The translations under genes and the position numbers were made by a program. The notes under the pieces are model-generated. The model was given only the letters and a program-made list of their open reading frames with translations. It searched no databases and was not told the origin of the DNA. Source: Polytrichum commune (lineage: Eukaryota; Streptophyta; Polytrichopsida; Polytrichales; Polytrichaceae). Taken from it: a DNA stretch of 64,000 nucleotides. Below, piece after piece: positions 1-64,000 of this stretch (position 1 is the stretch's first letter; the number at the start of each line of letters is the position of its first letter). The stretch spans positions 28,416,527 through 28,480,526 of the forward strand of contig OX485808.1 in assembly GCA_950295325.1 (NCBI GenBank), written 5' to 3'.

Positions 1-91
1 ATCCCGAATCTCTTGCTTCGAAGGCAAGTTGTCGTTCAAACTCCAAGTCGGTCAACATTTTTCCATTATTGACTTTCGATAAGGTGCGAGC

Positions 92-799
92 TTAATGCGA
101 TCTTAAGAGGCTCCATTGCAAGCTAGATCGATGTCTAAGCAACCTGCCTCTAGAACTAGAGGAACATTGGTCTTCCCCTTCATCATCAGACACTTCGATG
201 TAACATTGTGTGTATTCCAACTGAATCCTAATTCCTTCTTCCACCCATAGTTCCCAAAGTTCAACCCAACATTGTTGTGGATCGCAAGATGACCACTCTA
301 ACATCCAGTACCCAACTTTAATTAGAACATCTACATAATCCCAATTTCCTTCGGTAACATGAACTTGATCATCCTTGATTCTATACCAATCCGCCAGTAC
401 GTTGGGATAATCCTTGACATCTTGTCCAACCACAATTCCCATCGACGTAGTCTTGAAGTGTAAAGGCTCCTCCAACTTCTCCGCTTCCATGATAGCATCG
501 TCATCTTGAGTCCCATCCACATGTACTAAACTTACATCACTCTTTTCCATACTATCTACCCAAGGTGTCAATCCCCCTAAAATCCATTCTTCCTCGGTGA
601 GCACCTCACATGGTTCTAACAAAGAATATTCTTCGCCACGTGCATCAAGAATGTCATCTCTCAAACATGCATGGTGGGACGTCGTTATGATATCAAATTC
701 CGACTCCGGATAATCCCTCAACCATTGGGCATACTTCCCATCATCCCCATAATTATAGAAACTAGGACCTAGACCACCCGAATAAACTACGCCTACCAA
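92..799 (-). pseudogene. Ty3/Gypsy pol linker fragment (acidic, after protease)
   Basis: An open frame of 235 residues lies directly downstream of the retropepsin on the same strand. It is rich in Asp, Glu and Trp and has no catalytic motif I recognise. In plant Ty3/Gypsy polyproteins an acidic, poorly conserved stretch often lies between protease and reverse transcriptase, and this matches that position. The frame ends in a Ser/Arg-rich tail that looks like readthrough after a frameshift, so I treat it as a broken part of one polyprotein. Reverse transcriptase, if present, lies outside the left edge of the window. Assignment rests on position, not on a domain match. Confidence 0.5.
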
Positions 800-871
800 T
801 GCCTCATCATTATTGTCACACTTCTTGGCATCTCCTTCATCGTCTGAAGATGAAACAATCTCTTGTCTAAT

Positions 872-1315
872 TCAACCACCTAACGACCCTATGGGAACTT
901 TGACCCTATTGTCCTCCGGACCATAAGTAATGGATGGCTTGACTCCTCCCCAATCCACTATGGCATCCGACATTCTCAACCAAGGTCTACCTAACAAGAT
1001 GGGAAATGTATCCTTGTTAGAATGCATTTTGATGACATGAAAGGTGACCACATACTCTTCCCCTCCGGTGCTAATCCTACAATCTTTAATCATTCCCAAA
1101 GGCACGGCCGGACTTTGATTCGCCATATTGATGATGAAAGGTGACGGGCCGGTAAGACTAAGACCCAACCTCTTCATGGTATGCTCCGGTAAGATGTTCA
1201 AACCACTACCTTCATCCACTAGCACATTAGGAACCACCTTGACCACCACCATAACCTCAATTTCAATTGGTTTGACATCCCGTCTTCCTCCTTGCACTTG
1301 AATTCTAGCCGCCAT
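872..1315 (-). pseudogene. Ty3/Gypsy retropepsin (aspartic protease) domain
   Basis: This 147-residue frame has the retropepsin layout: the flap-side strand, then VLVDEGSGLNIL at about residues 31-42, the hydrophobic TFHVI strand, and the closing ILLGRPWLR at about residues 105-113. Plant Ty3/Gypsy proteases commonly carry the active-site form D-x-GSG, as seen here. The enzyme would cleave the gag-pol polyprotein inside virus-like particles. The N-terminal side is interrupted by the MITE at 1326-1699; the frame resumes beyond it. The domain looks intact, but the polyprotein around it carries stops and insertions, so this copy is very unlikely to be functional. Confidence 0.85.
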
Positions 1316-1325
1316 CCTAGGCTTA

Positions 1326-1699
1326 GGGCCGGTTTACACTACGGTGGAGAAGGCCTCCGGTCGGTCAAGAATGCTTGGCCAAGACATGGTTATATGAGGC
1401 AAATGGTGGATGTGCCGGAGAAGAATTAAAGGCAATAAAATATTTTTATTGAGTTGGGCTTCTCCGGCCTCTTGAGGCCGGATAAGAAACTCCTCCTCCG
1501 GAGAAGCCCAACTCCAAAAAGTGCCGCCATGTAGGCGGCTATGTCATTTTATCATCCATGAGAAAAGTTCACCACCATTGTTTTCTTCACCTAGTGTAAA
1601 TACCCACCGGTCAAGAGTTGCATTTTCGACCAATCACAATTGAGAAACGCCTTTTTTTTCATGACCGGTGGGCTTCTCCACCGTAGTGTAAACTGGCCC
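1326..1699. mobile_element. Tourist-like (PIF/Harbinger) MITE, 374 bp, TSD TTA
   Basis: The ends are imperfect inverted repeats of about 28 bp (GGGCCGGTTTACACTACGG at the left, its complement CCGTAGTGTAAACTGGCCC at the right). The 3-bp direct repeat TTA flanks them at 1323-1325 and 1700-1702. A GGGCC start and TTA/TWA target duplication are hallmarks of PIF/Harbinger-derived Tourist MITEs. There is no coding capacity. A second, inner inverted repeat (GAGTTGGGCTTCTCCGG near 1450 and its complement near 1497) lets the middle fold into a hairpin. It sits inside the gag-pol frame, so it inserted after the Gypsy element. Confidence 0.85.
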
Positions 1700-1702
1700 T
1701 TA

Positions 1703-2264
1703 ACCTTCCTAGTCCTCCTAGTCACCGGCATTCCTTCCTTGAGAGTCTTCCTAGCCACGGGTGAAATCTCCAACAATTGTCCAAAGGTAATATCGGCCTT
1801 AAGTGAGCTAAGATCGGCCCACAAATCGTAGCCACTCGACTTCTCCACTTTGGCATTGCCAACACCATCAAACTCATCTAAGGGAATTCCCGGTCCTTCT
1901 CATTCTCCCATCTCACTACCCTCCAAATCATGAATGACATTAGGCCTCTCTCTATCATGTAGAATCACATTCTCCCTATCTAACTCTCTAGTGTCCCTTC
2001 TAGCTACTTTAGCTACCATATCCAATTCGGAAAGGTTAGGAGCCTCATCCGAAGAATACTCCTCTTGACCCTCTACTCCTACCTCTAATGGGGCCTTCCC
2101 TCTCCTAGCTCTAGTGGTAACCGCTAATGCCGGTGCCTCATTAGTAACCTCATCTCCTAGACTTTTCAACTCATAGGTAATGGCATTGGTGTGTGGAGGC
2201 CATTGACCTTGTTCCTCTCCACTATCCGTTTGGAGAGGAACAGCGTCATCATGATGTGACTCCA
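1703..2264 (-). pseudogene. Ty3/Gypsy gag-protease spacer, interrupted
   Basis: Two stretches in one reading frame (about 2265-1900 and 1899-1703) are separated by a single TGA at 1900-1902. The second part carries DITFGQLLEISPVARK, a segment typical of the region just before the protease in plant Ty3/Gypsy polyproteins. The upstream part is charged and has an RARRGK basic patch. With the MITE and the solo LTR removed in thought, this stretch joins the zinc-knuckle region at 3568 on one side and the protease at 1315 on the other. It is one segment of a single decayed polyprotein. Confidence 0.7.
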
Positions 2265-3562
2265 TATGAGCCCAAAATGGTTGCTCATATTTGTTTTATG
2301 TTTAGAATTTATTTAGAATTGCATTTGAAGTTGTTATTGAAACAATCAAAAGTATAAAAAGAGTAAGGCTTGGTGTGGATTTATGTTTTAGGCCTTAAGC
2401 CTATTTTGTGTGGTTAATTAGAAGCTTAGTGGTGCCTTGGATTTAAATGTTTGATTTAGAACATGTTTGTGTTGGTTTAGGGGGTGAGGGTTTAGTGGAT
2501 AGGATAAGGTCCTACTAAGTAGGAGAAGGTTAAGGGGTTGTGGTCTTGGGTGCCCTCTCCTCCTCCTCTTCTTTTCTCTTCTTTCTCTTCCTCTCCTCTC
2601 CTCTCTCCCCCCTCTCTAGGATTTGGAGCTCTTAGAGCTCGGAAGAATGCAAGACTTAGAAGGAGACTTAGTGAAATTAGTGGAATTAGGTAGGGAAATT
2701 AGTTAGGGGACTTAGTGACATTAGTGGAATTAGGCAAGGGAATTAGGTAAGGGAATTAGTTAGGGGTCTTAGTTCTAAGGCTAGGATTAAAGAGTGTTGG
2801 TTTAGCCTCGAAGGTGGATTAAGGAGCTGCTGGTTTAGCCTCGAGGCTGGGCCTAAGTAGCTACTGGTTGGCTAGAAGCTGGATTAAGGAGTGTTGGTTT
2901 AGCCTCGAAGGCTGGGCCTAAGTAGCTACTGGTTGGCTAGAAGGCTGGATTAAGGAGTTGCTGGTTTAGCCTCGAGGCTGGGACTAAGAAGTTACTGGTA
3001 GCTAGAAGGTGGATTAAGGAGTTGTTGGGTTAGCCTCGAAGGTTGGGCCTAAGTAGCTACTGGTTGGCTAGAAGGTGGATTAAGGAGCTGCTGGGTTAGC
3101 CTCGAAGGCTGGGCCTAATGAGCTACTGGCTAGCTAGAAGGTGGATTAAGGAGCTGCTGGCTTAGCGGAAGGCTGGGATTTAAGGCCGGGTATGGGACCG
3201 GATATGGCCCATGGATGGGCCGGTTGTGAGCCGGCCGGATATGGGAAGAATTAATGAGGAGTTCAACTCATTAGTGAATTAGTGGAGTTGGTTCATATAA
3301 CTTAGAGGGTCGCATAAGGGAATAAGCTTTAGTAGGGATTTGAGTGTGGGGTTGTGAATTAGTGTAGGAGGAAGGGAATAAATAAAGAAGAGCATTTTCC
3401 AATGCTTTTACTCGTGTTATGGAATAAATTGGTGTGCAAGAATTGATGGAAATTGAAATGGATTTGTGAGAAGTTGGTAAGAGGGAGTTATGTGAATACG
3501 AATGTGATCCTCATTCCCTCACCCGGACTAGGACGCTTAAGGGTGGGTGGTTTGGCCTCACA
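2265..3562 (+). mobile_element. Solo LTR, family TGTGAG...CTCACA (copy 1), TSD CTCCA
   Basis: The 1298-bp block starts TATGAGCCCAAAATGG (mutated from TGTGAG) and ends GGTTTGGCCTCACA. It is flanked by the direct repeat CTCCA at 2260-2264 and 3563-3567. Four more full copies lie at 7659-8861, 25094-26766, 56349-57893 and 59828-61354, each with 5-bp flanks. TG...CA ends, short terminal inverted repeats and a 5-bp TSD identify an LTR; no internal region is attached, so it is a solo LTR. It splits the gag-pol frame exactly at a Val-Glu junction. Its middle holds a minisatellite. This copy lacks the small ORF found in three other copies. Confidence 0.88.
2798..3178 (+). repeat. Minisatellite inside solo LTR copy 1
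   Basis: A degenerate tandem repeat of roughly 65-70 bp alternates the phrases CTGGTTTAGCCTCGAAGG, CTGGGCCTAAGTAGCTACTGG and GCTAGAAGGTGGATTAAGGAG. About six units are visible. It occupies the same internal position as unrelated minisatellites in the sister LTR copies. Confidence 0.85.
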
Positions 3563-3567
3563 CTCCA

Positions 3568-4206
3568 CTACACCATTCATAAACCTTACATCTTGAGAAT
3601 TAGACGGATCCGGATCCGTAGGAGGAGCTTGCCGCCTATTGTCGAAGTTTTGTGGCCCTCCTTGCCTACCTTGAATCGGAATGTAACCATTCGCCGTTTG
3701 CAATCCCGCCGGTGGATGAGAAGTTTGTCTTACATTACCATGGTTATAATACAAATTCGGTGGCCTAAGCTCATTCGGTGGTCCAACTTGTGGTCTAGCT
3801 CCTCTCATGTTGTCCCTCGCTTGTTGTTGTGGATTGGCCACCGGGTAAGTCGCACTAATAACCTTATCCGGTTGACGATACTCGTCCGAAGGATGGTTTC
3901 CTCCACAATTGCTACAACCATGACCTTATCCCTCGGACCAACATTGACCTTGTGCATGCCATCTTCCACAATACGGATGGAACTCCCTCTTCTCCACGTT
4001 TTGACCACCTTGACCTCTAGGAGGAGGTCCCCTATTGTTGCCTTGTCCATATTGAGGTTGTCCTTGACCTCTTTGGTTTTGTGAAGGTGGACCACCGTTT
4101 CCTCTTTGATCACGGTTTTGTCCATTCCTACAAAACTGACAAGTGTGGTCCGGTTGGCCACATTGAACACACCACAACCCCGATGAATGTCTACCCGACT
4201 CAACCG
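3568..4206 (-). pseudogene. Ty3/Gypsy gag C-terminus with zinc knuckles
   Basis: Translation gives CVQCGQPDHTCQFC, a clean CX2CX4HX4C zinc knuckle. A half-eroded second knuckle (YCGRWHAQGQC) follows, then a third, CSNCGGNHPSDEY, whose last Cys is Tyr. Between the second and third lies an in-frame TAA. The rest is rich in Gln, Pro, Asn and Gly, as in plant nucleocapsid tails. The frame continues (after the solo LTR) into the spacer at 2264. This is the RNA-binding end of gag in an old element lying on the minus strand. Its N-terminus is cut off at about 4206 by a truncated LTR. Confidence 0.8.
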
Positions 4207-4852
4207 GAGAGATTGTAGTTGGGTCGCTAAAAGGATTGCAGCTGGGTCGCTAAAGGATTGCGGCTGGGTTGCTAAGAGATTGCAGTTGGGTCGCTAAAAA
4301 GATTGCGGCTGGGTTGCTAAGAGATTGCAGTTGGGTCGCTAAGAGTTTAGCTAGGTTGCTAAGAGATTGCAGCTGGATCGCTACATGGGTTGCAGCTGGG
4401 TCGATAAGAGTGCAGCTGGGTCGCTACAAGGATTACAGCTGGGTCGCTAAGAATTCAGCTGAGACTGAATTTGAATAGTGGGAGGGGGAACTAATAGTGT
4501 TACATTAGATTATGTTATAGTTTAGTTAATTAGGTTATTACATAATATTAATTTAGATAATTAGTTCATTAGCAAGTTAGGGGAACACGAGGCATTAGAT
4601 GGTGGGATTAGTGGGTGAACTTTGATGTGAATGATTGTAGGGTCACAAGAGGGTGTGTTAGGATTGTGATAATAGAGAAGAGCGTTTGTCAACACTTGTA
4701 CTCGTATTATGGAATAAATTGGTGTACAAGAGTTGATGGAAAATGTAATGGATTTTTACGAAGTTGGGAAAAGGGAGTTATGTGAACATGAATGTGATCC
4801 CCATGCCCTCACCCGGACTAGGACGCATAAGGGTGGGTGGTTTGGCCTCATA
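4207..4852 (+). mobile_element. 5'-truncated LTR of the TGTGAG...CTCACA family
   Basis: The last 150-200 bp match the 3' end of solo LTR copy 1: ATGGAATAAATTGGTGT, then CACCCGGACTAGGACGC, GGGTGGGTGGTTTGGCC and a final CTCATA. The left part is a minisatellite, and no TGTGAGCCC start is present, so the copy is truncated. It abuts the gag fragment on one side and the 3' untranslated region of another element on the other. Confidence 0.7.
4210..4452 (+). repeat. ~25-bp minisatellite (GCTGGGTCGCTAAGAGATT)
   Basis: Roughly ten degenerate units of GATTGCAGCTGGGTCGCTAA occur in tandem, with lengths from about 20 to 30 bp. It corresponds by position to the minisatellite tract in the full solo LTRs but has its own sequence. 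Confidence 0.8.
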
Positions 4853-5039
4853 GCGCTTCAAAACAAATGCAAGTTTTCATTGCATTCTCTTACTCCATTC
4901 TGGTGAGTGTTCGGACTCTGCCCCCTTTGAATTTTTGTTCATGTTTTTGTAGGCCAAATTTTTGGGTTTAATGCATAAGATGAAATTTTGTGTTTCGGTT
5001 TTTCCTCTTGGATCCGAAAAGGTGTAGGGTATGCAAGAT

Positions 5040-7000
5040 TGTTGGGTTTGATGCATAAGATGGAGTTTTGTGTGGGAATTTTGTGTGGCTAGTTTGTATG
5101 TGAACTGGAATGGACCCTCTCGGTTCCGAGAGGGTCTTACTTGAAGTATTTAGAACCAAATTTTGGACTTGAATGTTGAAGGCGTGTTTGTATATATAGG
5201 TTGCACTAGTGTGGATGTGGACTGGAATGGACCCTCTCGGTTCTGAAAGGGTGTTCCTTCCAGAATTTAGGACCAGATTTTGACCTTCGATGTTGAAGGC
5301 TTGTTTGTGATTATGGGTTGGACTAGTGTGTATGTGTACTTGGCCTGGATTGGACCCTCTCGGTTCCGAGAGGGTCTTACTTTAACTATTTAGGACTAGA
5401 TTTTGGACTTGATTGTTCAATGCTTGTTTGTGAAAATAGGTTGGACTAGTGTGTACGTGTATGTGGACTTGAATGGACCCTCTCGGTTCCGAGAGGGTCT
5501 TACTTGAAGTATTTAGGACCTGATTTTGTACTTCAATGTTGTTTGCTTGTTTGTGAATATAGGTTGGACTAGTGTGTATTTGTATGTGGACTGGATTGGA
5601 CCCTCTCGTTTCCGAGAGGGTCTTCCTTGAAGTATTTAGGACCAGATTTGGGACTTGAATGTTGTGTGCTTGTTTGTGAATATAGGTTGAACTAGTGTGT
5701 ATTTGTATATGGACTAGATTGGACCCTCTCGGTTCCGAGAGGGTCTTCCTTCAAGTATTTAAGACTAGATTTTGGACTTGATTGGTGTGTGCTTGTTTGT
5801 GAATATAGGTTGAACTAGTGTGTATTTGTATGTGGACTGGATTGGACCGTCTCGGTTCCGAGAGGGTCTTACTTGAATTATTTAGGACCAGATTCTGAGC
5901 ATGAATGTTGAAGGCTTGTTTTTGTATATACGTTGGACTAGTGTGTATGTGTATGTGGACTTGAATGGACCCTCTCGGTTCCAAGAGGGTCTTCCTTGAA
6001 GTATGTAGGACCAAATTTTGGACTTGATTGGTGTTTGCTTGTTTGTGTATATAGGTTGGACTAGTGTGTATGTGTATGTGGACTTGAATGGACCCTCTCG
6101 GTTCCGAGAGGGTCTTACTTGAATTATTTAGGACCTGATTTTGGACTTGAATGTTGTGTGTTTGTTTGTGTATATAGGTTGGACTAGTGTGTATGTGTAC
6201 TTGGCCTGGATTGGACCCTCTCGGTTCCGAGAGGGTTTTACTTTAACTATTTAGGACTAGATTTTGGACTTGATTGTTCAATGCTTGTTTGTGAAAATAG
6301 GTTGGACTAGTGTGTACGTGTATGTGGACTTGAATGGACCCTCTCGGTTCCGAGAGGGTCTTACTTGAAGTATTTAAGACCTGATTTTGTACTTCAATGT
6401 TGTTTACTTGTTTGTGAATATAGGTTGGACTAGTGTGTATTTGTATGTGGACTGGATTGGACCCTCTCGTTTCCGAGAGGGTCTTCCTTGAAGTATTTAG
6501 GACCTGATTTGGGACTTGAATGTTGTGTGCTTGTTTGTGAATATAGGTTGAACTAGTGTGTATTTGTATGTGGACTGGATTGGACCCTCTCGGTTCCGAG
6601 AGGGTCTTCCTTCAAGTATTTAAGACTAGATTTTGGACTTGATTGGTGTGTGCTTGTTTGTGAATATAGGTTGAACTAGTGTGTATTTGTATGTGGACTG
6701 GATTGGACCCTCTCTGTTCTGAGAGGGTCTTACTTGAAGTATTTAGGACCAGATTTTGGACTTGATTGGTGTGTGCTTGTTTGTGAATATAGGTTGAACT
6801 AGTGTGTATTTGTATGTGGACTGGATTGGAACTTCTCGGTTCCGAGAGGGTCTTCCTTCAAGAATGTAGGACCACATTTTGGACTTGAATGTTGAAGGCT
6901 TATTTGTGTTTATAGGTTGGACTAGTGTGTATGTGTATTTGGACTTGAATGGACCCTCTCGGTTCCGAGAGGGTATTCCTTGAATTATTTAGGACCAAAT
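5040..7000 (+). repeat. 123-bp satellite array, ~16 units, hairpin in most
   Basis: The block GGACCCTCTCGG recurs at 5112, 5229, 5352, 5475, 5598, 5721, 5844, 5967, 6090, 6213, 6336, 6459, 6582, 6705, 6828 and 6951, i.e. every 123 bp after the first 117-bp step. Most units hold the palindrome GACCCTCTCGG-TT-CCGAGAGGGTC (11-bp stem, 2-nt loop). Units at 5352, 5475, 5598 and 5721 are nearly identical to those at 6213, 6336, 6459 and 6582, which shows an 861-bp (7-unit) duplication inside the array. The array sits just before a retrotransposon 3' LTR, a known birthplace of satellites in plant Ty3/Gypsy 3' untranslated regions. Confidence 0.93.
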
Positions 7001-7099
7001 AATTTCCCAAAGACATAATTTGGATTCCTTATTCAAAATCCAAGCCTATTGGTATTTCCTAACAGACCTATCTACCTAGACTTAAATCGACCGAAGCAT

Positions 7100-7120
7100 T
7101 CCCCGGCAGCGGCGCCAAAA
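7100..7120 (+). promoter_or_regulatory. Pre-LTR motif (PPT region) of a Ty3/Gypsy element
   Basis: CCCCGGCAGCGGCGCCAAAA is one base from the motif CCCCGGCAACGGCGCCAAAA that commonly precedes the 3' LTR in Tat-like plant Ty3/Gypsy elements. The next bases, TGTAGTTAG, fit an LTR start. Confidence 0.6.
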
Positions 7121-7658
7121 TGTAGTTAGTTTTTTGGTTACAAACAAACCCAGGGAAACAATCAGGGAAGACTTAAAAGGTGACTTTTAGATCATCTAGG
7201 TGTCTTAGATAAGGTTTATTAGGGAAAACACAAGGTTATAACACTTCATTTCAAGTTAGGTATGACAATTGGTTTACGGGCAGGGGATAAAAACATCTAA
7301 AAGATCACTCCACAACAGTGCATGCAAAAGTGACAGTCTCTTTTCTCTCTCTAAATTCCCAGTCAATAGTCTGGCAGTGAGTTCATTTTAATTGGACCAA
7401 GTGCGGTGCAAAATCATAGGCACAGCCATAGTCAATCGTCTTGCAATAGTAACCCATTTATGTCTCTTTACCAAAGCCACGGGCACTTTGGAGTAGTCAA
7501 TAATCTTTCCTTAATTAATCATGTTTAGTGAAACTTGAAATGTATGTCCGTAATCCATTCAGGATATTCAGTCTTCGTTCGTTAATTTCAATCTTAATGT
7601 CACAGTCCGACAATTGTCTTTTTACCCGATTTGCATCAAAGTAATCATATGCTCGGTG
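7121..7658 (+). mobile_element. Start of a long 3' LTR (end not located)
   Basis: The LTR begins TGTAGTTAG right after the pre-LTR motif. Its right boundary is not clear: the sequence continues beyond the nested solo LTR at 7659-8861 and could extend to about 10.6-11 kb, where ACAACTACA at about 10609 is one candidate end. No partner LTR is inside the window, so the length cannot be proven. Confidence 0.45.
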
Positions 7659-8861
7659 TGAGGCCAAACCACCCACCCTTAAGCGTCCTAGTCCGGGTGA
7701 GGGAGTGGATATCACATTCGTTTAACATAGCTTCCGCTTACCAACTTCATAAGAATTCCTTACAATTCTCATCAATTCGTGTACACCAATTTATTCCATA
7801 ACAAGATTACAAGTGTTAAGAAACACTCTTCTCTACCATGGCGCTATTAGTATACTCAAGTACAATCCCACACAACCCCAATCACAAGCCCATCTCCTAT
7901 TGCCACCTTATAATGTATAGTGGTCAACCAATCTAGCTAATGACTAATCACCTAACTACATTACGTGCTAAATCTATTAACTAGCAACCCCTTGGATAAT
8001 CACCTAGATGCCACACTATCTCTAGGTATGCAATCTTGCTCCCACTTAATTCTCCTAATCCTAGCTGCAAAACCGGGTTAGCTCCCAGCCTGAATTCTCC
8101 TAAGCCCAGCTGCAACCTGATTAGCTCCCAACCTTAATTCTCCTAAACCCAGCTGCTGTCGGGTTAGCCCCAGCCTGAATTCTCCTAAGCCCAGCTGCAA
8201 ACCTGATTAACTCCCAGCCTTAATTCTCCTAAGCCTAGCTGCTGCCGGGTTAGCCCCAGCCTGAATTCTCCCAAGCCCAGCTGCTAACCTGATTAGCTCC
8301 CAGCCTGAATTCTCCCAAGCCCAGCTGTTGCCGGTCAGCTCCCAGCCTTAATTCTCCCAAGCCCAGTTGCTAACCTGATTAGCTCCCTCTACTCCCTATT
8401 TTATCTAAAATTAACTTTAATCACTATCTCCTCTAAACTCCCTCTAATCACTATCTCCTCTACCGCACTACAACACACACCCACACCCACACAAGAGAGA
8501 GAGGAGGAAGGAAGGAGGGAGGGCACCCAAACCACAACCCCCTTAGCCTTCTCCTACTTAGTAGGACCTTATCCTATCCACTAAACCCTCACCCCCTAAA
8601 CCAACAAGAACATGTTCTAATTCAAACATTTAAGCCAAAGGATCTTTCCCTTGCTTCCTCAAACACTACCCACTTAATCACAACACTCCCTAATATTACT
8701 AAGCTTCTACTTAACCACACAAAATAGGCTTAAAGCCTAAAACATAAACCACACCAAGCCTCACTCTTTTTATACTTTTAATTGTTTCAATAACACTCCA
8801 CATGCAATTCTAAATAAATTCTAAACATAAAACAAATATGAGCACTCATTTTGGGCTCATA
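7659..8861 (-). mobile_element. Solo LTR, family TGTGAG...CTCACA (copy 2), TSD CTCGG
   Basis: The block is the reverse complement of the family: on the plus strand it starts TGTGAGGCCAAACCACCCAC and ends ATTTTGGGCTCATA. Perfect 5-bp direct repeats CTCGG flank it at 7654-7658 and 8862-8866. It is 1203 bp, closest to copy 1 (shared ATGGAATAAATTGGTGT motif, no small ORF). Its internal minisatellite (about 8040-8390) is built from CCCAGCTGCAACCTGATTAG-type units. Confidence 0.9.
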
Positions 8862-8866
8862 CTCGG

Positions 8867-11400
8867 TCAATGCGTCAATAAGCCATCACCACATATGCGC
8901 GTCAACATATTCTCACATCTCTCATAATCTCACTTAGTTTATTCAAGGTTTCAATTTCATACCCTCAAAGCTTAGACAATTGACTTAGCAACTCATTTCA
9001 ATATTATGAATAATGTTTAGGCGATTCATTTCTTAAAGTATTAAAAGGTCCAATTCACTTTAATCCTTGTAAGGTATGAGACAATAATTAAATCATACCA
9101 ATATGGTAAACGGCACGTCCTTCTGGTTCTTCCACAATAAGTTCACCTTCCAAAGTCTATGGTCTCAACTTGTTGGCTTTTCAATCTCCATCAAAGGTTG
9201 TAAGGGAACAGTTTCTCCATTTACACATAGAAGACAATGGTCTTGTTCCTTGACCTTATCAATTATATCCTTTCACATATTACAACGACACGAAACTCCT
9301 TACTCGAATTGATTTAGTGAATAGAATCCTATTAAAGTCAATTGGCTCGTGGTGCAATTATCCTTAGAGGCAAATTAGAAGTGGGTGAGTATATCAATGA
9401 AAAGCCGATAGTCTTTTGGTTATATTATGCACTCGAATGTGTTTGCAATATGTCAAAATACATTCATGTTGTCATGCAATTCAATTACCAGTTTGCATAT
9501 AATCCAGCAACGAACTCATACTCGGTGAATCACATTCAATAAACATCTATGCAAAAGTTATCGACTTCATGACATTAACACTGCTTGCTGATACAGAAAT
9601 CTCATAGCCTCAAAATGAATAAAACGCAACCTAAGTTACAAGCAATTACACGTCAGACCATAGCCTCGACTAAACACCCTCTCAGACAATTAAACCATGC
9701 AGTCTGAGATTGCAGCAAGGGTATATCTTATTAAGCTCTAAAACTAGGCTCTCGAGACCATGGCCTAAAGGGAGACTGTTTAATTTAAGATGGCTAATGC
9801 TGAACTTAAATTAAACTAATTGGCTGCATGTAATTCAATCAGGGCTCATAACTCTCTCGAATGAAATACCCCTATTATCACCCTGCAACCACTGGTGCCT
9901 TTAGAATCACCGTCTATCGACTTACTTAACAAATCGGCCTCACATCAGTGATCGGGGAGATTTTTGGGCATAATCGGTTGAGATCCTAGTGTTAACATTT
10001 CCAACCGGTTACATGTTGACATCCTCCTGTTTAGGGCTTGGGAATTATATTCTTCAATGATTAACACGCTAAGTACCCACTGAACTGGTACGATTATGTT
10101 GAGAACCATCCGTTTTCACAGCGGAAAATTTATGTGACTCTATATCCAATTATAGTTTGATATTACTCACTGACCAAGGTCTCGACTCCAAAGGTGTAGC
10201 AGTAATAGTAGAAAATTATGTCGAGCCAGACCATAGCCTGTCTCAGTGCACGTCCACAGTCGGTGGACTTTGCTGCTCCTCAATCCTAATTAGGATTAAT
10301 ACCCTTATGACCAGAATCTAAGGTTAATTTCTGTAGTGATTTCTCTCACAGACTATGGCCATAGCGTGATTCTCATCGATTCAATATTACTTAATAATTG
10401 ATATCACTCGATCTCACGGCGAATCAATTCATTCCTCACTCTGAATCCAGTCTGTATCCACGTGCGTGAGATTTCAGTCAAAGCATGAAATTACGGTAAA
10501 ATTATATTTATGACTCCAAGTCAGGATAGGCAAGAACATAGTCCCCATTACAAACCACGGACTTCTAATTTACACTCCTGATTACCTTACGTAAAATACT
10601 TACCGTACAAGACAACTACAGATTCTCCTTTACTCAGACACTTCAATTAAGTCAATCTGATCAACATTGTATTACAACAACACCCACACGACAAGGCCAT
10701 AGTCTCACCAAGTAGTTGGTCACCCTCTATCATTCCAGGAAATAGACTCTTCAAAGTTACTTGAATTCCAGCAACAAAATCAATTACAAATTGAACACTG
10801 GAAACACTCTGAAGTTTCTCGTATCCTAGTAAATTCCCCCTGGGCTACGACAAAACAACACACAAACAAAAATTGAGATCTTCACACTATCGAATTGAGT
10901 TCAAGGCAATATCAGACAAACAAATGTATCTAAATAAAAAATGCTCACACAAGCGGCTATCCCAGCCTTGCTCCAAAAGTCGAGAGAGAGTAATGAATTC
11001 GCACCCCCCTCATGAAGTCCGAGGATCGTCCGAGTCCTGGTAACTTCCTCAACCGCCATAGACTATTGACCTTACTATTTATTGTTTCTACTCTCCCGAG
11101 TCAATAGCCTATTCCCATTAACCCATTTAGATAATTAACAAGATAAATAAAGTCTCTAATCCCACTTATTCCAAAAATGAACCAAAATGTTTCAAAATTA
11201 CTTCCACAATCCCATATGTATTGTTTTCTCTTAAAAGATTTATAAGTATATTTGTTGAATTTCCATGTGCCTTTTCCAAACCTCATTCAATCCCTTATTC
11301 ATGTAAGGTTGGTGTTTGATTTGAATTCTCTATATAGGTTCGGGTGGATGGGTTGAATATACTTTGGAGGTTGTCTAGTTTAGTTGTTCTTGAGAGAACC
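8867..11400. other. Non-coding stretch, probably retroelement LTR
   Basis: No open frame here looks like a protein. The sequence is mixed in composition and repeats the phrase (a)gacCATAG(t/c)C irregularly, near 9655, 10235, 10350, 10530, 10695 and 11055. It is plausibly the remainder of the long LTR starting at 7121. No TIR, RNA gene or microsatellite of note is visible. Confidence 0.4.
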
Positions 11401-11550
11401 TAAGGTTGTGCGTGACTTTGAATTGTTTGAATGAGTTGAATGTTTTTGTTAAGGTTTAGCTCTCGGCCACATTTCAGTTGGGTTGGATTCATATGATATA
11501 TGTGTCTCATTTTGTAACCGATTGGGGTTGGCGCATCAGGTTGGGAAAGA

Positions 11551-12084
11551 TTGCGCCAATTCCACGTCATGGAGCCTCTTGCATTGTATTTGGACGAAGA
11601 TGTACAATTGAAGGTCTTGGTCCCAAACTTGTTGGTGGGTGCCGCAAATGTGGATATGGGTGCAGAGAGGGCATTGGACACCCATCTCCGTTTCTTGCTT
11701 ATCCATAGTTTGAGGCTATGTTGCAAAGCATGGAAAACGATTGTGGATAAAAGTGTGGAGTACAATGCTCTTCGTTTGGCTCAGCATGAATACTTCATGG
11801 GTCCCAATGGTGTCCGGAGGGTGTGTTTGATACGCGAACATAACCTCATACATCAATTTCAAATGACCTCCTTTTGGTTCTCACACAGCCAACACGTCAC
11901 CTCATAAATTCCTAGGAGGATTCTTATGTCGGACTTGGGGGATTTGTCATTGCGTTCATTGGCTAAGCTAAGGGATGAATTGGAGAGCTACTGGTGTGCG
12001 GTGGAGATGTATGGCATGATCTTTGAATCATTTTATCCATATTGGACATGCCCGGCCGATAGGGTGTATATGGAAATAAAGTAG
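11551..12084 (+). CDS. Hypothetical protein, two ORF blocks, weak F-box-like segment
   Basis: The first block (11551-11907, 118 aa) contains LRFLLIHSLRLCCKAWKTIVD, followed by a region naming EYFMGPNG. The second block (11926-12084, 52 aa) reads MSDLGDLSLRSLAKLRDELE and ends in a TAG. A donor-like GGAGG|GTGTGT near 11819 and acceptor-like AGs near 11914-11917 suggest they are two exons of one protein, but I could not fix the joint in phase. The Leu/Cys-Lys-Ala-Trp pattern resembles the end of an F-box, as in substrate adaptors of SCF ligases. The match is short and could be chance. It may also be a gene carried by a transposon. Confidence 0.35.
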
Positions 12085-12643
12085 AGTAATCTGTATATAG
12101 CTACTTGAACTGAATACACATTTTTGTAAGTCTTAAGGTTGGCACCTAACTTCACCTGCATTTTGTCGGGCAATAAAATATTTTGTGTATGGTATTTTTA
12201 TTTCAATTGGTGACGTCAGCCCTTATTTAATATGAAACATTTGAAACCTAGCCTATAAGATGTTTGATAACAAATGCAATCTTCCACGCCTATAGGATCT
12301 GTTGCTTTCTCGAACAACTATGGGATATTATGTCCACGGGAATGGGGTGCCTTTCCAACAAATTAAATTCAAACTATATCTAATTCCACGGAAATAGGCA
12401 CTGCTTCTCCTAAAATTACCCAACAAAATCTAAATTTTCCGCTCTCCGCTCTCCGCTCTACGCTCACACTACTAAGTTTCCCCTTCATCCACCACCCTCC
12501 GAGAACAGCTACAACAACGCCGAACAACAACTGCTGCAAGAGCACACACACAACACCAACAACCCCCCCAGGATAGGCCGTGGCAGAACAACTCCAACGA
12601 ACTCCGGCGTGACACGGACTGCCAGACGACACCGACACAGACT

Positions 12644-14123
12644 TTGACAGGACAAGACCAGGAAGCCAACGACCCGCCCTCCAACAACACCAACACAACA
12701 ATCCGACAACCCCGACCGAGCCCACCTCCGGCACCAACGCGCACCTGCCACAATCACACCCACACGCACCAACATCAGCCCAAGCTCCACTCACGACAAC
12801 AGCAATCAACCACACCGCAAAACCAAGGTAAGTCCTATACCCTCCAAGCATCTCTCCACACATGCAACACTTCACCATGCTGGACCCCCTCCTAGCACCA
12901 CATTCTCCCTCCTCCTCCCCTCCTCACCTCCCCTCAGTTCCCACAAACTCAGTACCACATCACCTCTCCTCCTCCCCACCACATCTCCTCTCCACTCCCA
13001 CACATCCCGCACCACATCCTCCCCCCTCTTCCCCTCTGAACCCCCCCTCAATTCTCATGCAGACAACAACTCATCATCCCTCTCCCACTTCCCTCCCGAA
13101 CCTCCCCTCAACTCTCACATACTCGTTGCATTGTCCCTTACAGACATAAACACCGACCACCACAATCACCAATACTCAGCACTAAGAGGAAACAACAGAA
13201 GAACGCGAAGAGGCACCGGCCAGCAACAACGAGCCCGCATCCAACAACAATCATACAAGGCCCAACACCAACCATACCACTCCCAAGACAACATCACACC
13301 CCCCAGACACCAAGATCCTCGGCAACGGCACACACAACAGACACACAGCCAACCCGCAAAGCAACAGAGGTGACCCCGAGACCCGGAGACTGCCAGGGCA
13401 CCTCCAGCTCACCACCAACAGTCTTATCCCATCCCAACCACAAGCTCAACACTCAAGTCTAGCCACCCGGACAACATATATGGAGCAGCCCAACCGTCAA
13501 CTCCCCTCAAGGACCAATACGCCGAATTTCGACAACAAGTCCTAGCCCAGCCGCCGACCTCACACAAATCGCAGCCTTCACAACACATCACCTCCCCACA
13601 CGAATTTGGAACCGAGGAAGACCTTGACATGGATGCTCAACTCGAAAACGTGTCACCGGAGCGAGGAGGTAGCTCCCTCCAAGTGTCACTAGGAGGAGAC
13701 TCAATACAAGGGGCACAAACAACACCATGGAAGTCCGTGCAAATTGGCGAAAGCACACCACATACAATGTCATACCGTAACCCTCGGTTGCACGATGCCT
13801 CGGAAAGTCAAATCACCAAGAGAAGAAAAGCCGCGGACTACACCGCCACATCCACACCCACAATACCAAGTAAGTCCACACCATCCTCCACGCATACAAG
13901 ACCCAAAAGGATAACCACCCTTGGCATTGACATGGTAGGACAAATGTGGTTGGGATTCCACATGCAAGAGGCACTCTCCACACAAAGAAGAAAGAAAGAG
14001 TTAAAAGAGAAACGCACGGACGAGGAATTCAACGCCACCTGGACACCCGTCAACGAAGTCCAAGAATTCCGATCGCTCCGGCGTGCCTTCCCAAGGACAA
14101 AGCAATCCCTCTACCCCCACTAG
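12644..14123 (+). CDS. Hypothetical Gln/His/Thr/Pro-rich protein, spliced
   Basis: At least two exons join in phase. The first ends at 12827 before GTAAGTCC, and the second starts at 13144 after the acceptor TGTCCCTTACAG. The encoded protein is low-complexity (Gln, His, Thr, Pro, Asn). A further open block at 13629-14123 (164 aa) carries a basic RRK patch near its middle (ITKRRKAADY) and a charged helix (QRRKKELKEKRTDEEF). I do not recognise a domain. The last codons are CCC-CAC-TAG, and that CAC-TAG is the first 6 bp of the CACTA terminus at 14118. The reading frame therefore runs into the transposon, which may have truncated the gene. The start is uncertain. Confidence 0.45.
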
Positions 14124-14830
14124 AAGAAAACTTGTCCATTCCGACCATGGAATAAACGATTCCGTGTCCTCAAATACTCATTAAATGACTCAGTCACGCG
14201 CCACACTCAAGTCCGATGACGTGTACAAACGCTTAGTCATTGTTCAGTCATGGTAGTGACTCCTCGATGAAATGTGTTGAACGGAACCCCAAACATTTGT
14301 ACATTTGTGCGTTGTGCCTCACAGATTCATCCACTGCATGGGGATGCGCGACGGGAAATCCTATGTGGCAAATGAACAGAGATTTACCTGTTGGCCATGA
14401 CTGGGACATACTATGTCATCACTATAAAATAGTCCGTAACCAATACTAGGCCCACGTGTACATTGAGGGACGTGTCACACAACAATTGTTTAAGGGTGTA
14501 CGGCCATCATCGTGGTGATGACGAGGCCCCATAATGACTCAAATCAACACTGAAACGACTAAACATGTTGCAGACAATGACGTGGCCTGCCACTTCAGAC
14601 ACTGAGGTGGCATTTTCCGGACAATGAGGTGGCCTGCCACTTCAGACATTGTGGTGGCATTTTCCAGACAATGAGGTGGCCTGCCACTTCAGACACTGAG
14701 GTGGCAATCTCCAGACAATGACGTGGCATGCCACTTCAGACAATGAGGTGGCATTTTCCAAACAATGCCCACAGGTAAGCCACTTCAGACACTGAGGTGG
14801 CATTTTCCAGACAATGAGGTGGCATACTGT
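14118..14830 (+). repeat. Left CACTA terminus and subterminal repeats
   Basis: After the terminal CACTAGAAGAAAA come scattered AGTCATT/ATGACT motifs. From about 14571 to 14826 runs a tandem repeat of about 46 bp built from GACAATGAGGTGGC, CTGCCACTTCAGACACTG and GAGGTGGCATTTTCC. GTGGCCTGCCAC inside the unit is palindromic. Dense short repeats near the ends of CACTA elements are the binding sites of the TNPA-type protein. Confidence 0.75.
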
Positions 14831-15138
14831 TAACAATTAACACGTATCAATGTATTCATGTGACCAATTCGACGGCCATGCCACGTACACAATGTTTGCC
14901 ATTGACCAGTCGTATTGGACTCATAATCTAGTCATATTATAGTTGCCCATACTTGAGGATATTTCCCTCCAAAATTTGTGTTCACCATGTTTGCATCTAC
15001 ACTCATCTTTACCATGTGTCATGCTGCAAATGTCAGCATGTAAAATCCCAGGTACATTAACTGCAACCGTCCCCGCTGTCCAATACAACATTTTTTTTGG
15101 GCTCATCAAAAAATGTGGTCATATGTTCTCACACACTT

Positions 15139-18100
15139 CTAAAATCTTGCCACTGCCAATAAGTTCTCCGAATCTGAAAGTTCTATGGCTCCCACTAGGG
15201 AGACGGTACTCAGCGATGGATTCAAACGCTCTCCTGTGTCCACTCCATCTACTTGTGTGCCTGTAGTGATGAAGACATATGATGTGCATTGTTCATGTCT
15301 TCTTGCGCGTGCCTCCTTCGCCAACACAACTCTCCATCCCGGTTTCCCCACTTCCTCTGACCAAAAAACTTGTGTTGCTTGGCTAGGAAAAATAAACGGC
15401 TCCGCCATCTTTGGTACTTTGTGGCGGAAATTAACAACCATGAATCCGGCATCATTTCTTACATAAGTAGGATTACCCCGATTGTCGCACTGTTTTATCC
15501 ACTCGCACCTAAAAAGGATGATTGGGGTTCGAAGTGGGCCATAGTTCAATTTCAGGATATCCTTTAGTACTCCCACGTAGGGTAATGTGGTTGATGCCGA
15601 CTCCATCGAGGCAATCTGAAACACGGACGCCACACCGCTATCATAAGTTTGAAGTGTGGCGGATTGCCGGTCGTCCACCCGAAAGTGGTTTCCATAGGCC
15701 TTCATCCTTGAGTAACGCGTGGCTACTTGCGATGGTCTACTACACAACAACACTCGGTCCAAGTCATCTGCATTGTTGGGATCCACGGGTTCCCTATGTA
15801 CTGCATCTTTGATCCATTTCTCGAAAAGAGGAATGTCGGGGTTTGTCACCTTTTCGGCTTCCCATTGCTTGCACATGCCCACCCTCCAAAATCAATGCAT
15901 GCATTATAGGATCCAAAAGAAATTGTTGCATTGTTTCCATCTCATAGCCAGATTACGAAAAGAACGGATGTACTGGTGGCCCCTCGACAACTGTGCTATT
16001 TGACCGACACTGTGTATTCACATGCAGGAGTCCACAACGACTAGTGCCTCTTCAGTCATTTTCTACTACTTGTATGGAAAACACAGTTGTTGAATGGTTT
16101 GTCAGAACACATAACGACTCACTTGTGCCAAGGTTCCATGATGGACAAATTTGACAGTGCATATTGGTGGGCAAGATCTCTCAGCCCTGCTGTCATCATG
16201 TACTTCGTTCCGGCCCCTTCCAACACCTCCTCTGCATCTCCATACTCTTCATCTGCGTCCCAAACCCGGCGGTCAACAACCTCAAATCTTTGCAAATACT
16301 CCGTTATGAATCCCAAGCATTCGTCCCTCACATATCCCTCCGCCATGCACGCCTCCGGTCTTGCCATGTTCCTTACATATTCCTTTAATGTCTTCATGTA
16401 TCTTTCAATAGGATACATCCACCTTGAAGATACAGGTCCACACAAGTCCAATTCTCCAACGAGGTGATATACTAGATGGGTCATAATATCAAAAAATGAG
16501 GGAGGGAAATGAATCTCCAAAAGTGCCATGCTCCGTGCCACGTCCGCTTGTAAATCTTCAAGCTCCGAGGGATTCCACACGCTACCACATATTGTCCGAA
16601 ACACCTTGCAAATTCGCATGACCGCCATTCTTGGTCCACGCTGCAAAAGACCGCGTAGGGCTAAAGGCATGACTTGTTGCATAAGCACATGGTAGTCATG
16701 TGACTTCAATCCCCCAAAATTCTTCTTCCGTATGTACTGTGACATGTTTGAGACTAGCCCCGATGGGAACTTCAAGGACTCGATAGTGTTGGCAAAAGCG
16801 TCGAATTCTTCATTGGTCAGCACATACGGGGCAGCTGGTTTCAGCACTCTTCCAGACTTTTTGGGGTGTGGGGTAAGCCATAAATGTCTCCTAATGCCTC
16901 TGCGTTGCATGTCCCGCCTAACCTTCACCGTGTCCTTGAGGCCGGTCACGGTCTTCAGAATATTTTTCGCAAGATTTTGCTCACAGTGCATAACGTCCAG
17001 GGTGTATCGTATCAGGAGCTCCTGCATTGTCATAAACTTCAGAATATGTGATACAGACACTAGCACCAGAGCTAATGTATTGGTCCACAACATCTCTGTT
17101 TATGACTGTGATTTGTGTTGTAAATCTGTAAAAGTTCAGTCATGAAATGAGTACTTCACCACAACCAATTTGGAATTCCGGCGTCATAAAATGATACGTT
17201 TTGCTCATATTTCACATATACTTCATCTACAATGCACACTTCAAAAACAGCAGAATGTGTTCTAGAGACTCTAGCGTCAGCACTAGGATGTTGGCCCACA
17301 ACAACTCTATTTATGACTGACATTTGTGTTGTAAACCAGCAGAGTCTGTTATTACATGGGTAATTCAGGACATCCAGTCATTGATGCCGATGTCAGAAAA
17401 TGAGAAGCTTTCTTCTGCTGTCACATTCAGTTCATCGACATTCTGGACTTTACAGAGTGCAGATAGAGCCTGGGCACACAATACCTGGTAAAGCCTCATT
17501 CTACTGACCCGGACCATTCTTGAGTTATAGAGTACATCACCCTTTAATGCTATAAACATTTTATACATAAATGGTCTTCAACCATTACCTTCCAATATGG
17601 CAGGTTGTGTAGAATACTCTTCCTCTTGACACCATGTACTTTCGAAGGATCTCCCACAGCTCCATCTTTGTTGCCCTCATCTAGCCAAGTCTTGTACTCA
17701 ATGGCTCGTTCCACTTGCTCAAATGCATTGACTACATCCGGTTTGCCGCGGTTCTCTTCACGACCATTAAAGAGGTCCTTCATAGTGGCGGACCTCCACG
17801 GGTCGTCACGTGGTAGCCACCTCCTTGTGTCTGTGTACGTTTGCTTTCCAAGTTCAATTGAGTGTTCACCTCTGAATTGGGGGCCACAAACCGGACACGC
17901 AACATAGCCTTGATGGGCAACTCCTGCAACGGTTCCATATCTTGGAAAATCGTGCATCGTCCACAACAACACAGCTCGAAGTTTGAATGTCCGACTACCG
18001 TGATCTTTCAACACATCGTAGGCCATCACACCCTTCCATAGTTGCACCAACTCCTCCACTAGAGGCTCCAAGTACACATCAAACACGGAAGAGGTCACAG

Positions 18101-19368
18101 ATTGTTTTCCGGGAATCAGCAGAGCTAACATGATGAAACATTTCTTTGTGGTCAACCAAGGAGGAAGGTTGTAATTCAGCAACATTACCAGCCACGTGCT
18201 CCAACTACAGCGCGTCAGTTTGAAAGGGTTCACGCCATCCGCCGCCAATCCTAGGTGGATGTTCCGGTCGTCGTTGCCAAACGACTGATCTACGACTTCA
18301 TGTACATGCCTCCATGCCTTGGAGTCACACGGATGTCTAACCAATCCATCTGTGCTTTTATTCTTTGCATGCCACAACAATAGCTCCGATATGGCCGGGG
18401 TGCGAAACATACGTTTAAGCCTAGGGATCAAAGGGAAGTGCCTAAGGACTTTCCATGGTCTTGTTTTTTTGGCCTCGTCTTTGTATCGCGGTTTCTTGCA
18501 CTTTGGGCAACATGCGGCATCTTCATATTGTCCTCTAAACAAAACACAACCTGTTTGGCATGCATGAATTGTGTTGTAATTTAATCCTAGTTTTTGTATC
18601 AATGCTTTTGCGGCATGGTAGTTTTTCGGCAATTGATTCTCACTTGGAAGGAGGTGTTTGCGGAATAGTGTGAAGAGTTGGTCCGCAAATTTGTTGCTAA
18701 CGCCGTGTATCGTGCACAAGGTCATTATCAGGATTGTGGCTGCCAGTACTGACGACCTCGCTCCATAGTACAGCTCCTCCATGGCTTCCTCCAAGACGCG
18801 TGGGTCGTCATGGCGCTCTTCCTCAAAGACGCGTGGGTCGTCATGGTGCTCTTCCTCAAGGTTGCTAGTTTCGGTGTCTTCCATAGGTTCGTCATCAGTC
18901 CCTTCGTCGGACTCGTCCCCACCAACATTTGCTAGTTCGTCTGCAATTGTCAATGCTTCCATGACAATGTGTTCGATCAAGTTGTTCTTCCAATGGTGGT
19001 TGTGGGTTTGGGGGCTCATCGCATTGAGGAAATGCGTCCTCAACCATGCCTTGCATATCCAAGCCCTCATCGAATTGTCCATCACTCTCTCCGCAAGGTC
19101 TCCTAAACTCTTGTTCCCATTCGTCATCGGAGGCATCCCTTGCTCCAGGGCCCCTCCAAACTCTGAATGCAGGTTCTCTACCAAAGTGTATAAGGTGATC
19201 CTTCACTTTTGCCAGTGAGCACTGAACTCGGCCTTTGCACCTGCAACATGGGCAATGTAGTCGTTTCAGTTTGTACAGAGTGGCCCTTTCTTGCTCCCTC
19301 CTCCACAGACGATCGTCGCGATTTTGTTGACGTCTCCTGTCATGCAGTGGGAGGCTTCCTCCATCCAT
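15139..19368 (-). pseudogene. TNP2-like CACTA transposase (Transposase_21)
   Basis: The gene reads right to left. An N-terminal Cys-rich part (19368 to ~18970; CPCCRCKGRV, HLIHFG) resembles the transposase-associated domain. It joins the main 544-aa frame through a 1-nt frameshift near 18970. That frame has the TNP2 core: CCPKCKKPRYKD, GLAADGVNPFKL, LVEELVQLWKGV, TMHDFPRYG, GYVACPVCG. An intron from 17586 (AAG|GTAATGG) to about 17026 (ATGCAG|G) restores LPYWK-ELLIRYTLDVMHCEQN in phase. DUF4218-type sequence follows to 16119, and a DUF4216-type C-terminus lies at 15882-15139. The protein cuts and joins the CACTA ends. The frameshift suggests this copy is dead unless it is an assembly error. 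Confidence 0.92.
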
Positions 19369-21411
19369 GGAAGAAAAAAACCCTGTTCAAAATCAACTAG
19401 AAAACAACTATAAACCCACTGCAAGTTTGACTGCGGACATAGTTGTTTATTGGACCAAAAAATTTGCGGCGTCCGTGACTCCACTTCACCTGCTCTGCAC
19501 TGACCAGCGTATTGTGCACAACTGCAATTGCACACCCTAGATAGACACAAACCCTGGGACAGAATCCAGCTGGCATCCACAATTCCAGTCAGATTATCTA
19601 TGGGCTGATCTACACTGCCACATAATCTGCAGATTCAGTTCGCCACACTGTGATACTTGGTAAACTACCAGCATATAAGTGATCAGGACCAAAAATCATA
19701 CGCAGACTCGGCAGGGTGTGAAAGATCCCACATATATCAGTAATTTGCGGAGCCCCTCTACACAACCACTAGCTGAAAGGGATGTCAATTGACTCCCCAC
19801 AACCTGGGAAAAGTCAAAGCGGGTAATAGTGAGCTACTGTCTTCGTTCCGATTCCATTTAATTACTTTCTGTCACAGCTACCTACAGAAGGAAAGAATCC
19901 ACGATTTTCCCAAAATATGAGGCCCAGGACAAACTTGCGTAACCAACATTCATACCAACCTTGGGGATTTCATCAAGTTTTTGAGACTTTAAAGGTTTTT
20001 TTGGGCGATTGTATTCATGTAAATACATAAATACAATGGCATGTATAGGTTCGGCATGTGCTGCTTTCTTAGAATTGCGAGACTAGCGGTACATGACCTG
20101 TTTAAAAATCACCAATGCACATTATTTACGAATTCTTTTGCAAAGCCCCAAGTTTGTCTCATGATTTTGTTCGTCCAACTAGTCTCTATTTGGGATTTTT
20201 GGTTGTCGAAGGTCTTGATCGTCGTTTAATCATAACCCACGATGTACTTCTTGATTAATTAAATGAAGTGCTACTCTCTTGTTTTCAAAGTTGGCAATTT
20301 ATCCATACTTTGGTTATCATGGCAAAATACACCTTACTAACAAATGACCCCATGATTCACCCCCAAGCCACGATTGTCACATTATGTAGTTATGACTCAA
20401 AATGATTCAGAATTTATGACTCAGATTCAAGTTTTAGGTGACAGATGAGTTTCATGAGAAAGACCCGCAAATTATGGTATGAAATCCTAGTACAATAGTG
20501 ATGGTCAACAGATATGCACATGTTTAACCCATGCGCCCATCAAGGAAACAATATATAAATGATCTCCCCATAAATTTAGTCTTGCTTTTGTATTGTGTAA
20601 TGGTTCCGGGGTGGTAACTATTTCTAGAAAACAATTGTTTCTAAATCGCTTTTGATACTTTGAGTGAATTAATGATTTTGATTTATTCTTTCACAAAATG
20701 AGAAACCCGCTTCAGACAAAGCTGGCAAAGGAATCCATTGTTACCTTTATTTTATGTTTGGAAAGGGTTTTGCTTTTAAAAACTATCTTGAAATTTATAG
20801 ACTTTAATTTCCTTACATTGCATATTATTCATAGTAGCTCCCACTTGCTGCTTCTTTGATATGGTTTACTAGCAGCTCCAAACTGAGTTCTGAAAATGGT
20901 AACCATTTCCCCCTACTACAGATAGTTGCCAACCCCTCGGACAGTGTTCAAGATTGAAGCCCTCATATGAGTTTCATGTCCTTAATTTCTGAGTCATATA
21001 CCTGTCATATCCCTAGTTATAGACGTGGCAGGTTAGTCATTTACCAGTCACAAGTTAATCATTTACCAGTCAGCTGCAACACATGCGACTGTGGCCGACA
21101 AAACCCTAAGCCATCCCGGCGGGCTGGCGTGGCGTCTTCAACGCCGAATTGTAGCCGTTGCGTGGCTGACTCCACATATGGCGATGTACAGGCAAAGTTT
21201 GAATTGCGAAGCGTCCGCTCAGTGCATGAGACGGATGGCGCCAATAGCAGGTTGAAGGATTTGTTGTGAGGGCATTTCGTGCACCATTACCTCTCCACAC
21301 TTGGCGATGAACGTGGTAGATTGCAGGCTGGCACAGGCACATGTATGGACGTACATTGGAGTAGAGCATTTGCGTAAATCGTGTCTACTTGAAGTGTAGA
21401 CGGCCTCAAGC
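19369..21411. other. Upstream region of TNP2, no gene seen
   Basis: No convincing coding region lies on either strand. Composition is AT-rich from about 19.9 to 20.9 kb. This stretch separates the leftward TNP2 gene from the rightward spliced gene at 21412 and may hold promoters for both, but I cannot point to a specific element. Confidence 0.4.
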
Positions 21412-23819
21412 ATGTCGGGAGCGCAGCCACGTGGGAAACTCCAGCAAGGCGCGGAAATGTCGCCGACTACTGCTAATACCTGCACCGAGGAGGAGGCGGA
21501 TGATGACAGATGCTCCTATGAGGAGAAACGAGACAAAAGGGTGGCGAAACTGAAGGAACTCATGTTGCCCTTGGTGCAAGCAAGCAAATCAATGTAAGTC
21601 AGCCAGAAACTCACCTTCTAATCTCATGTTGGTCGGTGCAGCTTCGCCGTGCCTCGGCGTTCTTGGTGCGACCTCTTCCATTGGCCGCAAAAGTCGGCGA
21701 TGCAATGGGCGGAGAGCGTTCAGCCCTCTCATAGGTTTTAGGGAGTTCAGTCGTTCTTGAGTCATTTCGAGTGCACGTGGCCGTGGATTGTGGTTCCACG
21801 TGGAGGGCCATGATTCGATTGTGGTATCACCTCCCTCGTAAACTGTGCCTCTGGCGATCGCAGGTTTTTTTGTCATTCGGAGACGTCTGCGGGTTCGGCG
21901 AAGACCGAAGTGTTTCCTCCTCTTCGTGTTTTTTTTTTTTTTTTTTCTCGTCTTCATTGTGGGTTCGCTGACGCTAAGAGTAGCAGGTATACTTTGTGTT
22001 TCGGCGTCGTTGCATCTGCTACCTCTGTCAATCAACCCTAACGCGGCGCTCTGTGTTTTGGCAATGGAGTTTTGCTCTCAAGATCTCGCTCTTTCTGTCT
22101 CAAAGAGGCAGATTTGGTGGAGGACACAGTGGAGAGGTTAGGAGGAAGAGCATACTTAATTCGAATGGTTCGTTGTAAGCAGAAATCGAGGTCTTGCCAT
22201 GGAGGTTTTGCCTTTAAATCTTATGCTTCTGAATCAGTTCGCCACTGCCGAGGTTTAGGGTTTAGGAATGGGATCACCCGAGCACGGCTCCACACCACCC
22301 ATCGAGGTGAACCCCTTCTCTCTAGTTGGTCCCCTAACTCCCACATAAAGACATCCTTCTTATGCTTGCCATGTGTTGTCCTCATGTTTGATGTAGTTTT
22401 AGGGTCTGGGAGTGGGATGCTCTAAGATCAGATCTTTGGTGCAGGCGTGATAGCGTGAGAGCACACAAGCAGGCACATCAACCTGTGGCAGTGCGCCGCA
22501 GCCGAAGACAGGTGCTGAGGACTAGCAGGTTGGGAGTGTTTGAAGATTCGCGCGAAATGGAGGGCGAGGAAGAGTCCGCAACGACGAAGACCACCGGTGA
22601 ATACAGTCCAGGTGAGACTTGTTGTGTTTGTGTTGTAGATCTGGGATCCGTTTGGGGTTGTTGTTTGGGATGCTTAGGGTTATGATGTTGGTTGTCAGCA
22701 TTTAGGGATCACATTGTCCGGAGTGTATGTGCGGAGTTGTACGAGGGTTTTTGTTGTCGGTGGGAGTAGCTTGAAGGATCATTCGTGTTTGTTTCTGCGT
22801 GCACCTGATATTTTGTGAATGTAGGCTCAAAAGTATTTTGCTTGTCTTCATTCTGATGTAGATTGCTTGTCTTCATTCTGATTCATGGCTCCCTAATTGG
22901 TCTCCGTGTTGTTCAACATGCAATCGCAAAGTTTGGGCTTTCACAGTCCTTGTTAATCAGTTCTCTATCACTAATATTGAAGCGCCAGTTTAATACGAAG
23001 GTAGATTTTTTCAAGTGCTCAATTCATTGTAATTGTAGCTGACATGTTGAGGTAGCCTAAATTCTGTTCTTGAAATTAAGGGACTCACTCTATATCGCTT
23101 GCTGCCCTTAAACCTGTTGCTGCCTAAGAATTCAACCAATCTACAAAATTCTGTGTTGCATGTCAATCCACGTTGTTTGGAAGACTGATTCACCTTGAAG
23201 CTGTGAAATGGAGGGTAGTTGGTGTGTGAAATTTCTAAGTAACACCACAACAAGTCTTGGTGTGTGGGTGTTATTTGGTTCGATTTTCTGTTCTCCAACT
23301 TCTACCAATTCAATTTACACGATGAAACTTTTGTTGCATTAGCATATCTGCAGTGAAGCATTAACAACAGTCAGATTGAGATTCGAACTTACCCTGGTTT
23401 AGTTATAGTTATTGGAAATGCCCGTTTATTGATTCCTTAACATAATAAATAGGTCCTCGCAATTGTGTTCACTATTGAGTGTGGAGTGTGGACTAGTTAA
23501 TAAAATCTGAAGATCCAGTCCGATCTCTTCTAAACATGTGTCCTTATGGTGTTTTTTCTTTGATCCTCATCTAACCATGCACCAATCAAATACTGGTGTC
23601 CAATTATGAAAGTAACCGAATAACCCCTGCATGCCTTAGACTCGACTGAGGATGTTCAAATATCCAGTATAGAACAGAAGTCAGTACCATTTTCCATCTC
23701 TATTCATCGCAATGAGTCAGATTTCCTTATTTAAAAGACTGTTCAATACAGGTGCTGAGGATCATGAAATTTACAAATCAGGCCACTGGGGCGAGGAAGA
23801 TGACCTGGATCTACAATAA
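21412..23819 (+). CDS. Small spliced gene, 3 exons, 138 aa, function unknown
   Basis: Exons 21412-21593, 22445-22611 and 23752-23819 join in phase: AT|GTAAGT to GCAG|GCGTGA, and CCAG|GTGAGA to ATACAG|GTGCTG. They give 138 codons and a TAA. The product starts MSGAQPRGKLQQG and has a charged helix (YEEKRDKRVAKLKELM). A basic patch, VRRSRRQVLRTSRL, follows, then an acidic C-terminus ending EEDDLDLQ. The order helix, then RRSxRL-like patch, then E-I-Y segment loosely recalls the N-terminus of CDCA7/zf-4CXXC_R1 proteins, but the zinc finger is absent. It lies inside the CACTA boundaries, so it could be a captured host gene fragment. Intron 2 contains an old dispersed repeat shared with 50.35-50.69 kb. 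Confidence 0.55.
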
Positions 23820-24437
23820 GAGTCTAACTTTGCCATGTGTCTAGATTCACGATATGTGATTAGAGTTTGATATTGATCAATATAAATGAGAACAAGCTAC
23901 AAATAAAGGAGTCAAATAGAGAGCATTGTCGTGTCAATTACCATCAGTTAACAAAATGACAATTATCTCCCAAGATGCTAAGTTTGTCATCAGCTGCCAC
24001 TGAAGGTATTATTTTACATCGACTACACCGACAATCCCAATTAGGGCATGTTACTATTTGGAGTTACGCATTGCAATAATGTCTTACTCAGGAGTTCAAT
24101 TTTTACTAACAAAATTTCAATAGGTTGTTCAGGCATTATAAAACATAACTGGCTTTGCTTGGTTCAATATTACATTCAGAATAAATGGTTAAAGCAGTGC
24201 GTCACTCCGAATAGTAATGTGCGCTAATTGGGATTATCATTGTAGAAGCTTAGTAGAATGAGCAAAAAACCCAAAGAAATCTTTATTCAGTTGCATGTTG
24301 GAAATTATTGGACATAAGTTAACACAGACCTAGAATGGCGCCAGGGAAACACTAGACCTGAATCTCAACTTTCCTCAACTTGGAAGAGAGTTTGGACTAG
24401 GGTTGTAATTACTTTGAAGCTCAGTAAGTGCAGTGCA

Positions 24438-24474
24438 GTAAGTTGATAGGGATTTTTTCGTGTGTTGTTTTTTA
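24438..24474 (+). repeat. 37-39 bp direct repeat flanking 16.1 kb (left copy)
   Basis: GTAAGTTGATAGGGATTTTT and the following TCGTGTGTTGTTTTTTAT recur at 40563-40601 with two substitutions and two single-base insertions. The sequence bounds the region holding a solo LTR and the LINE. It could be a long target-site duplication or the remnant of a short LTR; see findings. Confidence 0.7.
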
Positions 24475-24487
24475 TCCACTCATTTAG

Positions 24488-24576
24488 GTGGAGCATTATG
24501 CTCTGGCCCAACTTCACAACATTCGACGAAGATATGATGAGCTTCTAAAGAAAGATGTCTTAGGTTTATTAACAAG
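24488..24576 (+). CDS. Isolated exon-like segment
   Basis: After the acceptor CTCATTTAG an open stretch reads VEHYALAQLHNIRRRYDELL, followed by a few more residues and AACAAG|GTTAGTATG, a fair donor. It is 89 nt. It may be a further exon of the gene at 21412, reached by alternative splicing, or a leftover of a longer captured gene; no exon downstream is identified because an insertion-rich region starts at 25094. The predicted helix is charged. No family match. Confidence 0.35.
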
Positions 24577-25789
24577 GTTAGTATGTACGAATGGGTACTC
24601 AAACTCTTGCTTCGTTGACCACCTCAGTATTGCCAGTGGAACTTAAGCAATTACCAACCCTGACTTCAAAGATTTGCAAATTTATTGGAGTTGGAGTCTT
24701 AGAACGGGGCACAGCTGCCTGCGGCCATTTCATGTGAACTACGTCTTGACATATGAAGTCAAACTAATTTGTTCATGACTTCCTAGCAGCAAATTCAGGA
24801 GTTATGACTCAAAATTCAGGTTTTAGTGTTGCACCGCGTCCCAGATACTGATAGTGGTGATATATCGTGTACTTACATGGTTGAGTTTAGGGAAAATTAA
24901 AATAAAATGTCGACGCTTTGCGTACATCATAGAAAAGTGAGATTGCTCTGCATATAGAGAACTTCAACAATATTAGTGCAAACTGCCTACCCCGTGTCAA
25001 GTTTAATTAATCATAGTAGGAAGTGTCATACAGCTGTTGTAATTTCTTTCTGATTCAATAAATTCTCAAGACTAGAATTTTCTTCTGCGCTAATGTGAGC
25101 CCAAAATGGTGCTCACATGTGTTCTTAAGTCTTTTGAGACCATTAGGAGTGATGTTTTAATGTTTATTGATTATTCACAAAAATATAAAAAGAGTGAAGC
25201 TTGAAGGAAGTTATGTTTAAGCATTAGGCTTGTGTGGAGTGGATTGATTAGAAGATTAGTAGTGTGAGGAAGTTCCTTAGTTGGGGAGCGTAGTAGGTGG
25301 AGAACCAAGGGTAGTTCCTTGAGTTAAAAGTTTGAATTAGGATCTAGGTTGTTCGTTTGAGGGACAAAGGCTTAGAAGATAAGATGAGAGCCTACAAAGT
25401 AGGGGAGGATTACGAAGGCTTATCTTGAGGGTGCTCACCTACTCCCTCTCAACTCACTATATAAGCCCTCATTCTTCCCTCTCTCTCTCTCTTTTTCCTT
25501 TGTGCTCTTTGGCACCCCACGGGTTATAAGTGTGGGTGTGTATGAAGCAAGAGAAGAACACGTGTGTGTGCAAGGCTTAAGTAGAGGAATCAAGACTAAT
25601 TAGTCTAGAGGTTAGTTTCACTTGGTTGTGTGTGTGTAGAGGTGTGTGTAGAAGAGTGTGTGTGCGTGTGTGGGAGGAGCTAAGAAGGTCACGGAAGCCC
25701 CCCCTTCTATCTATCTCTCTTCCTCTATCTTTCTCCATGTTTTCCTTCATCTCTTCCAAAATAAAAAAGAAGCAAATATATAGTAGATA

Positions 25790-26335
25790 GCTTAGTATCT
25801 GCAGCAGTAGAGCTGCGTATTCACAGCGTATTTTCAGCGTAGAGATGTGTATATGTAGCAGTAGAGCTGCGTATTGTAGCGTATCTGCAATGTATCTGCA
25901 GCCGCAGAACTGCGCATCTGGATGGATTAGTATCTGTATAGTAGATAGCTTAGTATCTGCAGCAGTAGAGCCGCGTATTCACAGCGTATTTTCAGCGTAG
26001 AGCTGTGTATATGTAGCAGTAGAGCTGCGTATTGTAGCGTATCTGCAATGTATGTGCAGCCGCAGAACTGCGCATCTGGATGGATTAGTATCTGCATAGT
26101 AGATAGCTTAGTATCTGCAGCAGTAGAGCTGCGTATTCACAGCGTATTTTCAGCGTAGAGCTGTGTATATGTAGCAATAGAGCTGCATATTGTAGCGTAT
26201 CTGCAACGTATCTGCAGCCGCAAAGCTGCGCATCTGGATGGATTAGTATCTGCAGAGTAGAGCTATGTATTTGCAGCGTATATGTAGCGTAGAGCTGCGT
26301 ATTTGCAGCTTATCTGTAGCGTAGAGCTGCTGTGA
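25790..26335 (+). repeat. ~158-bp higher-order minisatellite in LTR copy 3
   Basis: About three and a half units contain GCAGCAGTAGAGCTGCGTAT, CACAGCGTATTTTCAGCG and GCCGCAGAACTGCGCATC. Within each unit AGAGCTGCGTATT recurs, so the 158-bp unit evolved from a shorter one. The reverse complement occurs in LTR copy 5 at about 60285-60640. Confidence 0.88.
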
Positions 26336-26445
26336 CATTTGAGGGTGTGGGATAAACTAAGAAAGGGAGGTAGTTGTGTTGGCTTAAGGGAGAGGGGCCG
26401 ATGATAAGTCATGTAAGTGTTTTTCAACACTTGCATTAAAGACTT

Positions 26446-26634
26446 ATGTGCATCATGGAATCAATAAGTTATAACCTCAGCGAAGTGTCATGCAATAGTG
26501 AAGAATCGTCAGCCAGGACCAAAGTTGCAAGGGGGAAATCCTTGAGGGCATGCGCGGCAAAGGCGGTGGGGTGGACTCTTGAGAAATCTAAGGATGTACC
26601 TATGCATGACGATCACATTAATAAAATGTCATGA
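26446..26634 (+). CDS. Conserved small ORF inside solo LTR (copy 3)
   Basis: The frame encodes 62 aa, or 59 from the second ATG at 26455, which matches the start of the other copies (ME-). The core is ARTKVARGKSLRACAAK followed by GWTLEK. The same peptide occurs on the sense strand of LTR copies 4 (56462-56626) and 5 (59985-60173). Copy 4 is strongly diverged in nucleotides, yet keeps G-x-SL-ACxAKxxGWTxEK. Most of its changes in the core fall at third codon positions (for example GGG/GGT, TGC/TGT, GCG/GCC). All three stop 110-160 bp before the LTR 3' end. No known family is recognised; a basic peptide with a conserved Trp is all that can be said. Confidence 0.5.
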   Translation: MCIMESISYNLSEVSCNSEESSARTKVARGKSLRACAAKAVGWTLEKSKDVPMHDDHINKMS

Positions 26635-26770
26635 CTTTGAGTAAGTTGGAAACTCGTCGAGATAGAAGTCACATTCCATGTTACCACAAGTCTTGGTCTG
26701 ACACATGTGATTCTCAAAACTATCACCCGGACTAGGACGCTCAAGGGTGGTGGGTTTGGCCTCACAGCTA

Positions 26771-26915
26771 GATAGATAGAAACTCCGGTCCCTTTTAGGG
26801 GCCGGCGTGAATAGAGTGTCCGTTCGTAATGCCAACAACCCGATGCCCACAGGACATGGGGAAGCTGGGACAAAACTACTCTCCTCTTTCGAGGATGGAT
26901 ACTATAGTAACCGAG
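26771..26915 (+). repeat. Dispersed repeat A, copy at 26.8 kb
   Basis: GATAGATAGAAACTCC, GGGGCCGGCGTGAATA, CCCGATGCCCAC and TTTCGAGGATGG also occur in the same order at 48159-48304. It is about 145 bp with roughly 85% identity by eye, and both copies start in a GATA microsatellite. Type of element unknown. Confidence 0.8.
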
Positions 26916-27016
26916 AAACAGTAACCGAGAAACAAATAACATGGGCCGATTATGGCCCACGAAGGTGCATGCCTTTTAAGGATAATTAGTGTTTTTGTAA
27001 TGAGAGTGAACGCCAA

Positions 27017-27165
27017 GTCATGATTCCTCGGTTGGTTGTGGGAGGATGTTTGAGTTAAGACGTTCCGGGTTCGATTCCAGTTGAGTCCGTATGATCGTCT
27101 AAAATGTAACACATGACTTCGTGCGCAAGTGAATAAAAGGCAGGAAATTTGTACCAACCAACCGG
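27017..27165 (+). mobile_element. tRNA-related SINE-like sequence
   Basis: A perfect RNA polymerase III B box, GGTTCGATTCC, lies at about 27070-27080. About 45 bp upstream is an A-box-like TGGTTGTGGGAGG, as in a tRNA-derived promoter. The sequence is too degenerate to fold as a tRNA. Boundaries are uncertain. Confidence 0.45.
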
Positions 27166-27479
27166 CACCAGTCCCTCATTCTGAGCTGTAAGTAGATACT
27201 AGGTATTATATAAGATATTATACAAGTTTTTGGGTTTTATGGAGGGTCTAAGTTTTGGGGGAGCGGTTGGTGGTTTTCAAGTCTCCTCTTATGTAGGAGG
27301 ATGGACATGGCATATTGTATTGCAATGGTATTAATGTTTTTAAAGGTGTTTTTGATGGTAACCATGGGTATTTTGAGATTTTCTTCTAGTATTTTCATAG
27401 ATGGGATGTGGGCCGTAGCTCGGGCCCCAGCTGTGAGGACAATAAGTGGTTCGATTTTCCATCCTCTGGAAGCGATACT

Positions 27480-27925
27480 GTCAATCAGTGGTTTGTATTT
27501 GTTGTTTTTTGCTTCAATAGTTTCTGGGGAAAATCTGTCGTTACAATATGTGAATTCAATAAATTGTATGGTGAGGTTAGGGACAACGTCGATGGGAGGG
27601 TCCTTTTGATATGGTAATCCTTTGACGCATAGTATGTCAGGGCGAAACCTTGCATTGCAATGACATCTTTGTGTGTTACATGCGCAGGGGAGTAGCCAAT
27701 TGGGGACAATATTTTCTTGGGGATTATTATTGAAGGTACCGGCATTCATGAGGGTAAAACATCGGGATTTTTCGGACGAGATTAGGAGCTTCCTAATTTC
27801 TCCAACTGCTTTGTTATGTCTTTTAATTTGTAGTGAGTGTATATGTTGTTGGTTACATTTCAGTAGTACATGTAGCCAAGTGTCTGGGTCGTTTGAATTG
27901 CATATGGGACACGTGATAGAGGGGT
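27480..27925 (-). pseudogene. LINE ORF2: CCHC finger and restriction-like endonuclease
   Basis: The last segment of ORF2 (27968-27237, 243 aa) has CPICNSNDPDTWLHVLLKC and then the IKRHNKAVGEI stretch. That is the C-x2-C...H...C...RHN arrangement found just before the endonuclease of R2-type elements. About 70 residues on comes RFRPDILCVKG, then IEFTYCNDRF, then EAKNNKYKPLI. This is the PD...(D/E)...K...KY pattern of restriction-like LINE endonucleases, with Glu at the second acidic position. In R2 this domain nicks the target DNA that primes reverse transcription. A TAA lies just upstream at 28005-28007. The frame ends in TAA at 27237-27239. Confidence 0.8.
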
Positions 27926-28239
27926 ACCTCTGGTGACCGAAAAACATTTGTTTTCTAGCATTACCCATGTATGTTCCTGTACGGAATTTAATAAGGCATG
28001 ATTTTTATTTGTCTGTGATTAAGGGATTTGTCCAGAATTCGTTGGACAATTCTTTGTCAATGTCTATATTTTCTGTCCATTTACACGTGTTGGGGGTTTG
28101 TGTGGCCATGACTGCTATATTGGTTTCCCTGTCATATTTTTTAATTTGTTTTTCTAAGAATCTTACTGGACCTTTGTCTGGGACTTCTTCCATTGAGGCC
28201 CAGACGTCCTTTTGATAATAGTATGGGGTGGCGTGGGCA

Positions 28240-28720
28240 TGTTCGTATGGGTGTATGGCGATTATGTGTTCTAATTCTAACCCGTCTTTTGCTAGTTTAT
28301 CCGCTTTTTCATTACCGTCAATGTTGACGTGTGCTCGGACTTTGTATAGTGTGATAGGCTGTGTACGGTCTTGGAGGATTTTTACCATGGAGTTGAGTGT
28401 GGTTTGGTCTGGGTGACTATTATGGAGAGTGGGGTGTTTAATTTGTGTGTTGAGTAGATATAGTACGTTTAGACTGTCTGTGAATATAAATGTGGGTTCA
28501 TTAGGGAATTGTGTATTGATGATTCTTAGTGTTTTGTGTATAGCCATCATTTCTGCACGTAGTATGTTTTGATGCCCCTGGAGTCTTTTGGCGATATTTA
28601 AGCCTTTGGGGCTATAGATACCGTATCCAGCTCTTTCTCTTCTCCATACTCCAGGGGCAATTTCTTTGGGTTTTATAAAGGATCCATCTGTGTAGTAGCT
28701 AAATTGGGGGTGGAATTTTA
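28240..28720 (-). pseudogene. LINE ORF2: RNase H domain
   Basis: Inside the 28005-29243 block the four RNase H catalytic positions are present in order: YYTDGSF (Asp), LRAEMMAIHKTL (Glu), FTDSLNVLYLL (Asp), and HVNIDGNEKADKLAKDG (His and final Asp). Spacing fits type I RNase H of LINEs. The domain would remove the RNA template after reverse transcription. It lies between reverse transcriptase and the restriction-like endonuclease. An in-frame TAA at 29376-29378 separates it from the block before it. Confidence 0.9.
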
Positions 28721-30619
28721 GTGGTAAGTTGGTTTGGTAGTTTGGGAGTTGTGGGGTGGGGTTATTATTATATAGGGGTGTGTTTGGGTAGTTTGATTTA
28801 GCCCATTTTTTACTAGGGTTAACGGTGATGTTCGGAGGGGTGGGTGGTGCAATTTGAGTGTGGCTTTGTAATATTTGGAGGTTATTTGCTGTGTCGTGTA
28901 TTAGCTTTATTTGTTCGTAGGTACCTATGTTATTATTTTGGTGATGGATGCAGAATATTTGCATGGTAGATGGTTCTTTCCTTGTAGTATTGAGTTCGGG
29001 GGGTATTGTTGGTTCTTCGTATGTGATTGTGTCAGCAGCAAAATGGGCAATGACATGTGTGTCTGGGAGTAGGCCTGTGTGTGGGTTCGAATTTTGGTAC
29101 CAGTCAGTGTCTGGGGATATAATTATAGTGATTGTGTAAGGGTCATTTTGGGCCGCTATGCGTGCCCAGTGAATGGCTTGTTGTAGGTTTGTTGAGGTAT
29201 GAGGATGTGCGTATCCAATTCCTTGCCATTTATAGTCAAACACTTTTCCTAAGGATCCAAATATTATGTCTCGTGAAAAGGGTGAGTAGAATTGGGTGAA
29301 TTGTGTAGGACATGTAACTGGGGATGAAAAGTATGAGTGGGTAATATTGAATGTTGTAATTAGTAGATCCAGTATTTAAGTTGGTATTGTATATTGGGCT
29401 CTTTTGAGTGGGTCGTTCTTTGGGATACGGTATTTGTATCTTTGGTATAGCCAGACAATTTCAGTTTCGAATGATTGGGTAGGTGGTTCTAGACCATGTG
29501 TGGTATTTTTTGCCAATTGATATTGTTTCCATAGCCATGTTAGTCTAGCTTTCGGGATGGTGATGAGATGCCTTCCATTGTCTTCGTATATGTGGGCGAC
29601 ATCGAATTGTGTTTGGATAATATCAGAATTTGTTTCAATGTCGTTTTCTGGGTTGCATTCACTAGTAGAGATATGTGCTAGCGGAATTATTGTGGATGGT
29701 GTGACGTATCTTGTGTCTTGGTGTTGTTCCGTGGTGGAGTAAGCGTTAATGATGTTTGAAAAATAATTGTGTTGTCTTTCTGTGTAATATTGGATAAGCA
29801 GGTTTGTGTTGTGGTTGCATATGTTGGCTTCACAGTAGGGGTATAGGTCCCTTTGGGTTCGCCATTTATTATATGTGTTGTTATTTGTTGTGGTCCATTG
29901 ACACATATATGACGTAACTGTTCTTTTTATTCCATTGTGGTCGTTAGATTGTTTTTGTTTGTGATCGAGTATTTTGTGTATGGGGAATTGTTGGGGGTCT
30001 TTAAGCATGTTGTTGGGGGGAGGAGGTAGATGGGGGATGGGGGGGTTAGGGGGGTTAGGGGGGTTAGGGGGCGGTCGGTGTGCGAGGTAGGATGTTGTTA
30101 TTTCTTATTATATATTTGTTTTTGAGGGATCTTGGTGGGTGGTGTTGTTGGCAGGGTAGGGGGCATTGATTGCAGGGGGGGTGGCAGAATAGTTCATTAG
30201 CTATGTTAAGTGCGCTTTGGATAAGTTTAGAAGGAGTGGAGTGGTAGATTTTGAATTCGTCCTTGTTCATCAGAGTGGTACCATTAGGCAAGGTAATTTG
30301 GTCTAGTGTGGTTATATTATGTATAAGTAATTTGTGTAGTAGTTTGAGTGAGGTGTTGGGGTTTATGCCATGTAGCATTTGTGCTTCTTGCATCCATGCA
30401 GTTTCAAGTGAGGATGGGGTTAGTAGAAAGTTATTTATTGTATTTTTTAGATGGACTCCGACTTTATGTTTTAGCAGAAACAGTGTTCTAGTGATGGGTG
30501 ATCTAACATAGTGGTGGTATTTAATGCGAGTGATTTCTTGAGAGCCCCCATGTGTGGCGAGTATGAATTGTACTAGACCGGTATATATTCTCCCAATTCT
30601 CCCTTTGTCATTGAGGGCA

Positions 30620-32340
30620 TTTTATAATTGCTCTCCAATGCACCTTAGATAGGCATTTTGTAATGAAAATGCTTCAATTCCAAATAGGTTGTGGGGGAGT
30701 TGCGTGGCAATATTAGATGTGCATTTAGGTATTCCGCATATTGTTTTATGGAGTGCGATGATTTTTTTGTCTAGTTTTTTTATGGCTGGTATGGAGTATG
30801 GTACTGCATAAAAACAATATGCTATTCCAGCACGTATGACTGTGTCTGCCATGTTGATTTTTTGTTTCATAGTAGCTGGGCAAGCTACGAGGGCTTGACA
30901 TTGTTTGATTACTTTAGCTGTTGTGGTATTTATTTGTGTTTTCCATTTGAGTGATGGTGCAAGATTTATTCCTAGGTATGTATAGGGTTCATGTTGGTTT
31001 AGGACTGGTATAGGTTGGTTTCTATAGTTTATGTTAGTGGATTGGATTAGGGCCTTCAAGGTTGTGGGGTTAAGTTTAGATTTGTTTGGGCATCCAGTCA
31101 CTGCACATTTTGGTATACCTAGGTCCATTCCTGCCCATTCATAGAATTTGTCTAGTTTGTTTAATTGTGTTTGTAATGATTCTAGTTTGTTGGCGATTGC
31201 TGCAAGATCGTCTGCATATGCTGCTGATGAGATTTTCACTCTGGACGTACCGAAGGTATATCCATTATTTCCTTGTTGCAGCCATTTAAGTAGGGGTTCC
31301 AAGAATATGATAAATAGATATGGGCTAAGGGTATCGCCTTGTATTGTACCTCTTTGGATGTGGATTGGTAGAGTTTTTCCGAAGTGTTCGCCGGTAAATA
31401 TGGTTGATGATTATGAGTATATGTTTCCTATGAGGTTTATGGAGTCATTGGGATAACCCAGGTTTTTCATTATGGCTAATAGTCTGGCGTGGTCAATGGA
31501 GCCAAAGGCGTTTTTAAAGTCAATGTAAAGAATGTATATATCGTGGTTTGTGAGTCTAGTGTCTTCAAGTGCTGCAATTAATATTTGGATTTGTCTGGAG
31601 GTGCTTCTTTCTGCTCTGAACCCTTCTTGGCTATCGTGTAGTATTTGGTATCTTTCTCCGTATGCTGATAGGATAGAAGTTAGTGTGCTTGTATATAATT
31701 TATATATAGTGTTAGCTAGTGCAATAGGTCTGTGATTTGTTAGTTGTGATGGGTTATTTTTTTTATATAATAAAACTGTTAGGCTAGTTTTCCATGATGT
31801 TGGGATTTGTTTTTGTTTATAGCAGTGTTTAAAGAATATAAACAATATTTTGTGAAAGCGTGGAGGCATATTTTTTAGAATTGAGTTGGGGATTTTGTCT
31901 GGACCTGGGACTTTATTATTACTTAGATTTTTAAGACAGAAGTCATATGTTTCTTGATCAAAGTATGTGTGTAAGGGGATTTGGGGTTCTCCTCGTTTAT
32001 CAATTGTGTATCCATCTAAGTCGTGCCAAGGGTATTGCCTTACTCCACATGTACAGTGAATTGGATGTGTATTTTGATGGTGGCATGTAGGGACTGTTGG
32101 GCGGTTACTGATGGATTGTTGTGCGTAAATCTCTGAAGCAATGTCTTCAGGGTTGGTTAATATGTTGTTTTGTCTATCAATGATGGAGTCAAGAGGTGAG
32201 GTTTCAGTGTTCTTGAAGACTTTCCGATTTATTTTCTTGGGGATTTTTTCATACATTTGACGGTATTTTGATACGGCTTTTAGGATGCAGTCTCTGGTGT
32301 ATTTTGTGGTAATTTTCCTGGCTTCTTTATTTGCCGTTTT
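30620..32340 (-). pseudogene. LINE ORF2: reverse transcriptase domain
   Basis: Conserved reverse transcriptase blocks appear in order on one frame: NNKVPGPDKIPNSILK (~31.9 kb), HRPIALANTIYKL, HDSQEGFRAERSTSRQ, YIDFKNAFGSIDHARLL (~31.5 kb), IQGDTLSPYLF (~31.35 kb), and AYADDLAAIA (~31.21 kb). The FxxADD/YADD aspartates are intact. Two in-frame TAA codons interrupt it, at 31411-31413 just after NLIGNIYS and at 30622-30624. The polymerase would copy LINE RNA at the nicked target. The frame later shifts inside the C-rich tract at 30030-30075. Confidence 0.93.
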
Positions 32341-32869
32341 TGCTATAGTTGCTATGGTGTCAATCCATTCGACATGAGATGTTGTTGTAGTAGGTGGGTG
32401 TGGGATGTTGACGTGTTGGTGGTTTCGGATATCGGTTAGGATGGGGTGTACTTGCCAGCTTGGGTTATTTTGTGCAATGTAAATGGTTTTCCTGATGAGG
32501 TGATATGTGTGGAGGTGTCTTTTCCATTCTCTAACTAGTTTGCGTGGTAAAAAACCACCTTGTTGTGATGTTCTGTTTGTGAGGTTGGGTAGAGGGTCTG
32601 CTTTGCAGGTTTTTTCAATTGTTTCTGAGATTTTGTTTATAATGTATTTCAATGATGTGCAGGCATTTTGCCATTGATCGTGTGTTAAGTGTTGGTGGTC
32701 TTCTAATAGTGTGGTAAGTTCTTTAAGTTGGGTGGAGTTTTCTTCGAAGAATGTTATGTTAAATTTTTCTAGGTTTTCCGGTGGTATCGGGTTCAGTATC
32801 CTAGTTGGTGTGGTGTTTGTAGAGGGCGGGGGTCTAGCTATAAGTGTGTTGTGTGGGATGTGTAATGTG

Positions 32870-33640
32870 ACTGGGTAGTGATCTGAATTTAGATTCATGT
32901 TTGTGTTTGTAGTGGAGGTAAATTTGTTGTTGTCAAGGGAGTGAATGTAGAAACCATCTATTAGGCTTGTTGATGTGTAGTTGTAGCCACCTTGTCTGGA
33001 GATACTAGTGTTGGTAGTGATATATTCTAAGTCGAGAGATGTGGTAAATTTTTTCCATTGGAAGTCCTCTTCTTGTGGGGGGGTAGTAGTGTTGTTATTT
33101 TGTCTGCCCCTAAGTGCAATATCTCTGTTAAAGTCACCGCATAGTGTGTATATGTGATTGGGGTGTGTAGTGCTTGTTTAGTGATTTCATTCTTAAGGTG
33201 TGGGATAAGACATGTGTCTTTTGGGTGCGTAGGCATATACATGTGTATAATTAGCCAAGGTGTTAGTGGATGGTTTTTTATTTTTATTACTTGTAGGTAC
33301 GGGGAGATGTTTGCTGGAGTGGGAATTTTGGTGATATTTCCCGGGAATGCATATTTGTGGTGGATAAGTGTGAGTAGGCCACCTCTTCCGGGGGTATATG
33401 GCATTCTTTGTTGGATGCACCTCGTGAGTGCGTGTGTGTTGTTGAAAGTGAGTTTGAATTCCGGAAATAAGTTTTGTATATATTTAGTAGATTTGTTTGC
33501 AGTGAGTTTGGTTTCTTGGATATGAATGATTGCTGTGTTATTTAGAGAGTTGTTGATTAAGTCTTGTAAGTTTGGTAGTGATGTGTTGAGCGATGACGCA
33601 TTCCAAGTTATTATGCTTGTTTCGTGCTCGGTGTTAGAGT
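32870..33640 (-). pseudogene. LINE ORF2: AP-like endonuclease domain
   Basis: Motifs of the LINE apurinic-like endonuclease are in order: ITWNASSLN (~33.6 kb), IHIQETKL (~33.51 kb), RGGLLTLIHHKY (~33.38 kb), HMYMPTHPKD (~33.23 kb), CGDFNRDIALRG (~33.13 kb), and LNSDHYPV (~32.88 kb). The GDFN and SDH catalytic motifs are kept. The upstream motifs lie in the frame that also encodes the 2A motif. GDFN and SDH lie in the reverse transcriptase frame, so one single-nucleotide frameshift sits between about 33.13 and 33.22 kb. Confidence 0.92.
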
Positions 33641-34265
33641 TTGTTCTTGTGATTGGTGTGGGAGCGGCTGGGAGTGGGGGTGGGTGTGAGTATTCGCTTA
33701 TATTTTCTAAACATCTAAGTGTTTCGGTTATTAACTGGTTTGGAAGGAAGGGGAATTCTTTCTTGAGGGTGATTGGTGTGGGTGTGGTGGCTTGGTTGTG
33801 GATGAAATCGTATATTTTGGTGTGTATTGAGTTTTGGGGGAGTATTATATGTTGATTGTTTTCTATGAATATTGTGTAGGGGTGCGGTGTCAGTATGTGT
33901 CTTTCGGGGGGGTTGGTGAGGTTAGCTAGTCTAATAATTAGTGTGTTGGTCCATATGTCGTTAAAGTGGTAGTTTTGGGGTTGGGCTAGTATGCTATTGC
34001 ATGTTTCTATTGAGGGGTGGATGGTGATGACTATAGCATATAGCATATGGGTTGGTGGTGATTGCCTTTGTGTTTGGATGTATTGGTGTAGATGTGGATG
34101 GGTAATTATTGCTTGATGGTGTAGAGGGTGTGTATTTCTTAGTATGGGAGCAAATGTATTTGCTATGTGTTGGTATTGAGGTTGTAGTTTGATAGTGTTT
34201 GGAATGAAGTATATCTTGGCTCTCTTTTTGTGTGTAGCAGGATGCGTATGTAGGATGTTAGGCAT

Positions 34266-34289
34266 TGGTCCGGGGTTGGATTCTATGTC
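34266..34289 (-). other. 2A ribosome-skipping motif (DIESNPGP) in LINE ORF2
   Basis: Codons 657-664 of the 1076-aa frame read D-I-E-S-N-P-G-P, preceded by NKLELLKCG. The 2A consensus is D-(V/I)-E-x-N-P-G-P with an upstream hydrophobic helix often of the form LLxxGD, and every invariant residue is present. In a ribosome the Gly-Pro bond is skipped, releasing the upstream chain and continuing translation. Here it would separate the repeat-rich N-terminal product from the endonuclease-polymerase. 2A sequences are known at the start of ORFs in some trypanosome and animal LINEs. Activity is predicted from sequence only. Confidence 0.85.
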
Positions 34290-34329
34290 TCCGCATTTTA
34301 GTAATTCTAGTTTGTTAATGAAGTAGTAT

Positions 34330-36260
34330 CCGTGGAAGTGAATTATTTTGGGGTTTTTCATGTTTGTTTTTAGATATATTGTGATTGTACATTTGGTTGT
34401 GGAGAATAGGTTAGGTATATCGGGTATGGTTTTTTCTGTTTGTATGGGTGAGAAGTGTGGTTTCGTATTATTTGTAGATTTTTGGCTTGTTATTGAGTTA
34501 GGTTTCCAATTATTTATGAGGTGGTATTTGTTATTCTTTGTGTGGCGAGGCCGGTAGGCCGAGGCCCTTGTGTTTTTTGGGTGGGGTTGGTATTTTATAT
34601 GAGGGCTTAATAGGTGTTTGATTTTGTTATGGTGTTCGAATCTAGGGTAGGGTTTATTTTTGGAGCATTTGTTTTGTAGGTGTGCTTTGGCATTTGTTGA
34701 GAGGTGAGGTTGGTATGTTGAGGTTGATTTGTTTTTCGGGTTGAATTTTTGTTTAATATGTATATTTAGTTTTGGGTAGGGGTGGTTTTTGGGGAATGGT
34801 TTGTGGTTTTGGTGGGTGTTGTATTTAGTTGTTAGGTGTGTATGGGAGTTGTCTTGGAGTACATGTTTTGTAGTTGTGCTTGGTTTCCATTTGGTTGTGA
34901 TAGGGTTTGGTTTGTGGTGAAGATGATAGGTCAAGGTCATTTCGTAGTTTTGACATAATTTGTTTTTCAAGTGGAGTTTGGGTTTGGAGCTAGGGTAGGG
35001 TGTGCTTTTTGAGCTTAGGTTGGGATGTATTTTAGATAGTGGATGGGGCTCTAGGTTAGGTTGGTTTTCTTGCTTTGGGTGGGTATTATGTTTTGGGCAT
35101 TGTTGTGGATGCACTTTGTTTTTTAGGTAGAGTTTAACTTTTGAGTGTATTCTATATTTCGGATGAAGTTTATTATTTGGATGAGAGATGTGTCTTAGAT
35201 GGAGTCTATGTTTTGGATAAGATATGTATTGTGAGCGAAGTTGGGGGTGTTTGTGGTTTGGGGATAGTTTGGTTTTTGGATGAAGTTTATGTTTTAGGTG
35301 GACTTTGTAATTTGGATGTAGCTTGTTTCTTGGACGGAGATTGTGCTTTAAGTGGGGACTATATCTTATGTGAGGGTAGTATATTGGGTGGGGCCGTGGT
35401 GGTTTTTGTTTTGGGTGGGTATGTTGTTGTGGGGGGGATGTTATATTTCTTAGTTGATTGGGTGGAGGGAAATTGATTAGGTTAGGGTAGGTTCCTAGTT
35501 CATAATGTGGGTTATGTTTTGGATGAGATATGTATTTTGGGTAGTTTATGTATTTTGGATGGGATCCGTGTCTTGGATGAAGGAGGTGCCTTGGATGTGG
35601 TATGAATTTTGAGTATTTAACGGAGTCCGGGTTTTGTATTATGTTATTTGATTGTTTAGGTGTGAGGGAGGGATTTAGTTTTGAGTACGTCCTTTGTTTA
35701 GGATGTAACTTATATTTTAGATGTGGTTTGGATGTAAGATGAAGTTTGTTTGTTGGTATGGTGAAGGTATCTTTGATTTGGATGCATGATGAAGGTATCT
35801 TTGGTTTGTTCTTGTTTGATTTGTGGTATTTGTTTGGTGTGGATTTTGTTATAGGGGGGGTGATGGGTGGGGTGGGTATAATGTTTTTTAGTTGTTTAGG
35901 TATGGATTGTAATTTTGTATGTTTGCTTGTAGTTAGGTTAGTTCCCCAATATTGTGTAAAGTTATTTTTGTATTTAGTTTTGTGGCGAGGCCGGTAGGCC
36001 GAGGCCATTTTATTTTTTGGGTATTTGTAATTTGAGTGGTAGTTTGGTGTTGAGAACGGTAGTTTATTAGGTATGGGTTGTGTTTTGTATGTTGGGTGGG
36101 GTTTGTATTTTTGGTGGAGCTTATATGTTTGGTGGGGATTATATTTTGGGTGTAATATGTATTTTGTGTGGGGTTTGTATTTTGGGTGTGTATATTGTTT
36201 CGTTTGAGTTCTGTCTTTGTGCATGTGTAAAGTAAAGTGATTGTATTTATATTCCATATG
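34330..36260 (-). repeat. Degenerate hexapeptide (18-bp) repeat tract, His/Pro/Lys-rich
   Basis: The first ~640 residues of the 1076-aa frame are mostly hexapeptides of the form H-P-K-(Y/H)-x-x (for example HPKYKP, HLKHKL, HPKNKL). Two stretches break the pattern, both containing ASAYRPRH. They are encoded by two copies of GAGGCCGGTAGGCCGAGGCC (~34548 and ~35988) in otherwise diverged surroundings. The tract is strongly basic and G-poor on the coding strand. It has no recognised domain. It could bind nucleic acid, but that is a guess. Confidence 0.85.
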
Positions 36261-37046
36261 GTATTTTGGCCGTCATATGGTATCATGGCTAATATGATGG
36301 TATCTTTTATTATAAAGTACGGACTTTGTTGTAGGTGTGTGTATGATGTTTGGGTGTAGTCGGTTTTTAGTCTCATTTATTCTTTGGTTTTTTATGATTA
36401 TGTTTTTGGTTATAGTGAAAGGGTTAGTTGTGGCGGGTGTTATGCTTTTTATTTGTATGAGTAGGAAGTATGTGTATTTTGGATTAATTGTATTGTATTT
36501 GTATTTTGTTTGAGTATAGTGTTTTGTTTGGGTATGGTATTTTGCTTGAGTATAGCATTTTTCTTGAGCATGGCATTTTGCTTGAGTATGGAATTTTGTT
36601 TGAGTATGGTGTGTTGCTTGAGTATGGCATTTTGTTTGAGTATGGTATTTTGTTTGAGTATGGTATTTTTCTTGAGTACGGTATTTTGCTTGGATATGAT
36701 ATTTTGCTTGGGTATGGTATTTTGCTTGGGTATGGTATTTTGCTTGGGTATGGTATTTTGCTTGAGTATAGTATTTTGTTTGAGTATGGCATTTTGCTTG
36801 AGTATGGAATTTTGCTTGAGTATGGAATTTGTGTTTGTATAAAGTAGATAACTTGTATTTCATATGGTATTTTGGACATTGTGGGATACTATGAATAGTA
36901 CGATGGTATCTAGTATTTATTCTAGGTGTAATAGTATATAGAATACTATGTGTAATACTATGTTTAATACTATGTCTACATATGTGTATGTATCTAAGAT
37001 AGTATTGAAGTAAATACTTTTGTTTTACCCGGCGATTTGTGGTCAA
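36260..37046 (-). pseudogene. LINE ORF2 N-terminal extension, same frame as 1076-aa ORF
   Basis: This 257-codon stretch begins as a TTG overlapping the ORF1 stop (GAT-TGA/TTG-ACC) and is in the -1 frame relative to ORF1. It ends at a TGA at 36273-36275. Past that TGA the frame is open and includes the ATG at 36257, so it is one reading frame broken by one codon. PKYHM-(K/E)-YK occurs both near residue 60 and at the 36257 start, which shows an internal duplication. Whether ORF2 starts here, by frameshift or reinitiation after ORF1, or at 36257 cannot be told. Confidence 0.6.
36504..36827 (-). repeat. 18-bp tandem repeat, 18 units
   Basis: Units of TTTTGCTTGAGTATGGTA (plus strand) repeat 18 times with one or two changes each, in strict 18-bp register. 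The array is open in several frames on both strands because its period is a multiple of three. On the minus strand in the ORF2 frame it encodes HTQAKY repeats. It looks like the young, homogeneous end of the hexapeptide tract downstream. Confidence 0.97.
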
Positions 37047-38800
37047 TCCACATTTGGCAGGTCTTTAATCATAAGATTTGGGTTTACCAACCCAGTAATT
37101 TGTTGCATCCCGGTAAGTGCCATGGTTAATGTGCTTTGGATGTCCAACATTTGCTTCTTCAATTTTTCGTTGATGTCATCTACATAGTTGTGGGCCTCTT
37201 TGACTATGTCATCCTTCAAAACCTTCATCTCTTCTTGTAGTTCAAGCTTGAGTTTCTTGTTGCCTTCTTCAATGGCCTCCTTCATGATGGTAAAAACTTC
37301 GCTTTTGGTGGCATTCTTCTCCCCTTGGTTTTGGCTTTGGATTGCTTCAATGGTGTTCACCAAGCAAGTGTTAGTATCTTCAAATCCAAACTTGACCAAC
37401 AAATCTTTGGAGGGTTTGTCAATACCATCAAGACTTCTACGGTGTGGAGTGATTTCCACATGATAAACACCAATTTTTTCCTCTTTTCCTACAAACTTTT
37501 TGTATACAAAGGGGTTGAGGCATTCAACATTTGCACTACCATTGTGTCTAATTCCATCTTGCTTATGGAACCAAATGGAGACAACATTCTTGGTTCCAAT
37601 TATCTTGCAAATTTCAAGAGATGTGTCATCTATGCTCATCAAGATGGGAAGGTTGTAGAAGGTGAGGGTTAGAGCTTCTTTCCTTTGTTTTTGCTCCAAG
37701 GTGAGAGAAGGCCCTTTGTTCACTTGTCCTTCCAAAATTTCATGGTGTGTTGCAACTTGAAGTGTTTGGATTTTCTTGGCTTGTGAGGGGGTTGGTGCAA
37801 CAATGTAAGCATGATTGTTGGGAGTGCTCTTTTGCACCTCTACAATCTCAAATTCATGACCTCTCCTAAAACTATTCTCTAAGATATCTTTGAAGAGCAT
37901 GTGTGAAGAGACATCAATCAAAGTTTCGCTAATGATTTTGATTGAAAGGTTGTTGTTCCTAGCTATGGAGTGGTAAGTCTTACATACCTTTCCAAAAGTA
38001 CCTTGGGTTGATTTGGGGTCCAATTGTAGAATGAATGGTCTAAGTCCTTTCAACAAAGCCACACCATCAATTTCGGGGTGGAGAAGGTGGAGTTTGGCAA
38101 TTCCCGCCCAAACTCCTTTTTCCCCACCTCTCTTGACACTCATGCACATGATAGATATGGGCTCAATAAGGTTAGTGCCAAGAGGAATTTGCATAAACTC
38201 AAGTCTTTTCCTTACTAGTTCTTTCACATGGTTGTGTAGGAGAGGGGTGTTGGGTAATTGAAATTCAATAGCAACATGAAAGTCCAAAGCAAGACATATA
38301 TTGGGATCAATTGGGATATCATATGGGATTTGTGTTAGGTTGAGGTGTTGTCCAAGGACACCATCCTCTCTCTTACCTGGGTAGTAGATTTGGGGTATCC
38401 TTGGGAAGGATATTGCGACCCCCTCCATTTCTTCCGCTTCCTTCCTTGGTACACCCCTAAGTACCCTATCTTCGATGGATTCACCATCGAAGAGCTCATC
38501 CAACCCCTCTTCCATAGCCAATTTCTCCATGTTAGTGAAACCATACCAAAAATTTTGACGGAACCTTCGTTCCGGGAAGATAGAGTTTACCTGTGTGGCT
38601 TGTGGGTGTCGTTGTGGGGTTTGGTGTAGAGATTTGTTCGGTGTTGTCTTCTCCCGGGTCCTCTTGGTGCCTATTTCCTTCGCAGCTTGATTCTCCTTTG
38701 CCTTCTCCGCTAAGAGCCGCATTAGGTTTTGTGAGGGTGTGTCTACCTCCATATTGTCATCATCACCAAAGATGGGTCGGAATGTGGAAGGCGATGCCAT
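37043..38800 (-). CDS. LINE ORF1-like protein, 585 aa
   Basis: An intact frame starts ATG at 38800 and ends TGA at 37043, immediately upstream of ORF2. Residues 1-70 are Ser/Thr/Lys-rich and probably disordered. A middle globular part includes CMSVKRGGEKGVWAGIAKLH and an RRM-like stretch (LTFYNLPILMSIDD, with KNVVSIWFHKQ about 15 residues later). The C-terminus (~500-560) is a charged heptad-like helix (EEGNKKLKLELQEEMKVLKD). RNA-binding plus coiled coil is usual for LINE ORF1 proteins, which coat the RNA. The frame is undamaged, unlike ORF2, and its base composition is less skewed. I have no family match, so it could also be an unrelated neighbour. Confidence 0.6.
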   Translation of the reverse strand: MASPSTFRPIFGDDDNMEVDTPSQNLMRLLAEKAKENQAAKEIGTKRTREKTTPNKSLHQTPQRHPQATQVNSIFPERRFRQNFWYGFTNMEKLAMEEGLDELFDGESIEDRVLRGVPRKEAEEMEGVAISFPRIPQIYYPGKREDGVLGQHLNLTQIPYDIPIDPNICLALDFHVAIEFQLPNTPLLHNHVKELVRKRLEFMQIPLGTNLIEPISIMCMSVKRGGEKGVWAGIAKLHLLHPEIDGVALLKGLRPFILQLDPKSTQGTFGKVCKTYHSIARNNNLSIKIISETLIDVSSHMLFKDILENSFRRGHEFEIVEVQKSTPNNHAYIVAPTPSQAKKIQTLQVATHHEILEGQVNKGPSLTLEQKQRKEALTLTFYNLPILMSIDDTSLEICKIIGTKNVVSIWFHKQDGIRHNGSANVECLNPFVYKKFVGKEEKIGVYHVEITPHRRSLDGIDKPSKDLLVKFGFEDTNTCLVNTIEAIQSQNQGEKNATKSEVFTIMKEAIEEGNKKLKLELQEEMKVLKDDIVKEAHNYVDDINEKLKKQMLDIQSTLTMALTGMQQITGLVNPNLMIKDLPNVD

Positions 38801-38809
38801 GTTTTGGTT

Positions 38810-39990
38810 GGGCTAGGAACTCTTCAAGCTTGAGGTGTAGCAGCCTCGCAAGTAACTCTGTGTTCGTAACAGACACCAACTCAGTCTGTTCCTCGTCCGC
38901 TACAACCCCTTGTGTCGCCTCTTCCTTCCTCCTTGGCAGCTGGTAATAGTTCCTCAGTAGCAGGTAGTGATTTTCCGGTCAGCAACAATCTCCCTCCTCG
39001 GCAGCGAGTGTAGGATGTTCAGCTGTGATCGTAATGCTGCTAAAAAGGTTTGACTTCGATATTCAACTTCGATGTGCGACTTCGGTGTAACAGTAGGGGC
39101 AGAGACAGTTGGTGTGGCCAGCTCTTTTGGTGTAGAATGCTTCGAGAGCAGAAGCCCAGATCGCAAAAGCAATCCCAGAGTGATCTCCGAGTGTAGATCG
39201 TAGAATGGTGCTAAGGGTGCCAGATGATTCGTAACAGACAGCAGCTCAGTATGTTCTTCGTCCGTCAACAATCCCTTGTGTTGCTTCTTCCTTCCTCCTT
39301 GGCAGCTGGTAGCAATTTCTCAAAAAGCAGGCAGTAGCTTCCAGTCATCGCCAATCTTCCTCCTCGGCAGCGGGTGGTTTTTGGGTGTCTGCAGTAGTTA
39401 GTGGATCACAGCAGCAGGACGTCTACGTACAACAACTGTAGTATGACTTATCAGCAACAAATCACAACGGCTAGCTCAAGTTTTCACTTGCGGTGCTTTT
39501 CAGCAGGTAAAGAGATGTAGTCCGGCTATTCAGCTAAGTCACAGGTCGTGGGGTTTCTACAGGATGTTCAACTACGAACGTAATGCAGCAACAGAGAGGT
39601 TTGATTTCGATATTCAATTTCGATGTACGGTTTCGGTGCGACAGCCGGAGCCGTAGTTGTCAGCAAAGACGGTTGGTGCGGCCAGTTCTTTTGATGTAAA
39701 GCTCTTCGAGATTGCAGAAGCCCAGATCGCAAAAGCGATCTCGGAGTGATCTCCGAGTGTTTAGATCTAAGGTGCCGTATCTCAGAGTGTTCCTAGAGTG
39801 CCAAATCGCAGAGTAATTGAATAGTTGTCTTTAATGTAGAGCACTTCGAGATCGCAAAGGAAGCGATCTCAGAGTGATCTCCGAGTGTTAGATCGCAGAG
39901 TGGTTCTAAAGGTGCTAGAACGCAGAGTGCTCCTAGAGTGCTTAGATCGCAAAGTAATCAAATAGTTGTCCAGATCTTACAGTATGTCGG
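38810..39990 (-). repeat. LINE 5' UTR direct repeats
   Basis: Two long units share CTTCCTCCTTGGCAGCTGGTA (at 38925 and 39292), GGATGTTCA(G/A)CT...CGTAATGC (39012 and 39560), and GCCCAGATCGCAAAAGC (39148 and 39720). GATCTCCGAGTG recurs at ~39180, ~39750 and ~39880. Tandem promoter monomers upstream of ORF1 are common in LINEs. A palindromic AGATCGC/GCGATCT element is enriched. No ORF here is credible. Confidence 0.75.
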
Positions 39991-40562
39991 CATTCGCAAG
40001 GTGTTCCGGTGATCGTAGAGTGCTTCCAATCTTTCGATATGCGGCTTTGGTGGGGCTTCAGAAGCCGGCGTTCGGTTTCGGAGTAGCTCTTCTTCAGCAG
40101 GTGCAGCTGGCGGGGAGTTCGCTGGGTGACCGATGAAAAGATAGCTTGTTGCTTTGGCGCAATTCTTCTGTAGGAGGTATGCATATGTGCGGTGCCGTGG
40201 CTCTTCCAGTGTCGAAGGGCAAGTTCGTATCGGGGGTCCAGGGAAGTCGGTGACTCAAGGTTGGAGGAGCAACATGTACACGGCACGCCGCTTCTACTTC
40301 GTCCGAGTGTCTCCAAGAGCTTCCTTGTTCCACCGATCGCTTGCTCACTTCCGGCTCAAGGAGCTCTCCTCCGGCTCCTTCAGGCCTCACAACTACTTAA
40401 GTCTTAAATCTTGAGGCCTTCTTGATCGAGTGTAAAGCTCAAACTTCTTAAACTTGAGGCCTTCTTAATCGAGTTCAAAGCTCTAAAATCTAATTTATGG
40501 CTGGATGTGAGCGTTTAGCAAAGGGTAATGATCACCACATTTTCTGATACCAACACAATGTC

Positions 40563-40601
40563 GTAATTTGATAGGAATTTTTTCGTGTGTTGGTTTTTTA
40601 T
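40563..40601 (+). repeat. 37-39 bp direct repeat flanking 16.1 kb (right copy)
   Basis: Partner of 24438-24474. Immediately to its left on the plus strand is CTGATACCAACAC; on the minus strand this reads GTTGGTATCAGA, close to the tRNA-Met primer-binding site TGGTATCAGA of LTR retrotransposons. Confidence 0.65.
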
Positions 40602-41341
40602 GCCATTTACGTCTATATACCATGTAAAGACTTGCATACTTTGGATGTATCAACCTAATCTATATTGCAATTGACCCAAATAATAACTCTGTTATATAAA
40701 TTCATCTTTCATCCTTCCCACACACCAAATATAATTTTATGACTGTAAATCACAACTTTGATGCCCACAGGTAAGTTTCCGGCTGCAATTATTGATGTTG
40801 ATTACCGATATTTTCCCTGTAAATGCTTGTATAACAAACCAACATTGCCTTTGAATCAAAGTCAAAGAAGTGTGTGTGCAGACATGAAAGAAGGATATAG
40901 TTGTCTACTGGATTTTTCTAGAACTTGCATGCTACCAAGTTAGAGACTACAGTTCCTTGAATCTAAGATTCAGCTTGTTGCAGTTAGGTTTTTTTGCATA
41001 ATCTGCAGACTTTCATGAATTGGCCAGATGTAAATGTGAAATTGTTGAGGAGGGTCTGAGCAGTCTATTACCAATCAACTAACAGTGAATTATTAGTCAA
41101 TTAGGCCACATTGACAACTTGCCAACTTGTGCTGACTCATGTAGGTTGAAAATGTAGAGTATGACGTAGATGTTTCACTTGTTTAGAAATCCGTATTGAT
41201 AGTGAACTCCATATGGAGAGCTGGCTGGTCTGCAATGGCAATGCAAATATTTCCGAGCAAGGTACTATTCAACAGGACATTATGTGTTTGCACTTATTAA
41301 TATGTTGCACAAGAGATGTATGTGTGTTTTGCCAATTGTAG
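40602..41341. other. Non-coding, probably intron or leader of the TNPA-like gene
   Basis: No supported coding region. The last bases before 41342 (TTTGCCAATTGTAG) are a good splice acceptor, so the ATG at 41342 need not be the true start. Confidence 0.4.
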
Positions 41342-42231
41342 ATGAGGAGGAGGACAGAGATTCCCTGTCACTACAGGAGACTACCGTGGACCGGCCCCGG
41401 TCCAGCGCCACGAAAAGGAAGGCAAGACGAATTTTCAAGTCCCCCCCCCCCCAAGAAGAAGTCTACACCCCCAAGCCAAGCGGAAGCTGCGCCCACCAAT
41501 GTTGCTCCATGGATGCAACAACCATGGATGCCACCTGCTTCCACCCAACAACAGCCATGGATGATGGGCCAAGCAAACCCGTGGATGATGGGTCAAGCAA
41601 ACCCGTGGATGATGGGACAACAATTCCCCGGCCCGTGGTTGCATCCACAACAAGCCCAAGTCGCAAGCGCAAACGAGGGTCCAACAACAAAAGCGGAGAG
41701 CGAGGCACGGGCAGCAAGGAGGGCAATTAGGAAGGAAATGGAGGAACGAGTGGATGCAAGACGCAATCAAGGGCAGAAACCTCACCGTGTGAGGGTGAAG
41801 GCGGGTGGAGGCATAGATGGAGGTTGCGAGGGCAATAACGAGTTTGACGAGGCTCTGTGGACCTTAGTCCCTAGGATTCTGGACGTAAGTTGTGTGAGCT
41901 GGAAGGACTAGCTCCCCCACAATATTGAAAAATTGAGGAGTGCCCTAGACGCGGATTTTGAATATGTGGGGACTCACCTATTGGACAAGGGCTTCAAGAA
42001 CGTGGTGAAGAGACAGATGAAGACGGAGAGGTCAAAAATGAAGGGATGGTTTCTTGGTGGGAAGAAAGATTGTCCCGTTACCATTGAGCCCGATCAATGG
42101 GCGAGGTTGTGTCAGTACTGGTCAAAACCAGAAACGGAGGAGAAGGCACAAAGGATGGCAAATGTGCGTAAACAAGTGAAGAGGACCTCAACTGTCGGGC
42201 GGGCAGGCAAGGCTGGAAAGGAGGCGCAACT
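41342..42231 (+). pseudogene. TNPA-like protein (Transposase_24, Ptta/En/Spm)
   Basis: The frame runs from the ATG after an acceptor at 41341 to a donor CAACTG|GTAGGT at 42231. It begins with a Pro/Gln-rich part containing three NPWMMGQ-type repeats, then a charged helix. A TAG at 41909-41911 sits in the otherwise open SWKD-x-LPHNIEKL. Beyond it is the Transposase_24 signature: KGFKNVVKRQMKTERSKMKG, WFLGGKKDCPVTIEPDQW, and LCQYWSKPETEEKAQRMANV. In En/Spm the TNPA protein binds subterminal repeats and helps TNP2. A CAG-to-TAG change would explain the stop. It is transcribed away from TNP2, towards the right CACTA end. Confidence 0.82.
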
Positions 42232-42322
42232 GGTAGGTGAAGTCTGTTTTTTTTATGACTGTTCAATGACTGGTCCATGACTTTTCCCAGACTTTTCCAT
42301 GACTGCTCAATGACTGTTTAAT

Positions 42323-43290
42323 GACTATTTTTGCTTGAAAATTTCTTACATTTTAGGTGAAGTCTATTTTGTTTTATGAGTGTTCAATGAATGAGTGTTG
42401 CTTTGTGTCATTTTTGTGCCAGCTCTTATCAGAGTCTCTAAACCTGGTAACTGAAATTCAACACATTTTGTGGCAACAGAAAACATTGGACCATAATTAA
42501 TTTTAAATCTCCTGAATGTCACCTGTAAAGTGGTCCATAATAAGTCATGCTTTGATTAGGTGCAGACTTGTGATTTGGTACAAGGGCAGTAGCTGTATGT
42601 TGCCAATTAACATAAGGCACGATGCGATAAATATACTTTAGCGGAGTGAGTTAGCCCTTTGACTGTTGTGATTTTCTCTGCATTTAGTTCACAATTGATT
42701 GGTGTGGTTCCGCATCCACCGTTAATTCTTCCCATAAGTCAGTTGGCTTGTCATTGTCAATGACTGTTCAATGACTATTTTCGCTTAAAAATTTCTTGCA
42801 TTTTAGGTGAAGTCTATTTTGTTTTATGAGTGTTCAATGAATGAGTGTTGCTTTGTGTCATTTTTGTGCCAGCTCTTATCAGAGTCCCTAAACCTGGTAA
42901 CTGAAATTCAACACATTTTGTGGCAACAGAATACATTGGACCAGAATTAATTTTAAGTCGCCTGAATGTCACCAGTAAAGTGGTCCATAATAAGTCATGC
43001 TTTGATTAGGTGCAGACTTGTGATTTGCATACAAGGGCAGTAGCTCTATGCTGCCAATTAACATAATGCACGACGCGATAAATATACCTTTTTGGAATGA
43101 GTTAGCAGTGAATAAACTAATGCACAATACCGTAGGGTAGAACCCTTGACATGGACTAACTTTTCAATGAACGGCAAAGCTAACAAGCCCTTTGACTGTT
43201 GTGATTTTCTCTGCATTTAGTTCACGATTGATTGGTGTGGTTTTGCATTACCGTTAATTCTTCCCATAAGTCAGTTGGCTTGTCATTGCA
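42323..43290 (+). repeat. Direct duplication, ~450-530 bp period, in intron
   Basis: TTTCTTACATTTTAGGTGAAG at 42340 recurs (one base different) at 42789, and the following ~300 bp are about 95% identical. CCCTTTGACTGTTGTGATTTT at 42654 recurs at 43188. The second copy carries an extra ~85 bp around 43100-43185. It lies between the TNPA-like exon and the coiled-coil exon. Confidence 0.88.
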
Positions 43291-44270
43291 TTCGCCTCGT
43301 GTATCGTTTGTCTTGTTGTCCAAGTTGAAGGAATGAGATGTCGATTTTGAGGAAGGCTACCCCAGGCAGCAAGTCTCTAGATGATAGATCTTGGAGCTCT
43401 GGCGGCGTCCTCATATGCGGAAGCCATAAATCGTGCATTTATGATTGTCCGATGCTTGCTGTGCAGTAATTAGTCCGTTTTTGGCGTGGGATGAACCGCT
43501 TGTTGTTATCACATTCTGTATTTAGTGAGCCCAATGCCACTTTGTCATTTCGCTTTCACCCAAATTCTCCTCACCACATTTATAATCAGGGCTGCCAGTA
43601 TACCTTGAATGTTGTCATTCCATACAAAACCCTTGGTTTGGCGAACATTTGAGGAACACATGCTTAGCATTGGCGTGAAGGTTCTTGGTCAACATGCTTG
43701 TGCAATGTAGTCAGACACCATTGTCGTCAATGTGAATGCATTCCAATCTCCTTTGCACGTGCAGGATTGAGCATGACTCTTGGCATGTTCTGCGATTGAA
43801 GCCCTAATGTGTGGTATGGAAGTGCTTTGTGTTGATTTTGGCAGAGAAAGAAAAGACAGGAGTCCTGGAATCACTGAGATTGCAGAGGACTTACAAGAGT
43901 CGGAGCAAACAGGGGCCTGCACTTCTGTGAGACGCCATCCAATGCTTCACAATAGAGAAGTCATAGCAATGTATTGGTTGTAGCTAGTCAAGGTCGTAGT
44001 CAATATTGAGTTGTTGATGTTTCATTGTATAGTTGTTAATTGGTTTGCCATAGTTATTGTCGTAGTGAATAAATAGTTGTTGATGTTTCATTGTATAGTT
44101 GTTTATTGGTTACAGCTAATCAATGTCCTCTTCAATATTGAGTTGTTGATGTGTCATTGTCTAGACCCAAATGTGCACTGTAGTGACTTCATACCCCGAA
44201 TCGTACGTACTTGAACACTAAGCAGCAATTCCATGTGTGGGTGATGTGAATAGCAGGCTGCATCTGGCAG

Positions 44271-46106
44271 GGTGTCCGCTCGCATCAATGCGCTGGAGAC
44301 TAACCAAGCAGAATTTAGGAACCAGCTGTCAGAGATCATGTTGACTAGTCAGAATAATGAGCAGGCTCTTAAATCGTGCCATATGCAGCTCGATAATTTG
44401 GCAACCATGGTGACGTCAATAATGAACAAACTAGAGTCCAAAACCATGATGAGCCCGCTGACCGTAAGTGGAGCCAATCACGATCGAACTCCTAGGAGCC
44501 CCCCCAAGTCAACATGCGAGACTCAGGCCCAATCTAAAGTGGCTCGTGTTGGTGCCTCTAGTGCTAACCCCATAGACGTGGTTAATGTTTCTTACGTTCC
44601 CAGTGAGGACGAGAACCCCCCCAAACAGTCATTGAGGATCACTAGGAGCAAGGATGTGAAGGCCAAGGGTGTTAGCGGGGCAACAGGTAATAGTGAGGTC
44701 GGGACGCAGGTTGGACGAAGCGAGAAGGCCTCAAAGAAAAGAAAGGTGACAAGGGGAGGAGGCAGCAGGGGACGTGGGACTGAGGAGGGCAGCACACAAC
44801 AAATAAGTGCAGGAGGCGGGACCAAAGAAGGGGGGGGTCAGCCAAGGAGGGGACGTGGATGTTGGAGGTGGCCCAGAAAAGAACCCAGAGGGCGGGAGCG
44901 GGGTGGAAGGCATTGGTGGGAGCGGGGGTGTGGAGGAGGGAGGTAAGGGAGTCGGGGTCAAGGGAGTGGTACGTAAAGGGGACAGTGGGGAGGCTGCGAG
45001 TGGGGGGGTGGGGAGTGTACATGGCGGGGTAGGACAGACTCACATAAGGGAGAGTGGCATAGTACAAGGTGGAGAGGTAGGGGTTATCGCAGAGGGGTCC
45101 ACCCCTGCATTGTCACCGGGAAGGGGGGCGGCGGCATTTTCTATGCATGTGAGAAGTAAAACCATATCCCCGAGCAAGTTAGGTGTACATGGTGGTGAGA
45201 ACAAGGCGCCGGGCGGCGAGGTGAGTCCCTCAATATGCCCCCAAAGCCCATCCATACCGGAAGCCTACAATCCAACATACTTGCTGATATTTAATGTGCA
45301 CGGTACTCTTCTAGATACGAGTTTGTTGACAGAACCCAATCCAAACTCTAGCATTCGGATAACGAAGAAAACTACGACCCGTCGGTTTGTGTTTAGACCT
45401 TGGATGATTGAATTTCTGCGAAGGTGTTTGAAATTCTTTAAAGTAGCCTTTTGGGGTCAAAAAAGTAGTGGGTATATGGATGAGGTCCTACGGGAGATAT
45501 TGCCAGTGTTTGAGCATATGGAAGGCCACAAACCCCTGTTTGCTTGGTGTGCAAAGGATTGTGAAATGATACAGAAAACTGATGATGTTGCTATATGGGG
45601 GAAACCTTTGACAAAGGTGTGGAAAGCATGGCCATCTTGGAATGCCAGTAACACAATCATAGTGGACCACCATGCGCCCAGGGTGGAATGCAATCCACAA
45701 GTGAATGTCATAGTCCCCCCCTCATTCTATGTTGCAAATATGAAGGATCTTTCAGAGGACAATGATTACCTTAAGGTGAAATTATGGCCAGCTCTTGGAG
45801 GCCTGAATACGCACCAAGATGTTACGAGATTCTGGTGTGCTTTGAATGATTCCGGAAAGCACGCAGGGGTGTGTGAAGTGAACACAACTTGGAGGAGCAT
45901 TGTGACGCGTCAGCCATGTATACCCTTTGCTTACCCAAGAGTGCCCAAATCTGGAGGTGAGGGGACTTGTGGACTTTAAGTTCACGTACGACATTGTCCC
46001 CTCACCTGTAATTTGTTGGATGAGTAATTGAATTAGTCTTGTGGTTGCATGTGTAGGTGCTTCCAAGGAAGGAGGTGCGGGGAGGGGCCCTGAAACCACT
46101 GGATAG
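44271..46106 (+). pseudogene. Coiled-coil/Gly-rich protein fused to FCP1-like HAD domain
   Basis: An exon starts after the acceptor CATCTGGCAG (44270). It encodes a coiled coil (NALETNQAEFRNQLSEIML), a Ser/Pro/Lys-rich linker with SKKRKV, and a Gly-rich tract, where the frame changes at an 8-9 G run near 44828. From about 45270 it has an FCP1/SCP-type HAD fold: LLIFNVHGTLLD, RFVFRPWMIEFLRRCL, FAWCAKDCEM, KPLTKVWKAW, NTIIVDHHAPRVECNP. In active enzymes the first motif is DxDGT and the last has IDD; here they read NVHGT and VDHH, so the nucleophile is missing. An intron 45957-46056 joins in phase to a short last exon ending TAG at 46106. It looks like a captured host gene inside a CACTA element. 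Confidence 0.7.
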
Positions 46107-46284
46107 CAACTTGGAGAACACACTTTGGACCACACGACTGGTTAGCCTGAACCCTAAACTCTGAATGTTGTGCAGGTTGGAGTGATAAATGCAATCAGCC
46201 CTTTGCGACTCACTACTTTAGTCATGAAAACGTCAGTCATTTGTTCGTCATGTGTTAGTCGTTTGTTAGTGCTTTGTTAGTGAT

Positions 46285-46632
46285 TTGTTAGTCGTTTGCA
46301 ATTCATTGGAAGTAAACGGACCAGCAAGGGGTGAGATTAATCCATATTTGATTGCTATGTGTATGCAGTTCAGTGTCGGGCAATGTGTGAACCCGATGAA
46401 CCCCCGAAACAACAAACAGAAGGTGGGTAGCGGAAAAATTAGCGGTGTGGGGGGTGCGGACAAATTTCACTTCAAGACCATTTCCGAATTTTGCTACAAG
46501 GTGGACGTCAGCATTGCGCACTTGGGTGAAGTGCGCCTTCCATACCCACATGAGGCAGGGGACCAATGGGTAGTTGAGGATGTGGTAGGAGGCAACACAT
46601 TGTGGAATGAAAGGAATTTGAGAGCTGCATGA
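46285..46632 (+). CDS. Hypothetical protein or last exon near right CACTA end
   Basis: The frame is open for 115 codons and ends TGA at 46632. A good acceptor (GTATGCAG at 46361-46368) suggests the exon may begin at 46369 with FSVGQCVNPMNPRNNKQK. The remainder, with DKFHFKTISEFCYKVDVS and VRLPYPHEAGDQWV, looks globular. I know no matching family. Its position just inside the subterminal region suggests it is the 3' end of a CACTA-encoded transcript. Confidence 0.4.
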   Translation: MLVVCNSLEVNGPARGEINPYLIAMCMQFSVGQCVNPMNPRNNKQKVGSGKISGVGGADKFHFKTISEFCYKVDVSIAHLGEVRLPYPHEAGDQWVVEDVVGGNTLWNERNLRAA

Positions 46633-46929
46633 TTTCAGCCACATATCAAGTAGGTAGAAGATGTAGTCCATGAACAATGTGAACCCTCTCCCCCCCATTT
46701 GAACATGCCCATGTATTTTGTTTGGACCAGAAGAATAAAACACCATGTAGCACATCTCTTTTCTGCGTGCTTGCCACTGTCATATTGAAAGTGTGGATGT
46801 ATGTGGTGCACACTGGCTTTAAAAATGTTGTGAATGCAAACTCTGCTTGGTGTGGTGGGGTTACCTAAAACATCGAGTTGCTGCTCCGTGGGATGATTGT
46901 TACTGCTGTTTGGTAGGCAATCCCAGCGT

Positions 46930-47742
46930 GGGATCATTAATTAGTGCAAATGTATGAGTGCACACCTTTTTGCAGTGTAGTCATTTCCAGTGCTTTATAT
47001 TTTTGCAAGGTAGTCGTTTTTGCAAATCCAGTCATTTATTTCAGTGCACTCCGGAACGACTAATCTAAATTGAGACGTATACCCCCAACACGTGGACACA
47101 TTGCATACCACAACGACTGAATGAAAGATTGAACAATGAGTCGTTTATTGGGCACATGGCCCCCTGTCTGGACCTGTGACTGGTTTGTAGTTGCCAAAGA
47201 GTAGCTGATTAGTCATTTATCATCTAGGTTTGAGGATGACAATACCCCAACACAGACCACGTGGCCACCACATCATCGTTGAAAATTGCTTATGACTACA
47301 AAATGACTACTGTAACGTCCACGTGGACAAATCAGAACACACCACACGTCCAGTGTACACGTATGCAGAAGCTTACATAGTTGGCATTTGAGTGACATGG
47401 CTGGATGACTAGGAAGACACGTTGGCAATGACATGGCGTGGCGGAGAAGACACGTTGGTAATGACATGGCGATGACAGGACATGATGGCCACGTGACATG
47501 ATGACATGGAAAGTGAGGCAATGGCGTGGATGGCCTAGTCATCACACTATGACACGTGTGATCCAGGTGTTTATGACTGTCCTATATGACTACAAAATGT
47601 ATGCTGCCACGTTATGTCATGTACGACTGAATGTCCGTTACAAGTCGTCCATAATAACAGAAACACTATTAGTCATTGTAGTCCGTAATAACAGAAACCG
47701 CAGTCGTTAACAGAGTTGTTGTTTGCCGATTTTCTTGTAGTG
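46930..47742 (-). repeat. Right CACTA subterminal region and terminus
   Basis: Short motifs AGTCATTT, AGTCGTT, ACGACTGAATG and ATGACTACAAAATG recur many times on both strands up to the terminal TTTTCTTGTAGTG at 47730-47742. Around 47395-47500 GACACGTTGG, ATGACATGGCG and related phrases form a loose repeat. The same ACGACT/AGTCAT words fill the left subterminal region, which supports these being two ends of one element type. Confidence 0.7.
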
Positions 47743-48158
47743 AACTGAGTCACTGAATGCGAGGCTCAATAGTCAACATGATTGGGGGACCTGTAATATG
47801 ATAATATGACCACTCAATGAGCACCAACGTACTCTTCACTTTGACAATGAAGAGGATTTTCAGATGAGTTTCAAAATTTTTGGAATTGTTAACCATCTTG
47901 TATTAATCATGTGTTTCCATATACTAGGAGAAGTAGGCTAGTAGTTGGAAATAGTTAGTATTTAAGACTCATCCAATATTGTCTCCCTTTATTAAGACAT
48001 GTATGGTTGCGCAAGAAGGTGTCGTACTATCCGGATGTCATATTCTCGATAATATGACATTGTGGCCTCAAATGTCATACTATCGAGGTTTTTATTTTAT
48101 TTAAAAAATGGCCTATTTCAATGGAAACGTCATTTTGCGTACATGATGAAGAGAGAGA

Positions 48159-48304
48159 GATAGATAGAAACTCCAGTCCCTTTTTAGCAAGGGGCCGGCG
48201 TGAATAAAGTGTCCGTTCATAATGTCAATGACCCGATGCCCACCGGGCAAGGGGACATTGGGACAAATACTACTCTCCCCTTTCGAGGATGGACACTATA
48301 GTGC
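48159..48304 (+). repeat. Dispersed repeat A, copy at 48.2 kb
   Basis: Same order of blocks as 26771-26915. Flanked on the right by the SINE at 48350. Confidence 0.8.
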
Positions 48305-48349
48305 CACACTATACAAGTTCCTAGCTAGCCACTAGTGCCTTGAAGATAC

Positions 48350-48533
48350 CGGACATGGTATCCCCCCAAAGGGCTTTGAGGTACCCATACAACAAGGTCC
48401 AAGGACCCCCCACCATAGTTGGGTGGACTAAGGTGGTGAGCACCACGCCGGCATGGGGAATAGAACCCACAACCTTCTCATTGGGGGCCATGAGCCTTAA
48501 CCACCAAGCCAAGGCCCGTGGTGCCTTACATGA
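48350..48533 (-). mobile_element. tRNA-derived SINE, 184 bp, TSD TGAAGATAC
   Basis: On the minus strand there is an A-box-like TTGGTGGTTAAGGCTC. About 35 bp later comes the B-box-like GGTTCTATTCC, the internal promoter of a tRNA-derived SINE. The 9-bp direct repeat TGAAGATAC flanks the block at 48341-48349 and 48534-48542. The body contains GGTGCTCACCACCTTAG. No coding capacity. Propagation would depend on a LINE's reverse transcriptase. Confidence 0.75.
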
Positions 48534-48542
48534 TGAAGATAC

Positions 48543-51500
48543 ATAAGTAGGAGAGAAAAAATTGCAAGCCACGTTCCCCACGGTTCCCCATGCTCACAAG
48601 ATTCTCCAATTGTCCCCTAAAGTTCCCATGCTCACAAGATTCTCCAATTGTTCCCTAAAGTTCCCATGCATGTTCCAAAGTATTATTACACATTCACCCT
48701 TAAATACACTAGTATAAAACTATGCCAAAAAGAACCACAGCTGCAATCGGCTGCGCTTTTTCTGGACATAGTTTCCTACTAGTGATACATGTGGGGTCCC
48801 AACACTTATGCACATTGATCACCTCTATTGTGTGACAAATTGACCCTAAAATATGTCGTATTACGAGCGCAGTAGCCGTAGTATGGAGGTAAATTAGCAC
48901 AAGAAAGTTTGATCGACAAGAAATGCGTCATATAACATAGTCAAAGTGCCATATAACCAAGAGTCGTAATATGGATGTTAAATTGTACCTTATTGTGTTT
49001 ATTGTTTGTACTCTGACCACAACACTTGTGGTCTCACAAATTTCAATTTTGGGTCCTTGCAGAATCTCATGGTCCATAGTGAGTGATTTGCAACTTAGTA
49101 ACAGTGGACCAGCTCAGAATGATCGTTTTAAGAGCCGCTAGCTACAGATGAATCGGCTGAGTTTGAGAAATAACCGGTTGAACTTCAAGAGGTCAGGAAA
49201 AACCACCGATGGTTTTAATTTAGAGCAGTTTAGAGAATGTACCTCAAACTAATGAAGGAAAAACGAAAGATGTCAGCATGCATTTTGAGGATCGCATGTA
49301 GCAATAGTTTGAAACACTAGGATCTCGACCGATTGTGCCCAAAAATCTCCTCAGACAGTGGAGCTGAAATGTCTTTTTTGCAAAACGAGAGATGAGAAAA
49401 ATTGTGAGTCCAAAAGAGGAATATTGGGTGATTGTCACCTTCAGGATGATTATAGAGTGGTGTTGTCTGTGAGTGCTGAGAGCGAATTTCCACACAGGAT
49501 TGAACATGCTCTTGGCGAATGTGGATGCCAAAATATGAAATATTGCAGAGTATGTTTGTGGTTCTTTTCACACGTTGCAGTTGAGGTAGACATGCTTTAA
49601 GGTAGAAATACCATAACCTGTTAACCATCCTCTAGCCGTGCACTAGACCGCCGTCATAATGGTGAAGTGCCATTTCTAAAGCGGATTATGGCTCGGCATC
49701 AACTTCAATGTGTGTACACTTAGTGTAGTCAATGGGAGTCGAATGTTAATGTACTCATGAGGTAACCGATTTAGGCGATCTTATGTATGGAAATGCGGAT
49801 TACCATGTTCGGTGTAGGGAGAATCTAGTGAACGAGTAGGGGGTTGGACAACTTTCCACTTTGAGAAATTGTAGCATTTTTTTTTTGTATGGGGCAGGAA
49901 AATATGAATCAACTTGCATTCTTCATGAATCCTTCTCGTCTATCTTGGAAAATTATCTCATGATTGCCAGACCAGATCTTCAATGCAAATCACCTTATTT
50001 TTAGGGGTCATGGTATTTCTACCTTAGATGGACACTTTTTTTTGCACCCACTTCTCAAAGTATATGAAACACGCAATTTAGTTCAAGATGATCACTGAAT
50101 CCAAATCGTGCATGTAGCAACTTCTCTCATAATTTTTGGAGCTCATGTGAATGTCTCATCTGTTATCAAGTGAAGATTCATGTGTTCATTAAGTGGCCAT
50201 TTAGGTCCCCCCGATCATGTTGATTACTGAGCCTAGAATGGTTATAGAATATTTTGGTTGAGCATGGAGTCCAATCTCGTTTTAAACACATGATTGATGC
50301 CTTTTTTGGGTGCCAATTATTGGATTCACACCTAATCACCTTAAATCATGTAAGTATTATTTGGTTCATTTTTCAATTTCTCCAACTTCTGCTCATTAGA
50401 TTTACACACGAAAACTTGTGGTGCATTAGCAAATCTACAATGAAACATATGTGAAAATTGGATTTAATATATATCAAACCTTCCCCTGATTTAGATATGA
50501 TTATCGGAAGTGCATGTTTGTTGATTTCTTAATTGGATTCATAGGTCCTCCTGATTGTGTTCACTATTGAGTGTAGATTAGTTATTAATATTCGAAGACG
50601 TAGTCCAATCTCATTTAAGCATGTGTGTTTATGATGTTTGCTCTTTGATCCTCACCGAAACCACATACCAATCAAATCTAGGGGTCCGAGTAAGAAAACG
50701 AGCCACTTAAGACCCATCCACCTTGACTACTGGTCCCTCAATCAGAGGTATTCAGAGAATTGTTGTGTTCGATTTTAGACACGTCTCCCTTACTTGAATG
50801 AATGCACTGGCATTGTTGTGTTCGATCTTTGAGCATTCAACCACAGCAAATGTTGTTTTTGATAAGTTGCAGAGACAGTCGCATGCCAAGTTACTGAAAG
50901 CATCGCCACCCACCTCTCGTTCTTGGGAGAAGACCTACTTACTTCAACAATAGCCAAGGCAGCAGCAGAAATTAAATGTTTCATTCTTCGCTACTATCGT
51001 CTTGATCATCAAGAAATGAGGAATGGAAGTTTAGAGTCAGCAGGTTCAAATCTTGTCAAGGTTTGATCCAGATGGAATGTTTCTGGCCAACACGAGTATT
51101 AAGATCAGTTGATGGAGCTTGCAATTTTTTTTCGTTCTGATTTGCAGTATAATGGATGGATCACAAGCAAAGCACTCGATTCGAAGTTCGAATGTGCATG
51201 CCCACCACTATTCGAAGGACGACGCTTGACGAGGGTGCAGATCTATGTCGGGGAAGAACCTGTGCTTAGTTACAGATGAACCGGTTGAGTTTGAGGAATA
51301 ACTGGTTGAAGTTGGAGACTTCAGGAGAATTACCGATCATTTTAGAGGAATCTATAAAATATACCTTAAATGAATAAAGCAAAACTGAAAGATGTCAACA
51401 TGTAACCGGCTGGATTTAACACTATATTCGTTAATCGGAGACTTTTGAAAGTCTCAAAATAAAATATGCCCATAGTTTGGGATGCCAATATTGTGGGCAT

Positions 51501-52022
51501 ACGGAATATTGGGAACATCAAGAACATAACGATTTCAAAATTCGCACGTAAAGCATATTCTTATTACTAAAAATAGACAATTTCAATTAAAATGACAACG
51601 TGAGCTCCATGTGAGAAATAACAATGGACTCTAAAAAAACAAATGGTTTATGTCATTATAGAGTTTGGGGTGCGCATCCCATAAGTAAGGCTCTTATGAA
51701 TTTGGATGGCACATCCCAAACGTATACCACAATGGAGTGTGACAAGTCCACTAAGTCTATTAAAAACCAAGTCTACTAAGCGCCCATGTTTTTCGCCATT
51801 AACTCCCACCTATGTTATGTTTACACATCTCCATCTTCCACTTCATATCCATTCTCGGCGTCATTTTCCGCAGCTGTAATACATGCCAAGTTGTCTTTGG
51901 CAAATCTATATGTTTTGGGGGGATGGTCATTGTTTCTGTTTTGGAACCTTTACGCGGCTTCCAAGCACAAAGTATAGTATCCGTGTTTATCCAGACATGT
52001 GTATACGTTGAGTCCACTGTCA
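48543..52022. other. Intergenic, old diverged repeats only
   Basis: No supported coding region. Two old repeat pairs are visible: 49130-49275 resembles 51262-51410 (CAGATGAA(T/C)CGG, GAAAGATGTCA), and 50345-50690 resembles 23270-23600 (TCCAACTTCT, GTGTTCACTATTGAGTGT). Both pairs are about 70-80% alike by eye. Composition is AT-rich. Confidence 0.5.
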
Positions 52023-55000
52023 TTAAAAATTCTTTTTGGTGTCCCAACCTAAATAAGTGCGAAGGACGTTTTGGTCTTTAGTGCTTGGACAACAATATTC
52101 CACCTCAATTTGACGAAAGTTGGGGCTAGTTCGAACAAAATTGGGTGAAGACAATGCTTTTACCAACCAAATTGGCTTGGGATGCTCCTCATCCCCTGCT
52201 CGTACGAGGACCAAATCACCTTCATGGCAATCAACACCTACACGAAACGACGGTGCCAGTCGATTGCGGGCAGGGCCAACGTAATGCTCGACCATTGCGA
52301 ACTCTTCACGAACGTCTCCATTGTTGAAAAACATAGTATCGGACTCGACAACCGTCAAACGACTTTGTGGCCAAAATCCTTGTGTCAAAGTCGTACGGGT
52401 GTCGCCACCAAGTGTCATCAAGGCCGAGCGAATGCGATCCCAATACGCGATCAATGGTTCATGGGTATCTCTAACACGTCTGGTGATGTCCTCCTCGCAC
52501 AACTCTTTCCAATACTCAATGAATCCGGATATGCCTTTGATGATTTCCGGCCCATTCCTCATGGGTTCGGGTTTGCAAGGCTTTGGTTCCCCATTCGGGA
52601 CCAAACATTTCCCATCCTTGTCTTGACGCCATACGAGTATACCATCATCCGGGCCCCAATTAGGAGATGTGCACAAAAGCTTGAACTGCATGGCCGGGAC
52701 ACCATCATCCCTCATATAGAATCGGAATTATTGTGCTTTGGTATGTCCCACCAAACGGTCCACTCCCTTCAACATGTATGGCTTGATGAAGGCCTTGAAA
52801 TTTGGTACTTCCTCAATCATGTGCGGGATCACCGGCATATGGTCTAAATCCATATATGATTTCATAAGAAGTGGTATTCTCGGAAAATCTTCCTCATGCA
52901 ACTTCATGCTCCAACATCCAAATGACGCATCAATGTCGTCGTGTGTGTGTACCACCATCAAGAAAGACACAAACACCTCTTTGAAGATTCCTTTCGCCAT
53001 GAGCAATGACCAAAAACAAAATACGTATCGACATTTGTTGTCCTTCGCACAATTATCAAGTTGAACGTGGAGAGTTGGAGGCAATGGTTTACCACAAATG
53101 GGTTCTGCGGGTGGTTCTAGCAATGACGACATACAAACCTCTTTCCCCGCAAGCACTGCCTCATAAAGGGGTGTCGTTCCACAACCATCAAAAAATGCAC
53201 GCGAAAAATGTACCGGCGGCTTCTCAAGATCGCGCAAGAGTTTTGCAAATGAACCCACCGTGTGGTTTGCATCGCCAGAGTAAAAATCCAAACCATAATG
53301 GACATACTTAACGTCCCCATGGCCATGGGCAATCATACCTGGAAAAAACAAACGATGCATGAACAACAAAAATGAAATAACCACTAAACGGATGTATGTC
53401 GTTGGACATCATATCCAAGAAAATTGGAGATACTTTCAAAACATAGTAATGATTTCACACAAACCTGTCATAGCTACAGGCAACTTGAAGAGACCATCCG
53501 TGGCCTTTATTTTGCGTGCATAACAAGGGCATGCGGTCTTGGCGTGGTCCATTTTATCATGAATGACTGTTAGAACCTCTGTGGGCCTCATTATGGATAG
53601 AACACGATTCTTATAGTAATCTTGACGATGTGCCTCTTGATTGTTGACATGCTCAATATATTTTTTCCGGTGTCTGGAATGACATTCAGTGCCTATGGGG
53701 TGGGCGTCTCGAAGACCTTTGTATTTTTCACACGTCGTATACCTGACGAACTTGTCCCCGGGTCTTTTCAAAATGTATTCCGCAAACTGCTAGTTTTTAA
53801 TCACACTCAACTTGGACAAAGAAATGGGCCCACATCCCGCTATGCGACCCACTTCATTGATGTCCGTTAAGATGTTCTTCCATTTTGTGCCCGTGGGCAA
53901 CACCATTTGAACAACCTTCTCCCCAGACGACAATGTCCTCGTCTTGTGGGGCATTGCATCGGCCAATGGCACTATGATGGTGGATAGTGTCGTGGACGCT
54001 TGGAGTGTAGCCTCCCTAGGTTTCTTTGTGCCCGAGTTGTCATGAAATCAAGAGCGGCGACCCAACGATGATACTTTCGAAACCTATAAAAGTCAGCCTT
54101 GGAGACGGTGTGGATGGTATACCACGCTGTACAACACACATCCACATTTTCTAGTGTCACCACCTTATGCCCATGGGTATCAATGTGCAAATTTTTGTGG
54201 ACCTCGAGTTTCTTAGCCGATCTCATACGAAAATCCGCAAGCCACATCTCTTGACGCAGAGACCTAATTTTCTCCCGCGGGAAAAATTGGCAACATTTCC
54301 TCGCGCAACAATCCTTGCCGGACACTAGACGGATAGATTCGTCCCCCAAAAGCCAATCCCGTCGACGCTCCTTATCTCCACGAGGCACACGGTTTGAATC
54401 ATATCTACGGAGGCCTTTGCGAGGACGTGTGTTGGCCAACAAAGCTAATTGTGTTTGCTTATGCCGCCGCTCATGATCCCACAAGCTCACTTCTTCATGT
54501 AGAACTTGACGAAGCGGCCATCGACACAAGGAAAATCTCCATGTCACCGGGACCTCTAGCGGAAGCAAGGAGTTCAAGATGCACACGCCAACATCATCGA
54601 GACCTAGTGCGTTGGCATCCACACAATCACGGGGATTGGAGTTTCTACATATGCCATCTGCCACCGGGACACCAACCTCGTTAAGTAGGACGACATCAAG
54701 GCCAACCCATTGCTCCCTCCCGAAACCGGCACACAACGGAATGTCATCGTGGTCATCTCCGGAATGTAGAGATTGTTCGTGGACTTCCAAAGATTCATAG
54801 GAGGATGTATCCACAAATACCCCCCTCACGTTTGGCATACCATTACTACCTGCCGACAGAGAAGACAGTTCACATTCAGCATCGGATGATGATGCATTCG
54901 TCGACAACTCCAATGAACTATCTCCCACGTGCAACGCCATACCACCTAGACCAACCACCAGAAAATGATCAACCCAACCACCACCGCAATGCATACAAGA

Positions 55001-55159
55001 GCGGATAGAATATATGTGGAGATACATGGCCCAAAATCGACAAACAAATTTTGGTGCACCATTGGAGAACCTCACGCACAAAGACGAATGCGCGTCCCAG
55101 AAAAACGTTTTAAGCATACGTCTAGGAGCCTCACGAATGCTATGGATGGAAGAAAACAT
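52023..55159 (-). pseudogene. DUF7869-type transposase-like gene
   Basis: Read right to left. A Cys-rich N-terminal part has DCCARKCCQFF, RQEMWLADFRMRSAKKLEVH and VDVCCTAWYTIH. A frame change near 53980 leads to KWKNILTDINEVGRIAG. Then YEKYKG-type sequence runs to an intron at MT|GTTTGTG (53466). The next exon (from 53340, acceptor TTTTTTCCAG) holds the core LHVQLDNCAKDNKCRYVFCF and VFVSFLMVVHTHDDIDASFG. The LDN and HTHDDID aspartates resemble a DDE/RNase H-fold active site, a reading of mine for this domain. An in-frame TAA at 52728-52730 precedes the C-terminal part (to 52023). Stop and frameshift make it a pseudogene. Palindromes follow at 55.4-56.2 kb. Confidence 0.72.
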
Positions 55160-55393
55160 ACTAGACTGCAGAAACCAATCATCTTATTGATAAAGGGAAC
55201 GATAAAGAAAACAGAAGAAGGTCTATGATTGAGGGTTGTGCGTACACCCCAAGTATGATTGAGGACCGTATGTAAACAATCCATGGACAAAGAGGAGAAC
55301 AATCATTAGTCGTCCAGGAAGGCCGTGCTGTTCGGACCAGCACCTGTGCCAATCTAACCAATGACGAAATCACAAATCTGAGAATGCCACATG

Positions 55394-56171
55394 CATTTAC
55401 GAACGCGCGTTCGTGACCTCACTAACTTCTCCATGTGCATCCGATGGCCTTCGAGATCCCTCCTCTGTGAGCACCCTCAGGAATATCGGTTTTGTAGGTC
55501 ACAGTAACATGTTAACTTAGGAACCTGCGCGATATACTATCACAAGAGAACACTTGTCCATACGCACAAAAGTAGTATATCAGCAGATGATCCCTGAATC
55601 GCCTACAAAAATACTTTGTACACTGAGCCCCTTCATATTGTGGATTTGATTCTGTTCACTTTTGCGTACCTACCCATTCACGAACGGACGTTCGTAAATG
55701 GGTGCAACCCCGTGTTCACATCCTTCACGGACGAGCGTTCGTTAATGATGACCATCGCCTCCCACAACAACAAACGCTCGTTCGTAAGTGTGCTATGAGC
55801 ATATTTATATTGCTATTCTTTGTTAGCATAGACCTGCCATACTGATGTGTCTGAATGAAGGTGTGTTGCTGGATGCGTAGACAATAATGTCATGTATTTA
55901 CGAAAGCACGTTCGTAAATTACTGACCATCATGTGCCTTTAGATATGGGTCAAATAAGTTTGTATGATCCTCGAAGGCCTATATACGAACACACGTTCGT
56001 ATATCACTGCCATGGATTTTGTGCCTGTGACTATCCATATGAGTAGCTCAATCCAGAGAATGCTCTCATGTGGGATTTACGAACGCACGTTCGTAAATCC
56101 TTGCCATGCACAGGTCCGAACCATTTGTCTAAACCCAAGCTCTTCGTCTTTACGAACGCACGTTTGTAAAG
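55394..56171. repeat. Eight palindromes around ACGAACG(n)CGTTCGT
   Basis: Sites at 55394-55417, 55676-55699, 55724-55745, 55770-55790 (half), 55897-55918, 55981-56005, 56073-56100 and 56148-56171 share TTTACGAACG-CA-CGTTCGTAAA or near variants. The one at 56073 is a perfect 13-bp inverted repeat with a 2-nt centre. Spacing varies from about 50 to 280 bp, so it is not a tandem array. They lie upstream of the DUF7869-type gene, where a DNA transposon's subterminal binding sites would be. Confidence 0.92.
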
Positions 56172-56461
56172 TTCCGGTATTTACGGCGGTATATGCGGTA
56201 TGTACAGCCTGTACTGTACCTGGTGGTGTAGGGTTGGCGCACACGAAATGGCTTGAGCGCGTTCGGTCAGGTCTGTAGAGCGCACACTTGCATGTGCTGC
56301 TGAAAAAAACTTTGTTGTGGGGGGAAGAGCTTTAAGTACTTCACCCCGTGTGAGGCCAATTCCACCACCCTTAAGCGTCCTAGTCCGGGTGATGGTCTTG
56401 AGAATCACATGTAGTGTATGTAACGTGAAAATTGGTCTCTTCACATCATTAAGCCTTCATG

Positions 56462-56626
56462 TCATTTTGAATCACTTTGTTTATTAATGGTAGCCTCTTG
56501 ACTTGTAGCCGAATTGGCTTTCTCAAGGGTCCAACCGGCGGCCTTGGCAACACAAGCGCTCAAAGATATTCCCCTTTGGCCCTTGATTGTCCTCTCCTTC
56601 CCATTGCCTTTGCTAGAGTCTTCCAT
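56462..56626 (-). CDS. Conserved small ORF inside solo LTR (copy 4)
   Basis: The frame encodes 54 aa and starts ATGGAAGACTCTAGC. Its core, RGISLSACVAKAAGWTLEKA, aligns without gaps to RGKSLRACAAKAVGWTLEKS of copy 3. The nucleotide differences in this core are mostly at third positions. The stop lies at nearly the same place as in the other copies. It was not obvious from long-ORF scans because it is short. Confidence 0.5.
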   Translation of the reverse strand: MEDSSKGNGKERTIKGQRGISLSACVAKAAGWTLEKANSATSQEATINKQSDSK

Positions 56627-56929
56627 TTTATCCTTTTTTTTTTAAGCGATTGATTTTTACCACAAAGGTGTAAGTGTTGAAAAACACTTCCTCAATGGTT
56701 AACCTCAAACACAATTGCTTGTAAAAACCACACACCCTCCTAGCTATCTAATCACACAACCCACACATTGCCTGATCTAAGTAAGCCATCTCCCTAAGTC
56801 CTACTTCTAAAGTCACCCACATCACTCATTAGGTGATGGTTTCACTAACTTAGTCTCTAACTAATTATCGGGTCTACTCATCTCAGCTCGGCTTGGTTTA
56901 CTCTTGTTCCCTAATCGGCTGGTCCGAGG

Positions 56930-57195
56930 ACAGTAACTCTTTGTATGCTGGTAACCCTTAGTCTGTTGGGCCGAGGCCGTAGCTCCTTAGGTTGCTGGTC
57001 ACCCTTAGTCTGCTAGGCCGAGGCCGTAGCTCCTTACGTTGCTGGTCACCCTTAGTCTGCTGGGCCGAGGCAGTAGCTCCTTGTATGCTGGTAACCCTTA
57101 GTCTGCTGGGCCGAGGCCGTAGCTCCTTAGGTTGCTGGTCACCCTTAGTCTGCTGGGCCGAGGTAGTAGCTCCTTGTATGCTGGTAACCCTTTTA
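56930..57195 (-). repeat. Minisatellite in solo LTR copy 4
   Basis: Units of about 50 bp combine GCTGGTAACCCTTAGTCTGC, TGGGCCGAGG and GTAGCTCCTT, alternating two variants (TTGTATGCTGG and TTAGGTTGCTGG). About five units. Confidence 0.9.
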
Positions 57196-58094
57196 AACTA
57201 CAAGCTAATTTGGTAACCCTAAGCCCCTAATTAGATACTTGACTACTTGATTTCGTGATTTAAACTAATCAACTAAACTAACTCTCTAACATCACTAAGG
57301 GCTAACTAATCCACACACGTGGCTTTCAAGCTATAAGAGCTCACTCCCGTGGGAGAACTTGAGAGAGAGAGCTTAACTAATTAACTTCACTAAAAACTAA
57401 TAACCCACACACGTGGCTCAAGCTCTCAAGAGCTTGCTCCCTTGAGAGCGCTTGATGGAGAGAGAGGCAAATGAGAGAAAAAAAACCTTAAGTAGCAAAG
57501 AGGGAGAGAGGGAAAAAGGGAGAGAGAGGTGAGGATAGGGTGAGAGGATTAGCACCTCCAATCACAATCCTTTAGCCCTCTCCTCCAAAGTAGGGACTAA
57601 TCCCCATCCACCAAGCTTCCTTCTTCCTAAACTAACAAAGTGGATCCAAAAGTGGGCATTTAACCCGCGGAGCTCACCTTGCCTCACCTTACCCTTTATT
57701 CACATAATCAAGGCATCCTCTTATTGAAATCAAACCTTGAAATAACTACACAACACATTCTAATGCCTAAACTTAAATCCACACCACACTTCACTCTTTT
57801 TATGTTTTGTGAATAGTCATAACACCTCAAAATCAAACTAAAATTGGTTTTGAAGAGTTAATCACCACATGTGGGCACCATTTTGGGCTCACACCCCGAT
57901 GGTTCAAAATTCCTAGGATGCTCTTTAAAAAGCGGATTCCCGCCGCCTTCTTTGACCTAACAATCTCTCATTCCATCCATGCGGAATTATATAAATAGCA
58001 TTGTCATGTATGGAACATGCCTTGCATGTACGCCAACATATTGAAAATATATAAATCGGTTGCACACCTTAGTTGTGACCAAGGTCTCATCGAA

Positions 58095-58242
58095 ATATAT
58101 GTATATATATATATATATATATACACACACATAATGTCTAAATATGGAGATGGTTAACATTGAATATTTAATGATTTGCGACTAAGGTATGAAGTCCAAG
58201 TTAATTGACAATTGATGCCTAATAAAGTTATGAATGTCGAAG

Positions 58243-58278
<36 letters not shown>

Positions 58279-58325
58279 ATATCTATACATATATATATAT
58301 ACATATACACACACACACACACAAT
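58095..58325. repeat. (TA)n / (CA)n microsatellites
   Basis: Two long TA runs (about 58097-58123 and 58245-58275) are interspersed with CTATATC and end in a (CA)n run near 58310-58322. Surroundings are AT-rich and contain no gene. Confidence 0.95.
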
Positions 58326-59296
58326 GAGGTAAGAGTGGCTAAGAACATGTTGCGGACGCCCCTAAAATTATAGGTATCATATGTTTCACATAAAAAAAAA
58401 TGACCGTAATATGGTCACCAAGTGCATGAATACAACTAAAAAATCGGGTTAATCCATAATGGTTTGCACTAGGGTAGGTTGAGGACATTATGAACTAATT
58501 ATACCTAATAATATATGTAAGTTAGGTCTTCTTTCAAATGGTATCTAGGTGTGAAAATAAGGAATTAAAATGGCATGAGTGGGAAGGATTAATCAATTTG
58601 TAATGCTGCATAGTATGATAGCGTAATGATCATTGAGACTTGAAACCATAGCTACCGTAACGTTGAATCATAGTTACAATTATTATGTGTTTGACGTCCT
58701 ATTGGAAATTGAATTTTCCTCCACTTGTTGTAAGGGTACGGATACACATTGGTTAAACGCTTATTAGATCATTGGTGATATTTATAGTTGAATGCACTGT
58801 TCGATTGTTAGTTTAAGTTGACACCTGATTAAATGAGTTGAGGTCCTATTGGAAATAGACTTTTAGGGTTTGGGGAAATGCACCATTAATTTGGAATGGT
58901 GCATAGAATAGTATGTACTTACAATTAATATATGTTTTGCATCCTATGAGAATGATGTGCATCATCATAGCTTAAAGTGTTGATATAAATTGAAGTCTTA
59001 AGACAAGCATGTTATTATAATAAGATCGTGGACTGTGTGATGAAATTTCATTCAGAAATATTAAGGTGAAAGAGGGAATATTTGAAATTTCACTTATCAA
59101 GTTAACCAAAGTTTTATCTCAAATCTATTAATTTTGAATGTGAAAATGACAAATGGCATGATTATCAATTATTATAGTTGTTATGAACGGAATAAAGCAT
59201 TCTCAATCCAACCAACATTGGTAGACCAATTTGACTTGCCCTCAGACAATAACATGGCCACATATAAGAAAGGTTCGTAAGATAAAAAAATGCAGG

Positions 59297-59372
59297 GATG
59301 TAGGGTTTAGGGTTTGCGGTTAGGGTTTACGGTTAGGGTTTGGGATTAGGATTTAGGGGTTTAGGGTTTGTG
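59297..59372 (+). repeat. Interstitial telomere-like repeats (TTTAGGG variants)
   Basis: About nine units of the TTTAGGG type stand in near-tandem order: GGGTTTAGGGTTTGCGG, TTAGGGTTTACGG, TTAGGGTTTGGG, GGGGTTTAGGGTTTG. Many are degenerate (GTTAGGG, GATTAGG). TTTAGGG is the usual plant telomere unit. An internal degenerate block can come from telomerase-aided repair or an old rearrangement. Confidence 0.8.
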
Positions 59373-59827
59373 AAAGTTGTGTATGTGGTATTTGGGTTTA
59401 GGTTTTAGATTGTTACTAGGATACATTACACACACAAACAATATTGACTCCTCAAAAACCCTTATTGCATTAACTTTATTCATCACAAGCTTGTAATTGA
59501 TGCTAGCAAAATAGTCGACCCCATGGCTGAAATGCATTAGTTCAAGCTAAAACCTATTGGAACTTGAATTGATATCCTATCGTATAGCCACTCTCCGCAA
59601 TCTCATATTATGAAGTCATTTTTGCATGTAATATTTATTTGAGGAACCATCGAACAAATTGAAAGATATCTAGCTCTTACATAAACTATATTTTAAAACA
59701 CCATATACATATCTTTGGGGGTGGATTCTACATTGACAGCCTAGTAAATGACTTGCATTGTTCAGTACGAATTAACTGAGCATACTTTTTTAAACTATGT
59801 TTACAAAGAATCCAAATGTAGAGGTAC

Positions 59828-61354
59828 TGTCACCCAAAGTCCCTCACCCTTGATTTCGTCCTAGCCCGAGAGTGAAATGTTGGACTGACACATAATAACT
59901 CCCTCCTCGGTAGTTCAATGTATAATTCCAATACACCGTTGGAATATACATAAAACACACAACTTGTTATGAGCTTAACCCATATCATGTCATTTTATTA
60001 TCTTTGATTTCGGGCAAGGTTACATCCTTAGCTTTCTCGAACGTCCACCCGGCCGTCTTTGCCGCGCATGCCCTCAAGGATTTCCCCCTTGCAACCTTGG
60101 TCCTGGCTGACGATTCTTCACTATTGCATGACACTTCGCTGAGGTTATAACTTATTGATTCCATGATGCACATAAGTCTTTAATGCAAGTGTTGAAAAAC
60201 ACTTACATGACTTATCATCGGCCCCTCTCCCTTAAGCCAACACAACTACCTCCCTTTCTTAGTTTATCCCACACCCTCAAATGTCACAGCAACTCTACGC
60301 TACAGATACGCTTCAAATACGTAGCTCTACTCTGCAGATACTAATCCATCCAGATGCGCAGCTCTGCGGCTGCATATACGTTACAATACGCAGCTCTACT
60401 GCTACATATACACAGCTCTACGCTGAAAATACGCTGTGAATACGCAGCTCTACTGCTGCAGATACTAAGCTATCTACTATGCAGATACTAATCCATCCAG
60501 ATGCGCAGTTCTGCGGCTGCACATACATTGCAGATACGCTACAATACGCAGCTCTACTGCTACATATACACAGCTCTCCGCTGAAAATACAATGTGAAGA
60601 CGCAGCTCTACTGCTGCAGATACTAAGCTATCTACTATATATTTGCTTCTCTTTTATTTTGGAAGAGATGAAGAAAAACAAGGAGAAAGATAGAGGAAGA
60701 GAGATAGATAGAAGGGGGGGCTTCCGTGACCTTCTTAGCTCCTCCCACACACGCACACACACACTTCTACACACACCTCTACACACACACACACACAACC
60801 AAGTGAAACTAACCTGTAGACTAATTAGTCTTGATTCTTCTATTTAAGCCTTGCACACACACGTGCTCCTCTCTTGCTTCCTACACGCCCACACTTATAA
60901 CCCGTGGGGTGCCAAGGAGCACAAAGGAAAGAGAGAGAAAAGAAATGAAAGAGAGAAGTCTTAAGTAGCAAAGAGGAGGAGAGGGCATGATGTAAGGATA
61001 GGGTGAGAGGATTAGAGCCTCCAATCACAACCCCTTAACCTTCTCCTTCTAAGTAGGGACTCATCCCATCCACAAGGCTCTTCCATTCCTAAACCAACAA
61101 GGTGGATCCTAATGTGGGCATTTAACCCGCGGATCCCCTCTCGCCTCATCTTACTCCATACTCACCTAGTTAAGGCATTACTTCATTGAACTTAAACTTT
61201 GAGACAATCACACAACGCCCTCTAATGTCTAAACTTAATCCACATCACACTTCACTTTTTTTATATTTTTGTGAATAATTAATAACCGTTAAAACATAAC
61301 TTCTAATGGTCTCAAAGACTTAAGAACACATGTGGGCACCATTTTGGGCTCACA
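59828..61354 (-). mobile_element. Solo LTR, family TGTGAG...CTCACA (copy 5), TSD (G/T)GTAC
   Basis: On the plus strand the start is eroded (TGTCACCC) and the end is ATTTTGGGCTCACA (1527 bp). GGTAC at 59823-59827 and TGTAC at 61355-61359 are the flanks, one mismatch. It is very close to copy 3 over the small ORF and the minisatellite (about 60285-60640, reverse complement of the one at 25.8 kb). Further inward, GAGGATTAG(A/C)(G/A)CCTCCAATCAC matches copy 4. Confidence 0.88.
59985..60173 (-). CDS. Conserved small ORF inside solo LTR (copy 5)
   Basis: The frame encodes 62 aa, with a second ATG matching the ME- start of the others. The first ~40 residues equal copy 3; later residues differ (KTAGWTFEKAKDV). 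It is the close sister of the ORF at 26446. Confidence 0.5.
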   Translation of the reverse strand: MCIMESISYNLSEVSCNSEESSARTKVARGKSLRACAAKTAGWTFEKAKDVTLPEIKDNKMT

Positions 61355-61699
61355 TGTACTAAGGAAATAAAACGAGTAAAATTCATGTATTTGAACTAAG
61401 TTTTTCAAGTTAATGCCCTAGTAAATGCGTCCATTACATATAAATATGTCAAAGCATGAGTATAACATGAAGGGTTACAATATACAACCATCTTCCATCC
61501 CATCCCATCACCTCCTATACCATCCCATCCCATCTCCCTCCCAGCCCTAGCCAGTGGAGTTGTGCCACGTGGCAGGTGCTGGGAAACCCTAGCGGTGCAC
61601 CTACCTCCCCGCGCCCCTTCCTCTTCTTCTCATTTGTCATTTCGAGGAGAGGAGGAGCGGAGCGCTTAGAGCGAAGCTCTTGCTGTTTTTAGTCCTGAA

Positions 61700-62010
61700 G
61701 TTTTAAATTAGTTTTGTTGCAAGTTTTGAGAGATTTCAAATTGAGAGCTTGTGTGAAAGCTTTTGAGTTTGTGAAAGCTTTCATTGTGAAAGCTTGTGAG
61801 TTTGTGAAAGCTTGTGAGTTTCAAAAGCTTGAGAGCTTGAGTAGGAAAGCTTCAGAGTTTCAGATTGAGAGCTTGAGGGTGATTTTTAGAAGCTTGAGAG
61901 TCTAAGGAAGCTTGAGAGTTGAAGCTTGAGAGGTGAAGCTTGAGAGTTTAGGGAAGCTTGAGAGTTAAGGGTTTGCTTAAAAGTTCAGAAGCTTGAGAGC
62001 TACAAGCTTG
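61700..62010 (+). repeat. GAAGCTTGAGAGTT-type minisatellite
   Basis: Short units of 12-24 bp built from GAAAGCTTGTGAGTTTG, GAAGCTTGAGAGTT and variants repeat more than 15 times. A TATATAAGC box about 30 bp later (62046) could be a promoter. The region may be part of an LTR whose ends I could not place. Confidence 0.85.
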
Positions 62011-62838
62011 TGAGTTTTGTGTACATGGGAGTATGCTAGGGTTTTTATATAAGCTCTGAAGGCTTGAGGTCTGCATTAGAGAGTTAATTGAGTGTGCATT
62101 TCAAAGGCAATTGAGTGTGCAGTTGTGAGGATTTCTGGGATTTTCAAAGAGAGAAGAAGCAGGGTTTGAAGTGTGCAGCATTTCAATGTAATTAGTTATC
62201 CTTGTGGGAGTCCAAATTCGACGGAAATACGGAAATACGGATTCAATTTCCGTATTTTACCCTGCTTGTATAAGGATAATAGGGTCTCTTAGGATAAATT
62301 ACTTGTACTAGGAAATAGGGCATTCTAAATCCGCCTTGTGCGATAAAACGAATAAAAATGAGTATTATGACCGGTCCGTCAAATTGGATTGGCGGACCGT
62401 TTAATCATGGTCCGAACCGCTGGTCCGGACCGAGTAACGGTCACGCCAAGATTACCCAACGGTCCGGAAGTGGCGGTTACAACGGGTTTATGACGGTTGA
62501 GGGAAAACCGTCGGAAAACGGTTGTAACCGTTTTCCGTTAAACCAAACGGTAACAGGGGAAGGAAGAGGGAGGAGGGATATTTAAGGGTCCCTTCCTTCT
62601 CCTTCCCACTTTTTTTTCTGATTCACAAAAGGCAAATTGTTGAAAGAACGAGTGGTGAGTTTGTCGTCATTTCGAGCCGCCAGCAGTTGGATTGCTGGGA
62701 CTCCGCACTTTTCAGTCACCGGCAGTTGGCTTGCCGGGACTCTGTAGCAATTAGACGGAAGAGAGGGAATCCGGAAGAGAGAGGGAGAGAGAAAGAGAGT
62801 TTCCGTAGTCGAGCCGGAAATTGAGAAAGGAGAGGAAA

Positions 62839-63387
62839 ATGCCGGAAGCACGGGAAGAGGATCAGAGGGAACCCATCCCGATTCCGCTGAAAGCCCTCAC
62901 CCCTGCAATTCCGAGGGAGGATAGGGAGCTGTAGGAGCTCGCGGAAGATCTCCGGGTTATGGGCTGCGCGGGATTGCTCTCCGAACCCTGGAACCTCCGA
63001 GCAGAAGATACCCTCCGAGAATTCAAATTCGAGAGAGGAAATCAGTGGCTAGGAACAAAGAGAAGGGATCCGGAAAATTGGACTCCGGATACTTGGAATA
63101 GGGTCTACGGGTTTCCTAGGAGGATTGCAGAGGGGTGGGCCGGCCGCTGCGACGGCCTGTTCGCCGGAAAATTCAGAGGGGACGCGGATCCGAAGGACGG
63201 CTTCCATCCCGGGAACTGCCGGAACCTGAGAGAGCGGAGGGTACTAGAGTTCCTCCTGCCTATCCTCAATCCGGACAAGCCGAAGCGGATTAGCCTCACC
63301 ATGGCTAACACCCTGTTCGGTGCTATGTCCGGAGTCCGGCCCGTGAACTGGGTGATGCACCCCGTGGGTCGTTCCCTTACAATTTAG
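62839..63387 (+). pseudogene. Partial retroelement-like protein, unrecognised
   Basis: From ATG 62839 the frame runs 31 codons to a TAG (62932-62934), then stays open for 150 more codons to 63387. A CAG-to-TAG change (reading ...REL-x-ELAEDL) would explain the stop. The long part has WTPDTWNRVYGFPRRIAEGW, DPKDGFHPGNCRN, and RRVLEFLLPILNPDKPKRIS. It is GC-rich against AT-rich flanks. The pattern resembles N-terminal domains of some plant retroelement polyproteins, but I cannot name it. After 63387 similarity stops abruptly, so the C-terminal part is missing. Confidence 0.5.
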
Positions 63388-64000
63388 CTCAAGAAGACTC
63401 ACGGTGAGACATCACGTAAATTTATATTCGCTTGAGAACTACCGTGCCTCATTAATATGTTCGGTCTCTAATTAATAATCCCTCTCTTCTCCTTATGATA
63501 TGAATATAATTATTGGAGTGAATACAATCTCATTATCTTAATTCTTACTCTTAATGTAAGGCATCATTGATAATAAGAATCATTAGATTTAAAGAAAGCT
63601 TCAAGAGGTGTAATAATATCCTTGATAATAATATAGTATTCAATAAATTGTATGAATCCTTAATGTTAGTAGTTCATAAACAATAATCTTATAATGATGA
63701 AGAAGATCTAATATTCTTGAGTCTTCCTTTTTAAACTCAAGTGTTACTACTTATAATATTGTAACTTGACATGTATGCATATAGTAGTTATAATTTCATG
63801 AACACATCATTGATTGTTTTGCAATGTCACGTTTAACATTCAAAGTATTTTAATGACAAGAATAATTATAACTCTCTTGAGGTTTATTCAAGAGAAAGAA
63901 CTCCTCTTTGATTGTTAATGACATCCAACAACTCACAAAGTATCTTAAGAGAAGAAGCACTTTTACTACAAAGTGTTTCTTGATGACGAGAAGATAAACC
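63388..64000. other. AT-rich tail, no gene seen
   Basis: Strongly AT-rich, with many TAATAAT-type words and no plausible coding frame, RNA gene or terminal repeat. Confidence 0.5.

Follow-up and report, generated by a model that had tools for sequence, protein, structure and literature searches.

An octapeptide with the signature of the 2A (StopGo) class is encoded on the minus strand of the window, the 64,000-nucleotide stretch of DNA analysed here, within ORF2 of a LINE. Does a plant retrotransposon carry a working 2A, and what becomes of the protein segment that precedes it? The answer favoured here, at a probability of roughly four in five, is that the motif is a working 2A in ORF2 of an APE-type, probably Dualen-like LINE, and that a leader would be shed there before the enzymes. 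In the window copy the leader is interrupted by a stop, the frame breaks within the endonuclease at ~33.1 kb, and more stops follow downstream; because this copy is itself damaged, the argument rests on other copies in the genome.

The window minus strand reads ...YYFINKLELLKCG-DIESNPGP-MPNIL... inside an open frame of 1081 codons (33027-36272), and the fuller peptide around the motif is FINKLELLKCG-DIESNPGP-MPNIL. No invariant residue of D(V/I)ExNPGP is missing, and the canonical 2A that a preliminary description had read from the letters of this DNA is borne out. Judged from its sequence, the motif is a real 2A and not a product of chance.

The genome searched is an assembly of 407.8 Mb in 64 contigs, and the window lies on C6 (44.7 Mb). 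The codon pattern GAYRTNGARNNNAAYCCNGGNCC, which corresponds to D(V/I)ExNPGP and also admits Met at position 13, is found 273 times genome-wide (143 + 130), and the same pattern read backwards is not found (0 + 0). Each of the seven large contigs carries copies of the LINE. Among the first 100 pattern matches listed, the 70 in fetched loci were read (the other 30 and 173 further matches were left out), and 70/70 are within this LINE group. The LINE-bearing genome is a land-plant nuclear genome, probably that of a moss. By sequence, PsaB of the assembly is nearest to the Physcomitrium patens chains 6l35, 8htu and 7ksq (~98% identical), followed by 9lut, then by seed-plant chains and, lower down, by those of green algae. 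The attribution of the motif to a plant LINE holds.

Organellar or contaminant origin was considered and dropped: RuBisCO small-subunit genes are found on C1, C2, C6 and C7, and the plastid contig of the same assembly is separate (C8, with rbcL, trnR(CCG) and accD, gene names by reading).

Three groups of elements, A, B and C, were named by eye from 34 further pattern-picked loci (L085-L089, L095-L123). Clade A reads ..YYFINKLxLLxCG-DIExNPGP, clade B ..LLLLLSG-DIETNPGP, and clade C YYTWNNSTLILLHG-DIExNPGP. At the protein level, the part after the 2A is 48-63% identical to that of L091, a clade A element, in clade B and 29-39% identical in clade C. The upstream sequence differs among the groups, and what they have in common is a hydrophobic run and a Gly, in the form (C/S/H)G-D-I-E-x-N-P-G-P; the Gly at 11 is missing in a few copies, e.g. 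L017, L068, L069 and L081. Set beside the context classes in the available part of PMC12846837, a comparison by reading and unscored, the upstream contexts of all three groups (ELLKCG, LLLLSG and LILLHG) are suitable for a 2A. In the same part of that work, D at 12 is found together with G at 11; L-rich contexts have (A/S/C)G as their last two residues and are paired with S at 15. Among the first 100 matches listed, a set chosen by the pattern itself, position 15 is most often P (31) or T (30), then S (22) and L (11), with I and A in 2 each and Q and F in 1 each. The preference for S at 15 is thus only partly matched, as P or T is commoner than S in these 100.

Table 1. Features of the element in the window copy, with positions numbered along the window.
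Feature	Position	Strand	Basis or remark
ORF1	37043..38800	minus	first Met at 38800
Leader, ORF1 stop to 2A	34290..37042	minus	G-poor (6%); one stop at 36273-36275 in the window copy
18-bp tandem repeat in leader, 18 copies	36501-36830		in-frame YHTQ(A/T)K repeats
Hexapeptide ELLKCG (positions 6-11 of the 2A)	34290..34307	minus	class compared by reading with PMC12846837 (available part)
2A octapeptide DIESNPGP	34266..34289	minus	sequence, pattern and copy survey
Predicted skip site	between Gly 34269-34271 and Pro 34266-34268	minus	
Linker domain, conserved, mostly helical (~190 aa)	33699..34268	minus	model on relative L091
APE-type endonuclease, limits approximate	32860..33632	minus	frame broken at ~33.1 kb; evidence on relative L091
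Reverse transcriptase (RVT_1), two pieces split by a stop	30961..31761	minus	Pfam
PCIF1-like domain, in the RT-RNase H interval, upper limit approximate	29160..29510	minus	29.8 bits vs Pfam cut-off of 31.1 bits
RNase H	28278..28700	minus	Pfam RNase_H
C-terminal zinc finger (CPIC...DTWLHVLLKC) and RPD..E..K stretch	27240..28004	minus	by eye

Domain order and class of the element

The order of the domains is directly observed. In L091, ORF2 is 2924 codons from stop to stop. The 2A was first described as sitting exactly between an N-terminal part and the endonuclease. The order is correct, but the two are not directly adjacent, as ~190-210 conserved residues intervene. The L091 model of this region has a mostly helical domain of ~110 residues, with block pLDDT mostly 76-94 and lower in the first ten.

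Upstream of the reverse transcriptase (RT), an APE endonuclease is found by an Exo III profile match of 1.3e-4 over 43 positions. The L091 model, weak overall (mean pLDDT 64, pTM 0.40), matches NExo, APE1 and L1 EN, with a best E of 5.7e-7; there is no Pfam match for the endonuclease. The RT of L091 matches RVT_1 at 7e-30, and the nearest solved structures by sequence are R2 proteins (2e-29). With a non-LTR RT and an APE endonuclease upstream of it, the element is an APE-type LINE.

A Pfam match to PCIF1_WW, from the family of the cap m6Am methyltransferase, is present in 5/5 copies tested, which represent the three groups (best 2e-13; L091:9476-9763, plus strand). Against the PDB, phmmer reaches PCIF1 only at E 0.03 and a profile search returned nothing at E 0.01, and AlphaFold gave an unusable model of the region (mean pLDDT 40.5); the PCIF1-like assignment therefore rests on Pfam. 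The residues NPPF, which we take to be the catalytic motif of PCIF1, align with HPHN-like residues in the LINE domain. The catalytic motif looks degenerate, and an active methyltransferase is probably not to be expected. The RNase H that follows is matched by Pfam RNase_H at 4e-13 in L124, 5e-14 in the window and 5e-15 in L126.

At the C-terminus, a zinc finger (CxxC..H..C) and an R/KPD...E...K stretch are conserved in three copies from clades A and B (L124:979-1743, L137:271-1023 and the window). Read by eye, the stretch is a possible restriction-like endonuclease (RLE), and if it is one, the element would be a dual-nuclease (Dualen-type) element. The designation "Dualen-like", which the element had been given at the outset, is in keeping with the APE fold, the RT, the RNase H and the by-eye zinc finger/PD..E..K. 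A PDB profile search with the C-terminal region found no RLE relative. By domain content, a Dualen-like element is plausible.

Beyond the ORF2 stop, one clade A and one clade B element share a conserved stretch, GTGTC(C/T)ATCCTCGAAAGGGGAGAGTAGT (in L124 after 1743, in L137 after 1023). ARAGORN found no tRNA-like 3' tail in L124 and L137, and Rfam returned nothing for the whole window at gathering scores. Relatives in viral contigs were sought via the post-2A alignment; 82 stretches matched a pattern and 0 were confirmed by tblastn.

Conservation of the motif among copies

Copies were searched for with a 369-residue segment that runs from just before the 2A into the endonuclease, so that the 2A is included. 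Of 1247 candidates, 111 were scored; the survey takes in every one of the 82 rows from C1-C5 and leaves out the 29 from C6, C7 and C36, the window among them. The 2A site is covered in 81/82 copies (not in L071), and the exact octapeptide is at the homologous place in 68/81. Some rows are near-identical duplicates, e.g. L054/L055 and L082/L083, and the surveyed copies are thus not independent. The preliminary description had proposed such a comparison of related copies, and had named absence of the motif from other copies, or a varying position, as the outcome that would count against it; that outcome was not obtained.

Seven of the 13 variants have K at 14 (L021, L026, L042, L051, L057, L067 and L080). 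Others have N at 12 (L020), G at 12 (L065) or H at 16 (L059), kinds of variant that are reported as active in viral contexts (PMC12846837, available part). The remaining three have K at 16 (L046), R at 17 (L022) and R at 18 (L025).

A second survey was based on the RT, so that copies were chosen independently of the 2A. Here 116 of 2033 candidates were scored, and the 48 rows taken are those of C1 together with those of C2 that lie below 64.1 Mb; two later C2 rows were left out. The exact pattern is found within 8 kb upstream on the same strand in 34/48 rows and on the opposite strand in 0. In 33 of the 34 it is ~2214-2302 nt before the RT segment, and in one at 1485. Among the 14 rows that lack the pattern, five are variants already named (L021, L042, L025, L026 and L022) and three more are single-residue variants (L129 with K at 14, L134 with H at 16 and L136 with K at 16); in the other six (L128, L130, L131, L132, L133 and L135) nothing alignable to the 2A region is present where it would be expected. 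The motif and its fixed place in the element are thereby directly established.

Parsimony was used to assign codon changes to the branches of a tree of 82 sequences, i.e. 81 copies and the window, with L071 dropped. On internal branches, the seven fixed motif codons display 12 synonymous changes and 1 amino-acid change, the latter in the Glu codon. The corresponding figures are 123 and 297 for 99 leader codons upstream, and 364 and 247 for 177 codons downstream (Fisher, motif vs upstream p = 6e-6, vs downstream p = 0.019). With all branches included, the motif codons have 29 synonymous and 9 amino-acid changes (Fisher, 2e-9 vs upstream and 0.003 vs downstream). Random seven-codon sets are as conserved as the motif on internal branches in 1.7% of cases (P = 0.017), and 31 of 267 other 8-codon windows have amino-acid changes as few. 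Relative to downstream codons, the constraint on the motif is thus only moderately unusual. The presence of synonymous changes at the motif signifies that constraint acts on the peptide and not on the DNA. This comparison of synonymous and amino-acid change had also been proposed from the first reading, and the constraint that it finds at the peptide level is observed directly.

A recent subfamily has DIKPNPGP in 5/5 copies read (L021, L042, L051, L067 and L080, on C1, C2, C3, C4 and C5). The RT of this subfamily is 96-100% identical to that of L091, and two copies have open frames of 2663 and 2924 codons. The Glu-to-Lys change at 14 is also found outside the subfamily, in L026, L057 and L129. 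As young copies with long open frames carry DIKPNPGP, either Lys is tolerated or skipping is dispensable, and the subfamily is the strongest result against the reading as a working 2A. According to the available part of PMC12846837, activity stays at 26-56% with E14Q and, in its own context, above 95% with E14H; no mention of Lys at 14 was found in that part. With the DIKPNPGP subfamily, whether retrotransposition needs skipping can be tested directly.

The leader and the route of translation

It was initially thought that the element makes an N-terminal protein without a separate ORF. An ORF1 does exist upstream, however, in a minus-strand frame at 37043-38812; that of the window copy has no Pfam match at E 0.01. 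The leader between the ORF1 stop and the motif is 273-922 codons in length in eight elements from the three groups, a set chosen in part because the open frames are long. In the motif frame the eight leaders have 0, 0, 1, 0, 0, 1, 0 and 0 stops, and each other frame has 17-57. A leader frame of such composition would not stay open by chance. The G content of the eight leaders is 5-7%, vs 18-21% in ORF1. Low G also extends past the 2A: in seven elements G makes up 5-12% of the coding strand from the leader to 3 kb beyond the 2A (in the window, 31270-37042, minus strand).

Comparisons between subfamilies P, K and S give the leader a dN/dS of 0.48-0.54. After the 2A the ratio falls to 0.12-0.15 over the first 190 codons and to 0.08-0.12 over the 400 that follow; beyond the linker, the window-copy rows, whose frames are shifted, were left out. 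Within the S subfamily, dN/dS is 0.48-0.78 in the leader, and the linker value of 0.7-1.1 is based on 0-2 synonymous changes and offers no useful contrast. The leader ratios denote low constraint yet are below 1. The leader thus keeps its frame, and constraint on its sequence is lower than on the enzymes by a factor of four to six. That the leader is both open and weakly constrained is directly observed. It is an unusual case, in which selection acts more to keep a frame open than to preserve what the frame encodes, and the 2A probably accounts for this. With 273-922 residues that are little constrained, shedding of the leader is the best reading, and the original suggestion that the 2A frees a useful N-terminal protein is not favoured.

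Two clade C loci have tandem 2A-plus-linker units in one frame (L116:451-1273 and L089:401-1020). The units of L116 are 801 nt apart, and the second unit of L089 ends in NPGA. Duplication of such units may be one way in which leaders grow. BLAST of linker against leader, run to find remnants of earlier duplications, gave weak matches only, with E of 0.2 or worse.

The start of ORF2 varies. L091, L092 and L126 have an ORF1 stop that overlaps an in-frame start codon as ATGnnTAG (ATGacTAG in L091/L092, ATGgaTAG in L126), which is a stop-restart layout. The other five (L090, L093, L094, L125 and the window copy) have their first in-frame ATG only 107-182 nt past the ORF1 stop, and in four of them it is preceded by out-of-frame ATGs. 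The entry route is therefore not uniform, as five of the eight elements have no stop/ATG overlap.

The proposed route of expression is as follows. Ribosomes would reach ORF2 from the end of ORF1, by stop-restart in at least some copies, and would then translate the long G-poor leader in frame. At the 2A, the joining of Gly and Pro would fail and the leader would be released. A separate, Pro-initiated protein would follow, with the linker, endonuclease, RT, PCIF1-like domain, RNase H and C-terminal zinc finger. As the leader would be shed and only its frame must stay open, its sequence and length would be free to drift; release at the 2A may thus be the cause of the relaxed leader.

Perhaps the peptide is kept instead for a structural or binding role at the start of the enzymes, and leader and enzymes stay fused with no skipping. 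This is improbable, although the Glu-to-Lys subfamily, which spread recently with long open frames, would fit it, and the neighbouring G-Y-Y-F and M-P-N-I are also conserved within clade A. The constrained residues are exactly those that define a 2A, and position 15, which lies between them, varies. Clades B and C share only the hydrophobic and G context upstream, and a fused leader should show more amino-acid constraint than is observed.

A slightly less probable alternative is that the enzymes start inside the leader, by an IRES or a leaky start, which would place the 2A near a short N-terminus and leave most of the leader as untranslated RNA. N-terminal 2A signal sequences do exist, as in the dual-targeting signals of sea-urchin NLR proteins (PMC4981915, available part). 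In-frame ATGs are also found near the 2A, at 4421 and 4604 or 4628 in L090, L091 and L093, and the leader RNA, being G-poor, is probably little structured. However, in 6/8 elements the motif frame runs from the ORF1 stop to the 2A with no stop at all, and in the other two it has one stop each. Untranslated RNA would not stay open in this way where the other frames have 17-57 stops, and a mostly untranslated leader is therefore disfavoured.

A chance match or assembly artefact, which has nothing in its favour beyond the shortness of the motif, is of negligible probability in view of the 273 matches vs 0 backwards, the same place of the motif in diverged groups and the copies on all seven large contigs; a chance match is already refuted by the copy survey.

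Comparison with known systems

The working-2A reading leads to a broader proposal: that this is the first natural StopGo/2A of a land-plant genome, present in hundreds of LINE copies of three diverged groups, that the 2A insulates the enzymes from a leader selected mainly to be translatable, and that DIKPNPGP is either a new variant or an outgrown 2A. Taken as a whole, this proposal may equally well stand or fall. The literature searched, the coverage of which was incomplete, yielded no plant LINE with a natural 2A. The hundreds of natural 2A sites, varied at 6-11 and 15, provide a series for testing what plant ribosomes accept.

Heras in 2006 and Odon in 2013 reportedly described 2A sequences in non-LTR retrotransposons of Trypanosoma cruzi and of animals such as sea urchin, and the title of the 2013 work is said to term the elements APE-type. 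That LINEs of trypanosomes and animals carry a 2A is established (cited in PMC4981915, PMC5972666 and PMC12846837, available parts). These elements and the one described here have in common the octapeptide and the non-LTR class; the 2A of the T. cruzi and animal elements is internal in a polyprotein (PMC4981915, available part). The LINE described here differs in host kingdom, in its low-constraint leader behind a separate ORF1, and in its linker domain, RNase H and PCIF1-like domain.

Dualen/RandI elements have APE and RLE endonucleases and an RNase H (PMC4640811, available part). The LINE described here shares the APE fold, the RT, the RNase H and, by eye, the finger with R/KPD..E..K, a possible RLE. 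It differs in having a PCIF1-like domain, and no 2A is mentioned in the available part of PMC4640811. The silkworm element SART1 has overlapping ORF1 and ORF2 with stop-restart (PMC5972666, available part), and L091, L092 and L126 are similar. The LINE described here differs from SART1 in having a leader and a 2A between the start and the enzymes, and 5/8 elements are without the overlap.

The motif itself resembles L-rich viral StopGo sequences (motifs 2 and 6 of PMC12846837, available part; F2A FDLLKL). Shared properties are the hydrophobic run, G at 11, D at 12 and, in the window, S at 15; the L-rich upstream class is active in lysate (PMC12846837, available part). The sequences described here differ from this class in belonging to a plant nuclear transposon and in having P or T more commonly than S at 15 among the first 100 matches listed. 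StopGo is common in RNA viruses and rare in cellular use, with none in plant viruses according to the available part of PMC12846837, and yet the 2A works in plants (PMC4981915, available part).
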